The position numbers and the translations under genes are program-made. From Sphaerolaimus hirsutus (lineage: Eukaryota; Nematoda; Chromadorea; Monhysterida; Sphaerolaimidae), in the NCBI GenBank assembly GCA_964036195.1, contig OZ038460.1:8745504-8809503 (forward strand): a stretch of DNA of 64,000 nucleotides, written 5' to 3'. Shown here piece after piece: positions 1 to 64,000 of the stretch (positions are counted from its first letter, which is position 1; every line of letters begins with the position of its first letter). The notes under the pieces are model-generated. The model made no database searches. It saw only the letters and a program-made list of their open reading frames with translations, and was not told the origin of the DNA.

Positions 1-40
1 TAAGTTTCCATACTAAGGGTAATGTCCGCCGAGTATACTT
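1..40. repeat. Partial TACTCGGCGGAC-type MITE (right end)
   Basis: The first 40 bases match the right end of a ~190-bp MITE seen at four further places (30059, 35587, 38326, 42536): a GTTTCCATACTAAG-like stretch followed by GTCCGCCGAGTATA. The rest of the copy lies outside the window. Confidence 0.6.
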
Positions 41-445
41 AATTCATGACATCCAAATGGCGCTCCACACACAGCGATTTTTAAAGCAAGTTTCGGGGTA
101 TGTTGTATGAGAATAGCAATGCTGGGCGGGTATGTGATCTGCACCGCTCCCATCGCCCCCCTATCGCTCCCATACTTGTGCACCGGGCAGGGCGCTTGCA
201 CCTGCTCGGTGCCCAAGTAAACATCCGCCCGGTGCCCAAGTATGGACATTTTACATGGGCACCGGGCGTACTTGGGCACCGGTTTTACTTGCGCACCGGC
301 TCAGCGCCGATTTCGCGGCCGTTTATTTTCGGGCCAATTTTCATACCACAATTTGAATTCACTTTTTATCCGATTGAATGAATTTAACAGTATATACAGC
401 TTTCTACCACAATATGAATTCACATGCAACATCAATTTCACTGTA

Positions 446-668
446 TCAAATGTCCGTAACGCCGTGGGTCGACTTGAGGTGCACTTTCAAATTCCACTTA
501 GTTCCAAACTGCCTGCTGCAGCGCGGGCAGGGGAACGGCTGCTCGCCGCTGTGCGTGCGCATGTGCTTCGGCAGGTTCCTCCTCTGGCTGATCACCTTGT
601 GGCACACTTCGCAGCTCACTTGTTTCCTGCCCGTGTGGATCGCCATGTGTATGTTCAAAGCCTGTGTT
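446..668 (-). CDS. C2H2 zinc-finger protein, last exon (partial gene)
   Basis: This is the terminal exon of a C2H2 zinc-finger gene. A splice acceptor (ACACAG) at about 669 opens an in-frame exon that begins inside one finger (ending H-x3-H, linker HTGRK). Two full fingers follow: C-x2-C...H-x3-H with linker HSGEQPF, then C-x2-C...L-x2-H-x4-H just before the stop. The H-x4-H spacing of the last finger and the TG(E/R)(K/Q)P-type linkers are typical of DNA-binding fingers. The upstream exons should lie at higher coordinates, but I could not find more fingers before 3 kb, so the gene is incomplete here or its next intron is long. A nuclear DNA-binding role is inferred from the family only. Confidence 0.72.
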
Positions 669-1479
669 TCGGTCTAATGTCCGGAACGGTTGTGTTGGAT
701 TTGAGGGTTGAGTTGTTTTGGTTGGTTAGTATTCATAGTGTTCCCTCGATGGCTGCCATCACACAGCTATATTCGATCAGATGTGGAAGTAGTAATACTG
801 AACAAACATCACAATTCCCAACATATTCCCCCTTTTCTCCCTTAAGAAAAGGATAATAAGTTTAGGGCGAACTCCAAATTCCAAACTCCAAACGTAAAAA
901 TTCCAAATTCAGTTACAGAAACTTGAGGATCTGAGAATGCGTTACTGGTGTAATAGAGTGAACTACAAGTTCAATCAACTAAATACTATACTGGGGATAC
1001 AGTAGGCTTTTATGAAAATTTGTAGGTACACAATGACCATAAAATGTGTAGCTTTTTTAACATTCGCAATGACTCGGCAGGGTTCACAGCTATTTAGGTA
1101 TTATTTATATGTAAATTTTCAATGGGGAAACTGATAGATTTTTTAGTTATGGATGCATCATGTGATATTTTTATACATTTGATATGCTGTATTTATATTT
1201 AGTATACTGATGGCACACCTTACAATTAAATCTACGATATTCTACCTGAATAAACGAACAGACATCAAATATTTTTCTCATCACATCACATTGCAGCCAA
1301 TTTTTATTAATTTGGCGCACAATTTTTAATGTGACCTTATTCATCAAAATATGGTATCTTTCATTGTAGGTATTCATTACGTCCATACAGTATACCATAT
1401 TTCCACGAAATACCCCCAGGGGTAAAAATTATTACGTAAAAAATTATGTATTATAACGTAAAAAATTATTAGTTGCTCC
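669..1479. other. AT-rich stretch, no gene seen
   Basis: No coding exon is recognisable. It may be intron of the zinc-finger gene at 446-668, since that gene must continue upstream on the minus strand. The last ~50 bases carry short ACGTAAAAAATTA repeats that resume at about 2460, so the hAT element at 1480-2416 landed in an older ACGT-type repeat. Confidence 0.4.
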
Positions 1480-2416
1480 TAGTGATGTTAAAGGCACCGG
1501 GAAAAATGGCACCGCACCGCACCGGCACCTTTGCCAACGCATGAAAAGGGCACCTGGCACCCTGGGGCACCGGCCAGAAAATGGCACCGCACCGCACCGG
1601 CACCGGTGCCTTTTGGAAAAAATGGCACCGGCACCGAAGGGCACCGGCGGGTTGCCGGTGCTAGCACCGAAAGGCACCGCACCGGGCTGGAATTTCTCAA
1701 GTAAATATCGGGCAGTTTCTCAGTGGTCTCACCTTTGGAAGTGCATATTTCCGTGAATTTTCAACCGATTTTGATGGTTGGGCACTTAAAATGATCAGAA
1801 TGATGTGGCAATCAATTTTATGAAGCAATTACAATGATTACAAATGGAAGATAAAATATTTAATTCACTACAATGTCCATAGCCACTATTGTCTACTGAT
1901 CGGAGTCGTTTCTGTACAGAGAATGGAACTATCTCTGTCATAAACTGACAACAAATTTTGAACAAAAAGTAAGATAAATATAAAATATAAACATGATTTA
2001 AAATTCAACAAAATTTGAGATTCGCTCATCAGATCACGTATCGGGTATAAAGGATTTCACACTAGGTACCTATATTTATTTGATGGGAGGTTTACAAAAT
2101 AGGCAAAAACGGTTGGGTAAATATATCGCTTTTTTGAAATAAGGATAAGCACATACTATTGACAAAATTGCACAGCACATGAAGCCTTGGCCGGTGCCTT
2201 TCCCGGTGCCTTTTACTTTGGCCCGGTGCTAGCACCTTTGGCACCGGCAAAAAAATGGCACCGCACCGCACCAGCACCGGTGCTATTCTGAAAAAAATGG
2301 CACCGGCACCGGCATGGCACCCCTGAAGATTGCAATGGCACCGCACCAGCACCGGTGCTGGTGCCCTTCGGTGCCCAGCACCGGGGCACCGGTGCCCCGG
2401 TGCCTTTACATCACTA
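1480..2416. mobile_element. hAT-type non-autonomous element with GGCACC arrays
   Basis: The element has ends TAGTGATGTTAAAGGCACC / its complement (GTGCCTTTACATCACTA) and is flanked by a perfect 8-bp duplication GTTGCTCC (1472-1479 and 2417-2424). Both subterminal arms are arrays of GGCACC/GGTGCC units. The middle (about 1700-2150) is a unique AT-rich core that recurs at about 53010-53430 and 54790-55600. No transposase is encoded. The 8-bp duplication and TAGTGATG-type ends are typical of the hAT superfamily. Confidence 0.8.
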
Positions 2417-2689
2417 GTTGCTCCTCAAAAATTGCGCCAGTAAATTTTGAGGAGCAACTAATAATTTTTTACGTTTTCCCAGGTATTTTAAAAATACCTT
2501 ACGTTTTAGTATTTATACTATAAAATCTGAAAAGGTATTTACGTTTACGTTTTCCAAAAATACCAGTATTTAAACAACACTGGTTTTGTGGCTTAAGTCA
2601 CCATCAGAAAAATGGTATAAATAGCATGTTGCTCTTCTATAAATGCTTTCGTGATGACAAACAGGCTGAAGTAGGGAATTTTATTGTTT

Positions 2690-2825
2690 TTGGCGCCTGG
2701 CGCCATGGTTTCTGGCACCCGGCACCATTTATTCAGATGGCGCCTGGCGCCATGGTTTCTGGCGCCCGGCACCATTTATTCAGATGGCGCCTGGCGCTAT
2801 TTTTCCTGGCGCTTTTCCATCACTG
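2690..2825. repeat. GGCGCC/GGCACC tandem-repeat block
   Basis: A run of GGCGCCTGGCGCCATGGTTTCTGG-like units (three copies of a ~50-bp period) ends near GCGCTTTTCCATCACT, which resembles the right end of the hAT-type elements. It is probably a truncated or rearranged member of that group. The following 2865-3000 carries GGAAAA-rich sequence like the arrays at 15340 and 46559. Confidence 0.5.
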
Positions 2826-3094
2826 GACAAGACCCGTCATTCTCAGTCCCCAAAAATGAGACAGAAAACAAAAAAAAATAGAGCTGGAAAATGGAATAAA
2901 GGCAGAAAACAGAAAATTTAGCGGAAAAAAAGAAAAAAATTAGCCGCCGGAAAATGGAAACGGAAAAAATTTGCGAAAATGGAAAACAGAGAGAGGAAAA
3001 CACCGCAGTTTACTCGAAATTAGTATAGGTATGTTTTTTTAGTTGTTCATCTAAATATTGAAGAAAAACCCCACAGAAAATAATCTAGCCAGTG

Positions 3095-6000
3095 ATGAGC
3101 TCCAGCCGCGCCTCCCCCACGCGGGTGCACTTCAGTCGGCTGCTGGCTGCGTGCAAGCGGCAGGCGGCCGCGCCGGGCGGCATCGCGTCGCACGACAGCC
3201 ACAAGTTCGGCTTGCTGGTGCAGCTGCTCGGCACACTCTACGACCAGGTGGTGGCCGAGGGCGGCAGCGATGTGGAGCAGTTCGTGGCTGCCGCCGCAGC
3301 TGATGTAGTGTTTTTGCATGTTTGATTGATTTGAGTAAACGTATTCTCTCGAAATACCCCCTTGAGTTCATGAACGAAACACTATTTTGGGTTTATTCCT
3401 CCTGCAAACGATGGAGGGGGTTTTCTAATTTTAGGGTTTGTCAAATGTTCGAAGGATCCTAGTGAGGAATACGCTTTGAAATACATAGATGTGACAGCAG
3501 AATATATTTTACACAAAGAAGTCTCTAGCTGCGATGCAAATGGGTGGCAATTATAGGATTATATATTTTCATTGTATACATGATGCACATTATTCTGGGG
3601 GTATAATTAGATTAAATGTGGTCATTAGTTTCCGTTCGGAAGAAGTTTCGGTTCGGTCGCTAGCCGAGCAAAACACCTCGCAGCGCCTAGTGGCATTCTC
3701 CCTGGACTGTGCCGACAGCCGTCTGCTGGCCACCAGCCTTCTGCCGGACAGAGCGGGTGCGCAGGCGGTCATCGCGGCGCAGGCGGTCATCGCGGCGCAG
3801 TCGCTCTCCAGCCAACCTGCCGTTGTCGCTGATGACAAAGTGCAGGAAGGGGGTGAACAGGGGGTGGATAGGAGGCAGATTAAAGCCAGGCCTAGAGCGC
3901 AGTGCGCCAGGGAATTGAGGTCCCGGTTGATGGGTACTGGTCGGTTGGGTGTTTCAACCGTGGATAATTTGAGCTTACCTAACGAATTTCGTTGGATAAT
4001 TTCTATCAAAAATGATCTTATGAAATTGTCCTGTAAATCCCAGCGGTCGGTTCTAACCCCAAATACTCTAGCCATCATATTTCCTCGGAATATCCCATTA
4101 ATTACCTCCCTCGATATTCCCCAGGTCTGAGCGAGCTGAGGAAAAAGTAAACCCGCGTAGAATAAGCCCCACCAAATCGAATCAACCCCCTCAAAATTTG
4201 CTGGCGAAAATCTAACCCCCTGGGGGTATTTTGAGGAAATTTACCTAGACCGTTCAAAGACGCAAGTGCCGGCGGCGGCGGCCAGCGACGACCAGCTGGT
4301 GTGCATGCACGAGCGGCAGCAGGAGCAGCTGGCCGACCACTTTCTGCAGCTCGCTGTCAACTTGAAGCACAACGTGCTCGCCTCTGGAGAGGTCGTCAAT
4401 GATGACAACACGGTGGGTTGGGTTGGAGGACTGTTTGTTTCGGTTTACCTGGATGTTAATTTCTGTGTGCTTCCCGGAGGCTTATTATAGTGGATACACA
4501 TGTGCGAATACGGGCGAGTTTTCTTGAACTGTTTTTCTTGTAGTGGCCTATGAACGTATTATGTTTTGCACATTATATTTCGGTCACATGCTTTTTTCCT
4601 GGACTTATCACTTCATTCATTCTAGTCATAATTATAATTATCAGTAGGTAGGATCGAGTTGCAAGTAAAGCGTTCACAGCCTTTGAAATTTAATAATCAA
4701 CCATCACATCGCGCGCGTCAACGTGTCACACTTCAAGTTGGGGCGTCAGTGCTAAGCGGTCCCCTGGTCTGTTCCCAGCTGCTGCTTCGGCGCTTGCTGC
4801 TGCGGCTCATGCGGCTGCGGCTGTGGCGCTGGCAGCGGCTGCAGCTGACCTGCCTGTTGCTGCTGCGGCGGCCCCAGCTGCTGCGCCTGCAGGTCCTGCT
4901 GCGGCGGCTGCGATCCCGCTGAGGTGAGCGGCACGTACTGGCCGGCCGAGCGGCGCTTAGCGATCGCCGAAATGTGCTCCGTGTAAGACCGCTGCGGGAG
5001 GGATCGATCTTCCGTATTTGCCCGAGTTACCCCCGGGGGGGGGGGTAGTTTTTCAGAGTGGAATTTTTTAAGGGGGTATTTCGAGTGGCGGGTTATCAAT
5101 TCATAGTAGCCATCGGGAGGTAAGGCGGGCTTTCAAGGAAATTAGATTCATTCGTACCAGAAATTCGAGCACGGTGGGGTGCATGTTCGGCGGGCCGGTC
5201 TGCAACGGGTCCAGGTAGCTGATGGCGTTGATCGCGTCGCCGTAGATGTACTCGAGCAGGGCGCGGTGTAGGAACAGGTACTGCGACTCGGTCTGCACAC
5301 TGCGAGATTCAATGGGCGCCCCAGTGTATTGAGCCGTTACTGTGCTTGCAGCTGGGGGCACCTTCCCAGACCTTGTAAAAGACCGTGTAAAATGACATGT
5401 AAACGACCCTGTAAAATGTTCTGTGTCATGTAAAAGACCCTGTGAAATGTCACGTCATGTATAAGACCATGTATAAGACCATGTAAAGTGTCAAATGTCT
5501 TGTAAGCGTTTTGAAGTATCCAAATCTTATTCCATAGTATCCAAATATTATGTTTTTGTATCCAAACCTTATGTTAAACATAAGATTTGGATGCTTCAGA
5601 TTTGTGTACTTTTACATGACATTTGACATTTTACAGGGTTTACTCTGGGACCATTGTTGGTTTTAGTAAAATTCTTTTTACTAAAGTTGTATTTTATTTT
5701 TATTAAAATTGTATTTTATTTTAATTTTATTTATGTTTCATTTTATTTTATTTTATTCTGAAATGTCATTAATAAAATAAAATGAAACCATTTTAAAAAA
5801 ATTTTACAAAAAAATCGGAATCTTGGATGCAAGGCCATAAAACAGTGTGCACGCTAGAAGCATGCAGATGAATACAAAAAATTTAATGACCCGTATTTTC
5901 TCGAAATCCCCCCCCCCTCGAAATACCCCCCGTCTCGAAATACCCCCCTCAAAATGGACACTATGAAATAATTACCCACCCCCTCCAAACCCCCCCCCAA

Positions 6001-9000
6001 TTGAGTGTACAGTTAACGTACATGACAAAACTGCGGTTTGTGATTCGGCCAATGCAAAACACACGTTAAAAACTATGAATTGTTATGTTAGAACGGTGTT
6101 ACACACTTATATAAGTCAATAGACACTTATATATAGCGGTTATTGTTGCATTTTTCTACGTCTGCGTATGTACAGACGACAATTTAGTACTGGAATTTCA
6201 AAAAATTTCTGGCGAAAAAATAAGCCCCCCCTCGAAATACCCCCCCCCCCTTGTTTAACCCCCCCTCAAAATTCTCACTCTGAAACAATCACCCCCCGGG
6301 TGGTATTTCAAGGAAATTCGGTAGACTTGTGACCCTCACCGGGGCCGGATAGATACGTAGCTAATTGCTCCTCCCGATGGATGATAGCTAAAAATTTGTT
6401 ACTTTTGGGGGGTGGGGGGGCTTGCAGGGTTCAGTGTATAGGCTTTTTCAAGTACGGAACAAATAAAATAGGAAAAAAATCACAAAAATTAGTGATTTTT
6501 AGGAGATAATGTATTAAAAGATGTGAAAATTTGCAATTTTGAGCAAAATATTTTTCAATCAATACAATGAAAGCAACAACAAGGCACCAGTTATGCAAAT
6601 TGGCAGCTAAAATCTTAAGCAACAGGATAGAAAAGTTTTTATAGCGTTTTACAGACACTCGAGTTTTTGTAAAATTTTACTAAAACTGTACAAAAATTCG
6701 AATTTTTGTACAATTTTACTAAAATTTTACAAAAATTCGAATTTTAGTAAAATTGTATTTTTATTTTATTAATTTTCCATTTTATTTTATTTTATTCTTA
6801 AATTTTCCATTTTATTTTTATGTTATTTTTATTTTTTTCTGAGATTTTGCCAACCCTGTCTGGGACTGACACAGAACAACCGTTTCTGAATCTGAATGGC
6901 ACCTGAACGCGCGCTGCCTACGCAGTCGCTTCAACAGCGGGCCTACGCGCAGCATGGTCGGCGCTTTGGCGATCAACATTCGAACGGGCGCCACCTTGCC
7001 GTTGGCATCCTTCCCTGCGTTGGCGTAGCGTTTTATTTGCCTTCAGTCGAATAGTCAAGTGAGCTAATTAGCAAATTTGAATTAACGTTCCCCCGGCTCG
7101 GTGCTGATGGCGTTGGGCGCGGGCGGGGTGAGGCGCTCGGCGCCGATCATCAGCCCGACCAGGGTGCCGGTGCGCCCGATGCCCGCCGACCAGTGCACCA
7201 CCACGTTGCGGCCGAACTGCGTCTGCGCGATAAAATGCGCCGGTGGTGTTTTGCAGTTCGCTTTTGCGAGCGCGGATCGTCTACCGTATCACCTCGAAAT
7301 ACACCCAGGGGGTTTATTATTTCCCCAGCAAATTTTGAGAGGGGGTGTTGATTAAAGAGGGTTACTATTTCGTCAGAAAATTTAGTGAAGAATCGTAGTA
7401 AAGAATATGCCTTAACATACCCAAAACTGGTAATAAATGAGACCAAACGGGACATATTTTAACATATTTGTGGATATATCTACAGCAAATCTACACCAAC
7501 TAATGTTTGTGTAGCTGCGATGCGATTTGGCAGGAATTAATACATCATGGATATTGCATACTTGATGTACATCATTGGAGACGGGGGTATTTCGAGGGGG
7601 GTCAATTCAAGGGGGGTTATTGGAGGAAGTACGGTAAATATAATCCATCTTACATGTCTGATATAATTTGACAAGTAGATTGGCACTTGGGCATTGGGAG
7701 GCACGGACTTGTCGGGCCAGCCCGTCCACTTCATGTGCAGCATCACGTGACACTCGTTCGGGTCGAATGGTTCAGCGGCCGTTCCCATTGTTTTCGCGCC
7801 CGGCGCGTTCCCGTGCATTGTGCCCGTGCCCTCTGCCGGGTCGAGCGCCTGCTTACTTCATTTGTTAAGTGCGGAGTAACAAAACGGTGCATCTTGTGGG
7901 CGTACCTTCTCCTGGGAAGTGCCTGGAAAGGGCTGCGTGCGCCACACGAACAACTTGGTGAGAACGATGTCGTTCACGCCCACCGTGGCGTCCTTCACCC
8001 TGTCGTAGGGCCGCAAGTTCGGCAGCAGCTGCGTGCGGGTGGCCCTTTATTTGTCTGCGTATTTGTAGATTAGGGCGACGAGTAGGGCAAAAATAACCTC
8101 TGCGATGTTGTGAGCCATTTTCGCTTGACCGCCCATTGCCGCGGTGACGGGAACGGCCGTCACCACGTACATATCTACGGACATTTTTGAACGATTAGAA
8201 AGTTGCAGTCGGCATTGATTGTCAACGAAAGCGCACCTTTGTTAGCAACTCTGAAATGAGCGAAATCTTGAACCTGGCCAACGTTCGGCGGCCAGTAGGG
8301 GGCGGATTTGTTTTTGCCCTCCTCCACGCAGTCGCACAGCATGATGACCAGGGGCACGCGTTCCTGCCACAACATGCGCCAGTGGTCCACAGTTGACTTG
8401 GGTGTGGGCGCCTGCGCGAATATGTCTGCCTATTTTATGATGAAAAATATTACCTCCATCAAACTTGTCGGCGCTTATTCGAAATATGTGAGGCTTATTC
8501 AGAACTTGTGGGCACATTCAAAACTTGTGGGCCTATTCAAAACTTGTGGGGCTTATTCAAAAAATACTGTTTTACCGGTACAAGCTAAACAACATAGGTA
8601 TACTACATATGGAGTATACGGACGGATGGATGCACACCTGACAGCAGATGACTCTGGTCTTGTGCATGCGCACATAGCTGGCGTGAATGTAGTCGTTGGT
8701 GTAGTTGCCCGTGTCTGGGCGCAGCTTGACTCGGCTCACGTCGACGCAAGGCACGTCCTTGTACCGGTTCTTGTCGCCGGCCGCCTGCACACATTTCCAC
8801 GCTTACATGGTCTAATTGACGTTGAACGTTTCGACGTTGTCTTCCACCACCTGAAATGCGTCGCGCGGCATGTCTTCGCACTTGAAGGGGTGAATGTCGG
8901 CGTAGTACTGCTTGCGCATGCCGTCGAAGGTCATCCGCCCCAGGTGCAGCGCAAAGTCCTCCATGGGGTCGGGCGTGAGCATTGTCTGCGTGTGATTGCC

Positions 9001-12000
9001 GCTGCTCTTGGTGTAACACATGCAGCCGGGCTGGTGGGGGACACCGTGCATGTACACAGCACATTTCAGAATTTCCTGCATTTGGAGCTACGGACTGCTG
9101 AAAACTGCAGACGGGAGTTTTAGTGCCAATTTCAGACCTAAAGTAAAGTGTTAAGTAATGTGTCAAATGCCATGTAAAATGTCATGCAGTGTCAATTGTC
9201 ATGACAAATGTATAGTAACGTGTCGATAGTCATGCAAAGTCCAGTAGTAAATTCTTTCTTTTTTATTGACATTTGTTATGACATTTTACAATTTACTTTA
9301 CACTTTACAAGGCCTGGGGCCAGTTCCGCAAGTGGACAAGTTAAGAGTTAAAAGTTAAGAGTTGAGTAAAATGACAAATGACAAGTTATGAGTAAAGTTA
9401 AGAGTTAAGAGTTGAGAAAAAAGACAAATGATTTTACTCAACTCTTAAGTTTTAACTTTACTCTTAACTTATCATTTATCATTTTACTCAACTCTTAAGT
9501 TTTAACTCTTAACTTTTCCACTTGCGGAACCGGCACCTGGGACTGCCCCTTGGTATTTCACTCTACCTACAGGCTTTGTTTGTAACAGTATAGATCGCGC
9601 CGTAAAGGGAAAACAAGCTGGGGGTTCTACGCGGCCACCCTGCACCCTGGCGTGGTCGAGCACGAACCTCTCCATCCTCCTGCTGCACCGCGGACGTGTC
9701 GGTCGCGGCGGATTCTTTCTCGTTCGAAACCATCATGTGCGGCAGGCAGCTGCGCGTGGTCGCCTCCTTTTTCTCCTTGTTCTTGCGCTCCCTGGGGGCA
9801 CTTCCAAACCATGTAAAAGCCCTGTCAAATGTAAAATGCCTGCAAAGTGTCAAAAGTCATGGAAAATGCCCTGCAAAATGGCAACCGAGATGCCATTTGG
9901 CAGGGCAGTTTCCATGACTTTTGACACTTTGCATGACATTTGACATTTTACACGGCTTTTTACAGGGTCTGGGACTGGCACCTGACCGACGGCGCCTTGC
10001 CGCGACGAGACAGATTCAGCGGTCCGCAGCGACCCAGGCCGCCCTTCTGTTGACGCGGAAATAAAGTTTGGGTAATGTTGGTTGTTAACTGGTGTGCGTG
10101 GAACCGATGAGGTATCACTCGAATAATTCTCCCACGAGGCGTTTTCGCCACTTTCTAACTGGAAATTTTTTTCGAAAATTGAATTTGGGTAATTACACGT
10201 ACAATGATAATCCTGTACTGGTGTTATTCGATGGTGAATTTTTCACCACTTGGTTACCACTGGGGTGCTAGGAGATACTGAATGTAATACGGTAGACATC
10301 AAACTAGGTACTTATCGGCACTAATTAGTGATGGAATGGCGCCATGGCGCTTGTGCTTTTTAATGGCGCCAATTGACGCTAGCACCATGGCACCTTTCGC
10401 CATTTTTCCCGGCACTTTTACATCACTAGTGCCGATCAGCTATTACCTTCTTCTCTCGTTTCGATTCTCTCTTTGACTCGGCCGATCTATTCTTGCGTTC
10501 GCGCTTCGATTTCGATGTCGGTGCATTCGCGCTCTTTGGGCTGCGGTAAATGTTTTGTGCGTTGGTTTGGATCCATCGACTGTTGGATATCGATATTTCT
10601 ATGCTTTTTTGATATTTAGGATATTTAGGTGTCTTGTGTTGCGTTAAAATTTACGATTCGATATTCGATGAAAAAACTGCTTAATACCATACACTGTTCC
10701 GATCTTGGCCCACTTCTAGGGGCCAGTTCCGCAAGTGGCAAAGTACTTTACTGTTTACTTTGAAATTTACTCTTCACTTTACTCTTTACTTTTCTCTTGA
10801 CTCTCCGTTTATTATTTTACTTTTTTGTATTACCCTTTAGGTAATCTTTACGTTATTCTTTACTTTTAACTGTGCACTTTTCTTTGCTACTTCCGGAACT
10901 GCCCCCAGGTTTCAGCCTGAGACAAAAACAATCCACACACATCCATAAATAAAAAATCATGAGAAGAAACTCAATTACAAATCTAAATATGTAGGCAATT
11001 CATGTTTGTTTGTCACTTGTTTATTTTCTATAAAAAAATGTTTTTGTGAACATGTGTTTGTCTCACGCTGAAACTGGGTGCAGTGGCGTGGTCTTTGGCG
11101 CTTCATGCGTGGGTGGGGTAACCGGAAGCGCACTTCTTGCCCTTCGGTGTATGTGCTCCAGCTTGCTTTTCTTTGTCACCTTTCCGCTGTGTTCCCGCTG
11201 ACGTATCCTTGCGTTGTAAACGTTTGGCTATTATTTAGGTAGCGTATATTAGTGTGTTTCATAGGTAGTTGTTAAAACGTATTTACGTTTACGCGATAAA
11301 TACGTGTACTCGAGTACTGCGTGAATACGTTTAGTCCCGAAAACAATACCGGTACTCACTTACCGCGTACTTTCTGAAAGTACGCGAGTACAGAAAACGT
11401 AACTGTGAAAAAATTGTCAGGTGCATGAAAACCAAAAACTACTCAAACAAATTGAATGGGCTGCAAAAATGGCACCGGAAATGATAGAAGTTAAGATGGG
11501 TAAGGGAAGCGACGAATCTCACTTTCACGTTCTCTCTTTTACATCTTCCTAGGAACAAAATTGAAGGAAAAATTACTTTAACGTCTTCCCTGATAAAAAT
11601 ACTGGTATTTCCGTTTACTCACCTTTTACGCAGCTTAAAAGTAAAAAAATTTCGTTGCGTTCTCTGTACTCGAAGGTGAATAAAAATAAATACTTTACGT
11701 TTTCGTTTACTTTGAAAACAGTTCAGTACTTCTAACAACTATCGTGTTTTTCAAAGGGGGAGGGTACTGACCCGTTTTGCGCGTATACTCCGCTCCTTTG
11801 GATTCTGTCTGCGGCCCACCGCGCCGGCCCCCTTCTCACCGTCATTTTGTTGCTGAAAAGTGTACGTTTTGAATGGCTAATGGCTAAATGCTGGTGATGT
11901 TAATAGTAAAACCACAATGCAGACAAAAGCTTAAGCAATCTATTGAATAGCTCCACAATATCGGCATTAACTAAGCTACGTGATCCATTGAATTAAAATT

Positions 12001-13598
12001 CCTAAATTGTAGGATGCTATGCATTACGTTTGGGTAGCATTTAGATAAGTAAGTCTGTATGGCGTCACACACGCTGGATGTCAACTGAATCGTGTCAACT
12101 AAATTTTAGTGAATTTTGTGATTTCAACTTTCCTATCTGATAGAGCACAGTAAATTTTACACAATGACACTTAATTTTCATTGTTTCTGTTAAGTGGGAT
12201 GCCTTAAAAAAGTTTTTGTGTTATTTAGTTGACATTGAATTCACACGAATTTCCTATGTCAACTAGCGTGTGTGGGCCCTAAATTCAAAGTAGGAATTTT
12301 CACACCACTCCTGGCGACATTTACCTTCGGCGCTACGACGTTGTCCATGCTTAAATTTGAAACTTTCTTGGTGGGGTGGTAAATTTCCGTCTTGGGTCGG
12401 ACGTTCGGGGTGGTTGAGCCGCCGGCCGCGTGTCGCTGCCTTGCAAGGTTCTAGTTTCCCGATCGCCCTCCGCTGCTCGCCTATTGGATGTTCTCGGTGT
12501 GGGCGCGGCTGCTTTTGTTGCGTCTTTTGGATGTGAATTCGGCGCGGAAAGGTCTACTTGTGTGGCGGATTACAAGTTTTTGGTGTTGAGAAAAAAGGAT
12601 TGTTCTTGTGTAGTCATTGGAAGTGTAGGTACTCGAAATGCGACAAATCACCCAACCAAATCTCCCAAATCACGACATTTTCTCCATGAAATCCATGAAT
12701 TCCATGAAAAACTCTCCCAAACTGAGTTTTGTTCTTTCAATTATTGAGTTTACAGTTTATCAAAATTTGTGAGTTCCTGTGTTTCTGTGTAAAACAAAAA
12801 CACACAAACTAATCAGTTCTTAGTTAAAAAAGTGTATTATTTCCATAAGTATGAAATTGTTTCATGTTGGGGTTAACATGGTAAATCGAAGCTCCTGACA
12901 GGAGGTGGGGTAGGTCTGGAAAAAGTTAATCATTCAAAAAATTTGGGTTGTCACCACAAGGTCATTCCGAGACCCTGTAAAATTTCAAATGTCATGCAAA
13001 GTGTCAAAAGTCATGAAAATGTCATCAAAAGCAGCAGAAAAAGAAAACTTGACATTTTACATGACTTTTGGCACATTGCATTGCATTTTACAGGGTCTGG
13101 AAATTTACACCAGACCCTGCAAAATTTGAGCATCAATAACTTGACCAATTCTACCTCAATAACCGCCCGCCCCCTAGAATGCTTTCCCAAATTGCACCTA
13201 TGCACACAATCTCCTCGCAGCGCCTGTCGCGGCTGCACAAGCAGGCGGACGCGAACACGATCAATCTGCACAGGGAGGCGAGCAGGTGCCAGTCCCGGAC
13301 CCTGTAAAATGCCCCGTAAAATGTCAAATGTCATGCGCAGTGTGAAAGGTCATGGAAAATGCCCTGCCAGCGTACGTTTGACATTTTCCAGGCAAAGTTA
13401 CATGACTTCTGACACTTTGCCTAATTTTTGACATTTTACAGGCCATTTTACAGAGTCTGTGACTGCCCCAGGCTGGAGCAGATCGCCAGGCGCGCCTGCT
13501 GCGACTGCGGCCTCTTGTTCCTGTTGGCCATGGTCACCGTTACTTTTGTGGGCGTCGTTTTATTCATGCGCTTCTTTCCTAAGAGAGCTGGGTATTGA
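3095..13598 (+). CDS. USE1: Vesicle transport protein USE1 (ER Q-SNARE)
   Basis: USE1 is a tail-anchored SNARE that, with syntaxin 18, SEC20 and SEC22, drives fusion of Golgi-derived carriers with the ER. Exons read: 3095-3304, 3455-3520 (tentative), 3684-3933, 4267-4412, 13221-13285 and 13472-13598. They total 288 codons, close to the usual ~260 aa. Exon 3 ends with RARELRSRLMG-like residues matching the conserved (A/S)R-x-EMRSELLG stretch. Exons 4-5 form the SNARE helix (LVCMHERQQEQLADHF..., NDDNTRLSRLHKQAD...). Exon 6 continues REASR-LEQIARRACCDC into one C-terminal membrane helix and a short FFPKRAGY tail. The exon 5/6 intron is exactly one palindromic element (see 13286-13471). Exon 3 has a tandem 18-bp duplication (AQAVIA twice). 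The 8.8-kb intron 4 contains an opposite-strand phosphatase gene. Exons 1-2 and the exon 4 acceptor (GACGCAAG) are the least certain parts; the last two exons are very sure. Confidence 0.85.
4752..10540 (-). CDS. Protein tyrosine phosphatase-like protein, catalytic Cys replaced by Trp
   Basis: Exons (transcript order): 10447-10540, 9982-10046, 9668-9791, 8821-8985, 8638-8784, 8237-8411 (or to 8179), 7906-8028 (or from 8044), 7654-7848, 7087-7222, 6903-7014, 5158-5299, 4752-4991. The Lys/Arg/Ser-rich N-terminus is followed by a classical PTP fold: MEDFALHLGRM..., KNRYKDVPC, NYTNDYIHASYV, VDHWRMLWQE, the WPD loop WTGWPDKSVPPN, then VVVHWSAGIGRTG and VQTESQYLFLHRALLEY. The signature HC-x5-R-T reads H-W-S-A-G-I-G-R-T: the nucleophilic Cys is Trp (TGG, 7190-7192), so phosphatase activity should be lost while the Arg and WPD Asp remain. 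The C-terminus is a Gln/Pro-rich tail. All visible junctions agree in phase except 8237/8028. The intron at 9792-9981 is a precise palindromic element. The whole gene lies in USE1 intron 4. A scaffold or substrate-trapping role is inference. Confidence 0.82.
5358..5645. mobile_element. Palindromic GTGCCAGTCCC-family element, diverged
   Basis: The left arm (CTTCCCAGACCTTGTAAAAGACC) and right arm (ACAGGGTTTACTCTGGGACC) are inverted copies with TGTAAAATGTCA-type units between. It lies in the phosphatase intron 5300-6902. On the gene strand its end reads GTGCCCCCAG, the usual 3' end of the family. Confidence 0.55.
5888..6331. repeat. Foldback repeats with C-rich/G-rich arms
   Basis: Two diverged copies of the CCGTATTTCCTCGAAATACCCCC family lie end to end. 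They have arrays of CCCCCTCGAAATA units and right ends like TATTTCAAGGAAATTCGGTAG. They fall inside the phosphatase intron 5300-6902. Confidence 0.5.
7284..7634. mobile_element. TA-flanked foldback MITE (CCGTATYACCTCGAA ends)
   Basis: It begins CCGTATCACCTCGAAATAC and ends GGAGGAAGTACGG, with a TA on each side, inside the phosphatase intron between the signature exon and the WPD exon. TA duplication and terminal inverted repeats point to a Tc1/mariner-like non-autonomous element. Confidence 0.65.
9118..9550 (-). mobile_element. Palindromic element with a second element nested inside
   Basis: On the minus strand the outer copy begins GGGGCAGTCCCAG/GCCTTGTAAAGTG and ends near GGTCTGAAATTGGCAC. 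It is split by an inner copy (9318-9536) of the GTTCCGCAAGTGG subfamily. The inner copy is flanked by a perfect 4-bp duplication CCAG (9314-9317 and 9537-9540) and is itself nearly a full palindrome of AACTCTTAA-type units. The nesting shows that the two subfamilies moved at different times. Confidence 0.72.
9792..9981 (-). mobile_element. Introner: palindromic element that is a complete intron of the PTP-like gene
   Basis: On the minus strand the exon reads ...TCG GTC AG and is followed by GTGCCAGTCCCAGACCCTG. A 190-bp near-perfect palindrome ends GTGCCCCCAG, and coding resumes G GAG CGC AAG. Joining AG|G restores Arg in frame, so both intron borders coincide with the element ends. The 5' GT lies in the element. 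The 3' CAG lies at its end or in the duplicated target (TCAG/CCAG). Confidence 0.85.
10722..10905. mobile_element. Palindromic element, CCGCAAGTGG subfamily
   Basis: It begins GGGCCAGTTCCGCAAGTGG and ends CTTCCGGAACTGCCCCCAG, with CTAG/CCAG-like flanks. The interior is made of TTTACTCTTTAC-type units. It lies in the region upstream of the phosphatase exon 10447-10540. Confidence 0.65.
11270..11740. mobile_element. hAT-type element with ACGTAAACGTAAAT arrays
   Basis: It starts GTTGTTAAAACGTATTTACG and ends with AAAACAGTTCAGTACTTCTAACAAC. The arms are AAACGTAAATACG arrays and the middle is non-coding. It belongs to the family with exact 8-bp duplications at 62289 and 58909. I did not find a clear duplication here. 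Confidence 0.55.
11772..12435 (-). CDS. Possible upstream exons of the phosphatase-like gene
   Basis: Two segments look like 5' exons on the minus strand. 12325-12435 (111 nt, 37 codons) starts after a CAG acceptor and ends at AAG|GTAAAT, encoding a Ser/Thr/Pro/Lys stretch that ends NVVAPK. 11772-11852 (81 nt, 27 codons) lies between TTTTCAG and CGG|GTCAGT and encodes a basic, Gln/Arg-rich peptide. Both are in phase 0, and their composition matches the basic N-terminal region of the phosphatase gene downstream. A further basic open stretch lies at about 11100-11210, but its junctions do not fit in phase. No initiator ATG was identified. Confidence 0.4.
12062..12286. mobile_element. Palindromic element with CACACACGCTAG ends
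   Basis: The left end CGTCACACACGCTGGATGTC and right end ATGTCAACTAGCGTGTGTGG are inverted copies. Related copies lie at 37021, 41066, 50921 and 61595. The interior has no coding sequence. It sits within USE1 intron 4. Confidence 0.65.
13286..13471 (+). mobile_element. Introner: palindromic element that is the last intron of USE1
   Basis: The exon ends GCG AGC AG. The element starts GTGCCAGTCCCGGACCCTG and runs 186 bp as a palindrome of TGTAAAATG/CATTTTACA-type units with a GTACGTTT centre, ending ACTGCCCCAG. Coding resumes G CTG GAG CAG. The AG|G join gives Arg, so REASR-LEQ is continuous as in other USE1 proteins. A second GT 18 nt inside (CCCT|GTAAAA) would also keep the frame. Confidence 0.88.
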
Positions 13599-13889
13599 AG
13601 TGATATTGATAAGAGATTCGTATCCTATATTTATTTTTATACGTACCCTAAATCCTCGAATAAGACCCCAGGGGAGTTATTTTTTCGTCAGATGTTTTGG
13701 AGGGGGACTTATTCAAGGGGGGGGGTTATTTTTCCTCAGAAAACTTGGACTCAAATCATTGCAGATGCAGCCTTATAACTCATGTTATTCAGGTATTAAA
13801 CTGTACACAACAACAAAAACATGTGTATACACTGCATACACCTCATGTATTTTCCTGCTGTCGCTGTCGTTGGCTAATATTCTTATGTA

Positions 13890-14027
13890 CCGTATTACCT
13901 CGAATTATCCCCCCCCCTTGAATTAACCCCCCCCCCTCGAATAACCCCCCCCCCCTCGAATTAACCCCCCCTCAAATTTTGCAGGCGAAATAATAAACCC
14001 CCATGGGGGTATTTCGAGGTAATACGG
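13890..14027. mobile_element. TA-flanked foldback MITE, C-rich/G-rich arms
   Basis: It has ends CCGTATTACCTCGAATTA and TTTCGAGGTAATACGG, with a TA on both sides. The left arm is a run of CCCCCCTCGAATAA units. A hAT-type element begins 13 bases after its right end. Confidence 0.75.
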
Positions 14028-14040
14028 TATTTTATATTGT

Positions 14041-14455
14041 CAGGGACGTATCCAGGATTTTTGAGCGGGGGGGCTGCTTGTTTACGGAGGCCGGCGAACG
14101 GGCGGGGGGCTCAGCCCCCCCCCCTAAAATTACCTACAGAATGACGGAATGGGGCCATGGCGCTGGCGCCATTCGTAGGCGCCACCCATGGCGCTATTGG
14201 TGTTGGAGCCAGCGCCATGGAACGCTGTATATGTATGTGAATATATTTACATACAAAAACAGCAAAAAGCACACCATTGAGTGTAAGTAGAACGATTTTT
14301 AGCCAAACGTAGCAAATCTGATGATACTACATTATGTGTGGTGAAAAATGCGCGCTTGCGCGCAAAATTTTTTACACTGACGTTGAAAAAGTCGCATTTT
14401 CTGGTCTCGCCCCGGGAAAGGGGGGCTGCAGCCCCCCCCCCTGGATACGGCCCTG
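14041..14455. mobile_element. hAT-type element, CAGGGACGTATCCAGG ends
   Basis: It has ends CAGGGACGTATCCAGGA and CTGGATACGGCCCTG. The near-perfect 8-bp duplication is TATATTGT / TGTATTGT (14033-14040, 14456-14463). Inside are GGCGCCAT repeats and the hairpin GCGCGCTTGCGCGC at 14350-14363. Related copies lie at about 20270-20720 (reverse) and 23748-24715. Confidence 0.72.
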
Positions 14456-15339
14456 TGTATTGTCCTTTTCATACAGATGGGAGTTATTCAGGAGGGGGGA
14501 GTTATTCAAGGGGGAGTTATTTTTTCCTCACCTCGCCAACAGTGGCAGTTATTCGAGGAGAGGGGCTTTATTCGAGGATTTGCGGTATATTGTTTCACTA
14601 CTGGTGGTTTTTTTAGCGTTGGTGTCTTAGGGTAGTACCTGGGTTGCCGATTTTATTCGCTGGTACCCGAACCCTCCTAATTTCCCGGCGACATGCTTGC
14701 AGTGTAACTGAAACTTCGCCCCGACTTGTACATATTTTTCACATTCTACGTGGCGGTTGACTGTTTAATTGAAACTTTTCGGAATTTGTCACTTCCCGGA
14801 TGGGTGCTAGCGGCAGTCTCGATGTAAATATTGCCACCGTTTTTGCCACTTTGAATCAGCACACCCTTGTGTTATGATCTGATCGTGATTATCTTGATTG
14901 TTTCCCTTTGGTGATTACAGGTTCAAATGTCCCTGTCATTATTCAACAAGGGTACATCATCCGATAAGCGCCCATTACTAGTAAATGTCTATTTGATGGT
15001 TTTTCGTCCGATTTATTGTCTAATGTTTGACAATATTGGCGAAGTAAATTTGAGTGAGTGATAAAATGTTGCGTGTAATGAACACAATTTCATGCGCTTA
15101 TTAGCTATTCTTGCATTTTGCCTTCCAATCGAATTTGGAACCAGGCGTGTGTCAGTGTTTGCCGCGTCGAAAATGGGTAAAAAACGAGTGTGGTCATTCT
15201 GACATGCCGCCATGGGAACCTGACAATGTGGAAACTGACATGCGGTCACAAGGTTTGTCGTGGTCCATGTTTTAATTTAGTCAACATTTTCCTAGCTTTT
15301 GTCCAATTTTTATGCTCGTTCTCCACAGATACGTGTAGA
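14456..15339. other. Intergenic stretch, no gene seen
   Basis: After some G-rich TTATTC repeats (up to about 14585) that resemble arms of the TA-flanked foldback family, I see no exon, RNA gene or strong repeat. Confidence 0.4.
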
Positions 15340-15960
15340 TAGGGTGTCAAAAAATTTTTTTGACGGAAAACGGAAACGGAAAATTTTTTTCAGCGGCCGG
15401 AAAACGGAACGGAAAACGGAAAAAAATTTGCACTTGGCGGAAAACGGAAACGGAAAAAAAATTTCACTGGCCGGAAAACGGAAAAAGAGGCCGGAAAAAC
15501 GGAAACGGAAAAATCAAATTTGCACAGAAATGGAAAAACTTGCTGAAATTTTGCCAGAAAACGGATAATCTTTGCTGAAATTTTGCTGGAAGTGGACAAA
15601 ATTTGCAGTAATTTTGCTGGAAACAGAAAATTTTTTACATCATTGACAATCTGCATGAATTTTAACCAGTTTGGCTGATCAGAAAACAGAAAGTTGAGCC
15701 AGAAAAAGGTAAAATGAGGCGGAAAACAGAAAAAAGGCGGAAAAACTGAAAATTGAGGCGGAAAACGGAAAAAAAGCGGAAAAACTGAAAATTTAGCTGG
15801 AAAACGGAAAATGAGCCGGAAAAACGGAAACGGAAAAAAAAGTTGCCGGAAAACGGAACGGAAAACGGAAAAAAAAATTCAGCAGCCGGAAAACGGAACG
15901 GAAAACGGAAAAAATTTGCCTGCGGAAAACGGAAACGGAAAACGGAAATTTGACACCCTA
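15340..15960. mobile_element. hAT-type element filled with GGAAAACGGAAA arrays
   Basis: It has ends TAGGGTGTCAAAAAATTT and AAATTTGACACCCTA, flanked by a perfect 8-bp duplication CGTGTAGA (15332-15339, 15961-15968). The interior is almost entirely GGAAAACGGAAACGGAAA units. The long open frames in it are a by-product of the repeats. Confidence 0.85.
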
Positions 15961-16548
15961 CGTGTAGACAACAATTCCCATAATGACGTCGGCCCAAAAC
16001 GTTCTCATTTCTCACCCAAAATAGAACTTTTGCGGCATGCATGTGCACAACAGGGCCCACAAATTGCATAAATAATGTGTTTTTTAAATCATAAATTACA
16101 TTCGTTTGTTCATATTATATTTTTATTCAATAATTCATTAAATGCCAGTTATTTTATTACAAAGAAATTACTTCTGAAATGCACCGCAAGCAAACTACTT
16201 CTCGGTCACATTTTATCACAGGGGGTAAGGATTGTCATATGCAGAATCATAAGCAACTGTGGAATTAATTGATATAATTGCGAATCAAGCGCCAATGTTT
16301 GGTGATCGGTGGGTACTACAATAAAAAATTGCGTCTACAATTCCTCGAAACTTAGAGCAAATTTTAATAGCCTCGAGAGCAGTTTTTGGCCACTTCGAAA
16401 ATGTAATTGGGGATTTAATGTTTGTAATTGTGACTGAACTAAGGTTGATATGAAAGAATTACAATTCTCAGCGGTGTAATGATAAATTCTATACAAGACA
16501 ATTGCAATGATCAAAAATTCGTAAACCAGTAATTCGATACGAGCTCAC

Positions 16549-16638
16549 TAGGGTTCAAACGATATATCGTATCGAATATCGAGTTTCAGAAAAAAATATC
16601 GAATATCGATATCAAAAAGTCATATCGTTCGAACCCTA
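16549..16638. mobile_element. Very small hAT-type element with ATCGAAT units
   Basis: It has ends TAGGGTTCAAACGATATA and ATCGTTCGAACCCTA, flanked by a perfect 8-bp duplication GAGCTCAC (16541-16548, 16639-16646). The element is only 90 bp, and its middle is (ATCGAAT)-like units. Confidence 0.85.
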
Positions 16639-16646
16639 GAGCTCAC

Positions 16647-17353
16647 CAAATGCAGCGAGAAAAACTTTATATATGAAACACGAAAAACAAAAATTGGGAC
16701 AACCATACGAAATTTATCCATCATTATACACGTAAACACATACTCGTCCGAAAACGAATGCTGTAAAATACATGTAAAAAAGAAATGCTGTGACCTTGGG
16801 ACTTTGGGTCAAAAGGCCCTGCTGATGATGGGCGGAAATTTTTCTCAAACGTCTTTTTTAAATTTCAAAAAGATGCAAGCATTGAGATCATTTTCCACCT
16901 ATGTAATGGTACTAAATCTATAAAAAGGTACAAAAATTAGCGATTTTCAAGCATAGATAAATAGCTGGGCGGTTTGGGGGTTACTCCCCCAACCCCCATT
17001 AGAGACCCCTGCGAAGCATATTGAGGCACTATTCCATACTCAACTCAACTTGAAGTCATGAAACTTCAACAAAATACGCATAGCAAATTGACATAAAAAG
17101 TTATTTTTGGCAGAAATCGCCACCAACCTATAAGGAATATCCCATGATTTCATAGCCATTGTATGTAAAAACTCAAAAAGTAATACTACAACATTTCTGA
17201 TCTTTATAAATATGTGGACTCATAACCAAATATGGGAGCTTAAAAACATAAAAGAGTTGTTAAAAAGACGTCTTTCCCATCCCTACATCTGTCACAGACA
17301 TTTAAAATTACCACCAATAATAAACGCCACCGGGGAGATCACGCACACCCCTC
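16647..17353. other. AT-rich stretch, no gene seen
   Basis: No exon was recognised. Around 16975 there is a short C-rich tract with the phrase TTAGAGACCCCTG, shared with sequences at 18900, 20335 and 23827. It marks another dispersed repeat family. Confidence 0.35.
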
Positions 17354-19879
17354 TCAATAACACTTCGAAAGTCCGCTGGTCTTAACCAACTCAGCTTTCG
17401 ATTGCTTCTCCAACAAGTCCACCAAAATTCTGGTGTAGGTCGGCTGCAAGTCGACTTCGAGCACGTTGTACTGCAGATTGGACAAACCGTCCGCTTTCCA
17501 TCGACTTTTCGTTTTGGACATCAGCTTGAACCTGAGTTGGCAACTGGTTGACATGGATTCGGGGGTAAAGCCCCCCCCCCCTCAAACGATCCAGTATCTA
17601 TCTATACCCAGGGCCGCTCAGCTATGTATATGTCCAGAGGCAAATTTTTTGGCTACTGCCTTATCCCTCGAACACCCCCCCCCCAACAAAATGAACAAGC
17701 AAACTATCTGGAGCGGTTTATGGGAAATTGTGCCTAATTTTCACCCAAAATCGCTAATTTTCATACCTTTTTTAGTTTTCACCATCAACATCACTACCGT
17801 GATTTTTCAGGCTTCAAAATCATTATCATTCATGTGAATTATTGCGAATTTTCAGCTATTTTTGAACGGGTCGGATTTATGAAATCGTGTAAATGTTTCT
17901 GGAACTGGTTCAGTGGTCCGCAAACGTCGGGAAAACGGTAAACATTCTCGCAATCGCATAAATCAAACCCCAAAATTGAAACTTAGCCATTTTTTATTTC
18001 AAAACTCCAACCCGCCGCTCACAGACCTGCACGAATTGGTGGGATTGGTGGTCTCCTGCTTGTGCTTGATCATCTTGTACTTGGCGATGGGCGCGGGGTA
18101 GCGGGAGATCTTGAGCTTGGCCAGCGTGACCCTGGTGGACATGTCGTCGTCCTCGCCGCCCCAGCCCCAGTAGTCGTTCGGGTAGCCGTTCATGGCGGCG
18201 AAGTGCGGCCGCGACATGGCCGTGATGCCGCCGAAGATCGACGTGTACGGCAGTCTGGTGACAGGGTGCGTACGGATCAGTGTTGTTAAAAATACTGTAC
18301 TTTTTCAAAGTAAATGTAAAGTATTTTGTCTTTACTCACTCCTGATTACAGAAAACGTAAAATAAATTTTTTATTTTTACACTGCGTAAATGGTGAGTAA
18401 ACGTAAATATCCGTGTCTTTGTCTCAGGGAAAACGTAAAAGCGAGTACTGTTTTCGAATTTGTACCCAGGAATTTCGGGGCTTTTTCATTAAAGTGTAAA
18501 CGTAAAAGTTAGAGTAGTCACTTTGCCTAGGGTGAGTAAATGCAGCGAATTCCCGTCAAAATTCTCAAGTCCACCCAACGCACTTGTAATTGAACTTGTC
18601 CACGCCCACGGACATGTGTCTGGGCATTTCCGGGCACGAGTATATATTTCTATCGTCCTGCGGCAACAAGTCCACATCGTGAAAAATGTAGCACTGCCAG
18701 TCGTACAATTTGTTAGCTTCAGCGTAGCCAACATTCATTAGTTTCGCTCGGTTGAACGTCTGGTTAGCTATCTGTGTTGGGTGGATAAATTTTCTACTTT
18801 TTATCAACAAATGGCTTTTTTTCATTTTCATCGTAATGTATGCGGTCAGTGTAGACTATGGTTTAAATCTTAGAATTTGACTATGGTAACCCCCCCCCCC
18901 CCATTCGAGACCCCTGTCTGGGATAGCCCCACGGAACCCAAAACAGGAAAATCTCTCTGAACCCCGATCACCTGTTCAACGACAAAAATGGCATAATCCA
19001 GCTGCTGCTTAGTCAGCAACGAGTGCATATTGTGCAAAAAGGCTCTCAAATGGGCGGGCCGGTCCCTGTAGGGTATGATAATGGCCACCCTGTGCCTGGA
19101 CACGCAGTCCCGGGGCTTGCCGTGCCCGCCCGGCTCCAAGTACGGGTACAGCTTGAATATCTCGTCGAAGGTGGGGTAGTCGAACCACACGCGGATGGGG
19201 CCCACTGCAGGGGGGGTAGGGTGGTATTTGGGAGAGCGAATTCGTGTTGAGAATGTGTCAGAGTCAGCTTGACGCGTGAAATTTAGGGTGTAAACTTTCA
19301 GTTTTCTGAAGGCTAAAATTTTCGATTTCCGTTGCCGATTGCCAGCTGATTATTATTTTTCCGCTTCTATTTTTGGGCTCATTTCCCATTTTTCGAATCA
19401 ACTTTCTGTTTCCCGCATCATTTCCCGTGTTCTGGCTTTTCTGGGGGGGGGACGTTCCAGCATTTTGCCAACATTTTTAAGAACCGTTCCCGTTTTCCGG
19501 CAAGTGCAAAAAATGTTAGTTTTCCGTGAAAAAAGTTTATGACACGCTACGCGTAATCACAGGATAATTGGCACTCACCCAAAACCGGCGGTTGTTCGGG
19601 GCACTGCGGCAGCACGGACGACTGCGGCGTAAACAACACCGCCGTAGCATTGTTCTCATTCTGGCGCACTTCAGTACCATTAGTGGTCTCAGCTGGGACA
19701 GTTGCAGCCGCCTCATCCGCAAACTTCGGTGAAGGGGTGCTACCGAATGAAGTCGCCCCATTTTCAGTGGTACTTTGATCCTGTGTTGGCGCACTGCCAG
19801 CGGCGACAGGAGCCTGACCATCCTCGGGAATTGGCAAGAGAGTAAAATTCTCGGCGACCGCTGCGATTTGCTGCTCTGA
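17354..19879 (-). CDS. Beta-1,4-galactosyltransferase family glycosyltransferase (GT7), 5' exon missing
   Basis: This is a Golgi type II membrane enzyme that adds Gal or GalNAc in beta-1,4 linkage to terminal GlcNAc. Exons (transcript order): 19579-19879, 18972-19204, 18584-18771, 18027-18254, 17354-17531; all phases agree (375 visible aa). Family signatures are in order: a Pro/Gln/Thr-rich stem ending CPEQPPVL-VGPI; the HRVAIIIPYRDRPAHLRAFLHNMH nucleotide-binding region (residues split over the exon); NRAKLMNVGYAEA; the metal-binding motif FHDVDLLP; DKFNYKLPYTSIFGG; and WGWGGEDDDM. The C-terminal exon is NLQYNVLEVDLQPTYTRI-like. The metal ligand DVD and acid GWGGEDDD are intact, so the enzyme should be active. 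Gal versus GalNAc specificity (BRE-4 type) cannot be told by eye. The N-terminal cytoplasmic and membrane-anchor exon was not found below 23 kb. Confidence 0.88.
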
Positions 19880-20217
19880 CTGCGGAAAAAAATTCAGTAG
19901 GGTTTAATAGTCACCATTCAATGGGGTTCAAACGAGCAGGACTTTGGTAAAGTTCTGGTGTTAAGGGTTTCTGATTTTTTTTTTATAAAAAAGGTTTAAA
20001 AACGCACTTAAATGCTAGACAAGTGGCATAATATGCACACAGGATTTTTCCATTCACGTTTCTCAGTGAAGTCGGCAGTTGGCAAATGCTGCAAATTTCT
20101 CCCGCGATCAGCATTTGGGAAATTTCATCGGCATCGGGATTGGTATTAGAAAATTGTATTGCTTTGGGATCGGGACAACTAGATAAGGAGGCAACCCCCA
20201 TGGGGCGTCCCAGAGCT

Positions 20218-20265
20218 AGGGTTCAAACGGGATCCGGATCGGGATCGGATCCCGTTTGAACCCTA
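20218..20265. mobile_element. Minimal TAGGGTTCAAACGGGAT palindrome
   Basis: This ~48-bp sequence consists of the two inverted ends of the CGGGAT hAT-type family (TAGGGTTCAAACGGGATC... and ...GATCCCGTTTGAACCCTA) with only two GGATCGG units between. No target duplication is evident. Confidence 0.6.
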
Positions 20266-20269
20266 CCTC

Positions 20270-20720
20270 CGGGATAGATAGATAGCTGGCCGATTTGGGG
20301 GGGGGGCAGCCCCCCCCCAGCCCCCCCCCCTAGGAGACCCCTGCCAAAAAGTGACCGCAAGATGCGACTGTTTCAACGTCAGCGTAAGAAATTTTGCGCG
20401 CAAGCGCACATTCTTCACCAGACATAAGGTATTATCATCGGATTTGCTCCAGGTGGCCACAAATCGTTATAAATACACTCAATGTTGTGTTTTTTGCTGT
20501 TTTGTATGTATATTTACATACATATACAGCATTCCATAGCACTGACGCCAACGCCAATGGTGCCATGGCGTGGCGCCTACTAATGGCGCCACCGCCATGG
20601 CTCCATTCCGCCACTATGTAGCTAAAATTTTAGGGGGGGGGGCTGAGCCCCCCCCTCGCCGGCCTCCGTAAACAAGCAGCCCCCCCCCCCGCTCAAAAAT
20701 CCTGGATACGTCCCTGGATG
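20270..20720 (-). mobile_element. hAT-type element of the GGGACGTATCCAGG family, reverse orientation
   Basis: It holds a C-rich tract with GATAGATAGCTG units, the hairpin TGCGCGCAAGCGCA (20395-20408), GGCGCC-rich sequence, then poly-C and an end reading AAAAATCCTGGATACGTCCCTGG. This is the mirror arrangement of 14041-14455. Confidence 0.6.
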
Positions 20721-21621
20721 GTGGAAACAACTTTTAAACAATCCTTTTTCGAACTACGCTAAAAATAGCCATACGCAGCAAATACATATACGCCTTTATT
20801 CGACGACAGGAAAAAAGCTTCATAAGTCACAGTCACAGAAGAGCTTTTTAAGGTGCTTAAGGAAACAAATTCTGTTGGCTATCGAATGTCATGAAGTAAA
20901 CCGAAAATTTGCAAAATCAATAACTGACTAGGCACATCAAAAAAGTTAATAGTAATTTAATTTATAAATGATTTAGAAAAAATATGAATAAAACCCCTGA
21001 TTCTATGTAAATATGTATACCTCCCTATTTACATGTGCAGTGCAATTCTAGCATGACACGCGAAATTTCTGAAAAAATACCTGACTCTCGACTTTTATTT
21101 TTCTAAAAAGGATGATTCAAACCAAAACCACAGTCAGTATGCTAATTTGTATTTATGCACGTTTTTGTGCGGTCCAGCCGGTAAAAGCTGCGCTGTAAAA
21201 ATAAATTTCAGCGGTCTGAATATGGGTGCAGCTGGATCAGTTTCTACCTATTTAAATAGGTAAATTAAAATCAATTTCAAATACAGATGAATAAATAAGT
21301 GTAAATCACGCTGCGCAATTTCCGTTGGAATCGAGATGGTTTGCATCAGAAAAACGTGAGCGTGCGTCTATACGAATGCGCAGGATATTGACATTGGTGC
21401 ACGACATCGGGGAAAAAATTATAGGGTAAATATTCACAATTACAAATAAAAGCATACGTGAATGAACATAAAAAACCACTCTCGAAAGACTCCTCGTGAA
21501 ATTATGCATGCGTTCGCTGGCAGAATCCTGGAGTGGGCAGACAGAAAAGTGGGCTTTTCAACGTGATGAACCTGCTCAATCACTGGTTTGATCGAATCTT
21601 TTGCTAACTTTATGTAATCTA

Positions 21622-21735
21622 CCGTATTACCTCGAATTAACCCCCCCGCTTGAATTCCCCTCACCCTCGAAATACCCCCCTAAAATTTGGCTGAGGAAAT
21701 AATAAACCCGCTGGGGGTATTTCGAGGTAATACGG
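21622..21735. mobile_element. TA-flanked foldback MITE
   Basis: It has ends CCGTATTACCTCGAATTA and TTTCGAGGTAATACGG with TA at both borders, only 114 bp. The arms are CCCC-rich on the left and GGGG-rich on the right. Confidence 0.75.
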
Positions 21736-22044
21736 TACTTATATAACTCAGATGTACTGTATGCAAAATAAATAAATAAATAAAGATTTGCAAATGTATG
21801 ATGGAAAAAATTCATTTAACGGCCTTGTTAACTTAACATCTTAACCATGAGAATGAAAAAGATTCCCCAACACACAACTGAGAAATCGCGCTGCACGCTA
21901 CAAATGACACACATAACGCTGTGTGGCATGTCAGTTTCAATTTATGTTATTAAAGTGGATTGACATTGAGCAATGTTAATCGGGTAGTCAACGCACATTA
22001 GATATCTATCCGAAATGCGTCGACTCATCGATGAAACTTACCTA

Positions 22045-22153
22045 CCGTGTTTCTTCGAAATACCGCCCGGGGGGTGATTGTTTCAGAGTGAGAATTCTGA
22101 GGGGGGTTAAACGAGGGGGTATTTCGAGACGGGGGCATTTCGAGGAAATACGG
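22045..22153. mobile_element. TA-flanked foldback MITE, variant ends
   Basis: It has ends CCGTGTTTCTTCGAAATAC and GTATTTCGAG...GGAAATACGG with TA borders; 109 bp. Confidence 0.65.
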
Positions 22154-23215
22154 TAGATACCTTAAAAAGGCGAGTAAAGTAATTACAACACTTCAGTGAT
22201 TTATAGGCCACGCAACAAGAAAACAAAGTATCACACGTTTATTCAGCACCCCTATTTCTACGGTCTTGAAAAGTTGAAGAAGTTCAGCTCCAGTCTGCAA
22301 TATACCACCTAAATAAGCTCCAGTCTGCAATAAGAATCTTGGAACCGCGTAAAGATATTACCACTCCAAATGTTTCGGTCATCCGCTTCCCAGCGCGCCA
22401 AACAACAGCGCCCTCCCACTGGATCTTCTGGCAGAATGCCAAAATCAATGGCTCTACAGATCGTGAATGGATCCAACCCAGCTCTGTCAGAGAGAAGACC
22501 AGAAACTACAGCGTAGCTGACAAAAAAGTGAAACGAGCGGAACAAGCTGCGCATAAATATACATATTGTAAGTACACGTACGTGATAAGACAACGAACAC
22601 CACACACGGACGAACGGGGGCCGCGGCGGATCGGGTCATACAAGTGAAGTTGGCTCACGTCCAAGTTACCGGTTGCGTATTATACGAACGAGAGTGAAAG
22701 CTGCCCACGCTAAAGTGAAAGCCAAAATTTGCTTCATATGGCCAATTTTCAATTTCATACTCGCTATTTCCGTCTCTATACATGGTTATATACCTATTTT
22801 TGGTTATTTTAGCCTAATTTATATATTTATAGCTATTTCGAAAGTATTGGCCAGCTGCCAGCTTGACATAAAGGTTATCTCCGGCCGCATTTTATACCCA
22901 AACGATTTTGCTATCAAGTTCCACGGAAGATTATTTTTGCATAAACAGTCAGAAAACAACGCGTGTTTTCTGGTATGGCAGGGTTATCCAGGAATTTTCA
23001 CCGGAATCTGGGTTTTGTTCCCATACACGCTAAACTGCAGCAATGTAGCAGTTTGAATGGCTTTAATACAGTATTCACTTCAATAATACAGTAATCACTA
23101 TATCAAAAAATCGGACTATTGCCGCTTATATTGCACGACTGTTATATCATCTTAAATTCTTTTCTTTTTTGAAAATTATTACAGGAACCTTTCTCTCGCT
23201 GGATTCCGATCGAGA

Positions 23216-25700
23216 ATGGCCAAGGTCAACATAGCTAAGATCGCCATTCTGGACAATCCGGCCAAATTCACGGATCCATTCAAATTTGAAATCACATTCG
23301 AATGCTACGAACCTTTAGCCGATGGTCTGTTTTGAGTGCAACTGCACTTTATCATCGTCTCACCGTTTTGTGGCTACGTGCCAAAGTGCAAAGTGCAACT
23401 TTTACGACTTACTGCGCAGACCTCGAATGGCGCCTCGTGTACGTCACGTGCACCGACGGCAGCAGCCGCACGGAGGACATTGAGCTGGACAGCGTGTGCG
23501 TTGGCCCTTTGCCTGAAGGCAGACATAAGTTTGTGTTTGAGGTTGGTGTAATTGAATGGGGGTCACCTTGGGCTGGCTCGCTGCTATTTGTTATGATTAT
23601 TCAGTTGATAAAAGCGGTCATATTATATTGCAATTTACTCTTTTACCTCGAATTAACCACACCTCGAATTGACACCCCTTCAATATTTTCTGGCGAAATA
23701 ATAAACCACCTGGGGGTATTTCGATGAATACCAATTGACTCTTCACAGGGGACGTAGCCAGGATTTTTGAGCGGGCGGGGCGGATTGTATACGGAGCCCG
23801 GCGAACGGGGGGGGCGGCGCCCCCCCCAGGGGTCTCGAATGGGGGGGGTTGGGGGGGGGGTTACCCCCCCCCAAACCGCCCAGCTATCTATCTATCCCGG
23901 AGGCCGCTCAGCTATCTATCTATCCCGGAGGCAAAATTTTGGGCTACTACCCCCTAAACCCCCCCCCCCCCAAATCGCCCAGCTATCTACCTATCTGGAG
24001 CGATTTTTCAGAAACTATACCCTAATTTTCGCTCAAAATCGCTATTTTTCATACCCATATATAGATTTTCACCTCCAAAATCACTGGTTCATGCGTCTAA
24101 CTGCCTATTTTCAGCTATTTTAAGTACTATATGCTCTTGTATACCCATTTTGAGCTATTTCACACCTACTTTTAGCGATTTTTCTCCCTTTGCTTCCTTC
24201 TATGCCCCGAAAAAGCCTATATATCGAACCACCACAACCCCCCCCCAAACCCCCCCCCAGAAAATTTTTCAGCTATCTATCCCTCCGGAGGAGCGATTTG
24301 CTATCTATCCAACCACTCGGAGGGTCAAAATTCAAGATACCCCTGGCCCCCCCTCCCTAAAATTTTACCCCTGTTGTAGGGGAATGGCGCCATGGCGCTG
24401 GCGCCATTCGTAGGCGCCATGCCATGGCGCCACTGGCGTTGGCATTGGCGCCAAAACAGCAGTATACATCTGTATTTTACAGGCATAAAGTGCGACATGG
24501 ACTGGAATTGCGTCCATCTTCACTGGCTTTTAGGCCGCAGAGACTGGTCAGCCAAAAAGATATGTTGTGAAGGGAGAATGCGCGCTTGCGCGCAAAAAAA
24601 TTTTAAACTGTCGACAAAATCGTCGTCTGAAAGTGCCATTTCTAGCACATTGTTTGGTCCGGCCCGGGAAGGGGGGGGGGCGGCCCCCCCCCCGCCCCCC
24701 CTGGCTACGTCCTTGCGTCTTCAATATTTGTGATATTTTCAAAAGTCTCGGTAACCATAGTTTTTATGGATGTTTTATATTCAATAATATGATATAATAA
24801 ATATAATCAAATATTAATATGATATACAATAATATAATATAATAGTTAGGCATCAATATATTTAGGATAAAATTTACAATATAAAAATACCCTATAAGCA
24901 TTCACTAATATTTATATTTGACAAGACATGTCGATGATCGAAAATGCCATGCCTCGCAGGCAAGCCCCCCGCCAGTGTCCCGTCTGCAGCCGTCGGAGAT
25001 TGTCGGCGTGACTGTGATCCTGCTCACGTGCGGCTACCTGGAACAGGAGTTCGTCAAGGTCGGATATTATGTCGCCAGTGAGTATGAGGATCCTGAGATG
25101 AATGAAAACCCACCTGAGACGCCTAAGATTGATTTGGTGCGTTTTTTGTTATGTTTGGTGCTTTCCACCATTCTGTTTCATCCACCATCCACCTTTATTT
25201 CCAACAAACACTAGAAACCGAATTTTCAAAACTGATAAATTGTCCAAAATACACGAGTTTATCAAATGAAGAGTCCATCGACTACTGTTGATAGAGATCA
25301 TTCATTTTGAAAAACTCAATTGGGCTCAAAGCAGATTTAACGCAGAAATTTCTGTTGTCAACTATCCAATGCTCATTTAGCTTCCTAATTTTTCAATCTG
25401 CAGTTACGCCGCCGCGTGGTCGACGAGCCGCGGGTGACGCGCTTGCCCATCAAGTGGCACAGGGAGCCGCCGCCCGAGCAAGTCGCCGCGACCGCTGACG
25501 ACGCAGTTGACAATTCTGCCGCCGGTGCGACTGCGAACAATCAGGAGGAATCGTTAACTGCAGTTGATGCTGCGCCGCCGCAGCAAGAACAGCCGCAACA
25601 GGCAACTTGTGCTGCGATGGAAACTGATGGCGCGGTCGCGCAGCAAAGTGCGCCGCTGCAAGACGTCACTAATAATACTGACGGTGTTGCATCGGCTTGA
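23216..25700 (+). CDS. ASF1: Histone chaperone ASF1
   Basis: ASF1 binds the H3-H4 dimer and hands it to CAF-1 or HIRA for nucleosome assembly in the nucleus. Exons 23216-23324, 23420-23541, 24960-25136 and 25404-25700 join in phase (109+122+177+297 nt = 234 aa plus stop). The start MAKVNIAKIAILDNPAKFTDP is the near-universal ASF1 N-terminus. It continues with FEITFECYEPL, DLEWRLVYV, LDSVCVGPLPEGRHKFVF, QPSEIVGVTVILLTC, QEFVKVGYYV, NPPETPKIDL and RVTRLPIKW, covering the immunoglobulin-like core. The ~65-residue tail is rich in Ala, Gln and acidic residues, as in many ASF1 proteins but not conserved in sequence. Intron 2 (23542-24959) is full of repeats, including a hAT-type element. AATAAA occurs at 25950. 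A standard, probably functional gene. Confidence 0.95.
23748..24715. mobile_element. hAT-type element with C-rich tracts and GGCGCC block in ASF1 intron
   Basis: It begins CAGGGGACGTAGCCAGGA and ends CCTGGCTACGTCCTTG. The interior has long poly-C/poly-G runs, CAGCTATCTATCTATCC units, a GGCGCCAT block near 24380-24450 and the hairpin GCGCGCTTGCGCGC (24580-24593). Only a partial duplication (TCTTCA) is visible. Confidence 0.6.
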
Positions 25701-26326
25701 TCACTTTCTCTGCCTTCCCTTTAATTGGGAGAAAGGACCATAATGTGTCTGTATCCTGTACTGTGCGCAAAATTTGCGACATGCCTGATTTGCACTTCAT
25801 GTTGGTGCTCGTGATCTCTATATTATGTACATTTTTTGAATGATTTCTTATCAGTAAGCTGGTGTCCTTTGTCGGGCTACTGTTCTGCTCACGTTGATGA
25901 CCTCACATATCAGTAATGATGTTGCTAGTTTGTAAATTATTTGCGTTCTTAATAAACAGCTAATTTGTTGGATAGCATTCTATTTACACTCATGTGTGTG
26001 AGTGTTTACGTAATATGTAGTTCAGCCTGAGCGCGCACTCGAATATTATGATTTCATTTATGATATTTTTTGTGCATGTAAACTATTCAAATTTGATAAG
26101 CGGTGAAAAATTGATGGATAGTTAAATTGGTACGTTTTGATATCAAGCACAAAGGGCTCGCTCAGCTCTGTTCTGCTGTACTTGTAATCGATACGATTCA
26201 TGCGAACTTCGCATACTTCATTTAAACCAATATAAAATCCTTCCATTTTCATTTCAAATCCCCCCATTTCAGCTTTAGGCACCCATTACATTTATTCCCG
26301 TTACCTAGCAGCCCAGTCCAGCAAGC
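25701..26326. other. ASF1-HADHA intergenic region
   Basis: 626 bases separate the ASF1 stop codon from the HADHA start, on the same strand. AATAAA at 25950 is a candidate ASF1 polyadenylation signal. I see no exon here; the remainder should hold the HADHA promoter and 5' leader. Confidence 0.5.
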
Positions 26327-33810
<7,484 letters not shown>

Positions 33811-35586
33811 GTGTCGCTGTTTTAGGTTAATAATATTATTTATGAGATGGCTGGTGGGTGTCTGGTTTTGGGAATTTGGATTTTTGAATTTTACTGATGA
33901 GGTTTGTAGCCCACGCTTGATCTTGTATTTTTGAAATGGACACTTATAATATTTTGTTGAATTAGGTTTACTTTTCATTTCCCTGGCGTTGATTTGTTTT
34001 GATTGCGGTCAGATTTTTTTGCCAAGATAACTTAAGGACGGCGAATTATTGTGATGCTTCGATGTCGTGTATTTGGGACTTGTGCGTATTTACGACCGGG
34101 TAGAGTGCTTTTTACACGCCTTCGATCAAATTATTTATCACTATTATTCATCAAATCGAGAATATCTAATTAGGTAACCATAAAAAATCCACCCATTCCA
34201 TTGGTTCGTTTTTCAATGGTCATGAAAACCGTCATAACGCCCATAAGACACCTGTGACCGATCCACGCTTCCTGTGGTCTGCTTGCACAGCGAGCGCATG
34301 CATTGTGCATGAGTTGCGCTCATTAGCATAATCACGATGGGGCGAGAATCAATCAAGTGCCGTGCAGCTTGCGCAGTGGGTCACGTGCGGTCACGCCGGC
34401 TGCTGGCGCTGCATTGTTTTAGAGCGCCGCCGGCCGGCTTTTGATCTGCTGTCTACAGCGTGCCCTCGAGTGTCCTCTGAAGCATCTGTGTACATGCGCG
34501 CGCGCGTGTTTGCGGTAAATTGGCGGCGATTTTGCGTGCGCACAGATGTCGGCTCAATTATGCCGCGTTGGCGATTTTTTGCGTGCTTTTGTTTGTAATG
34601 GCCGGCCCCTATTGTGGTCAATTGTGCCCACTTGTGTGAACCTTTGACCCGACCTCAAGCACTGCGTACTCACTCATAATTGTTTTATTTAGTCCCAAAT
34701 TGCGCTTTGATGCGCGCCGCCGCCGCCCCATAACACTTGCGCGGATTTGCGATCCGTCTATTGTGGAAAATTGAGCCAATATCGTGCCTTTTTCCTTTTA
34801 CGGTGCCGCCAAAGCGATGGTTGAACTTTCGGCCGCACCCCATCCTTTTACATTACAATGGTTTATGCAAAGCAACGTTCGTGCGAATGGAATTGGAACA
34901 GGAGCGCACCTGATGTGATGCAACGCGCTTTGGCTCATTTGAACTCGGCCCCGTGCATCAAAGGTCCCCTGCCTCGTGTTATGTCATCGGGCCATAATTG
35001 AATGCTTTCCTTTTTTGGTAGATCTGTAATAATGCTCGTTTATGTGCCTTAGGATTGCGTCACTACTTTTTTCGGGGGTCAGGGCCATTTTTTGAATTTG
35101 GGGGTCGCTGTTGCGCTTCTGTTGCGTGGTTCGGACTGGATGCTGCGCTCTGGGCGCGGCTGAATGTTTGTTGAAAGTGAATGTTGTGTCAAGAGCCCTA
35201 CAGAGACTGGTTTTCTACCGAAATTTTGAAAATTACATTAACTCATAAATCAGCTTTTTTGTCTAAATGGTTTGATGTTTCCCGAAAAATGGCTATTTGT
35301 CTTAGCTATCAACCCGAAAAAATTATCACAATCTGCTCGAATCATAAATCGAAATACTATATCGATCTTCACGCCTAACCCAGCTTCACGTTGCCCTGTT
35401 GCTGTCGCGTTCGTGACCCCCAAAAGTGAATTGATGGACATGGTTTGTGTGCACATGGGATTAGCCGATCTAAGCCGGAAAAAGACGGTATATAAAACTG
35501 CGGCGCGTGACGTCGCATGCAGCAGGTAGCGGGCTGCCCCCTGAAAGTGGACACTGTCCCACCCATCCCCCCCCCACTGCGGGGGG

Positions 35587-35761
35587 TATACTCGAAGAGT
35601 GCTACCATAATTCAATGAATAAAATCTCGTGATAAATTTCGTAATTGATCATTCCATGGTGAAAACGAAATATTACGATGAAAAAACTGTATAATTTTTT
35701 GTTCTTTATTCAGATGGGTTATGGTAGGTTTCCGTACAAAGTGTTATGTCCGCCGAGTATA
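35587..35761. mobile_element. MITE, TACTCGGCGGAC family
   Basis: The left end TATACTCGAAGAGTGCTACC is diverged. The right end GTGTTATGTCCGCCGAGTAT is intact. The internal sequence matches the copies at 30059 and 42536. Confidence 0.75.
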
Positions 35762-35937
35762 GGCCCGCCGCTTCTAGATTGAAGTGCGGTGCGAGTGAAG
35801 ACAAGCCCACCCGCTGGCGAAATTATTGGGTGTCATGGAATTAGAGCGCAGGTTTTTATTTTATAATTAAGCATCCTGCCAGCGAATGTAATGGGGCGCA
35901 TTATCGCGTAATCTGAGATGGTGAAATGAGTCGAGAG

Positions 35938-36445
35938 TTGTTAAAAGTACTGAACTTTTTTTAAAAGTAAACGTAAACGTAGAGTATTTTTCTTTTACTC
36001 ACCCCTGAGTACTGAACATTTAAAGTATTTTTTAAATACTTTTACACTGCGTAAAACGTGAGTAAAATACTTTTTCCAAAGAAAACATAAAAACGAGATT
36101 TTTTTCAGGGGAAATACGTAAAAACGTTTTCAGGGGAAAACAAAAAAACCTAAAAGTGAGTATTTTTTGTCACAGAAAAACTCAGTATTTTGCAATTTTT
36201 ACTCTGGTATACATCAAAGTTATGTCATTCTCCTGATAAGTATTTCTTAGGAAAATGTCTTATGTTTGTCACTTTCTGTTTGGCAAAATGACATTTTCTG
36301 TCATTAAAAATACGTTTTCTGTAGTCAAAGTACGCGAGTAAGTGAGTACCGGTATTTTTTCACGAGGAAACGTAAACGTATTTACGCAGTACTCTAGTAT
36401 ACGTATTTATCGAGTAAACGTAAATACGTTTTAACAACTGTGGGC
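35938..36445. mobile_element. hAT-type element with ACGTAAACGTAAAT arrays
   Basis: It has ends GAGTTGTTAAAAGTACTGAA and AATACGTTTTAACAACT. The arms are AAACGTAAAT units and the centre is non-coding. It is the same family as 62289-62583. No duplication is obvious. Confidence 0.65.
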
Positions 36446-37020
36446 CTTTCCTACTTGTGGCTGGCTTGAGACGTTTTTTTTGTTATAAATCACAACGCGT
36501 GTGACAGTTCTTAACGAGTAACAATCAATGGTCCGTTAACAATGCACATTTTTCCTCCGGTTTCTGAGCGGTTGTAAAAATCGTCCATATGTCTAGTTCG
36601 GAATACGGATGAGCATCATTTGTCTTCTCTCGGGAATTTATTAGCATTTGTCATTTATACTAGAATGATCAGAAGTGAAAAGGATGAGTGATGAACGATA
36701 AATATCGATCGCCAATGCTATAAACAGTGAGATGCACAAAAATGACAAGAAAACAACCGTACTCACTGGAAGAAAAATCGGAAACACCATTACGTGAAAC
36801 GTGGAAGTGCAGGCATGAAAGACAAGTTCTTGAGATTGGCACAATTATACAACGTTTGGCACATATTTTTATGTCATCAGAAATTTTGACTTAATTTCAC
36901 TTAGCAGTCTCTGCAAATTATACGACTGATCAAAAGTAAAATATCGCGGAAAAAAACTAAAAAGTAATATCAATTTGTCTGTACAGTATGAGCACCACGT
37001 GACTGACCGCGGACGGTGTA

Positions 37021-37187
37021 TTGGCACCACACACGCTAGTTGACATTCACACCAAATGTCAACTGGTTCCGATCCCAATTCAAAGATTGCTGACGAGCCA
37101 AGGCACGATGTTCAAATGCAAACTTTGAATTGGGATCGGACCCAGTTGACATTTAGTGTCGATGTCAACTAGTGTGTGTAGGGCCAT
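37021..37187. mobile_element. Palindromic element with CACACACGCTAGTTGACA ends
   Basis: It has ends GGCACCACACACGCTAG and CTAGTGTGTGTAGGGCC. The arms include CAACTGGTTCCGATCCCAAT and its complement. 167 bp. Confidence 0.75.
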
Positions 37188-37673
37188 TGACGGAATACAA
37201 AAAAAATCGAGGAACAAATGACGGCGAAAAGTTCAAAATGGCATATTCTGCAAAATGCAACAAAAAACACAGGTTAGATTCCGCTAGGGTTGCAACTATA
37301 TTTTATTTCGATGTTCTACATTTTCTTGTAATTTTCCATGAGGTGACTGGGGTTAGGCTACTTTCGCTGCACAGGCTAGTTCACTATCTCGCCGAGAAAT
37401 GTTTTTATTCTAAATCATCCCAAAAAGTTCGACTGCTATACTTCTCTACCCCTTCTATAATTTGGTTGGCACCCAGCTATTGATACTACTGAACTTTGGC
37501 TGAACTGAGGGTGTATTTCAATGATAAAATAATCTAACACGGTAATTTCGAGAATTTCTTCACCCAAATTAGACGGTAAAACACGAGAAAAAAATAGCGA
37601 ACCGCCGGGAACCCATAAACGAGATGAGAATCACTAGAAATTCAAATTCAACAACAACACAGCACCAAAAACC

Positions 37674-39707
37674 TCATTGTCTACCATTAGCACCTTGTAC
37701 CGCTGCAGCGGCAGCCGCCAGCGCGGCCAGCTGCCCCGTGAGCGGCTGTTCGCCGTTGATCTGCTGCGAGTCGGCGACGGTCGTGTCGTGGCCGGACATG
37801 GTGGACAGGAGACGGGCACCCGGCACCCCCGCCGCGTAGAGCAGCATGTGAAGTTTGGCCGACTCGTTTTTGAGGAGGTTTACCTGTGTGGAGGGTTTGG
37901 GTGAATGGTGTGGTTTTCGACTTATCGTTGCGAAATCGGCTAAATAGGCGTGCACAGTTCAAAGGCATAGGCCCTTTTTGTATCTTGAAGTGTTTATTTG
38001 GGGTTGTATTTACACGACTTCAAAGCAATGTAATCGGTAAATCACAATAAAGTGTTCACGGAAGCAAACTTTACCATGAGGTTTACTTCAAAAATTTCTG
38101 TCTCACTTTTAACTTTTTCAAGCACACAAGAACACACCTGCGCCTTGAGCTTCAAGTTCTCCTGCTCCAAGTACGTGGCTCGAAGTGCGATTTCTTCTTC
38201 TTTCTGCCGCCGCGTGTCGCGCGACCGTTTAGCCGCCTCGTTGTTTTTGCGCCGCCGCTCCCAGTAGGCTTCGTCCTGCGTGGGGGTAATTAGTTATAAT
38301 TGAAAAGATTGACTTGACTTTTTGTTATACTCGGCGGTCATCACACCTAGTATGGAAACCTACCATAACCTACCCGAATAATGAACCAAAAATTATACAG
38401 TTTTTCATCATATATATAAATTTATCACAAGATTTTGTTCATTAAATTATGGTAGGATTCTATGAATACTCTGCCATCCACCGAGTATAATAATAAATAT
38501 ATAGGTAAGTGTGGATGTTTGCTTGTTGTACGGTTTTCACTGAGACAGAAGGTTTTCCATGAAGAAGTTTTTACTTTCCATTCTAAAACCGGTAAATCCA
38601 AATCTACCTTCTTCTCATCGCTGACAGCCGTGGGCAGCCTCTTTCCCGGCGAAGCGCCGGCATTATGCTCGTCGCACTGCTCATCACCAGTCACACTGCG
38701 CTCCCTGGCGTGGTGCTGCTTGGCCTGCTGCATGCGGCGGCGCCTCTGCAACGCGCTCAGCGCCGCCGACGTCATGGGCGTGAGCGCCGACGCGGCCGCC
38801 TGCTCCAGCTTCAGCTCGGCCTCGGTCGAGCAGGCGGACATCTGGCTGAGCGGCGAGTGGCTGCTGCCCGTGCTGCTGTGCGGCACGTTGTTGTTGTTGT
38901 TGATCGTGGTCGTGGTCGTGCCCGTCGAGCCGGACATCGACGTGGCGGCCGAGTTGAGCAGGTGCGACAGCGCCCCGCTGGAGAGCAGCGCGGCCAGGTT
39001 CAGCGGCGGGTTTTGGTCCACGCTCGTGTTGATCTGAGACGGTGTAACAACATAGCAGTTAACCGTCTAAATACATGTCCAGCCTATTTGTTGATAAAAA
39101 TTAAGTTTCCTCAGTCAACTTAGAGAAACTAGTTCCTCTATCCGTACCTGCGGCGCGACGGGTCCCATCTCAGCGTGTCGCTGCAGCAGCGCGGCCAGGT
39201 CAAAGTGCGGCATGACGCCCATCGATTGGTGTCCAGCCATGGGCGGCGTCACCGCGAGCGGGTGGCTGTTGCCGCCGGTGTTGGCGCCGTTGTTGCCGCC
39301 GGTGGTCGTGTTGGCGCCGTTCGCGTGCTGCGGGTGACGCCGCGGCGACGACGTGGTCGAGGTCGGGTGCTGCAGCGGTGACACCGACAACGAGTGGTGG
39401 CTCTCGCTGCTCGAGCCGCTGTCTGAATGTTAAGTGAACGGGTACACTATGGATTTTTAGGAATACTTAAAAATTACCGGGCGCTGTCACCAAAAGTCAC
39501 TCTCACAAATGTGAAGACTTATGCATACTCACCTGGGTCGAGCTTTATGCGCTTCTTTGGCGAGTGCAATGAAAAGTCGATCGCTTGTTCACTGGGATGA
39601 GCGCTCAACATGTTGTCTAATATTCGGTAGTTAGAATCGGAATAAGTCGGAAAAAATTTAGCAGTGATCCTCTGCCTTGTTGACTGATGAAACTGCAAAG
39701 GTAACAT
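37674..39707 (-). CDS. PAR-type bZIP transcription factor (CES-2/HLF/Giant-like)
   Basis: This is a nuclear basic-leucine-zipper DNA-binding protein. Exons (transcript order): 39533-39707, 39148-39422, 38608-39033, 38138-38275, 37674-37883. All join in phase to 407 aa. The bZIP is encoded mostly by exon 4: [20 protein letters not shown], then [20 protein letters not shown], giving the basic region with N-x2-A-A-x-R-S-R-D characteristic of PAR/CES-2 factors. The zipper continues into the last exon ([11 protein letters not shown]). Upstream are low-complexity Ser/Thr/Asn/Gly/His-rich segments (with poly-Asn) and a KKRIKLDPD motif that could act as nuclear localisation signal or sumoylation site. 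The last exon has an Ala-rich tail. The ATG at 39707 may instead be intronic, because TTTGCAG just downstream looks like an acceptor; an earlier first exon is possible. CES-2 versus ATF/Giant orthology cannot be settled by eye. Confidence 0.88.
38326..38489. mobile_element. MITE, TACTCGGCGGAC family, inside the bZIP gene
   Basis: It has ends TATACTCGGCGGTCATCAC and CTGCCATCCACCGAGTATA, 164 bp. It lies in the intron between the bZIP exon (38138-38275) and the exon 38608-39033. Confidence 0.8.
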
Positions 39708-40298
39708 TTGTTTAAATATCGATGGCTGCTCAAATTGAGTGGCCGGAAGTCGGTCATATAAAAGTGCGATCGGATCCGATTACACCGCAAAACTTATACT
39801 GCGGCCAGTTTCCCGGGTGCGGCAAAAAGCGCTTTTGAGGGCCGAAGCCGCTCTCGGATCAGATAGCGCAGACCAGTTTAAAAGGGCACTATAAAACAGT
39901 TACACCGTGTGTGGGAACGTGGAAAATGGGGTGGGAGCAGCAAAAATGCAACAGCCAGCGCCCGGTCGACCAGGGGTCAAACGGGAAAACGCGGCGCACA
40001 GCGCACCAGACCGCAATACGCGTGCAACAGTTGACCAGTGGTCATCACAACCGACATTAGTGCCTCGGACTGAATGGAATGGCCCGTGCGAGCTAGCGCG
40101 CTGGCGCTGACCCCCGCGCGGAAAAAAATACGGCCGGTGATTTGTGCCGCGCCGGCTCCGCCCTCCGATGTGAACTGGTGAACCCTGGCTGCACTTTGAC
40201 TGCGGCGGTGGAGAATCAATGGATGGATAGTGAAGAATTTTCTGATAGTGAAGAATTTTCTGATCACAGCTAGAAAGTTTTTGAATCGTATCTTTGTA

Positions 40299-40596
40299 CC
40301 GTATTTGTTTGAATAATTCCCTGGGGAATAATCCCCCCTCGAATAATTCCCCTCTGATTGATGAGTGAGGAAAAATAATCTCCTCTTAAGGCATATGATC
40401 TATTTGTTTTGTCCAATGTGAACAAAAATGGCATGTGATTTTGTGAATAAATCGTAAAATAACTTGATAGAAATATTCTAGAAAATTTTGACGAAATAAT
40501 AATTACTCCCCTTAAATAATTCCCCCTCGAATATTTTCCCCACAAAAAATCTGACGAAATAATAATTTCCCAGGGGGATTATTCGAGCAAATATGG
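40299..40596. mobile_element. TA-flanked foldback MITE, CCGTATTTG variant
   Basis: It has ends CCGTATTTGTTTGAATAATT and ATTATTCGAGCAAATATGG with TA on both sides. The arms are CCCCTCGAATAATT units. The same variant occurs at about 51994-52304. Confidence 0.75.
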
Positions 40597-41065
40597 TATT
40601 TATTGTGCACATTCAATCGTAGAAGTTAATTACACTCTCTTCCTGAGTCCCCACGTTTCTGTTTGCAGCCATACATCTTTGTTTGTTTATTTTTCTCAGC
40701 AAAAACAGTCATCCGCACTTCCCTTCTCCGCCGCTGCGCAGTTCGCAGAAAACGAGTGGCACTCGTGCGGCGTGGCGCGGCGCGCTCTTGCATGGGTCGG
40801 TCGTAATTCGACCGTCAAAGGGGCGCTTTTTGCGTTCTCGGCCGCCGGTCACTCGGCGGGCACTCGGCTCGGCGGCCGCTGCCGCGCGTCTGCGAGCTTT
40901 TTGCCGCCCGCAGCTAACACAGACGCGGTGGGACAGTGAGCAGCGCACTTCGCAGAGTGACTGCGTTCTGCTGTACTGAAGGGTTTCCGAAATGGTGTGT
41001 GATGTGCTAACTTACTGTACCGTGATGTGCTACTGTGGCAAGCTCCTAGTGTGTGGCATGTTTGG

Positions 41066-41284
41066 CGCCACACGCCGCATGTCAAATCGTGTCAACTAAA
41101 TTTTAGTAATTTATGTGATTTCAACTGCCCTATCTGATGGAGCATAGTTAATTTTACATCTTGACACTCCATTTTCATTGTTTCTGCCAAGTGTGATGCT
41201 TGAAATTTTTTTGTGTTATTTGGTTAACATTGACACGTATTCAGTTGACACAAATTTCCGATGTCAACTAGCGTGTGCGAGCTT
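41066..41284. mobile_element. Palindromic element with CACACGC ends
   Basis: It has ends GCGCCACACGCCGCATGTC and GATGTCAACTAGCGTGTGCG. Its interior closely matches the copy at 12062-12286, including GTGTCAACTAAATTTTAG. Confidence 0.7.
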
Positions 41285-42535
41285 AACTGAAACTTATACG
41301 TGCATGCAAAGCTAAATGATCCCAATGTGAACAAGCAAAAGTTTGAACTACCTATGTTGAATGGTCAGCTTGTGACGTGCCCTTGTCATCAGTGACCATC
41401 GCTATTTATTCAGATGAAGCGCGCCTGTCTAATTGGACAGGCGGCTTTTTGTGTGCTCACTCTCACAGAGCTAACTTGCCCGCGGGGGTCACGCAGTTTG
41501 CAGCATCACGTGACTCGACTCGTTTGTGTGCTCTTTTCGTGTGTTGTGTCAAATTTGGACAGAATATGGTAACGATGGGTCATCTTGGGGGTTGTAGACA
41601 AGATCTAAGATTACAGTGATGTTTATGACAAGTTCGTCTAAACATAAACTCATTCTTTCATCGGATTATGGTTCTGATGCGTTTGCATAATGTTGGCGTC
41701 CCTTCCCTCTGTTCAATTAGACAGCCTCACCCATATAAAGTTGTGGCCATTTTTTCCATTAAACATCGGCTGGCAACCCGCATCCACTTTTCGACCTTTG
41801 TTCGATTCTCGTCTGGGGTCAGCCCTTTATGCAAACAGCTCAGTAAATAGCATTCGCTGGTGCGATTTTTTTGGTGGTGTAGCCAAAGGTCGCAATGCCA
41901 TGCAAACAAGTGTGTGGGCAGTTAGGGGCCTCACGCATTGTGTCAATAGCTGTGAATGTGTATTTATTTATTCTGGAGATAGTCCCGCAGACGGGTCACT
42001 TGCCATTTTCTTCTAAATATCAGAATCGGTCCAGCTTTTATTGCACTTTGTCGCGTCACAAACTGAGATGCACTAGGTGCAGCACGCACACGAATGCAGC
42101 TGGGAATGTAATGGAAATGTCTACGTGGTTGGGGGAAAAATTGTTGCCCGGTGCACGGCATTGCACTTGTGGAGCTCCTCAGTTAATGCAATTTGGTCTG
42201 AATTGTGGCCCTGCACTTAGGTCGCCCTATTTGTAAATAACCGCTACTGTGCATGTGATACGGCGCGTGTTTCGAGATATAAGTTTGGGTGGAGTAACGC
42301 TCGTGTCCGCACCTTTCAAGTGCGTGAACTAAATGCATACGTATGACTGTATGCAAATAAATAAAAGCGACAAGTTGCGACGCGGAGATAATGCAATTTT
42401 CGGGCATGATGCAACAGATAGCTGAATGCCCTTTACCAATGTCGCTGTTGCAGGATTGTGTCACCTTCTCAGAACTGCAACTTTCTAATATTCTGTTGTA
42501 AATTCAAAAGACAAGGTAAGTAAAGGTGGCTTGCC

Positions 42536-42726
42536 TATACTCGGCGGACCGCAAAGTATGCGCAGAATCCTACCATAAATTCTTGAATGAAATCTTGTGA
42601 TAAATTTCGTAATAAATTATATCATAGTAAAAACGAAATATTTTGATGAAAAGACTTTATAATTTTGCTTCTTTATTCAGATGGGTTATGGTGGGTTTCC
42701 ATACTAAGTGTAACGTCTACCGAGTA
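42536..42726. mobile_element. MITE, TACTCGGCGGAC family, best-preserved copy
   Basis: It has ends TATACTCGGCGGACCGCAAAG and ACGTCTACCGAGTA, about 190 bp. It gives the clearest view of both arms (AGAATCCTACCATAAATT and GGTTATGGTGGGTTTCC). Confidence 0.82.
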
Positions 42727-43062
42727 CACAATACTCTGTCCTGTGAAACAAATCTACACGCGTCCATTTTTATCAGCGCTTCCGCGGGCGGGGGCTAGGA
42801 TGCGATGGTCAGCGGATTCCCGTCGGTCAACTTGAAGCAGCGGGCGCCCGCCGGCCGCCAGTCCGCCTCGACTCTCCGGTTCGGTCAAACCGTGTTTGGC
42901 ATTGGCACTGCGTTGCGTTGCACCGCGCGCTAAGCCACTTTGAACTCGCTCAGGTACTGGCACGGGCGCGAGAAGCGCAGACACCGGCAGCTCGGCCAGC
43001 CCAGCGTGGTGTCACATGACCGCCAAGACGACCACAAGTCAGTTGGCGTAGAGCACTGCAGG

Positions 43063-43274
43063 TGCCAGTTCCGAAAAATGTGATATGAGGAGTGAAATGG
43101 CAAAGGCGAAGTGAATTGGCAAGTGAAATGGCGAAAGCGAACGGAAATTACTTTTTATTATTATTATTTTACTTCGCTTTTGTCAATTCACTTGTCATTT
43201 CACTTCGCCTTTGCGCTTTTACTTTGCCTTTGCCATTTCACTTCTCATACTTCATTTTGCGGAACTGGCACCTG
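43063..43274. mobile_element. Palindromic element, GTTCCG subfamily, perfect ends
   Basis: It has ends CAGGTGCCAGTTCCG and CGGAACTGGCACCTG, exact complements over 15 bases. The interior is AAGTGAAATGGC units and their complement. Confidence 0.8.
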
Positions 43275-44774
43275 GAAAGCATTGTTAGAGCGTAGAGCAT
43301 TGTTAGCTCAGGAAATTTAGACAATTTTGCAATAAAAAATATGGCTCATCAATGTGTGCGCCTAGGAAAAATTTCAACTGCACAGTGTAGACGGACGTGG
43401 GGACTTGGGTGGATGCCAAATCGACTCGTTCGTCCGCAAGGTCGCCCAGCGCATGTTGCGTCAGTGCGCTGGTGCTGGCGTGCAGTCATCAAGTCATGGG
43501 AAAGTGCTCCATCGCACTGGAACAGCGCTGGCAACGGGCACAGGTCGCCCATTGAATCCAGGCGTGACCTGTGACCTTTGCCTAGTGTCACCTTCGCAAC
43601 GGCGGTCACCGCGCAACACAAATTGATTGCATTTGCTCTACCTGCCCACCCGCGGGGCAGAGTGACGCCATTTTTTTGTGTGATTGGCTCTGTGGCATTT
43701 ATTCTAAGTGCGGCACACAATTCATTGGTAAATGAGGGCAGCCGTGAACTTCTGCTGGCGTCTGGCGGTAGCTGACACTGAGCAAAAGTGGCATTTTGTT
43801 TGAAAGAGGGTGACGCGGCTTTAACTAAACGTGTGTAATCAAGTCTTCATCCGGTGCGAATGCAATGGCTCAGCGTGAGAGATTTAACATCCTACCTTTA
43901 CACGCAAACGCTGCACAATGGTAAATAGATGATTTCACTCTCAAATACCAAAAACGCAAGCTGACGCCCTTGTAGTCAACCATGCAATTAATTTTCGGTC
44001 ACTACACGCCGCTGCGCTGCTTTGATACGCAATCAAGCCCCGCAAGCCCATATTTGGGGCGCGTAGACGCGCCAATTGTGGCTGACAATACGACCGGAAG
44101 TGTTGTCATTGCGGTCCGGTGCGGTGCACCGGTAGCACAGGTGATGAATGAGCCACAGATTGCATCTAGACGCACCGTAAGCGTTCATCCGGTGGGCGCG
44201 CCCGCTTCCGCTGTAGAATCGGATGCGCAGATTACACGATAACGTGGCCGGGTGTCTTTCTAAGTTGCAATTGTGCCGTCGCACCCACTGGCCTTCATGC
44301 GACAGAATGATAGTTTTTTGGGGGAATTGTTTCAATGTTATAAATATGGTGGGGGTTCCGCGAAGAAACATCACTGCCAAGCATAGATGAGTTATTTCTA
44401 AATGAATTACGTTGAAATTAGTTAGTTAAGCCATTGTCGATAATACTTCCGAATAATGAATATTTTTGATAAATATTTTTGATGCTTGTGCGACTTTTTA
44501 CATAAAATAAACACAATCACAGAGAAGTATTTAATTGCAACCTTCGCGTGCTCGCTAATATTCATACACAAAATTGGAATGCCTTAGATCTAGGTAATTT
44601 TACTTCCAGCGGTGTAGTGCAAAGCTCATAAATGAACCTGCAAGTGCACAAAGAACCCAAAATAGCACGAAAATGCCAATAAATGTCACTGCATTGCACT
44701 GTTCATTGCATGGCACTTGAATCGAGCAAAATTTACAAATCGCCCACAGGCAATCGAAGCACACCGCGTCGGGC

Positions 44775-47700
44775 ATGCTGTCGGACGTGTTGTCGTCGGC
44801 GAACCTGCTGCACCGGCGGCACCCGGTGTCAGTCCCAGACCCTGTAAAATGTAAAATGTCATGCAAAGTGTGAAAAGTCATGGAAAATACCCTGCAAAAT
44901 GGCAAATACGTTTGCCATTTTGTGGGGCATTTTACATGACTTTTGACACTTTACATGACATTTTACATTGACAGGGCATTTTACAGGGTCTGGGACTGCC
45001 CCCCGGACGACGACCTGATCGACCGACTCCATTCCTACTACACGACGACCTTGCTGCTGTGCAGCTCGTTGCTCATCAGCGCCAAGATGTTCGGCGGCCG
45101 CCCACTGGAGTGCTGGGTCCCTGCTGAGTACACCAAGAGTTGGGAGGACTATTCGGGTGCGGTTGGGTAATGTGTGAATGGAAAGATTGTTGGGAGATTT
45201 GGTTGTGTGTGCGCATGGCGATGGCTGGAATTATACATACCGTGAATTTAATTAGTTTGTAATCTTCTGTCTGGCTTGAGATGGCCCATATATTCGTGTA
45301 TTATTTCTGCTTTTTGCATGATCATGATTAATACTTTAAATGGATTTTTCATTAGTTGATACTGTCCTGTATTGCTCATTTTTTAGAACTTTCTGAACAA
45401 ATTCTATTCAGCGTACTAGAATCGATGACCCTGTACCTCTAACGCTTTAGAACTTTCATAAACCGAACCGCAACGATTTATATCACCAGCCAACGAGCAG
45501 GCGGGATCATCACCCGACAAAGAATGCATTAAAATACCCGTTTGACGCGCTGCAAAATCGCCGTCGAAACCTCAAATACCCATCGTTTTACTGTCGTTGA
45601 TCTTGATTTCGATGTGCTTTGCTAGCGGCCGCAAAGTTTGCACAGCCAACTACAGAGTTTGTGCAATCAAAGCGTCGCACCGCATGGCTTTTCGCACGGC
45701 GTGCGGGATGCGTCATGTCCTCACTTAAACAAGCTTGCACCTCAAAACGTAATAAAAACTCGCGCCAGCGAACTGGAGGGTCCCGTTGTGCCAGTAGAGG
45801 CTAGTCACGCTTGTATCACTTTAACTGTGACGGAATTTTGTCAGCCGGACTTTTTTCAGACAGTGCATGATTCGTGTGTTTGAGGCTCGTATTTATTTAC
45901 ATTTTCCGATCAGACTGTACGAAAAAAGCGTTGGGTTATAATTAAATTTCCGTGCGTTGCAATGTATACTCCAGTCGACTTTACACCTCGCACTTGTTGT
46001 TCACGTTGGAAGCATGCCAACTAAAGTTATGCCAACGGTAAAGAAATCATTTCTGTTATAGTGTTTTACCTTAACGTATTCACAACAATAATCTTTCATA
46101 TTTCTGAGAAATCGCACGCTTTAACTAGCATTGGAACGCTTCCAACGCGAGACACAAATAACTGCGCTTGCAGAGTGTCATGTCACTGAAGTATAACTGC
46201 GCTGGGCACATATTCACACTGCCGCGTCGACCCAGATCCCGAGACGAGTACAAATCACCGCCATGTCGCTGCCGTCGTTCCTGTCGGGCATGTCGTTCTT
46301 CGTGCCGCAAACCGACGACGACCTGTCCGACCAGCTGCACTACTACTACACGTCCACACTGCTCATGGTGCTCGCCGGCGCCACCGCCGCTAAGCTGCTC
46401 GCCGGCCGCCCCATCGAGTGCTGGGTGCCCTATGAGTACAAACTAGGCTGGCAGGATTATGCCGGTGCGGTAGCGTAGAAGCTTTGTTTGCCTGTTTTTG
46501 AATAGTTGTTAGAGTAGTGATTTAGACTTCAGAAGGTTTCCATCGTTTTGGTGTGTTCATAGGGTGTCAAAAATTTTTTTTTACGGAAAACGGAAAACGG
46601 AAAGGTACAATTTTTTCACTTTACGGAAAACGGAAAGGTAAAAAAAAAATTTCTGCCGGAAAACGGAAAACGGAAAGGTAAAAAAATTTCACTCAGCGGA
46701 AAACGGAAAACGGAAAGGTAAAAAAAATTGTCGGCCGGAAAACGGAAAACGGAAAAATGAAATGCCGGAAAACAAAAAACGGAAAGCAAAATTTTCACGG
46801 AAACGGAAAAAATAAAGTGAAATTAGCATGGGAATAGACAAATTTGCAGAAGGAAAACCTGCATGCAGGTTTGCCTGTTTGGCTTTGATTGTGGTAGCTG
46901 TACATTCTGCAACTATGGATCATGCCTGTAACTTCACTTGTAGTTCAAGCTTAACTGTACCAACAAAAAATCATCAAAAAGTAGCCATAGTGGCCATAGG
47001 AAAGGAAACACTACGACAATTTCAAAGTCTAGAAGCAGTGGGAATCACTGATGACTCCTATGCAATTGATGACAACATTGCAGAGGAGATGATAATAAAT
47101 AGCATAAAATTCAAAGACAACAACAAACAATACTATATTGACTGGCCGTATAAAGAGAGTATCAGTGACCTGCCCACGGGAAAAGCAGAATCCTTGGTGC
47201 AGTTTAAATCACTGATAAGAAGATTCAACAAAGATCCAAACTTATACGAACAATACCAGAAAGTTTTGGATGACCAACTAGAAAAGGGAATAATTGAGAT
47301 CTGTGATGACAAAACAGACAACAAGGGGATTCATTACCTGCCACACCAGCCAGTAATCACACCGGGCAAATCAACATCATGCAGAATCGTGTACAATGGG
47401 TCGGCAGGTAAGCCCAGTTTCAACGAGTGCCTTTTTAGAGGACCAATTACAATGCCATTAGCACTGGGCCTACTCCTGAGGTTCAGGGCAGGCAATCTAG
47501 CATTAATTGCCGATATTGAAAAGGCATTTTTGCAAAGAGGATTGCATGACCAAGCTAGAGACTACACACGATTTTTCTGGCTGAAAGATGCCTCAAAACC
47601 AGTAACTGAAAATAATATAATAGTACTTTGTTTTAAATGTGTACTGTTTGGACTTGTCTGCAGCCCAGCAATTTTGGGAGCAGTCATAAAATACCATTTA

Positions 47701-50700
47701 AATGTGACAATAAACAACATGAATGAATATGAAGAAAATGAAGGGGAACGAAACCAGTTGGCGATGATAATAAACAACATTTATGTTGATAACTTCATCA
47801 TGAGTGTCACGAATGAAGTTGAAGCTTTAGAACTATATTACAAAGTCAAAGCTTTATTTAACCAATGTTCTATGAACATGAGGGAATGGCTGTCAAACTC
47901 CAGATCAGTCATGAATGAAATAGCAGAAAACAACAGGAGTCCAAAGGTGAATAAAATTGTCGCAGTAATGGGCATGAAATAAAAGCACCGAACGGACATG
48001 CTGGCAATATCAACACCAAAATTGCAAATTGACAGCATCACAACACCAACCAGACGAAACTTGAATATATTATTGGTGTCAGCATATGACCCAATTGGGT
48101 TCACAGCACCTGTTTCACTGACCCTGAAATCCCAGTTGTCAATGCTGCTCCAAGAGACAAAAACATCACAATGGGATGAGCCAATTGAAGATGAAGACAG
48201 ATTGGAAAAACAATGGAAAAATGCCAGAAAACTGAAAATTGAGCCAGAAAATGGAAAAATGGCCTGGTAAAACGGAAACGGAAAGGTAAAAATTTTTCAG
48301 CCGGAAAATGGAAAAATGGGCCGGAAAAACGGAAACGGAAAGGTAAAAAATTTTCAGCTGCCGGAAAACGGAAAGGTAAAAATTTTTTGGCTGCCGGAAA
48401 ACGGAAAACGGAAAGGTAAAAATTTTTCGGCTGCCGGAAAACGGAAAACGGAAAGGTAAAAAATTTTCCTGCGGAAAGGCGGAAACGGAAAATGGAAACG
48501 GAAATTTGACACCCTAGTGTGTTCCACTTTGGGATGGAAAAACTTTTTTTCAACGACCACGTTTAAAAAAAGGTTTAAAAAAACCGTTTTTTAAAAGCTC
48601 CCAGATATGGTTATGATTTAAGTGGATATGGTTAAGTGGCTGTACTTTGTGATGTAGTATATTGCCATACAATGGCTATAGAGCCATGGGATAGCATTAT
48701 AATTAGTGATTTCTGTCAAAAACATCATTTTGTTGTTTCATTACGTATATTGCCCTTTGACAAATGTTCGTGACTTCAAGTGAAGTTGGGAATGGAATAC
48801 CGGTACAGGTAATGCTCAGAATAGGTATTTATAAGAGACTAGATGAATACATTGCCAGTGATGTTTCACACTGTAGAAGTAGATATGTGGGAGCACATAA
48901 ATGGCTGGATATTAAGTACAACAGTAACACAGCATGGCTTATTATAACACAAAAGCATGAACAAATGGAAGCTTGAGCACTAAAAATCAGACAAAACAAA
49001 TGAAAAGAATCACCAATGGTAGTGTATGTAAAATTGCGCGCTTGCGCGCAAAAATTGCAAAATACCTAGTGCTGAAGTATTTACATTATAAAATTTTGAC
49101 TGAGGTTTACAAAAAAACGGTTTCCGTGCTTGCATATTAAAACAACAACGTTTAAAAAAACCTTTGAAAACCCCCGGCCATCTCTAGTTCTCTTTTATGA
49201 AATGTTAACTGACAACGACATCTTAAATAACTCAACATGTGCACCCCCCTTGCCCAGAAATGTACTGCTGGGCTCGCAACACTTATTTCGTGCCATTCGA
49301 CTCGTCGATCCCCACCGATGAAGACGAGAGGGACGCTCATCAAGTGTCCTATTACCAATGGACGCCATTTTTTCTGCTCGTCTGCGCTTTTGCATTTTAC
49401 TTTCCGTGCATTCTGTGGCGAGCTATGAACGACAAGTCTGGTGAGTGGTGGTGAAATACTGATTATTAAATTTTGCGGTGTTTTTCAATTTTTTCTCTAC
49501 AGTCATCGACATATTTAGAAGAAGTAAAGTGTGTAGATTTCCGGCGTCTGGGTGAAAATGTCAATGGTCACCCAATGACATCACTGCACATAAATACACT
49601 TTGATAAAAAATACGCGCGTACTTTACACAGGTATCCGTCTGCGCGACATCATCTCCATAGCACAAGACAAGGCGAACATCCAGCCGGCCGCGCGAGAAG
49701 CCAACATCCAGGGATTGGCCGTCCACCTGTTGTCCATTTTCCGGCACCAGTTTTCGTTGAGGCCGGGCAAACGCCATGGGAACCTCATGGGGGACAGGTC
49801 GCCCCAGCAGCCCACCAGGGGCAAGCACACCATCGCCAGGTGCGTTAGTTTCTTGTCGATTGATTTGAGTGATTTGAGCAACATGTCGGTTTTCTCATCA
49901 AACCGGGCAGTCGACAGTGTGTAACGGTGCTAGAGGAGTTCGTGTGCTTGTGATTAGTGATGGAAAAGCGCCAAAAAAGGGCGCCATTCGAATACAGTGC
50001 GCCAGGCACCACGGAAAACGTGTACCGAACGCCAATGGCGCCATTCCATCACTACTTGTGTTACAAATAAAATAAATTCTCGTTGGAAAATGTTTAAACT
50101 GAATACAACTCTCCATCATCAAGTGCTATCAAATCAGTCAGATAAATTCACAACATCGCTTTCTCAACTCAGATGGTTAAACTGGCGTTACTACGAGGCC
50201 TATATGGCACTGACCTATTTGGGCATCAAGATACTGTATCTGGCGAACGTGACTGTGCAATTGTTCCTCATGAACAGCTTTCTGCAAACGGACGACTATG
50301 GAGTGTATGGATTTGGTGTTTTGTATGACTTGCTGAAAGGAAGAGGTGAGTTTACTGCGGCGCCGAATGGCATATCGTTACTCAATCTTCAACTAGGTGC
50401 CAGTCCCAGACACTGTGAAAGACCATATAAAATGTCATGTGTCATGTTATGTATAAAACCCTGTAAAGTGTCACTAGTATCCAAATCTTACTCTACGGTA
50501 TCAAAATCTTATGTTTTTTATCCAAATCTTATGTTTAATCGTGAGATTTGGGTACAAAAATTGATTTGGATACTAAAGAATAAGATTAGGATACACATGA
50601 AACATAACAGGGTCTTTTACAGGGTCTGGGGCTGCTACTAGGTATCTAGAAAATAGTTACAAACGACACGCCCGCTCGCAGAATGGCAAATCTCTGGCAA

Positions 50701-53700
50701 CTTCCCGCGGGTGACCCTGTGCGACTTCCACATCCGCGTGATGGGCAACGTGCAGCGGCACACGGTCCAGTGCGTACTGGTCATCAACATATTCACCGAG
50801 AAGCTGTTCATCTTGCTCTGGCTGTGGTACAGTGTTCTGATTGCGCTCACGCTAGCCAGCTGCGCCTACTGGGCCGTGACTTCTTTCTCACCAAAGCATC
50901 GCTATAGGTGCGTTAGTAATGGCACCCCACACACTAGTTGACACATGTGTGTCAGTGGTCTGTGTCAACTCAGATGTGGGCTTCATGCGTCGTAGAGCGA
51001 TCTTCCAATGTACTTGATGTAATCTTTATTTTTCAACATTGCTGCATGTGCATTTGGAGATCGCCCTGCGACACATAAAGCTAAAATCAGAGTTGAACAG
51101 ACCAGGTGGCAGTCCCAAGCCCTGTAAAGTGTAAAGTAAAGTGTCAATGTGAAGTCAAATGCAAAGTAAAATTGTCAATTGTCATGCAAAGTTTAGTAAT
51201 AAAATTTTTTTGTTGTGTTTTTGATTGACACTTTACTTTGCATTTAACTTTACATTTGACACTTTACACTTTACAGGGCTTGGGACTGCCCCCAGTTGAC
51301 ACACGTGTGTCTACTACGGTGTGGGCCGCCTTTATCGGGTTTTGGTTGTTAAGTGATTCAAATGCTGCGGCGACATCTAGCTCTATTTAAGGGTTCCACT
51401 AAAGTGCCGCCAGAAATCCCAACAAAGGTACATAAATATCTACCAGTTCCAGTGCCACGCAGATTCGTGGGTCGCCGTCTCGAGATGGCCGACACAGAAT
51501 TCGACCTATCAGACAACTCCGACGACGTGGCGCGCTTCACGCACGATCTCGTCAAAACCGACGGCGTTTTTGTACTACGAATGATAGCCGTGCACGCGGG
51601 CGCCATGTTCGTGACCGAATTGGTTGATGCGATGTGGGACATCTACGTGGCCGAGCAGCGTAAGTCTGTGCTGTTCTAAAGGGTCCTGTGCCATTATGCA
51701 TAAACCAATCACACATGTAGGCATGTTATGTTACCGATCACGCGTGTAGACGCATCACGCAGGGGCGTTTCCAGGGGGTGGAACCCCCCCCCCCGTTTCC
51801 GGGTTGAGACCTGAAAAATCCCGAGAAATGCAAATTTTCTTGTCATTTTGAAGGTATCTACGTGGAAAAAATTTCCACCATGCGCTTGGTATTGTCAGCA
51901 GATTGGCCTCCATAAACACAAATCTTTGAAAATTCACTGTAACGTGTTTATGTCGCTGTATTTTATGTATACTTATTTGTATTTGCTTGAAAAGGTCCCA
52001 TCTTGAATAATCCCCCCCCTCGAATAACCCCCCCCCCTGTAAGACGAGTGAGGAAATAATAATTCCCCCCCCCCCCCTTTAAAGATTTGATTAATTTGTT
52101 AGACCTGATTTTAACAAAAATGGCTCGTTATTGTGTTTATAAGGCAGATTTTGTGAACTGAGTTGATGGAAACATGCTTGAAAATTTTGACGAAATTATA
52201 ATTTCCCCCCCTTGAATAATTCCCCCCCCCCCTGGAATAGTACCCCCCTCAAAAATGTCTGACGAAATAATAATCCCGCAGGGGGATTATTCAAGCAAAT
52301 ACGGTACCTAAAATACATAAACAGTCCTGGCATAAACAGTCATAAATAATCCTGGCGCCAGTGCCAACGCCACTGACGCCATGGTGTGGCGCCTACGAAT
52401 GGAAACATCGGTCGTCTGTCAGTTGTAAGAAACATTTTGCAGGTGGTGAGCCAGAACTGCCGCCCGGACTACTGGCCCCGCTGCCCGAGGAACACGGCAA
52501 ACACGATGGCTCTGAGGTGGAGACTGGCGGAGGTTTAGGTTGGCACAGTAATATTTATTTATATCAGATCCATTGAGTTTTGACTGTATCATCCAGGGAC
52601 CAGTACCGCTTGCAAAGTACTTTACACTTTACTTTATCTTTTACTCTTAAATTTATACTTTACTCTTTAATTTCCGTTTTTCATATTACTTTATTTTTTA
52701 CCTTGCTCTCTAATCTTCACTTTACCCCCAACTCTTTACTTTACTCTTTACTTTTCACTTTATTCTTCACTTCGCGACCTGGTGCCCTCAATCAACACTG
52801 TAAATTGGAGGAAACCCATTATTTAACCACTGCGACTTGTAACCAGAGTTGGAAAAACGTATTTACGTTTACCCAAAATACCCGGTTATTTGGGTATTTT
52901 TATTTACGTTTACGTTTACGTTTTCCAAAAATACCATTACGTTTTGTTACGTTTTCCTGACCGAAATACCTGGGTACTTATGAAAACGTAAAAATTCCGA
53001 TATTTAGTAGTTTCTTAGTGGTTGTGCCATTGGACAGAACTGCATATTTCCATGAATTGTCTACCGATTATGATGCTTGGGCACTTGAACTGATCAGAAT
53101 GAAGTGGCGATCACTTTAGTGCATCGATTAGAATGATTACAAACAATACGTCAAATATTTAATATAGTCCAATACATAGCCACTATTGGTTACTGAATGG
53201 AGTCAATGTCGCACATAAAAATGTAACTGTATTTTGTCATAAACTGACAACAAATTATGAACAAAATAGTGAAAGAAATGTAATATTTATCATGAAAAAT
53301 TATACACAATTTTAGGTTCCGTCTTCATATATTTAGGTATGGCTGATGTCATAGTATATTTTATGGGACATTTTTCCAAAATAAGCTAAACAAACAGTTT
53401 TAAAACTTGCAATGCACTGAAGCTGTGTGCGGCTTGCGAGTCGACATATTGGCTTTAATAATGACACACAATGGCTTTAATAATGACACATTTTTTAATG
53501 ACCATTTTGGTTTTAATGTCACTATACTTTGGCTTACCTAGCGAGGTACTTTGGCTTTACAGTCGATGGGTTAAATATCGGGTAGCTTTAATCTCGCTAT
53601 ACTCTCGTACATTGTCGCAGACGTTCCGCACGCGGGGGGCGTGCGCTTGCCCCGTCCGGCCGGTCGGCCGATCTTGCGCAGAAAGAACAGCGTGTTCGTG

Positions 53701-54494
53701 CCGCTGATGCTCGGCGCCGCCGCCGCGGCCGCTGTTCCCGCCGCCGCCGCCCAACAAAACTGTCAGTGGCTCAGTATAGATATAAACGCACATTTATCTA
53801 ATTATAACTGCGCTTAACGTTCCAAAAATCTCGGGAGATTTATATTTTAAAATATAAGAAAATACAATAATAAATATAATATTTATTTAAATTTTTTCGG
53901 GGGGGGGGGGGGTTCCGGAGAGATTTAATTATACTTTATTTACGAGAAGAAGAAAAAATGTCATTTATATTTTTTATATTTATCTTTACTTATTTTCTCT
54001 GCGTTTTCTTAGAGAGATTTAATGATATTTTATATTTTAAGAAATTTTCTAAGATAATATTTAATTAATTTTTCCGAGAAAAAGACCATTTTTGGAACGC
54101 TAACTGCGCTCAATGGGCACTTTACAACTGTTTGCAGCTCCACCCGGCGCTGGCGGCCGTTCAGAGTCGCCAGGGGGCAGTCCCAAGCCCTGTAAAGTGT
54201 AAAGTAAAGTGTCAATGTAACGTCAAATGCCAAGTAAAGTGTCAATCAAACCAAGAAAGAAAAGATTTTATTACTGAACTGGCATGACAATTGACAGTTT
54301 ACTTTGCATTTGACTTTACATATGACACTTTACTTTACCCTTTACATGGCTTGGGACTGCCACCAGGTTCGGCTGGCAAAGAGCCAGCCACTGCACCAGT
54401 GTTCCTCAGGCAGCCCATGTTCCAGACGCAACGCAGCAGACACAACACGCTGCTTGAAAGGCGGCTCGCCAAAATGGCTGAACAGAATGAGTAG
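44775..54494 (+). CDS. Innexin gap-junction channel protein with two alternative first exons
   Basis: This is a four-membrane-pass protein forming invertebrate gap junctions or hemichannels. Shared exons: 49258-49440, 49632-49839, 50173-50345, 50682-50907, 51463-51659, 52443-52532, 53621-53761, 54138-54173 and 54367-54494. First exon 1b is 46263-46464; 1a is 44775-44825 plus 45006-45156. With 1b the protein is 527 aa, in phase throughout. Signatures: DDDL-(I/S)D-x-LHYYYTST, GRPIECWVP, YCWARNTYFVPF, SYYQW-PFFLL, the IQPAAREANIQGL loop, [51 protein letters not shown] with extracellular Cys pairs, and EKLFILLWLWY. The C-tail is Gly/Ala/Pro-rich. Exon 1a is split by a palindromic element, and the exon 9/10 boundary coincides with another. 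Nematode-like in sequence; which innexin paralogue it is cannot be decided. Confidence 0.92.
44826..45001 (+). mobile_element. Palindromic element inserted in innexin exon 1a
   Basis: Coding sequence ...CGG CGG CAC CCG is followed by GTGTCAGTCCCAGACCCTG. The palindrome ends GGGTCTGGGACTGCCC, then a repeated CCCG, then GAC GAC GAC CTG. The 4-bp duplication is CCCG (44822-44825, 45002-45005). Removing element plus one duplication (180 bp) rejoins HP-DDDL in frame and gives an exon of exactly 202 nt, the length of exon 1b. Because the target ends CG rather than AG, precise splicing at the border is impossible. Confidence 0.88.
45157..46262. other. Region between innexin exons 1a and 1b
   Basis: No exon was recognised in about 1.1 kb. 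It could hold a separate promoter for exon 1b. Confidence 0.4.
46559..48516. mobile_element. hAT-type GGAAAACGGAAA element carrying a BEL/Pao fragment
   Basis: It has ends ATAGGGTGTCAAAAATTTTT and AAATTTGACACCCTA, flanked by a perfect 8-bp duplication GTGTGTTC (46551-46558, 48517-48524). GGAAAACGGAAAGGTAAAA arrays occupy 46570-46815 and 48255-48505. The middle is retrotransposon coding sequence (next entry). Same ends and array type as 15340-15960. Located in the innexin intron after exon 1b. Confidence 0.85.
46828..48270 (+). mobile_element. BEL/Pao LTR-retrotransposon polymerase fragment
   Basis: An open frame of 384 codons (46828-47982) encodes part of a BEL/Pao reverse transcriptase: a region upstream of the fingers, YLPHQPVITPGKST, RIVYNGSA, then LIADIEKAFLQ (first catalytic Asp) and a YVDN box where YVDD is usual. 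After a stop a second frame (47998-48270) continues with the post-RT region (DPIGFTAPVSLTLKSQL). No LTRs, gag, protease, RNase H or integrase are visible. The altered active-site box and the stop indicate a dead copy. The base composition is AT-rich, unlike the innexin exons. Confidence 0.85.
48525..49257. other. Repeat-derived stretch upstream of innexin exon 2
   Basis: No exon was recognised. TTTAAAAAAAGGTTTAAAAAAACC near 48560 and AAAAAAACGGTTTCC near 49110 suggest inverted ends of another element. The hairpin GCGCGCTTGCGCGC lies at 49036-49049. Confidence 0.4.
49955..50054. mobile_element. Short hAT-type element, TAGTGATGGAAAAGCGCC ends
   Basis: It has ends TAGTGATGGAAAAGCGCC and GGCGCCATTCCATCACTA, 100 bp. 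The 8-bp duplication is CTTGTGAT / CTTGTGTT (one mismatch). Located in the innexin intron after exon 3. Confidence 0.8.
50397..50637 (+). mobile_element. Palindromic element in innexin intron after exon 4
   Basis: It begins GTGCCAGTCCCAGACACTG and ends AGGGTCTGGGGCTGCTA, flanked by a 4-bp duplication CTAG (50393-50396, 50638-50641). It sits 51 bases after the GAG|GTGAGT donor, so it enlarges an existing intron rather than making one. Confidence 0.82.
50921..51330. mobile_element. CACACACTAGTTGACA palindrome with a nested palindromic element
   Basis: The outer ends are GGCACCCCACACACTAG and the TGTCTACTACGGTGTGGGCC complement. The inner copy 51106-51291 (GTGGCAGTCCCAAGCCCTG ... AGGGCTTGGGACTGCCC) is flanked by CCAG on both sides (51102-51105, 51292-51295). 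Located in the innexin intron after exon 5. Confidence 0.8.
51994..52304. mobile_element. Foldback MITE, CAAATACGG variant (innexin intron)
   Basis: The right end is ATTATTCAAGCAAATACGG followed by TA. The left end is diverged (CCCATCTTGAATAATCC). The arms are long C-rich CCCCCTCGAATAAC units. Confidence 0.65.
52596..52785. mobile_element. Palindromic-family element with TTTACTCTTTAC units
   Basis: The start GGGACCAGTACCGCTTGCAAAG and end CTTCGCGACCTGGTGCCC resemble the CCAGTTCCGCAAGTGG family. The interior is TTTACACTTTACT units on one strand, so the palindrome is largely lost. Confidence 0.55.
52844..53430. mobile_element. hAT-type core with ACGTTT arrays
   Basis: It starts CAGAGTTGGAAAAACG, with an array of TTTACGTTTACG units to about 52990. 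Then comes an AT-rich core (about 53010-53430) that closely follows the cores at 1700-2150 and 54790-55600, whose arms are GGCACC arrays. No right end was found. Confidence 0.65.
54174..54362 (+). mobile_element. Introner-like palindromic element between innexin exons 9 and 10
   Basis: The exon ends GAG TCG CCA G. The element begins GGGGCAGTCCCAAGCCCTG and ends GGCTTGGGACTGCCA, followed by the repeated target CCAG and GT TCG GCT. The 4-bp duplication is CCAG (54170-54173, 54363-54366). Joining at the duplication gives SESP-G-SAGKEP in frame. This copy has lost the terminal GT (GG). A GT 18 nt inside (CCCT|GTAAAG) would still splice in frame to the CCAG acceptor, adding six residues. Confidence 0.85.
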
Positions 54495-54719
54495 GGTTGT
54501 GGAGGCATTTTGAGTTTAAGTGAAAATGTTGGCTGCCACTTTTTGGCTATTAAAATTGAATTCGACTGCTTCTTTATCCCGTTGACTGAAATTACAAACT
54601 GAGTTGTTTGTATACTGCTGTTTTTGGGAAATGTAAATGTAAATAAATATATTCTTAAAATACATGTGAAATAAATAATAGGTTCTCGGGAAAACTGCAT
54701 TTTGGCCACAAACTGCTTT

Positions 54720-55859
54720 TAGCACCGGCACCTTGGGGCACCGGCCGGTTGCCGGTGCTAGCACCGAAAGGCACCGCACAGGGCTGAAAGTTCCGAAGGA
54801 ATTATCGTGTATTTTCTTAGAGGCCGCACCTTCGGAAGTGCATTTTTCCATGAATTCTCTATCGATTTTGATGTTTGAGCATTCAAAATGATCATAATGA
54901 TGTGGCGATCACTTTATGAAGCAGTTAGAATAATTACAAAGATAGCTCAAATATTTTATATGCTCCAATACACATACCAGTAGTCACTATTGTCTACTGT
55001 CTGGGGTGGATATTGTACAGGAAATGATACTACCATATTACCCGAAATACCCCCAGGGGGTTTATTATTTCGCCAGCAAAATTTGAGGGGGGGATAATTC
55101 GAGGGGGGGTTTATTCGAGGGGGGGTCTATTATTTCGCCAAAAATTTTTGGAAATTCCCCATACGCAGACGTAGAAAAATCGAACAATTACATAGATGTA
55201 TATGTGTTTATAGGCATATATAACTGTATATACACAAAAAATCCCCCCTAATGTCACTTAATCATCAGTTTTAACATGTGTTTTGCATTGTACAGATCAC
55301 AAACTGCGGTATTTGTCATGTATGTTCACCGAACACCCAATTTTAGGGGGGGTATTTCGAGGGGGGGGGGGTTAATTCAAGGGGGGGTTAATTCGAGGTA
55401 ATACGGTATATTTTGTCATATACTTACAACAAATTATGAACAAACTGGCAAAACAAACAAAATATTTATGATTAAAGAGAACACAATCATGTTTTCCCTC
55501 TTCAGAAGGGTATGGCACATTTCAAAGTAAATTTGACTAGACGTTTTTTCTAAAAACGACTAAAAAGATCTAGAATATGATCTTATAAATATGAATAAGC
55601 ACATGCTGTTGACAAAATTTTACACCCTGGCCGGTGCCTTTCCCCGTGCCTTTTACTTTTTGGCCCTGGTGCTAGCACCTTTGGCACCAGCAGAAAAATG
55701 GCACCGCACCGCACCGGCATCGGTGCTATTCTGGAAAAAATGGCACCGGCACCAGCAGGACACCCCCAAAAAATAGCACCGCACCGCACCAGCACCGGTG
55801 CTGGTGCCCTTCGGTGCCCATCACCGGGGCACCGGTGCCCCGGTGCCTTTCCATCACTA
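54720..55859. mobile_element. hAT-type GGCACC element with a nested TA-flanked MITE
   Basis: The left end is truncated. The arms are GGCACC arrays and the right end reads GTGCCTTTCCATCACTA. The core at 54790-55600 matches 1700-2150. A TA-flanked foldback MITE (55033-55406, ends CCATATTACCCGAAATAC and TTCGAGGTAATACGG) is inserted in the core. Confidence 0.78.
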
Positions 55860-56197
55860 GACTAGTGTGTAGCACAATCCGGAATTTCGGAAAAGGGTAA
55901 ATCTACATCGGATGTATTTGAGTTTACCGGAACGAGGAGTCTTTTAATGGGGATTTAATTTGATGAAATATACCTTGGTTAGTACTTGATTGATTTACTA
56001 AAAGTTTGTTGTAATAAGTCAATCTACTACTACACTGGGTAAGGCTACATAAATATGTAAGTATTAATGATGTGTCATACTTTAAATAGAATAGGTAGGT
56101 AACTGTTATCACGATACTCACTTCATCACAGTGTGTTCCATGACGTTTACGCAGTTTCGTCACAAAAATGTTATTCACATTTTGGTGCACATCAGGG

Positions 56198-56392
56198 CGC
56201 ACTCCCAGACCCTGTAAAAACCCCTATCAAATGTCAAGTGTCATGCAATGTGTCAAAATTGATAGAAAATGCCCTGGAAAATGGCAAACGTACGTTTGCC
56301 ATTTTCCAGGGCATTTTCCATGACTTTTGACACTTTGCATGACATTTGACATTTGACAGGGCTTTTTACAATGTCTGGGAGTGACACCAGTA
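56198..56392. mobile_element. Palindromic element with central GTACGTAC palindrome
   Basis: The arms CACTCCCAGACCCTGTAAAA and TTTTTACAATGTCTGGGAGTG enclose AAATGGCAAACGTACGTTTGCC, a nearly perfect hairpin of ~195 bp. Confidence 0.8.
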
Positions 56393-56715
56393 GCTCGTTG
56401 TTGAGATATTGGAAATGTATCATCGGTGTGGAACCCATCCGCTGTCAAATAACACGTTATTTTGTCGTTCGTTTACCAATTTTGAGAGGTTGTCAGTGAT
56501 TCTATCCGTTTTGATAATACACAACTGTTTTGTAAACGAGAGCTAACAGCAATAACTGTGGAAAGCATTTGGAAATTAAATTCTAAAAGATGGGGCGAAA
56601 ACGGTCAACGCGAACGCGGTTATAAATACTTGACTCAACTAGGTAAATTAAATTGCTGATTCGTCTAGACGGGTGAGGTCATAGTTTGGAACATAACAGA
56701 CACTACCTACATCAG

Positions 56716-56864
56716 GTGCCAGTCCCAGACCCTGTTAAATGCCCGGTAAAATGGCAAACGTACGTACGGTTGCCATGTTACCGTGCATTTTACATGACTA
56801 TTGACACTTTGCATGACAATTGACATTTTACCGGGCATTTGACAGGGTCTGGGACTCCCCCTGA
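56716..56864. mobile_element. Palindromic element, 4-bp duplication TCAG
   Basis: It begins GTGCCAGTCCCAGACCCTG and ends CAGGGTCTGGGACTCCCCC, flanked by TCAG (56712-56715, 56865-56868). It is a short copy (149 bp) with the usual CGTACGTACG-like centre. Confidence 0.82.
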
Positions 56865-57050
56865 TCAGACGCTCCACAGGGGTGAGGTGTCAATACTTAT
56901 GAAAAAGACTCATATTTATGCGTGTGGTCCAGTCCGATCCATCTCATCGGGTTCGATCCGCTCGTAGATAAATATGTAAATATTTTTATGTAAATAAATA
57001 TTTGGCAGTTTCTTTCGATTTCGCATTGTCAGTAAGGATTCAGATAGGTA

Positions 57051-57184
57051 CCGTATTTCTTCTAATGGAAGAGCACAGTTCTATTTTTTCGTCAACTTTT
57101 TCACCTGCCATTTTATTGGATGTACCGTTCTATTAGAGGCTGCCGTTCTATTGGAGGTTTGCTGTACTGTTAGTAGAGATACGG
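57051..57184. mobile_element. TA-flanked foldback MITE with TTCTATTGGAG units
   Basis: It has ends CCGTATTTCTTCTAATGG and TTAGTAGAGATACGG with TA borders. The interior has GTTCTATTAGAGG-type repeats. Half-copies of the same family lie at 57541-57821 and 57890-57992. Confidence 0.65.
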
Positions 57185-58908
57185 TATACCACGAAAGGAC
57201 ATCTGACGACATCAGAATGATAGTACAATTCTAACACCGAAATTCATAAATTGTTGACCGTTTTCAATTGATTATTCCCTACCCTCCGTACGTACGTCTC
57301 AGCGAAACCCTGAATGATATTAAATAAATAACTAGGTATTTTATCTAAAAATGCACTAACTTTTTTACAACGTATTTGATGCTGCCCATCTTATTCTCAC
57401 ATGCGATGGGGGTGTTCCAATTTAGCCCCTTTGTGAAATCTGGAGACTGGCTTAGTGTGGGAATCTGCCAGACACGCAATTCCCGGCTGACCCTACCAAC
57501 TCAGCATATTAGATAGTGGATAAATACTTTAAAATAAATACCGTAGCTTCGTGAATAAGCCCCCTCTTGAATAACGCCTCACCTTGCATAACTGATTACC
57601 ACGTTAGGAAAATGATTTTCTCTCGAATTACGCCCCCTCTATGGGCAAATCTGATGAACATGAAAATTAATCGAATTAGTACTTAATACCGGTAAAAAAA
57701 TGTTAACACGAACCAATTTCTACAATGAATTTAATGCAATGTTTCTTGGAAATTATGATGATGAATAACTCCGCCCTTTGAGAACTGCCCCATAACTCCC
57801 CTGGGGGATAAGGATTTACGGTAATACGTTGATATTTTATTTCTAAAATAAAAAAGCACACCGTCGCTAGTTTATTGCAGTGATAAAAATAATGGAAAAG
57901 TCGCCCCAATAGAAGAGAACCCTCAAACAGAACTGCAGATAAAAAATTCACGAAAAAATACAGTGGGCCTTTTCTATTGGAGGAAATACGGTCAGGATAT
58001 TAAAGACGGCGCTGGCTGTCTTGTTCGTGTTCATGTCTCTGTCAATAAACCAGTGTCTACAGCATGAAAATACAGCATAAACAAAATATCAAGTCACTGG
58101 ATAATCTCAAACTTTTCTGCATTAAAGGGTTGCGTTGCTTGGGTAGCTATAAAGCGGGGCAGGTAATCATTAGCTGAGTGCTGGTGGTTGCGCGTCAATA
58201 TCACAACGGTGCACTGCGTTCCAAAAGTAGCGGGACGGTGCATATTTGCTCGGATTGCTAATCCCATTTGAATAGATTACTACACCTCCGTTTTATCATA
58301 GCTAAGTAGCCCAATGTCGCAAAGCAACTTCCCGTTTTGAAAATGACTTGATGTTTAATAGCCTGACTGAAATTGGAGATTGAAATTGATTGAATATTTT
58401 CAAAGTCCCCCTGATAACAGTGGTAACGATAAATGGAAGATGAGGCCAGTGATGAAATTTCATTAGTTGACCTGTTTTTGAACTTTACCATAACTACGTT
58501 GAATTCGGTAACATATTTATGATGTTTTTTTGGCAAAAAAATGAATAATGCTCGCCAATGTGGCAACCTAATATAAATATGCCCCAGATGTATTACGTGA
58601 AATGTGAACGCGTGCACTTGATAAAGCGCCCTCATCACTGCACAGGACCCGACCCGACGCAGCAATTGTGGCACATGGTAAGTAAGCATTTTGCTCCGAG
58701 TCAAGTCAGCTTATTCCTTCACGCTTGATGCAAGTGATGTGCGCACTTCCCATTCCAATCTTAGATAAAGTTGATCTCGCATGTTTGAGACGACATGACA
58801 CTTTCACCGCGCATACATTTTAGCGTGCATTTTTATTAATCTCACTCGTACTTGACCTGCCGATGCTGACCTTCACTGACTGATCTTCAAAAAGTTTAGA
58901 GTTTAGAG

Positions 58909-59722
58909 CAGAATTGTTAAACTACCGGTATGTTTGGAAAGCGTAAGCGTAAGCGTAAATACACTTTCCAAATTTTGTGTATGTATACTGTAAGCGTAAG
59001 TTATTTTTAAAATACCTTAGGAAAGCGTAAAAAAAGCGTAAGTGTAAAAATTTTTTTTTTGAAAGTGCTCTGGCTGTTGAGCATCGGACGGAATACACCC
59101 TTGCTTTCACTTGTAGATGATATTAGATGGCTTATTAAATGCATGGACATTGAATTTGGACATCGTGTATAATTACCTTCCACACGGGACAAACTTTAGT
59201 TTATCATGTGACTACTTCTTTCACTATACAAAAATATAGTGGTTTAATTTTTTTAAATGTACCCAAAAGAACCCTGAACTAAGCTTATGGTGCAGAAATT
59301 TTGCAGGCACACTAAGTTCACAAAGATGCACATGCTTACCAGGTTTTCCCCAAAATCCATGGATGATAAAATTACGTTTTGTTTGATGTTAGGTATAATC
59401 AAAACATTGCATAAAAAACAGGGGGGTCATATGAAGTTTGTTTTGATTTAAAAATATATGGAAATCACTTTTAAAGACAACTTTTCTGATTAACAAAATT
59501 TTAATTTTTGCTGTTGGGACGAGTCCCGTACACGGGACGTTTATGTAGCCGTAAAACTGAGGCGTGTGGAATAGTTTTTACGCTTCTAGTACCCGGGTAT
59601 TTTGACCGGGAAAGCGTAATAAAGCATAATGGTATTTTATGAAAGCGTAAGCGTAAGCATAAGTATAAATACCCATTTATCCAGGTATTTCGGGTAAGCA
59701 TAAATACGCTTTCGCAACTCTG
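58909..59722. mobile_element. hAT-type element with AAGCGTAAGCGTAA arrays
   Basis: It has ends CAGAATTGTTAAACTACC and GCTTTCGCAACTCTG, flanked by a perfect 8-bp duplication GTTTAGAG (58901-58908, 59723-59730). The arms are AAGCGTAA units, a GC variant of the ACGTAA arrays elsewhere. Confidence 0.85.
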
Positions 59723-60176
59723 GTTTAGAGACAATGGAATCACACTCCACGACAAACACACACATCTACATATTTCTGGCGTCATTGTTTTCTCATAACT
59801 TTTTTATGTACCTACATGCTCGTTGCTATCGTGGACAGGGTTTGTTTTATAAAAATCATTTGTATACAAATTGTATAAAAATGTATTTTATTTTAATTTT
59901 ATTCTTGTTTCATTTTATTTTATTTTATTCCAAAATGTTAATAAAATAATAAAATGGAACCATTTTACAAAATTTTTACAAAAAATCAGAATCTTGCATG
60001 CAAGGCCAGAAAAATCTGATGATCTTACCTAAACATGAAAAACGTGTGACAAATTTTTTCCATTACTTTGCAAAAGTTGCATGCAGTAAGTATTATTAGC
60101 TAATTGCAAGTGTAAAGTTATCATTATTGATAATAATGGTTTGCATTTTTAGTAGAAGGATTACTGGAGTGTGCTG

Positions 60177-60590
60177 GGCCTGGGCGCATTTCTAAAATAT
60201 CATGCAAAGAGTCAATTGACATCTCAAATGCCAAACAAAGTAAAATAGTCAAGAAAAATCTCATGCAAAGTGTAAGTTGTGCATCAGAATCTTAGGTTTT
60301 GGTATCCAAACCTTATGTTTTTGTATCCAAATGTTCACATAAGATTTGGATACAAAAACAACAACAACAAGATTTTGATACAAATGTATGCATGAGATTT
60401 GAATACAAAAACAACAACAAGATTTGTATACAAAAGATAAAATTCAGATACAGTTGGCTTTACAGTTTCCACTTTAATTTATATTTGTCATGACAATGGA
60501 AACTGTACATAACATTTGGCATGACAATTGACACTTTGCATTTCATTTCATGACATTTTAACACTTTCAAGGACTTGATACTGCCCCAGC
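60177..60590. mobile_element. Diverged palindromic element
   Basis: The right part (TTTGGCATGACAATTGACACT ... TTCAAGGACTTGATACTGCCCCAG) and left part (CTCAAATGCCAAACAAAG) are inverted. The centre contains several GATTTGGATACAAAAACAAC units shared with 5515-5600 and 50475-50595. Confidence 0.6.
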
Positions 60591-61179
60591 TCCGCGAATA
60601 AACAGGTTGAACAATGAACAACAAGATAAAAATTTTACAAAAAAATATGAATTTTTATACAATTTTTACAAAAATATGAATTTGTATACAATTTTACAAA
60701 AAAAATTACAAAAATTCTAATTTTTATACAATTTTTATTTTTATTTTGAACTTTTCCATTTTATTTTATTTTATTCTTAAATTTTCCATTCATTTTAATT
60801 TTATTTTTCTCTGAGATTTTGCCAACCCTGATCGTGGGATGGTATTCACATGTTTTAAGTTTTTGTCAAAATTGCATTAAACTCGTTTTCCCACGTTCTA
60901 CCGCTGTACCACTGAAGTCCGTGCAATTCACGTTATTTTTGAGCAGGTCCAACAGTATTTCTATGCGGATAGTATTGGGTAACATTCTATGAGGATACAA
61001 AAAACTACTATGAAATAATCGCGCTGCTGTGGAAAAATGGAATCGACACAACGCACATCACCAAAAAAGGAGCTGCCATGTTGGTTGCATTTTTATAAAT
61101 ATAGACATTTGTGCTTTGATATTAGCTAAAAAATGTTTATTGCGCTTGCAAGAAACTACTATAAATGTAAGGTGGTGCG

Positions 61180-62151
61180 TAGGGCTCGAAACTCGACTTT
61201 TTTCAAACTTGAGTTCGAGTCGCAACCCAAAAAAATTTCCGGTCGAGTCGGCGAGTCGAGTCGGGCGAGCCAGTGAAAGGTCGAGTCGAATCGGGCAAAA
61301 ATCTCGAGTCGAGTCAGATGTGTTACTTTTTGGTATGACCCTTGCAGTAATTTTTGATACTGGTTTCTCTACCAACGTTTTCACACACACTTAATGAAGT
61401 CTAAATGCCAACAGTTCATTTAAATATCAAGATAATGCAAAAATATAACATTTTATCACTCATGTTGCTACAAATTAAGTTGCAAAAATAAAATCGGCCT
61501 ATTGAAGGAAAATCAACATCCTTTACAACATTTTTTTGGATCAGTGCCAACATTGTGCAATGCATTTAAGGTGGTGTATGTGTGTTTCACATGTGGTGCT
61601 GCACACGCTAGTTTACTGCCAGATTTTGGTAAACTCATAAATCTGCTTTGAATGCATTTGAATTGACCATAATGATGTATCTGTCAACTGCAGTTGATGG
61701 GGATTAAGAATAACGTATTTCAGTAAACTCAAATGCGTTTTATCAAAGCCGATTTATGAGTTTACTAAAATCTGGTGCTAAACTAGCGTGCACATGCACA
61801 TGATGTAGAATTGTATTGTATTTAATAAGAAATTTGAGTTTTAACACCATTCAATACATATGCCAAGCCAATCTACAATATATCACACACGTGGTGCGGA
61901 AATGCGCGCTTGCGCGCAGAAATTTTGAAAAAATATGTTAAAAATTTCATATCAAAATTGATATTTTAGGACATTATTCAATGGAAACCCTGACTCGAAA
62001 TTTGCCAAAATTTTGAGTCGAGTCGGGCAAAAACCTCGAGTCTCGAGTTTGGGCCATATTTTTCCGGTCGAGTCAGACGAGTCGAGTCGGTACCGTTTTA
62101 CCCGCGAGTCACAAGTAGAGTGAAGTCGAGTCGAGTCGAGTTCGAGCCCTA
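61180..62151. mobile_element. hAT-type element with GAGTC arrays and a nested palindrome
   Basis: It has ends TAGGGCTCGAAACTCGAC and GTCGAGTTCGAGCCCTA, flanked by a perfect 8-bp duplication GTGGTGCG (61172-61179, 62152-62159). The arms are GAGTCGAGTCGGGC units. Inside lie a CACACGCTAGTTTAC palindrome (61595-61800) and the hairpin GCGCGCTTGCGCGC (61904-61917). Confidence 0.9.
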
Positions 62152-62288
62152 GTGGTGCGCCGTGGCGTGCTGCGTATTTACATTTAGTGCTGTACCTGTC
62201 TGGGTAATGCTGATCGGGGATGGTCCGGCCGTAAAGTAAACCCGGCCGTAAAGTAGAGGGTGCTACTTTAGGCCGGGCATCATTACGG

Positions 62289-62583
62289 CAGAGTTGTTAA
62301 AAGTACTGAACTTTTTTCAAAAGTAAACGTAAACGTCAAGTTTTTTTTTTAGTCACACCTGAATACAGAAAACGTAAAGTAAAAAATTTACTACTTTTAC
62401 GCTGTGTAAAAGGTGAGTAAACGTAAATATATGTAAATACTCGTTTTCTGTACTCGCGTACTTTCAAAAAGTACGCGAGTAACTGAGTACCGGTATTTTT
62501 TCAGGAGGAAACGTAAACGTATTTACGCAGCACTCGAGTATACGTATTTACCGAGTAAACGTAAATACGTTTGTGCAACTATG
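62289..62583. mobile_element. hAT-type element with ACGTAAACGTAAAT arrays
   Basis: It has ends CAGAGTTGTTAAAAGTACTG and TACGTTTGTGCAACTATG, flanked by a perfect 8-bp duplication CATTACGG (62281-62288, 62584-62591). It supports assigning the copies at 11270, 18280-18540 and 35938 to the same group. Confidence 0.85.
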
Positions 62584-62650
62584 CATTACGGCCGGATTTA
62601 CTTTACGGCCGGGTTTACTTTACGGCCGAGATCTCGCCATGCTGATCTAG

Positions 62651-62772
62651 GGGCACTCCCAGACCCTCTAAAAAGCCCTGTAAAATGAAAAATGACATGT
62701 AAAGTGTCATATGTCATGTAAAATGCCCTGGAAAATGGCAAACGTACGGTACAGGGTCTGGGACTGGCACCT
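62651..62772. mobile_element. Truncated palindromic element
   Basis: The left arm CACTCCCAGACCCTCTAAAA is followed by units up to GGCAAACGTACGGTACAGGGTCTGGGACTGGCACC. Most of the right arm has been deleted next to the centre. Confidence 0.7.
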
Positions 62773-63104
62773 GGTGAACAGTGAGTAATTGATGGCAAGT
62801 CTTTGTCCGTAACCCTTATTTTGTAAATGAAATACTGTTTCCATAAAACTTCTGTACAACCTGCGACCCCAGAAACATTTTCTGGTAAACGTGGCAATTA
62901 AAAACTGTTTGGAAATTGATATAGGTATTCAGCTTTATTGACCCCAAATAGTAAATGGGAGGACACTAATTAAAAGGTGCAAAAGGGATTTAAGCACCAC
63001 GCGGAGAGGCTTTTCAATCAAGATACTCGGCATCATTTTACCCCTTCTGCAGTGTTTCGCTGCATATTTCAGTGGCACTGTAGTGGTGGAAGTGCACCAA
63101 AGGC

Positions 63105-63330
63105 GCAGTCATGACTCATGAGCTGTGTAAAGTGTAAAATCATGTGAAAAATGTCGTGTAAAATGATAATGAAAATAAAATGAAAAGATTTTATTACTGA
63201 ACATTGCATGACATGACAATAAACCCTTTGCCTGACACTTTGTTTGACAATCGACAAATTTCTATGACACTGTATATGACATTTGACACTTGACTTCACA
63301 CTTTACAGGCTTAGGACTGACTCCTAAAGT
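63105..63330. mobile_element. Palindromic-family element, diverged left end
   Basis: The right end CACTTTACAGGCTTAGGACTGACTCC and internal units (AAAATGTCGTGTAAAATG left, GACAATAAACCC...TTTGACACTTGAC right) place it in the CAGTCCCAAGCCCTG subfamily. Confidence 0.55.
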
Positions 63331-63480
63331 AAAATTAAATCGGCCAATCGCTTTTACAAACATCTCGAGTCATTTTGTCATGTGCACTGTTCGAATCAAC
63401 TTCACTTTTATTTTTAGCAGACAAGTTGAGGGTTAATTGCACCTGCCCCGATTTGTCCATAAAACAGTGTTCTGAACCAG

Positions 63481-63791
63481 GAGCCAGTTCCGCAAATGGA
63501 GAGGTGAAAAATTGTTTGAGAAATGAGAAGTGAAATGAGAAGTGAATTGAGAACTGATCTGAAAAATGAAATGACAAATGACGTGAGAGGTGAAATGAGA
63601 AGTGAAGTGAGAAGTGAATTGACGTGTGAATTGATACGTTGAATAAGAAGTGAAAATATTAAAAAGGGAGTAAACTGAGAAGTGAAAACTTGTGAAATGA
63701 GATGTAATTTGAGAAGTGAAACAGGAGGTGAAATGAGAAGTGAAATGTGAAGTAAAAAGCTAACTTCTCCACTTGCGGAATTGGCACCGGG
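63481..63791. mobile_element. Element of the GTTCCGCAAATGG subfamily with GAGAAGTGAAATGA arrays
   Basis: It begins GAGCCAGTTCCGCAAATGG and ends CTCCACTTGCGGAATTGGCACC, flanked by a 4-bp duplication CCAG (63477-63480, 63792-63795). Nearly all of the interior is an array of GAGAAGTGAAAT units on one strand. Confidence 0.78.
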
Positions 63792-64000
63792 CCAGATTTA
63801 ATTCTCCCTACAGATTTGTAGGGCAGGGTGTACGCCCAACAGATTTTTTAAAGTTCAGCTGCATCGACGCACATGCACCCAGAGCAAGGCGGTTCATAAA
63901 ATATACGAAACCAACCCTTAAGGTTGCCGATATTGCAATATGACGTATATCACTTCGAATTTGGCACGGAAATCATGATTTCGTCATTTCTTGGCCGTCG

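Follow-up and report, generated by a model that had tools for sequence, protein, structure and literature searches.

How an intron can come to share its borders exactly with a repeat is the question raised by the last intron of USE1 in the 64-kb stretch of DNA analysed here (hereafter the window). Introners are regarded as the main source of new introns. The initial annotation had read this intron (13286-13471) as a single inverted-repeat element that supplies both splice sites, occurs about 20 times in the window, and was most likely created by insertion as an introner. The sequence, GCG AGC AG/GTGCCAG...GACTGCCCCAG/G CTG GAG, bears out the exact filling of the intron and the splice borders, with GT as the first two bases of the element and CAG closing the interval. 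The reading that all 186 bp are element holds for 13286-13468, but not for the final CAG (13469-13471), which repeats 13283-13285 and is a copy of the target-site duplication (TSD). At the sequence level, the intron is confirmed to be a copy of a non-autonomous DNA transposon, consisting of the 183-bp element and one 3-bp CAG copy of the TSD. When the exons are joined (LHREAS^RLEQIARR), their product matches Pfam Use1 (PF09753, E = 3.5e-14) across the junction, with residues 27-84 aligned to profile positions 186-243 and no net gap. By sequence reading, the element and TSD are all that lies between the two exons, and the preceding USE1 intron ends in cag. The USE1 copy is an imperfect palindrome, with 77-nt arms that are 75% complementary and spaced by 22 nt, and its RNA fold of -71.5 kcal/mol (z = -7.1) is equalled by none of 200 shuffles.

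The genome-wide search for the repeat that the initial annotation had proposed was carried out in the source assembly (348 Mb, 762 contigs), and found the family throughout. The first search, in which 40 of 3,094 first-look candidates were scored, gave at least 81 scored matches on both strands, among which the palindromic element is often counted twice. We aligned 28 distinct loci, with L014 and L017 dropped as identical places on the opposite strand, and built a consensus from 26 of them, leaving out L009 (a near copy of L004) and L019. The consensus is a 192-bp palindrome, perfect except at positions 2, 4, 189 and 191. Folded with CAG on both sides, it forms a single long hairpin (-172.1 kcal/mol, z = -27), equalled by none of 200 shuffles. 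The element has a polarity, with GTGC (opening with GT) on the left and CCCC on the right. In the whole genome, 665 exact left-type ends and 770 exact right-type ends adjoin CAG or CTG, with a slight surplus of the right type (p = 0.006). The comparable counts indicate that the element kept its polarity as the family spread, pairing a left-type with a right-type end.

We defined 86 full-length copies as those with a score of at least 50 bits and both ends inside the profile limits, after removal of flank duplicates. Their median identity to the consensus is 0.93, indicating that the family is still near its consensus. The genome probably contains ten thousand copies or more. Specifically, the 147,754 bases flanking 55 loci contain 23 copies of at least 50 bits, or 156 per Mb, which extrapolates to a genome total of ~54,000, a figure biased upward because the sampled flanks lie close to copies. 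A whole-genome search for the left-end pattern with up to two mismatches returned 8,061 matches, which may include right ends.

In the window itself, the profile finds 19 non-overlapping hits at E <= 1e-3, in keeping with the "about 20 copies" first noted. Only 9 of them reach 50 bits and 4 reach 100 bits, so that most are partial or diverged rather than intact (Table 1). For the copy in the innexin gene, the Innexin match (PF00876) starts 2 residues past the joined 44825/45006 junction, and the left side of this junction is poorly informed. Introner ends around a different interior, with TATCCAAATCTTATG repeats, are seen at 50397-50635 (+) and 5352-5640 of the window and at locus L051; the shared termini and different interiors indicate several MITE subfamilies with common ends.

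Table 1. Positions in the window of the USE1 exons, the introner and other copies of the family.
Feature	Position	Strand	Basis or remark
USE1 penultimate exon	13221-13285	+	Start inferred from AG at 13219-13220; Pfam Use1 over junction
Left TSD copy, closing CAG of the penultimate exon	13283-13285	+	Sequence
Introner element, 183 bp	13286-13468	+	Begins GTGCCAGTCCC, ends GACTGCCC; gives donor GT
Right TSD copy CAG, predicted 3′ splice site	13469-13471	+	Sequence, TSD analysis
USE1 last exon, C-terminal membrane anchor	13472-13598	+	Stop TGA 13596-13598; Pfam Use1
Copy in innexin gene, coding context	44826-45002	+	TSD CCG 44823-44825 and 45003-45005; 3′ end without AG
Copy, TSD CAG	9795-9981	-	Joined flanks open in one frame; no Pfam match
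Copy, TSD CTG	56197-56387	-	No coding context seen
Shortened copy, same element	56716-56861	+	Profile hit
Shortened copy, same element	62650-62770	-	Profile hit
Diverged relative, ends GTGGCAGTCCCAAGCC, TSD CAG	51106-51292	+	Profile hit
Diverged relative of the 51106 type, TSD CTG	54174-54363	-	Profile hit
Partial diverged copy just upstream of USE1 exon	12963-13101	-	Both strands score alike
Element with same ends, other interior	50397-50635	+	Profile hit

Both hallmarks of a DNA transposon, a TSD and terminal inverted repeats (TIR), are present in the family: the consensus is palindromic, and an exact 3-bp TSD was recognised in 65 of the 86 full-length copies, with the border allowed to move by -2 to +3 bases. 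The flanking consensus of the insertions is CCWGG, and the rarer TSDs include other CNG triplets, such as the CCG of the innexin gene. The PHIS/Harbinger family NuwaI, found in animals only, is marked by a CWG TSD and a TIR that usually starts with GGG, as given in the sections consulted of the paper describing it (PMC4482050). The introner shares the CWG TSD (CAG or CTG in 62 of 86 copies), and its right end begins GGG (GGGGCAGTCC, GGGGC), but its left end is GTGCC, with T for G at position 2; the same sections do not describe intron-making for NuwaI (PMC4482050). The element thus looks NuwaI-like and may belong to the Harbinger/PHIS superfamily. The change from G to T at left-end position 2, which completes the donor GT, may be the step that made the introner.

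The Harbinger nuclease domain PF13359 has 163 matches in the same genome, many of them carrying an additional stretch of about 190 bp. This stretch was considered as an introner inside the transposase gene, an idea rejected upon reading one copy, which has two plain GT-AG introns and no match to the element. In a copy belonging to the commonest PF13359 family, the end that was read, the downstream one, has no introner end motifs. No transposase or Myb gene linked to introner ends emerged from that reading, and no transposase was recognised among the long coding frames read at one-ended element loci. More than 100 near-identical PF13359 places have two small GT-AG introns each and ends that differ from those of the introner, indicating a recently active transposon family. 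A separate inverted-repeat element at 12060-12290 of the window has termini (GGGCCCACACACGCTAGTTGAC...) similar to that found on the abundant PF13359 transposon of L112.

We read junction-spanning frames for all full-length copies with sufficient flank, and scanned 38 distinct coding-looking junctions, picked by eye, against Pfam (34 sense and 4 antisense). A match above the cut-off spans the joined site in 12 of the 34 sense junctions, which represent 11 different genes, and in 1 of the 4 antisense ones, L021, where an AMP-binding match places 71 residues against 67 profile positions. The remaining 25 of the 38 have no spanning match above the cut-off, and several of these look coding by eye only. 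The sense families are USE1, SGLT-like SSF, K2P-like Ion_trans_2, DUF2452, Xan_ur_permease, Oscp1 (two copies at one locus), Srx-type receptor, AMP-binding, E1_dh, homeodomain and zf-C2H2. Removal of the element and one TSD restores conserved proteins, including homeodomain, SGLT, K2P, OSCP1 (twice), BCKDHA, SLC23 and USE1. Specifically, the junction is gapless against the solved structures of SGLT1 (PDB 7sl8), BCKDHA and SLC23A1, the homeodomain aligns at 57 of 57 positions across the junction, and the OSCP1 alignments pair 42 with 42 and 50 with 50 residues. The homeodomain introner (L082, 1504-1696) lies in a posterior-Hox-like gene (KPYTKYQ^TLELEKEF), and the OSCP1-like gene (L037, G000:C1, about 3.59 Mb) carries one introner at CAG and one at CTG. 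A third copy lies within the same 3 kb. Across the 12 sense junctions in 11 genes, near-identical introns sit at unrelated positions, with similarity stopping at the splice boundaries. Supported by the same element and 3-bp TSD interrupting unrelated conserved domains, each restored exactly without the element and one TSD, insertion of the transposon is most likely what made the USE1 intron, as first proposed.

In addition, we trained a codon-usage score on 15 coding copies and applied it blind to 71 held-out copies. A coding-like frame over the junction (score > 0.15) is found in the sense orientation in 13 of the 71 and in the antisense orientation in 1 (p = 0.0018), with ratios of 8:0 above 0.25 and 2:0 above 0.35. 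Any open frame of +-20 codons is found about equally in both (52 sense and 53 antisense of 71). No coding-like frame above 0.15 crosses the junction in 57 of the 71, and animal genes are intron-rich; both would agree with a MITE that entered pre-existing introns, its fit to the splice sites being coincidence or later boundary slippage. Such an origin is highly improbable, given USE1 exons separated by the element and TSD alone and an exact fit at 12 sense junctions in conserved domains, twice in OSCP1 and once in a homeodomain.

The sense bias favours removal from RNA, in which the GT end is needed upstream, over excision from DNA, and from the restored frames we infer that the element is taken out at the RNA level by the spliceosome. 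Precise removal of DNA, transposase-like or by programmed elimination, would also leave the flanks without the element and one TSD, and would make a TG acceptor unnecessary for the CTG and CCG copies. It should, however, ignore gene orientation, whereas 13 coding-like copies lie in sense and 1 in antisense; moreover, the asymmetry between the ends coincides with the donor GT, and right TSDs drift to CAG, never the converse. We regard DNA removal as very improbable. With high confidence, we read the USE1 intron as an introner derived from a palindromic, non-autonomous MITE with CWG TSDs, whose splicing in sense orientation would restore the message.

According to this reading of the borders, a transposase made elsewhere would insert the element at a CWG target (consensus CCWGG) and duplicate 3 bases. 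In a sense insertion, the left TSD remains as the closing codon bases of the exon, the element opens with the GT that forms the donor, and the acceptor lies in the right copy of the TSD, so that splicing would restore the original message. The near-perfect hairpin would pair the internal GTAAAATG with TTTTACAG, drawing the ends together. Motifs that resemble good donor and acceptor sites, CCT/GTAAAATG and TTTTACAG/GG, recur in the arms of the consensus and look stronger than the terminal sites, and splicing could instead use them and keep pieces of the element in the message. Counted on the consensus, 37, 49 or 61 nt would stay in the message if donor and acceptor were both internal, and 19 or 31 nt if the terminal donor were joined to an internal acceptor; every one of these lengths breaks the frame. 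The in-frame 18 nt left by an internal donor with the TSD acceptor would land within a homeodomain and within transporter helices, and the motifs are paired in the predicted hairpin. Use of the internal sites is accordingly improbable in our estimate, and the terminal GT and the TSD are the splice sites that we prefer.

The acceptor itself varies with the TSD. The 12 Pfam-supported sense junctions comprise, as left/right TSD, 6 CAG/CAG, 4 CTG/CTG (SLC23-like L058, OSCP1-like L037, Srx-type L056 and BCKDHA-like L091) and 2 CTG/CAG (K2P-like L023 and AMP-binding L098). The 3′-end AG, a canonical feature of U2 GT-AG introns, is present in CAG copies such as that of USE1, and absent in the coding CTG/CTG and CCG/CCG copies. 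The presence of CTG/CTG copies within conserved coding sequence indicates that TG-ending copies are tolerated there. As the internal AGs would shift the frame, GT-TG is the simplest fit for the CTG copies, their exact position inside conserved coding sequence implying GT-TG introns. Alternatively, the genic CTG/CTG copies could be unspliced, harmful or polymorphic insertions, with only the CAG copies being true introns. AG is the rule for acceptors, and the surplus of CAG and the changes from CTG to CAG described below show AG to be favoured. Nevertheless, judged by identity to the consensus, the four CTG/CTG coding copies (0.915-0.970) are no younger than the eight CAG copies (0.875-0.964), and the held-out codon test gives equal numbers of CTG/CTG and CAG/CAG copies (5 and 5). 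We consider it unlikely, though deserving of serious weight, that the CTG copies are unspliced.

Genome-wide counts of exact ends bear on the preference between the two acceptors. Left ends have CAG in 395 and CTG in 270 cases (p = 1.4e-6 for the bias), and right ends have CAG in 502 and CTG in 268, a CAG share above that of the left (p = 0.024). Among the copies read by hand, a left CTG is accompanied by a right CAG in 7 of 32, and a left CAG by a right CTG in 0 of 35 (p = 0.004; 6 of 31, p = 0.008, without the ambiguous L028), counts that are not fully independent in that a few copies are segmental duplicates. This table omits 2 copies with a left CTG and other right ends (L003, L096), 5 with a left CAG and other right ends (L018, the second copies of L038 and L082, L084, L088), and 12 with other left triplets. 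Reading by script gives the same direction, with right TSDs changed from CTG to CAG at 6:17 versus 0:29 for the converse (p = 0.005). The surplus of CAG and the one-way change of the right TSD indicate that the AG acceptor is favoured; AG thus seems to be preferred over TG, judged from these sequences.

In the CTG and CCG copies, the spliceosome may use the internal AG (TTTTACAG) 19 nt upstream for step one and ligate the exons at the NG of the TSD, so that GT-TG introns result; a right TSD that mutates from CTG to CAG would then be at an advantage. All four CTG/CTG coding copies retain TTTACAG or a similar AG 19 nt ahead of the TSD end, and the SGLT copy (L011, CAG TSD) has no internal AG near its end. 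In the human data available from PMC2374985, a TG acceptor is always the alternative to some AG no more than 28 nt away and is never the sole 3′ site; the internal AG of the element could be such a partner. As a control, two introns of a Harbinger-like transposase gene in the same genome have GT-AG borders (our reading of one gene copy). With modest confidence, we favour the view that one family made thousands of animal introns whose 3′ site is whichever CNG was duplicated, that GT-TG (and GT-CG) introns are spliced constitutively without an AG at the junction, with the AG of the element 19 nt upstream serving step one and ligation occurring at the TSD, and that selection later turns TG into AG.

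Introners are already known, including some with 3′ sites derived from the TSD (PMC9860276), while GT-TG introners are few, in Micromonas (PMC3879977), as far as the consulted parts of these sources go. What appears to be new here, by sequence, is an animal family of palindromic MITE introners whose acceptor varies with the duplicated target. The families of the 2022 introner survey are likewise intron-making DNA elements, non-autonomous and bounded by TIRs and TSDs, and some carry the 5′ splice site and borrow the 3′ site from the TSD (PMC9860276, Fig. 2C). They differ in that the survey has two animal groups only, with families of 5 to more than 2,000 members per genome, and the portion of its text that was searched names neither a CWG TSD nor a Harbinger-type origin (PMC9860276); unlike the families given there, the TSD here itself varies between CAG and CTG. 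The IE-B and IE-D repeat introns of Micromonas also have GT-TG splice sites, but belong to an alga, with 25 (IE-B) and 6 (IE-D) members in the excerpts consulted and lengths of 100-6,494 nt for IE-B (PMC3879977), whereas the present family is an animal MITE with TG and AG copies side by side, following the TSD. The hairpin introns of Amoebophrya are likewise bordered by direct repeats, of 3-5 nt, and have non-canonical splice sites, but, in the sections consulted, these dinoflagellate introns have no family-specific inverted repeats (PMC7789003), whereas the ends and the GT donor are constant within the single family described here. Fritillaria borealis likewise has an animal spliceosome that removes introns outside the GT/AG rule, but it is a tunicate with 95% non-GT/AG introns according to the consulted part of PMC13326754, whereas here the animal bears innexin and its transposase-gene introns read as plain GT-AG. 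In the literature searched, which was mostly open-access and had a 2025 introner survey outside its scope, we found no animal introner family whose acceptor follows the TSD.

With its large membership still near the consensus, this animal family would amount to a natural experiment: across thousands of insertions, the acceptor alone (CAG or CTG) changes against a fixed donor, hairpin and interior. It could be used directly to ask how strict the spliceosome is about the 3′ AG, by what route the terminus of a transposon is turned into a splice site, and how selection repairs a weak acceptor once the intron has arisen.

Two further features of the window were observed. A long open frame at 46816-47982 (+) resembles a BEL/Pao retrotransposon polyprotein, judged by eye from the list of open reading frames. 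Short tandem coding-like repeats of the DRDRD / PDPDPDP kind, with a further 18-residue protein stretch, lie at 27400-27680 and at locus L062, and are recurrent in the genome.
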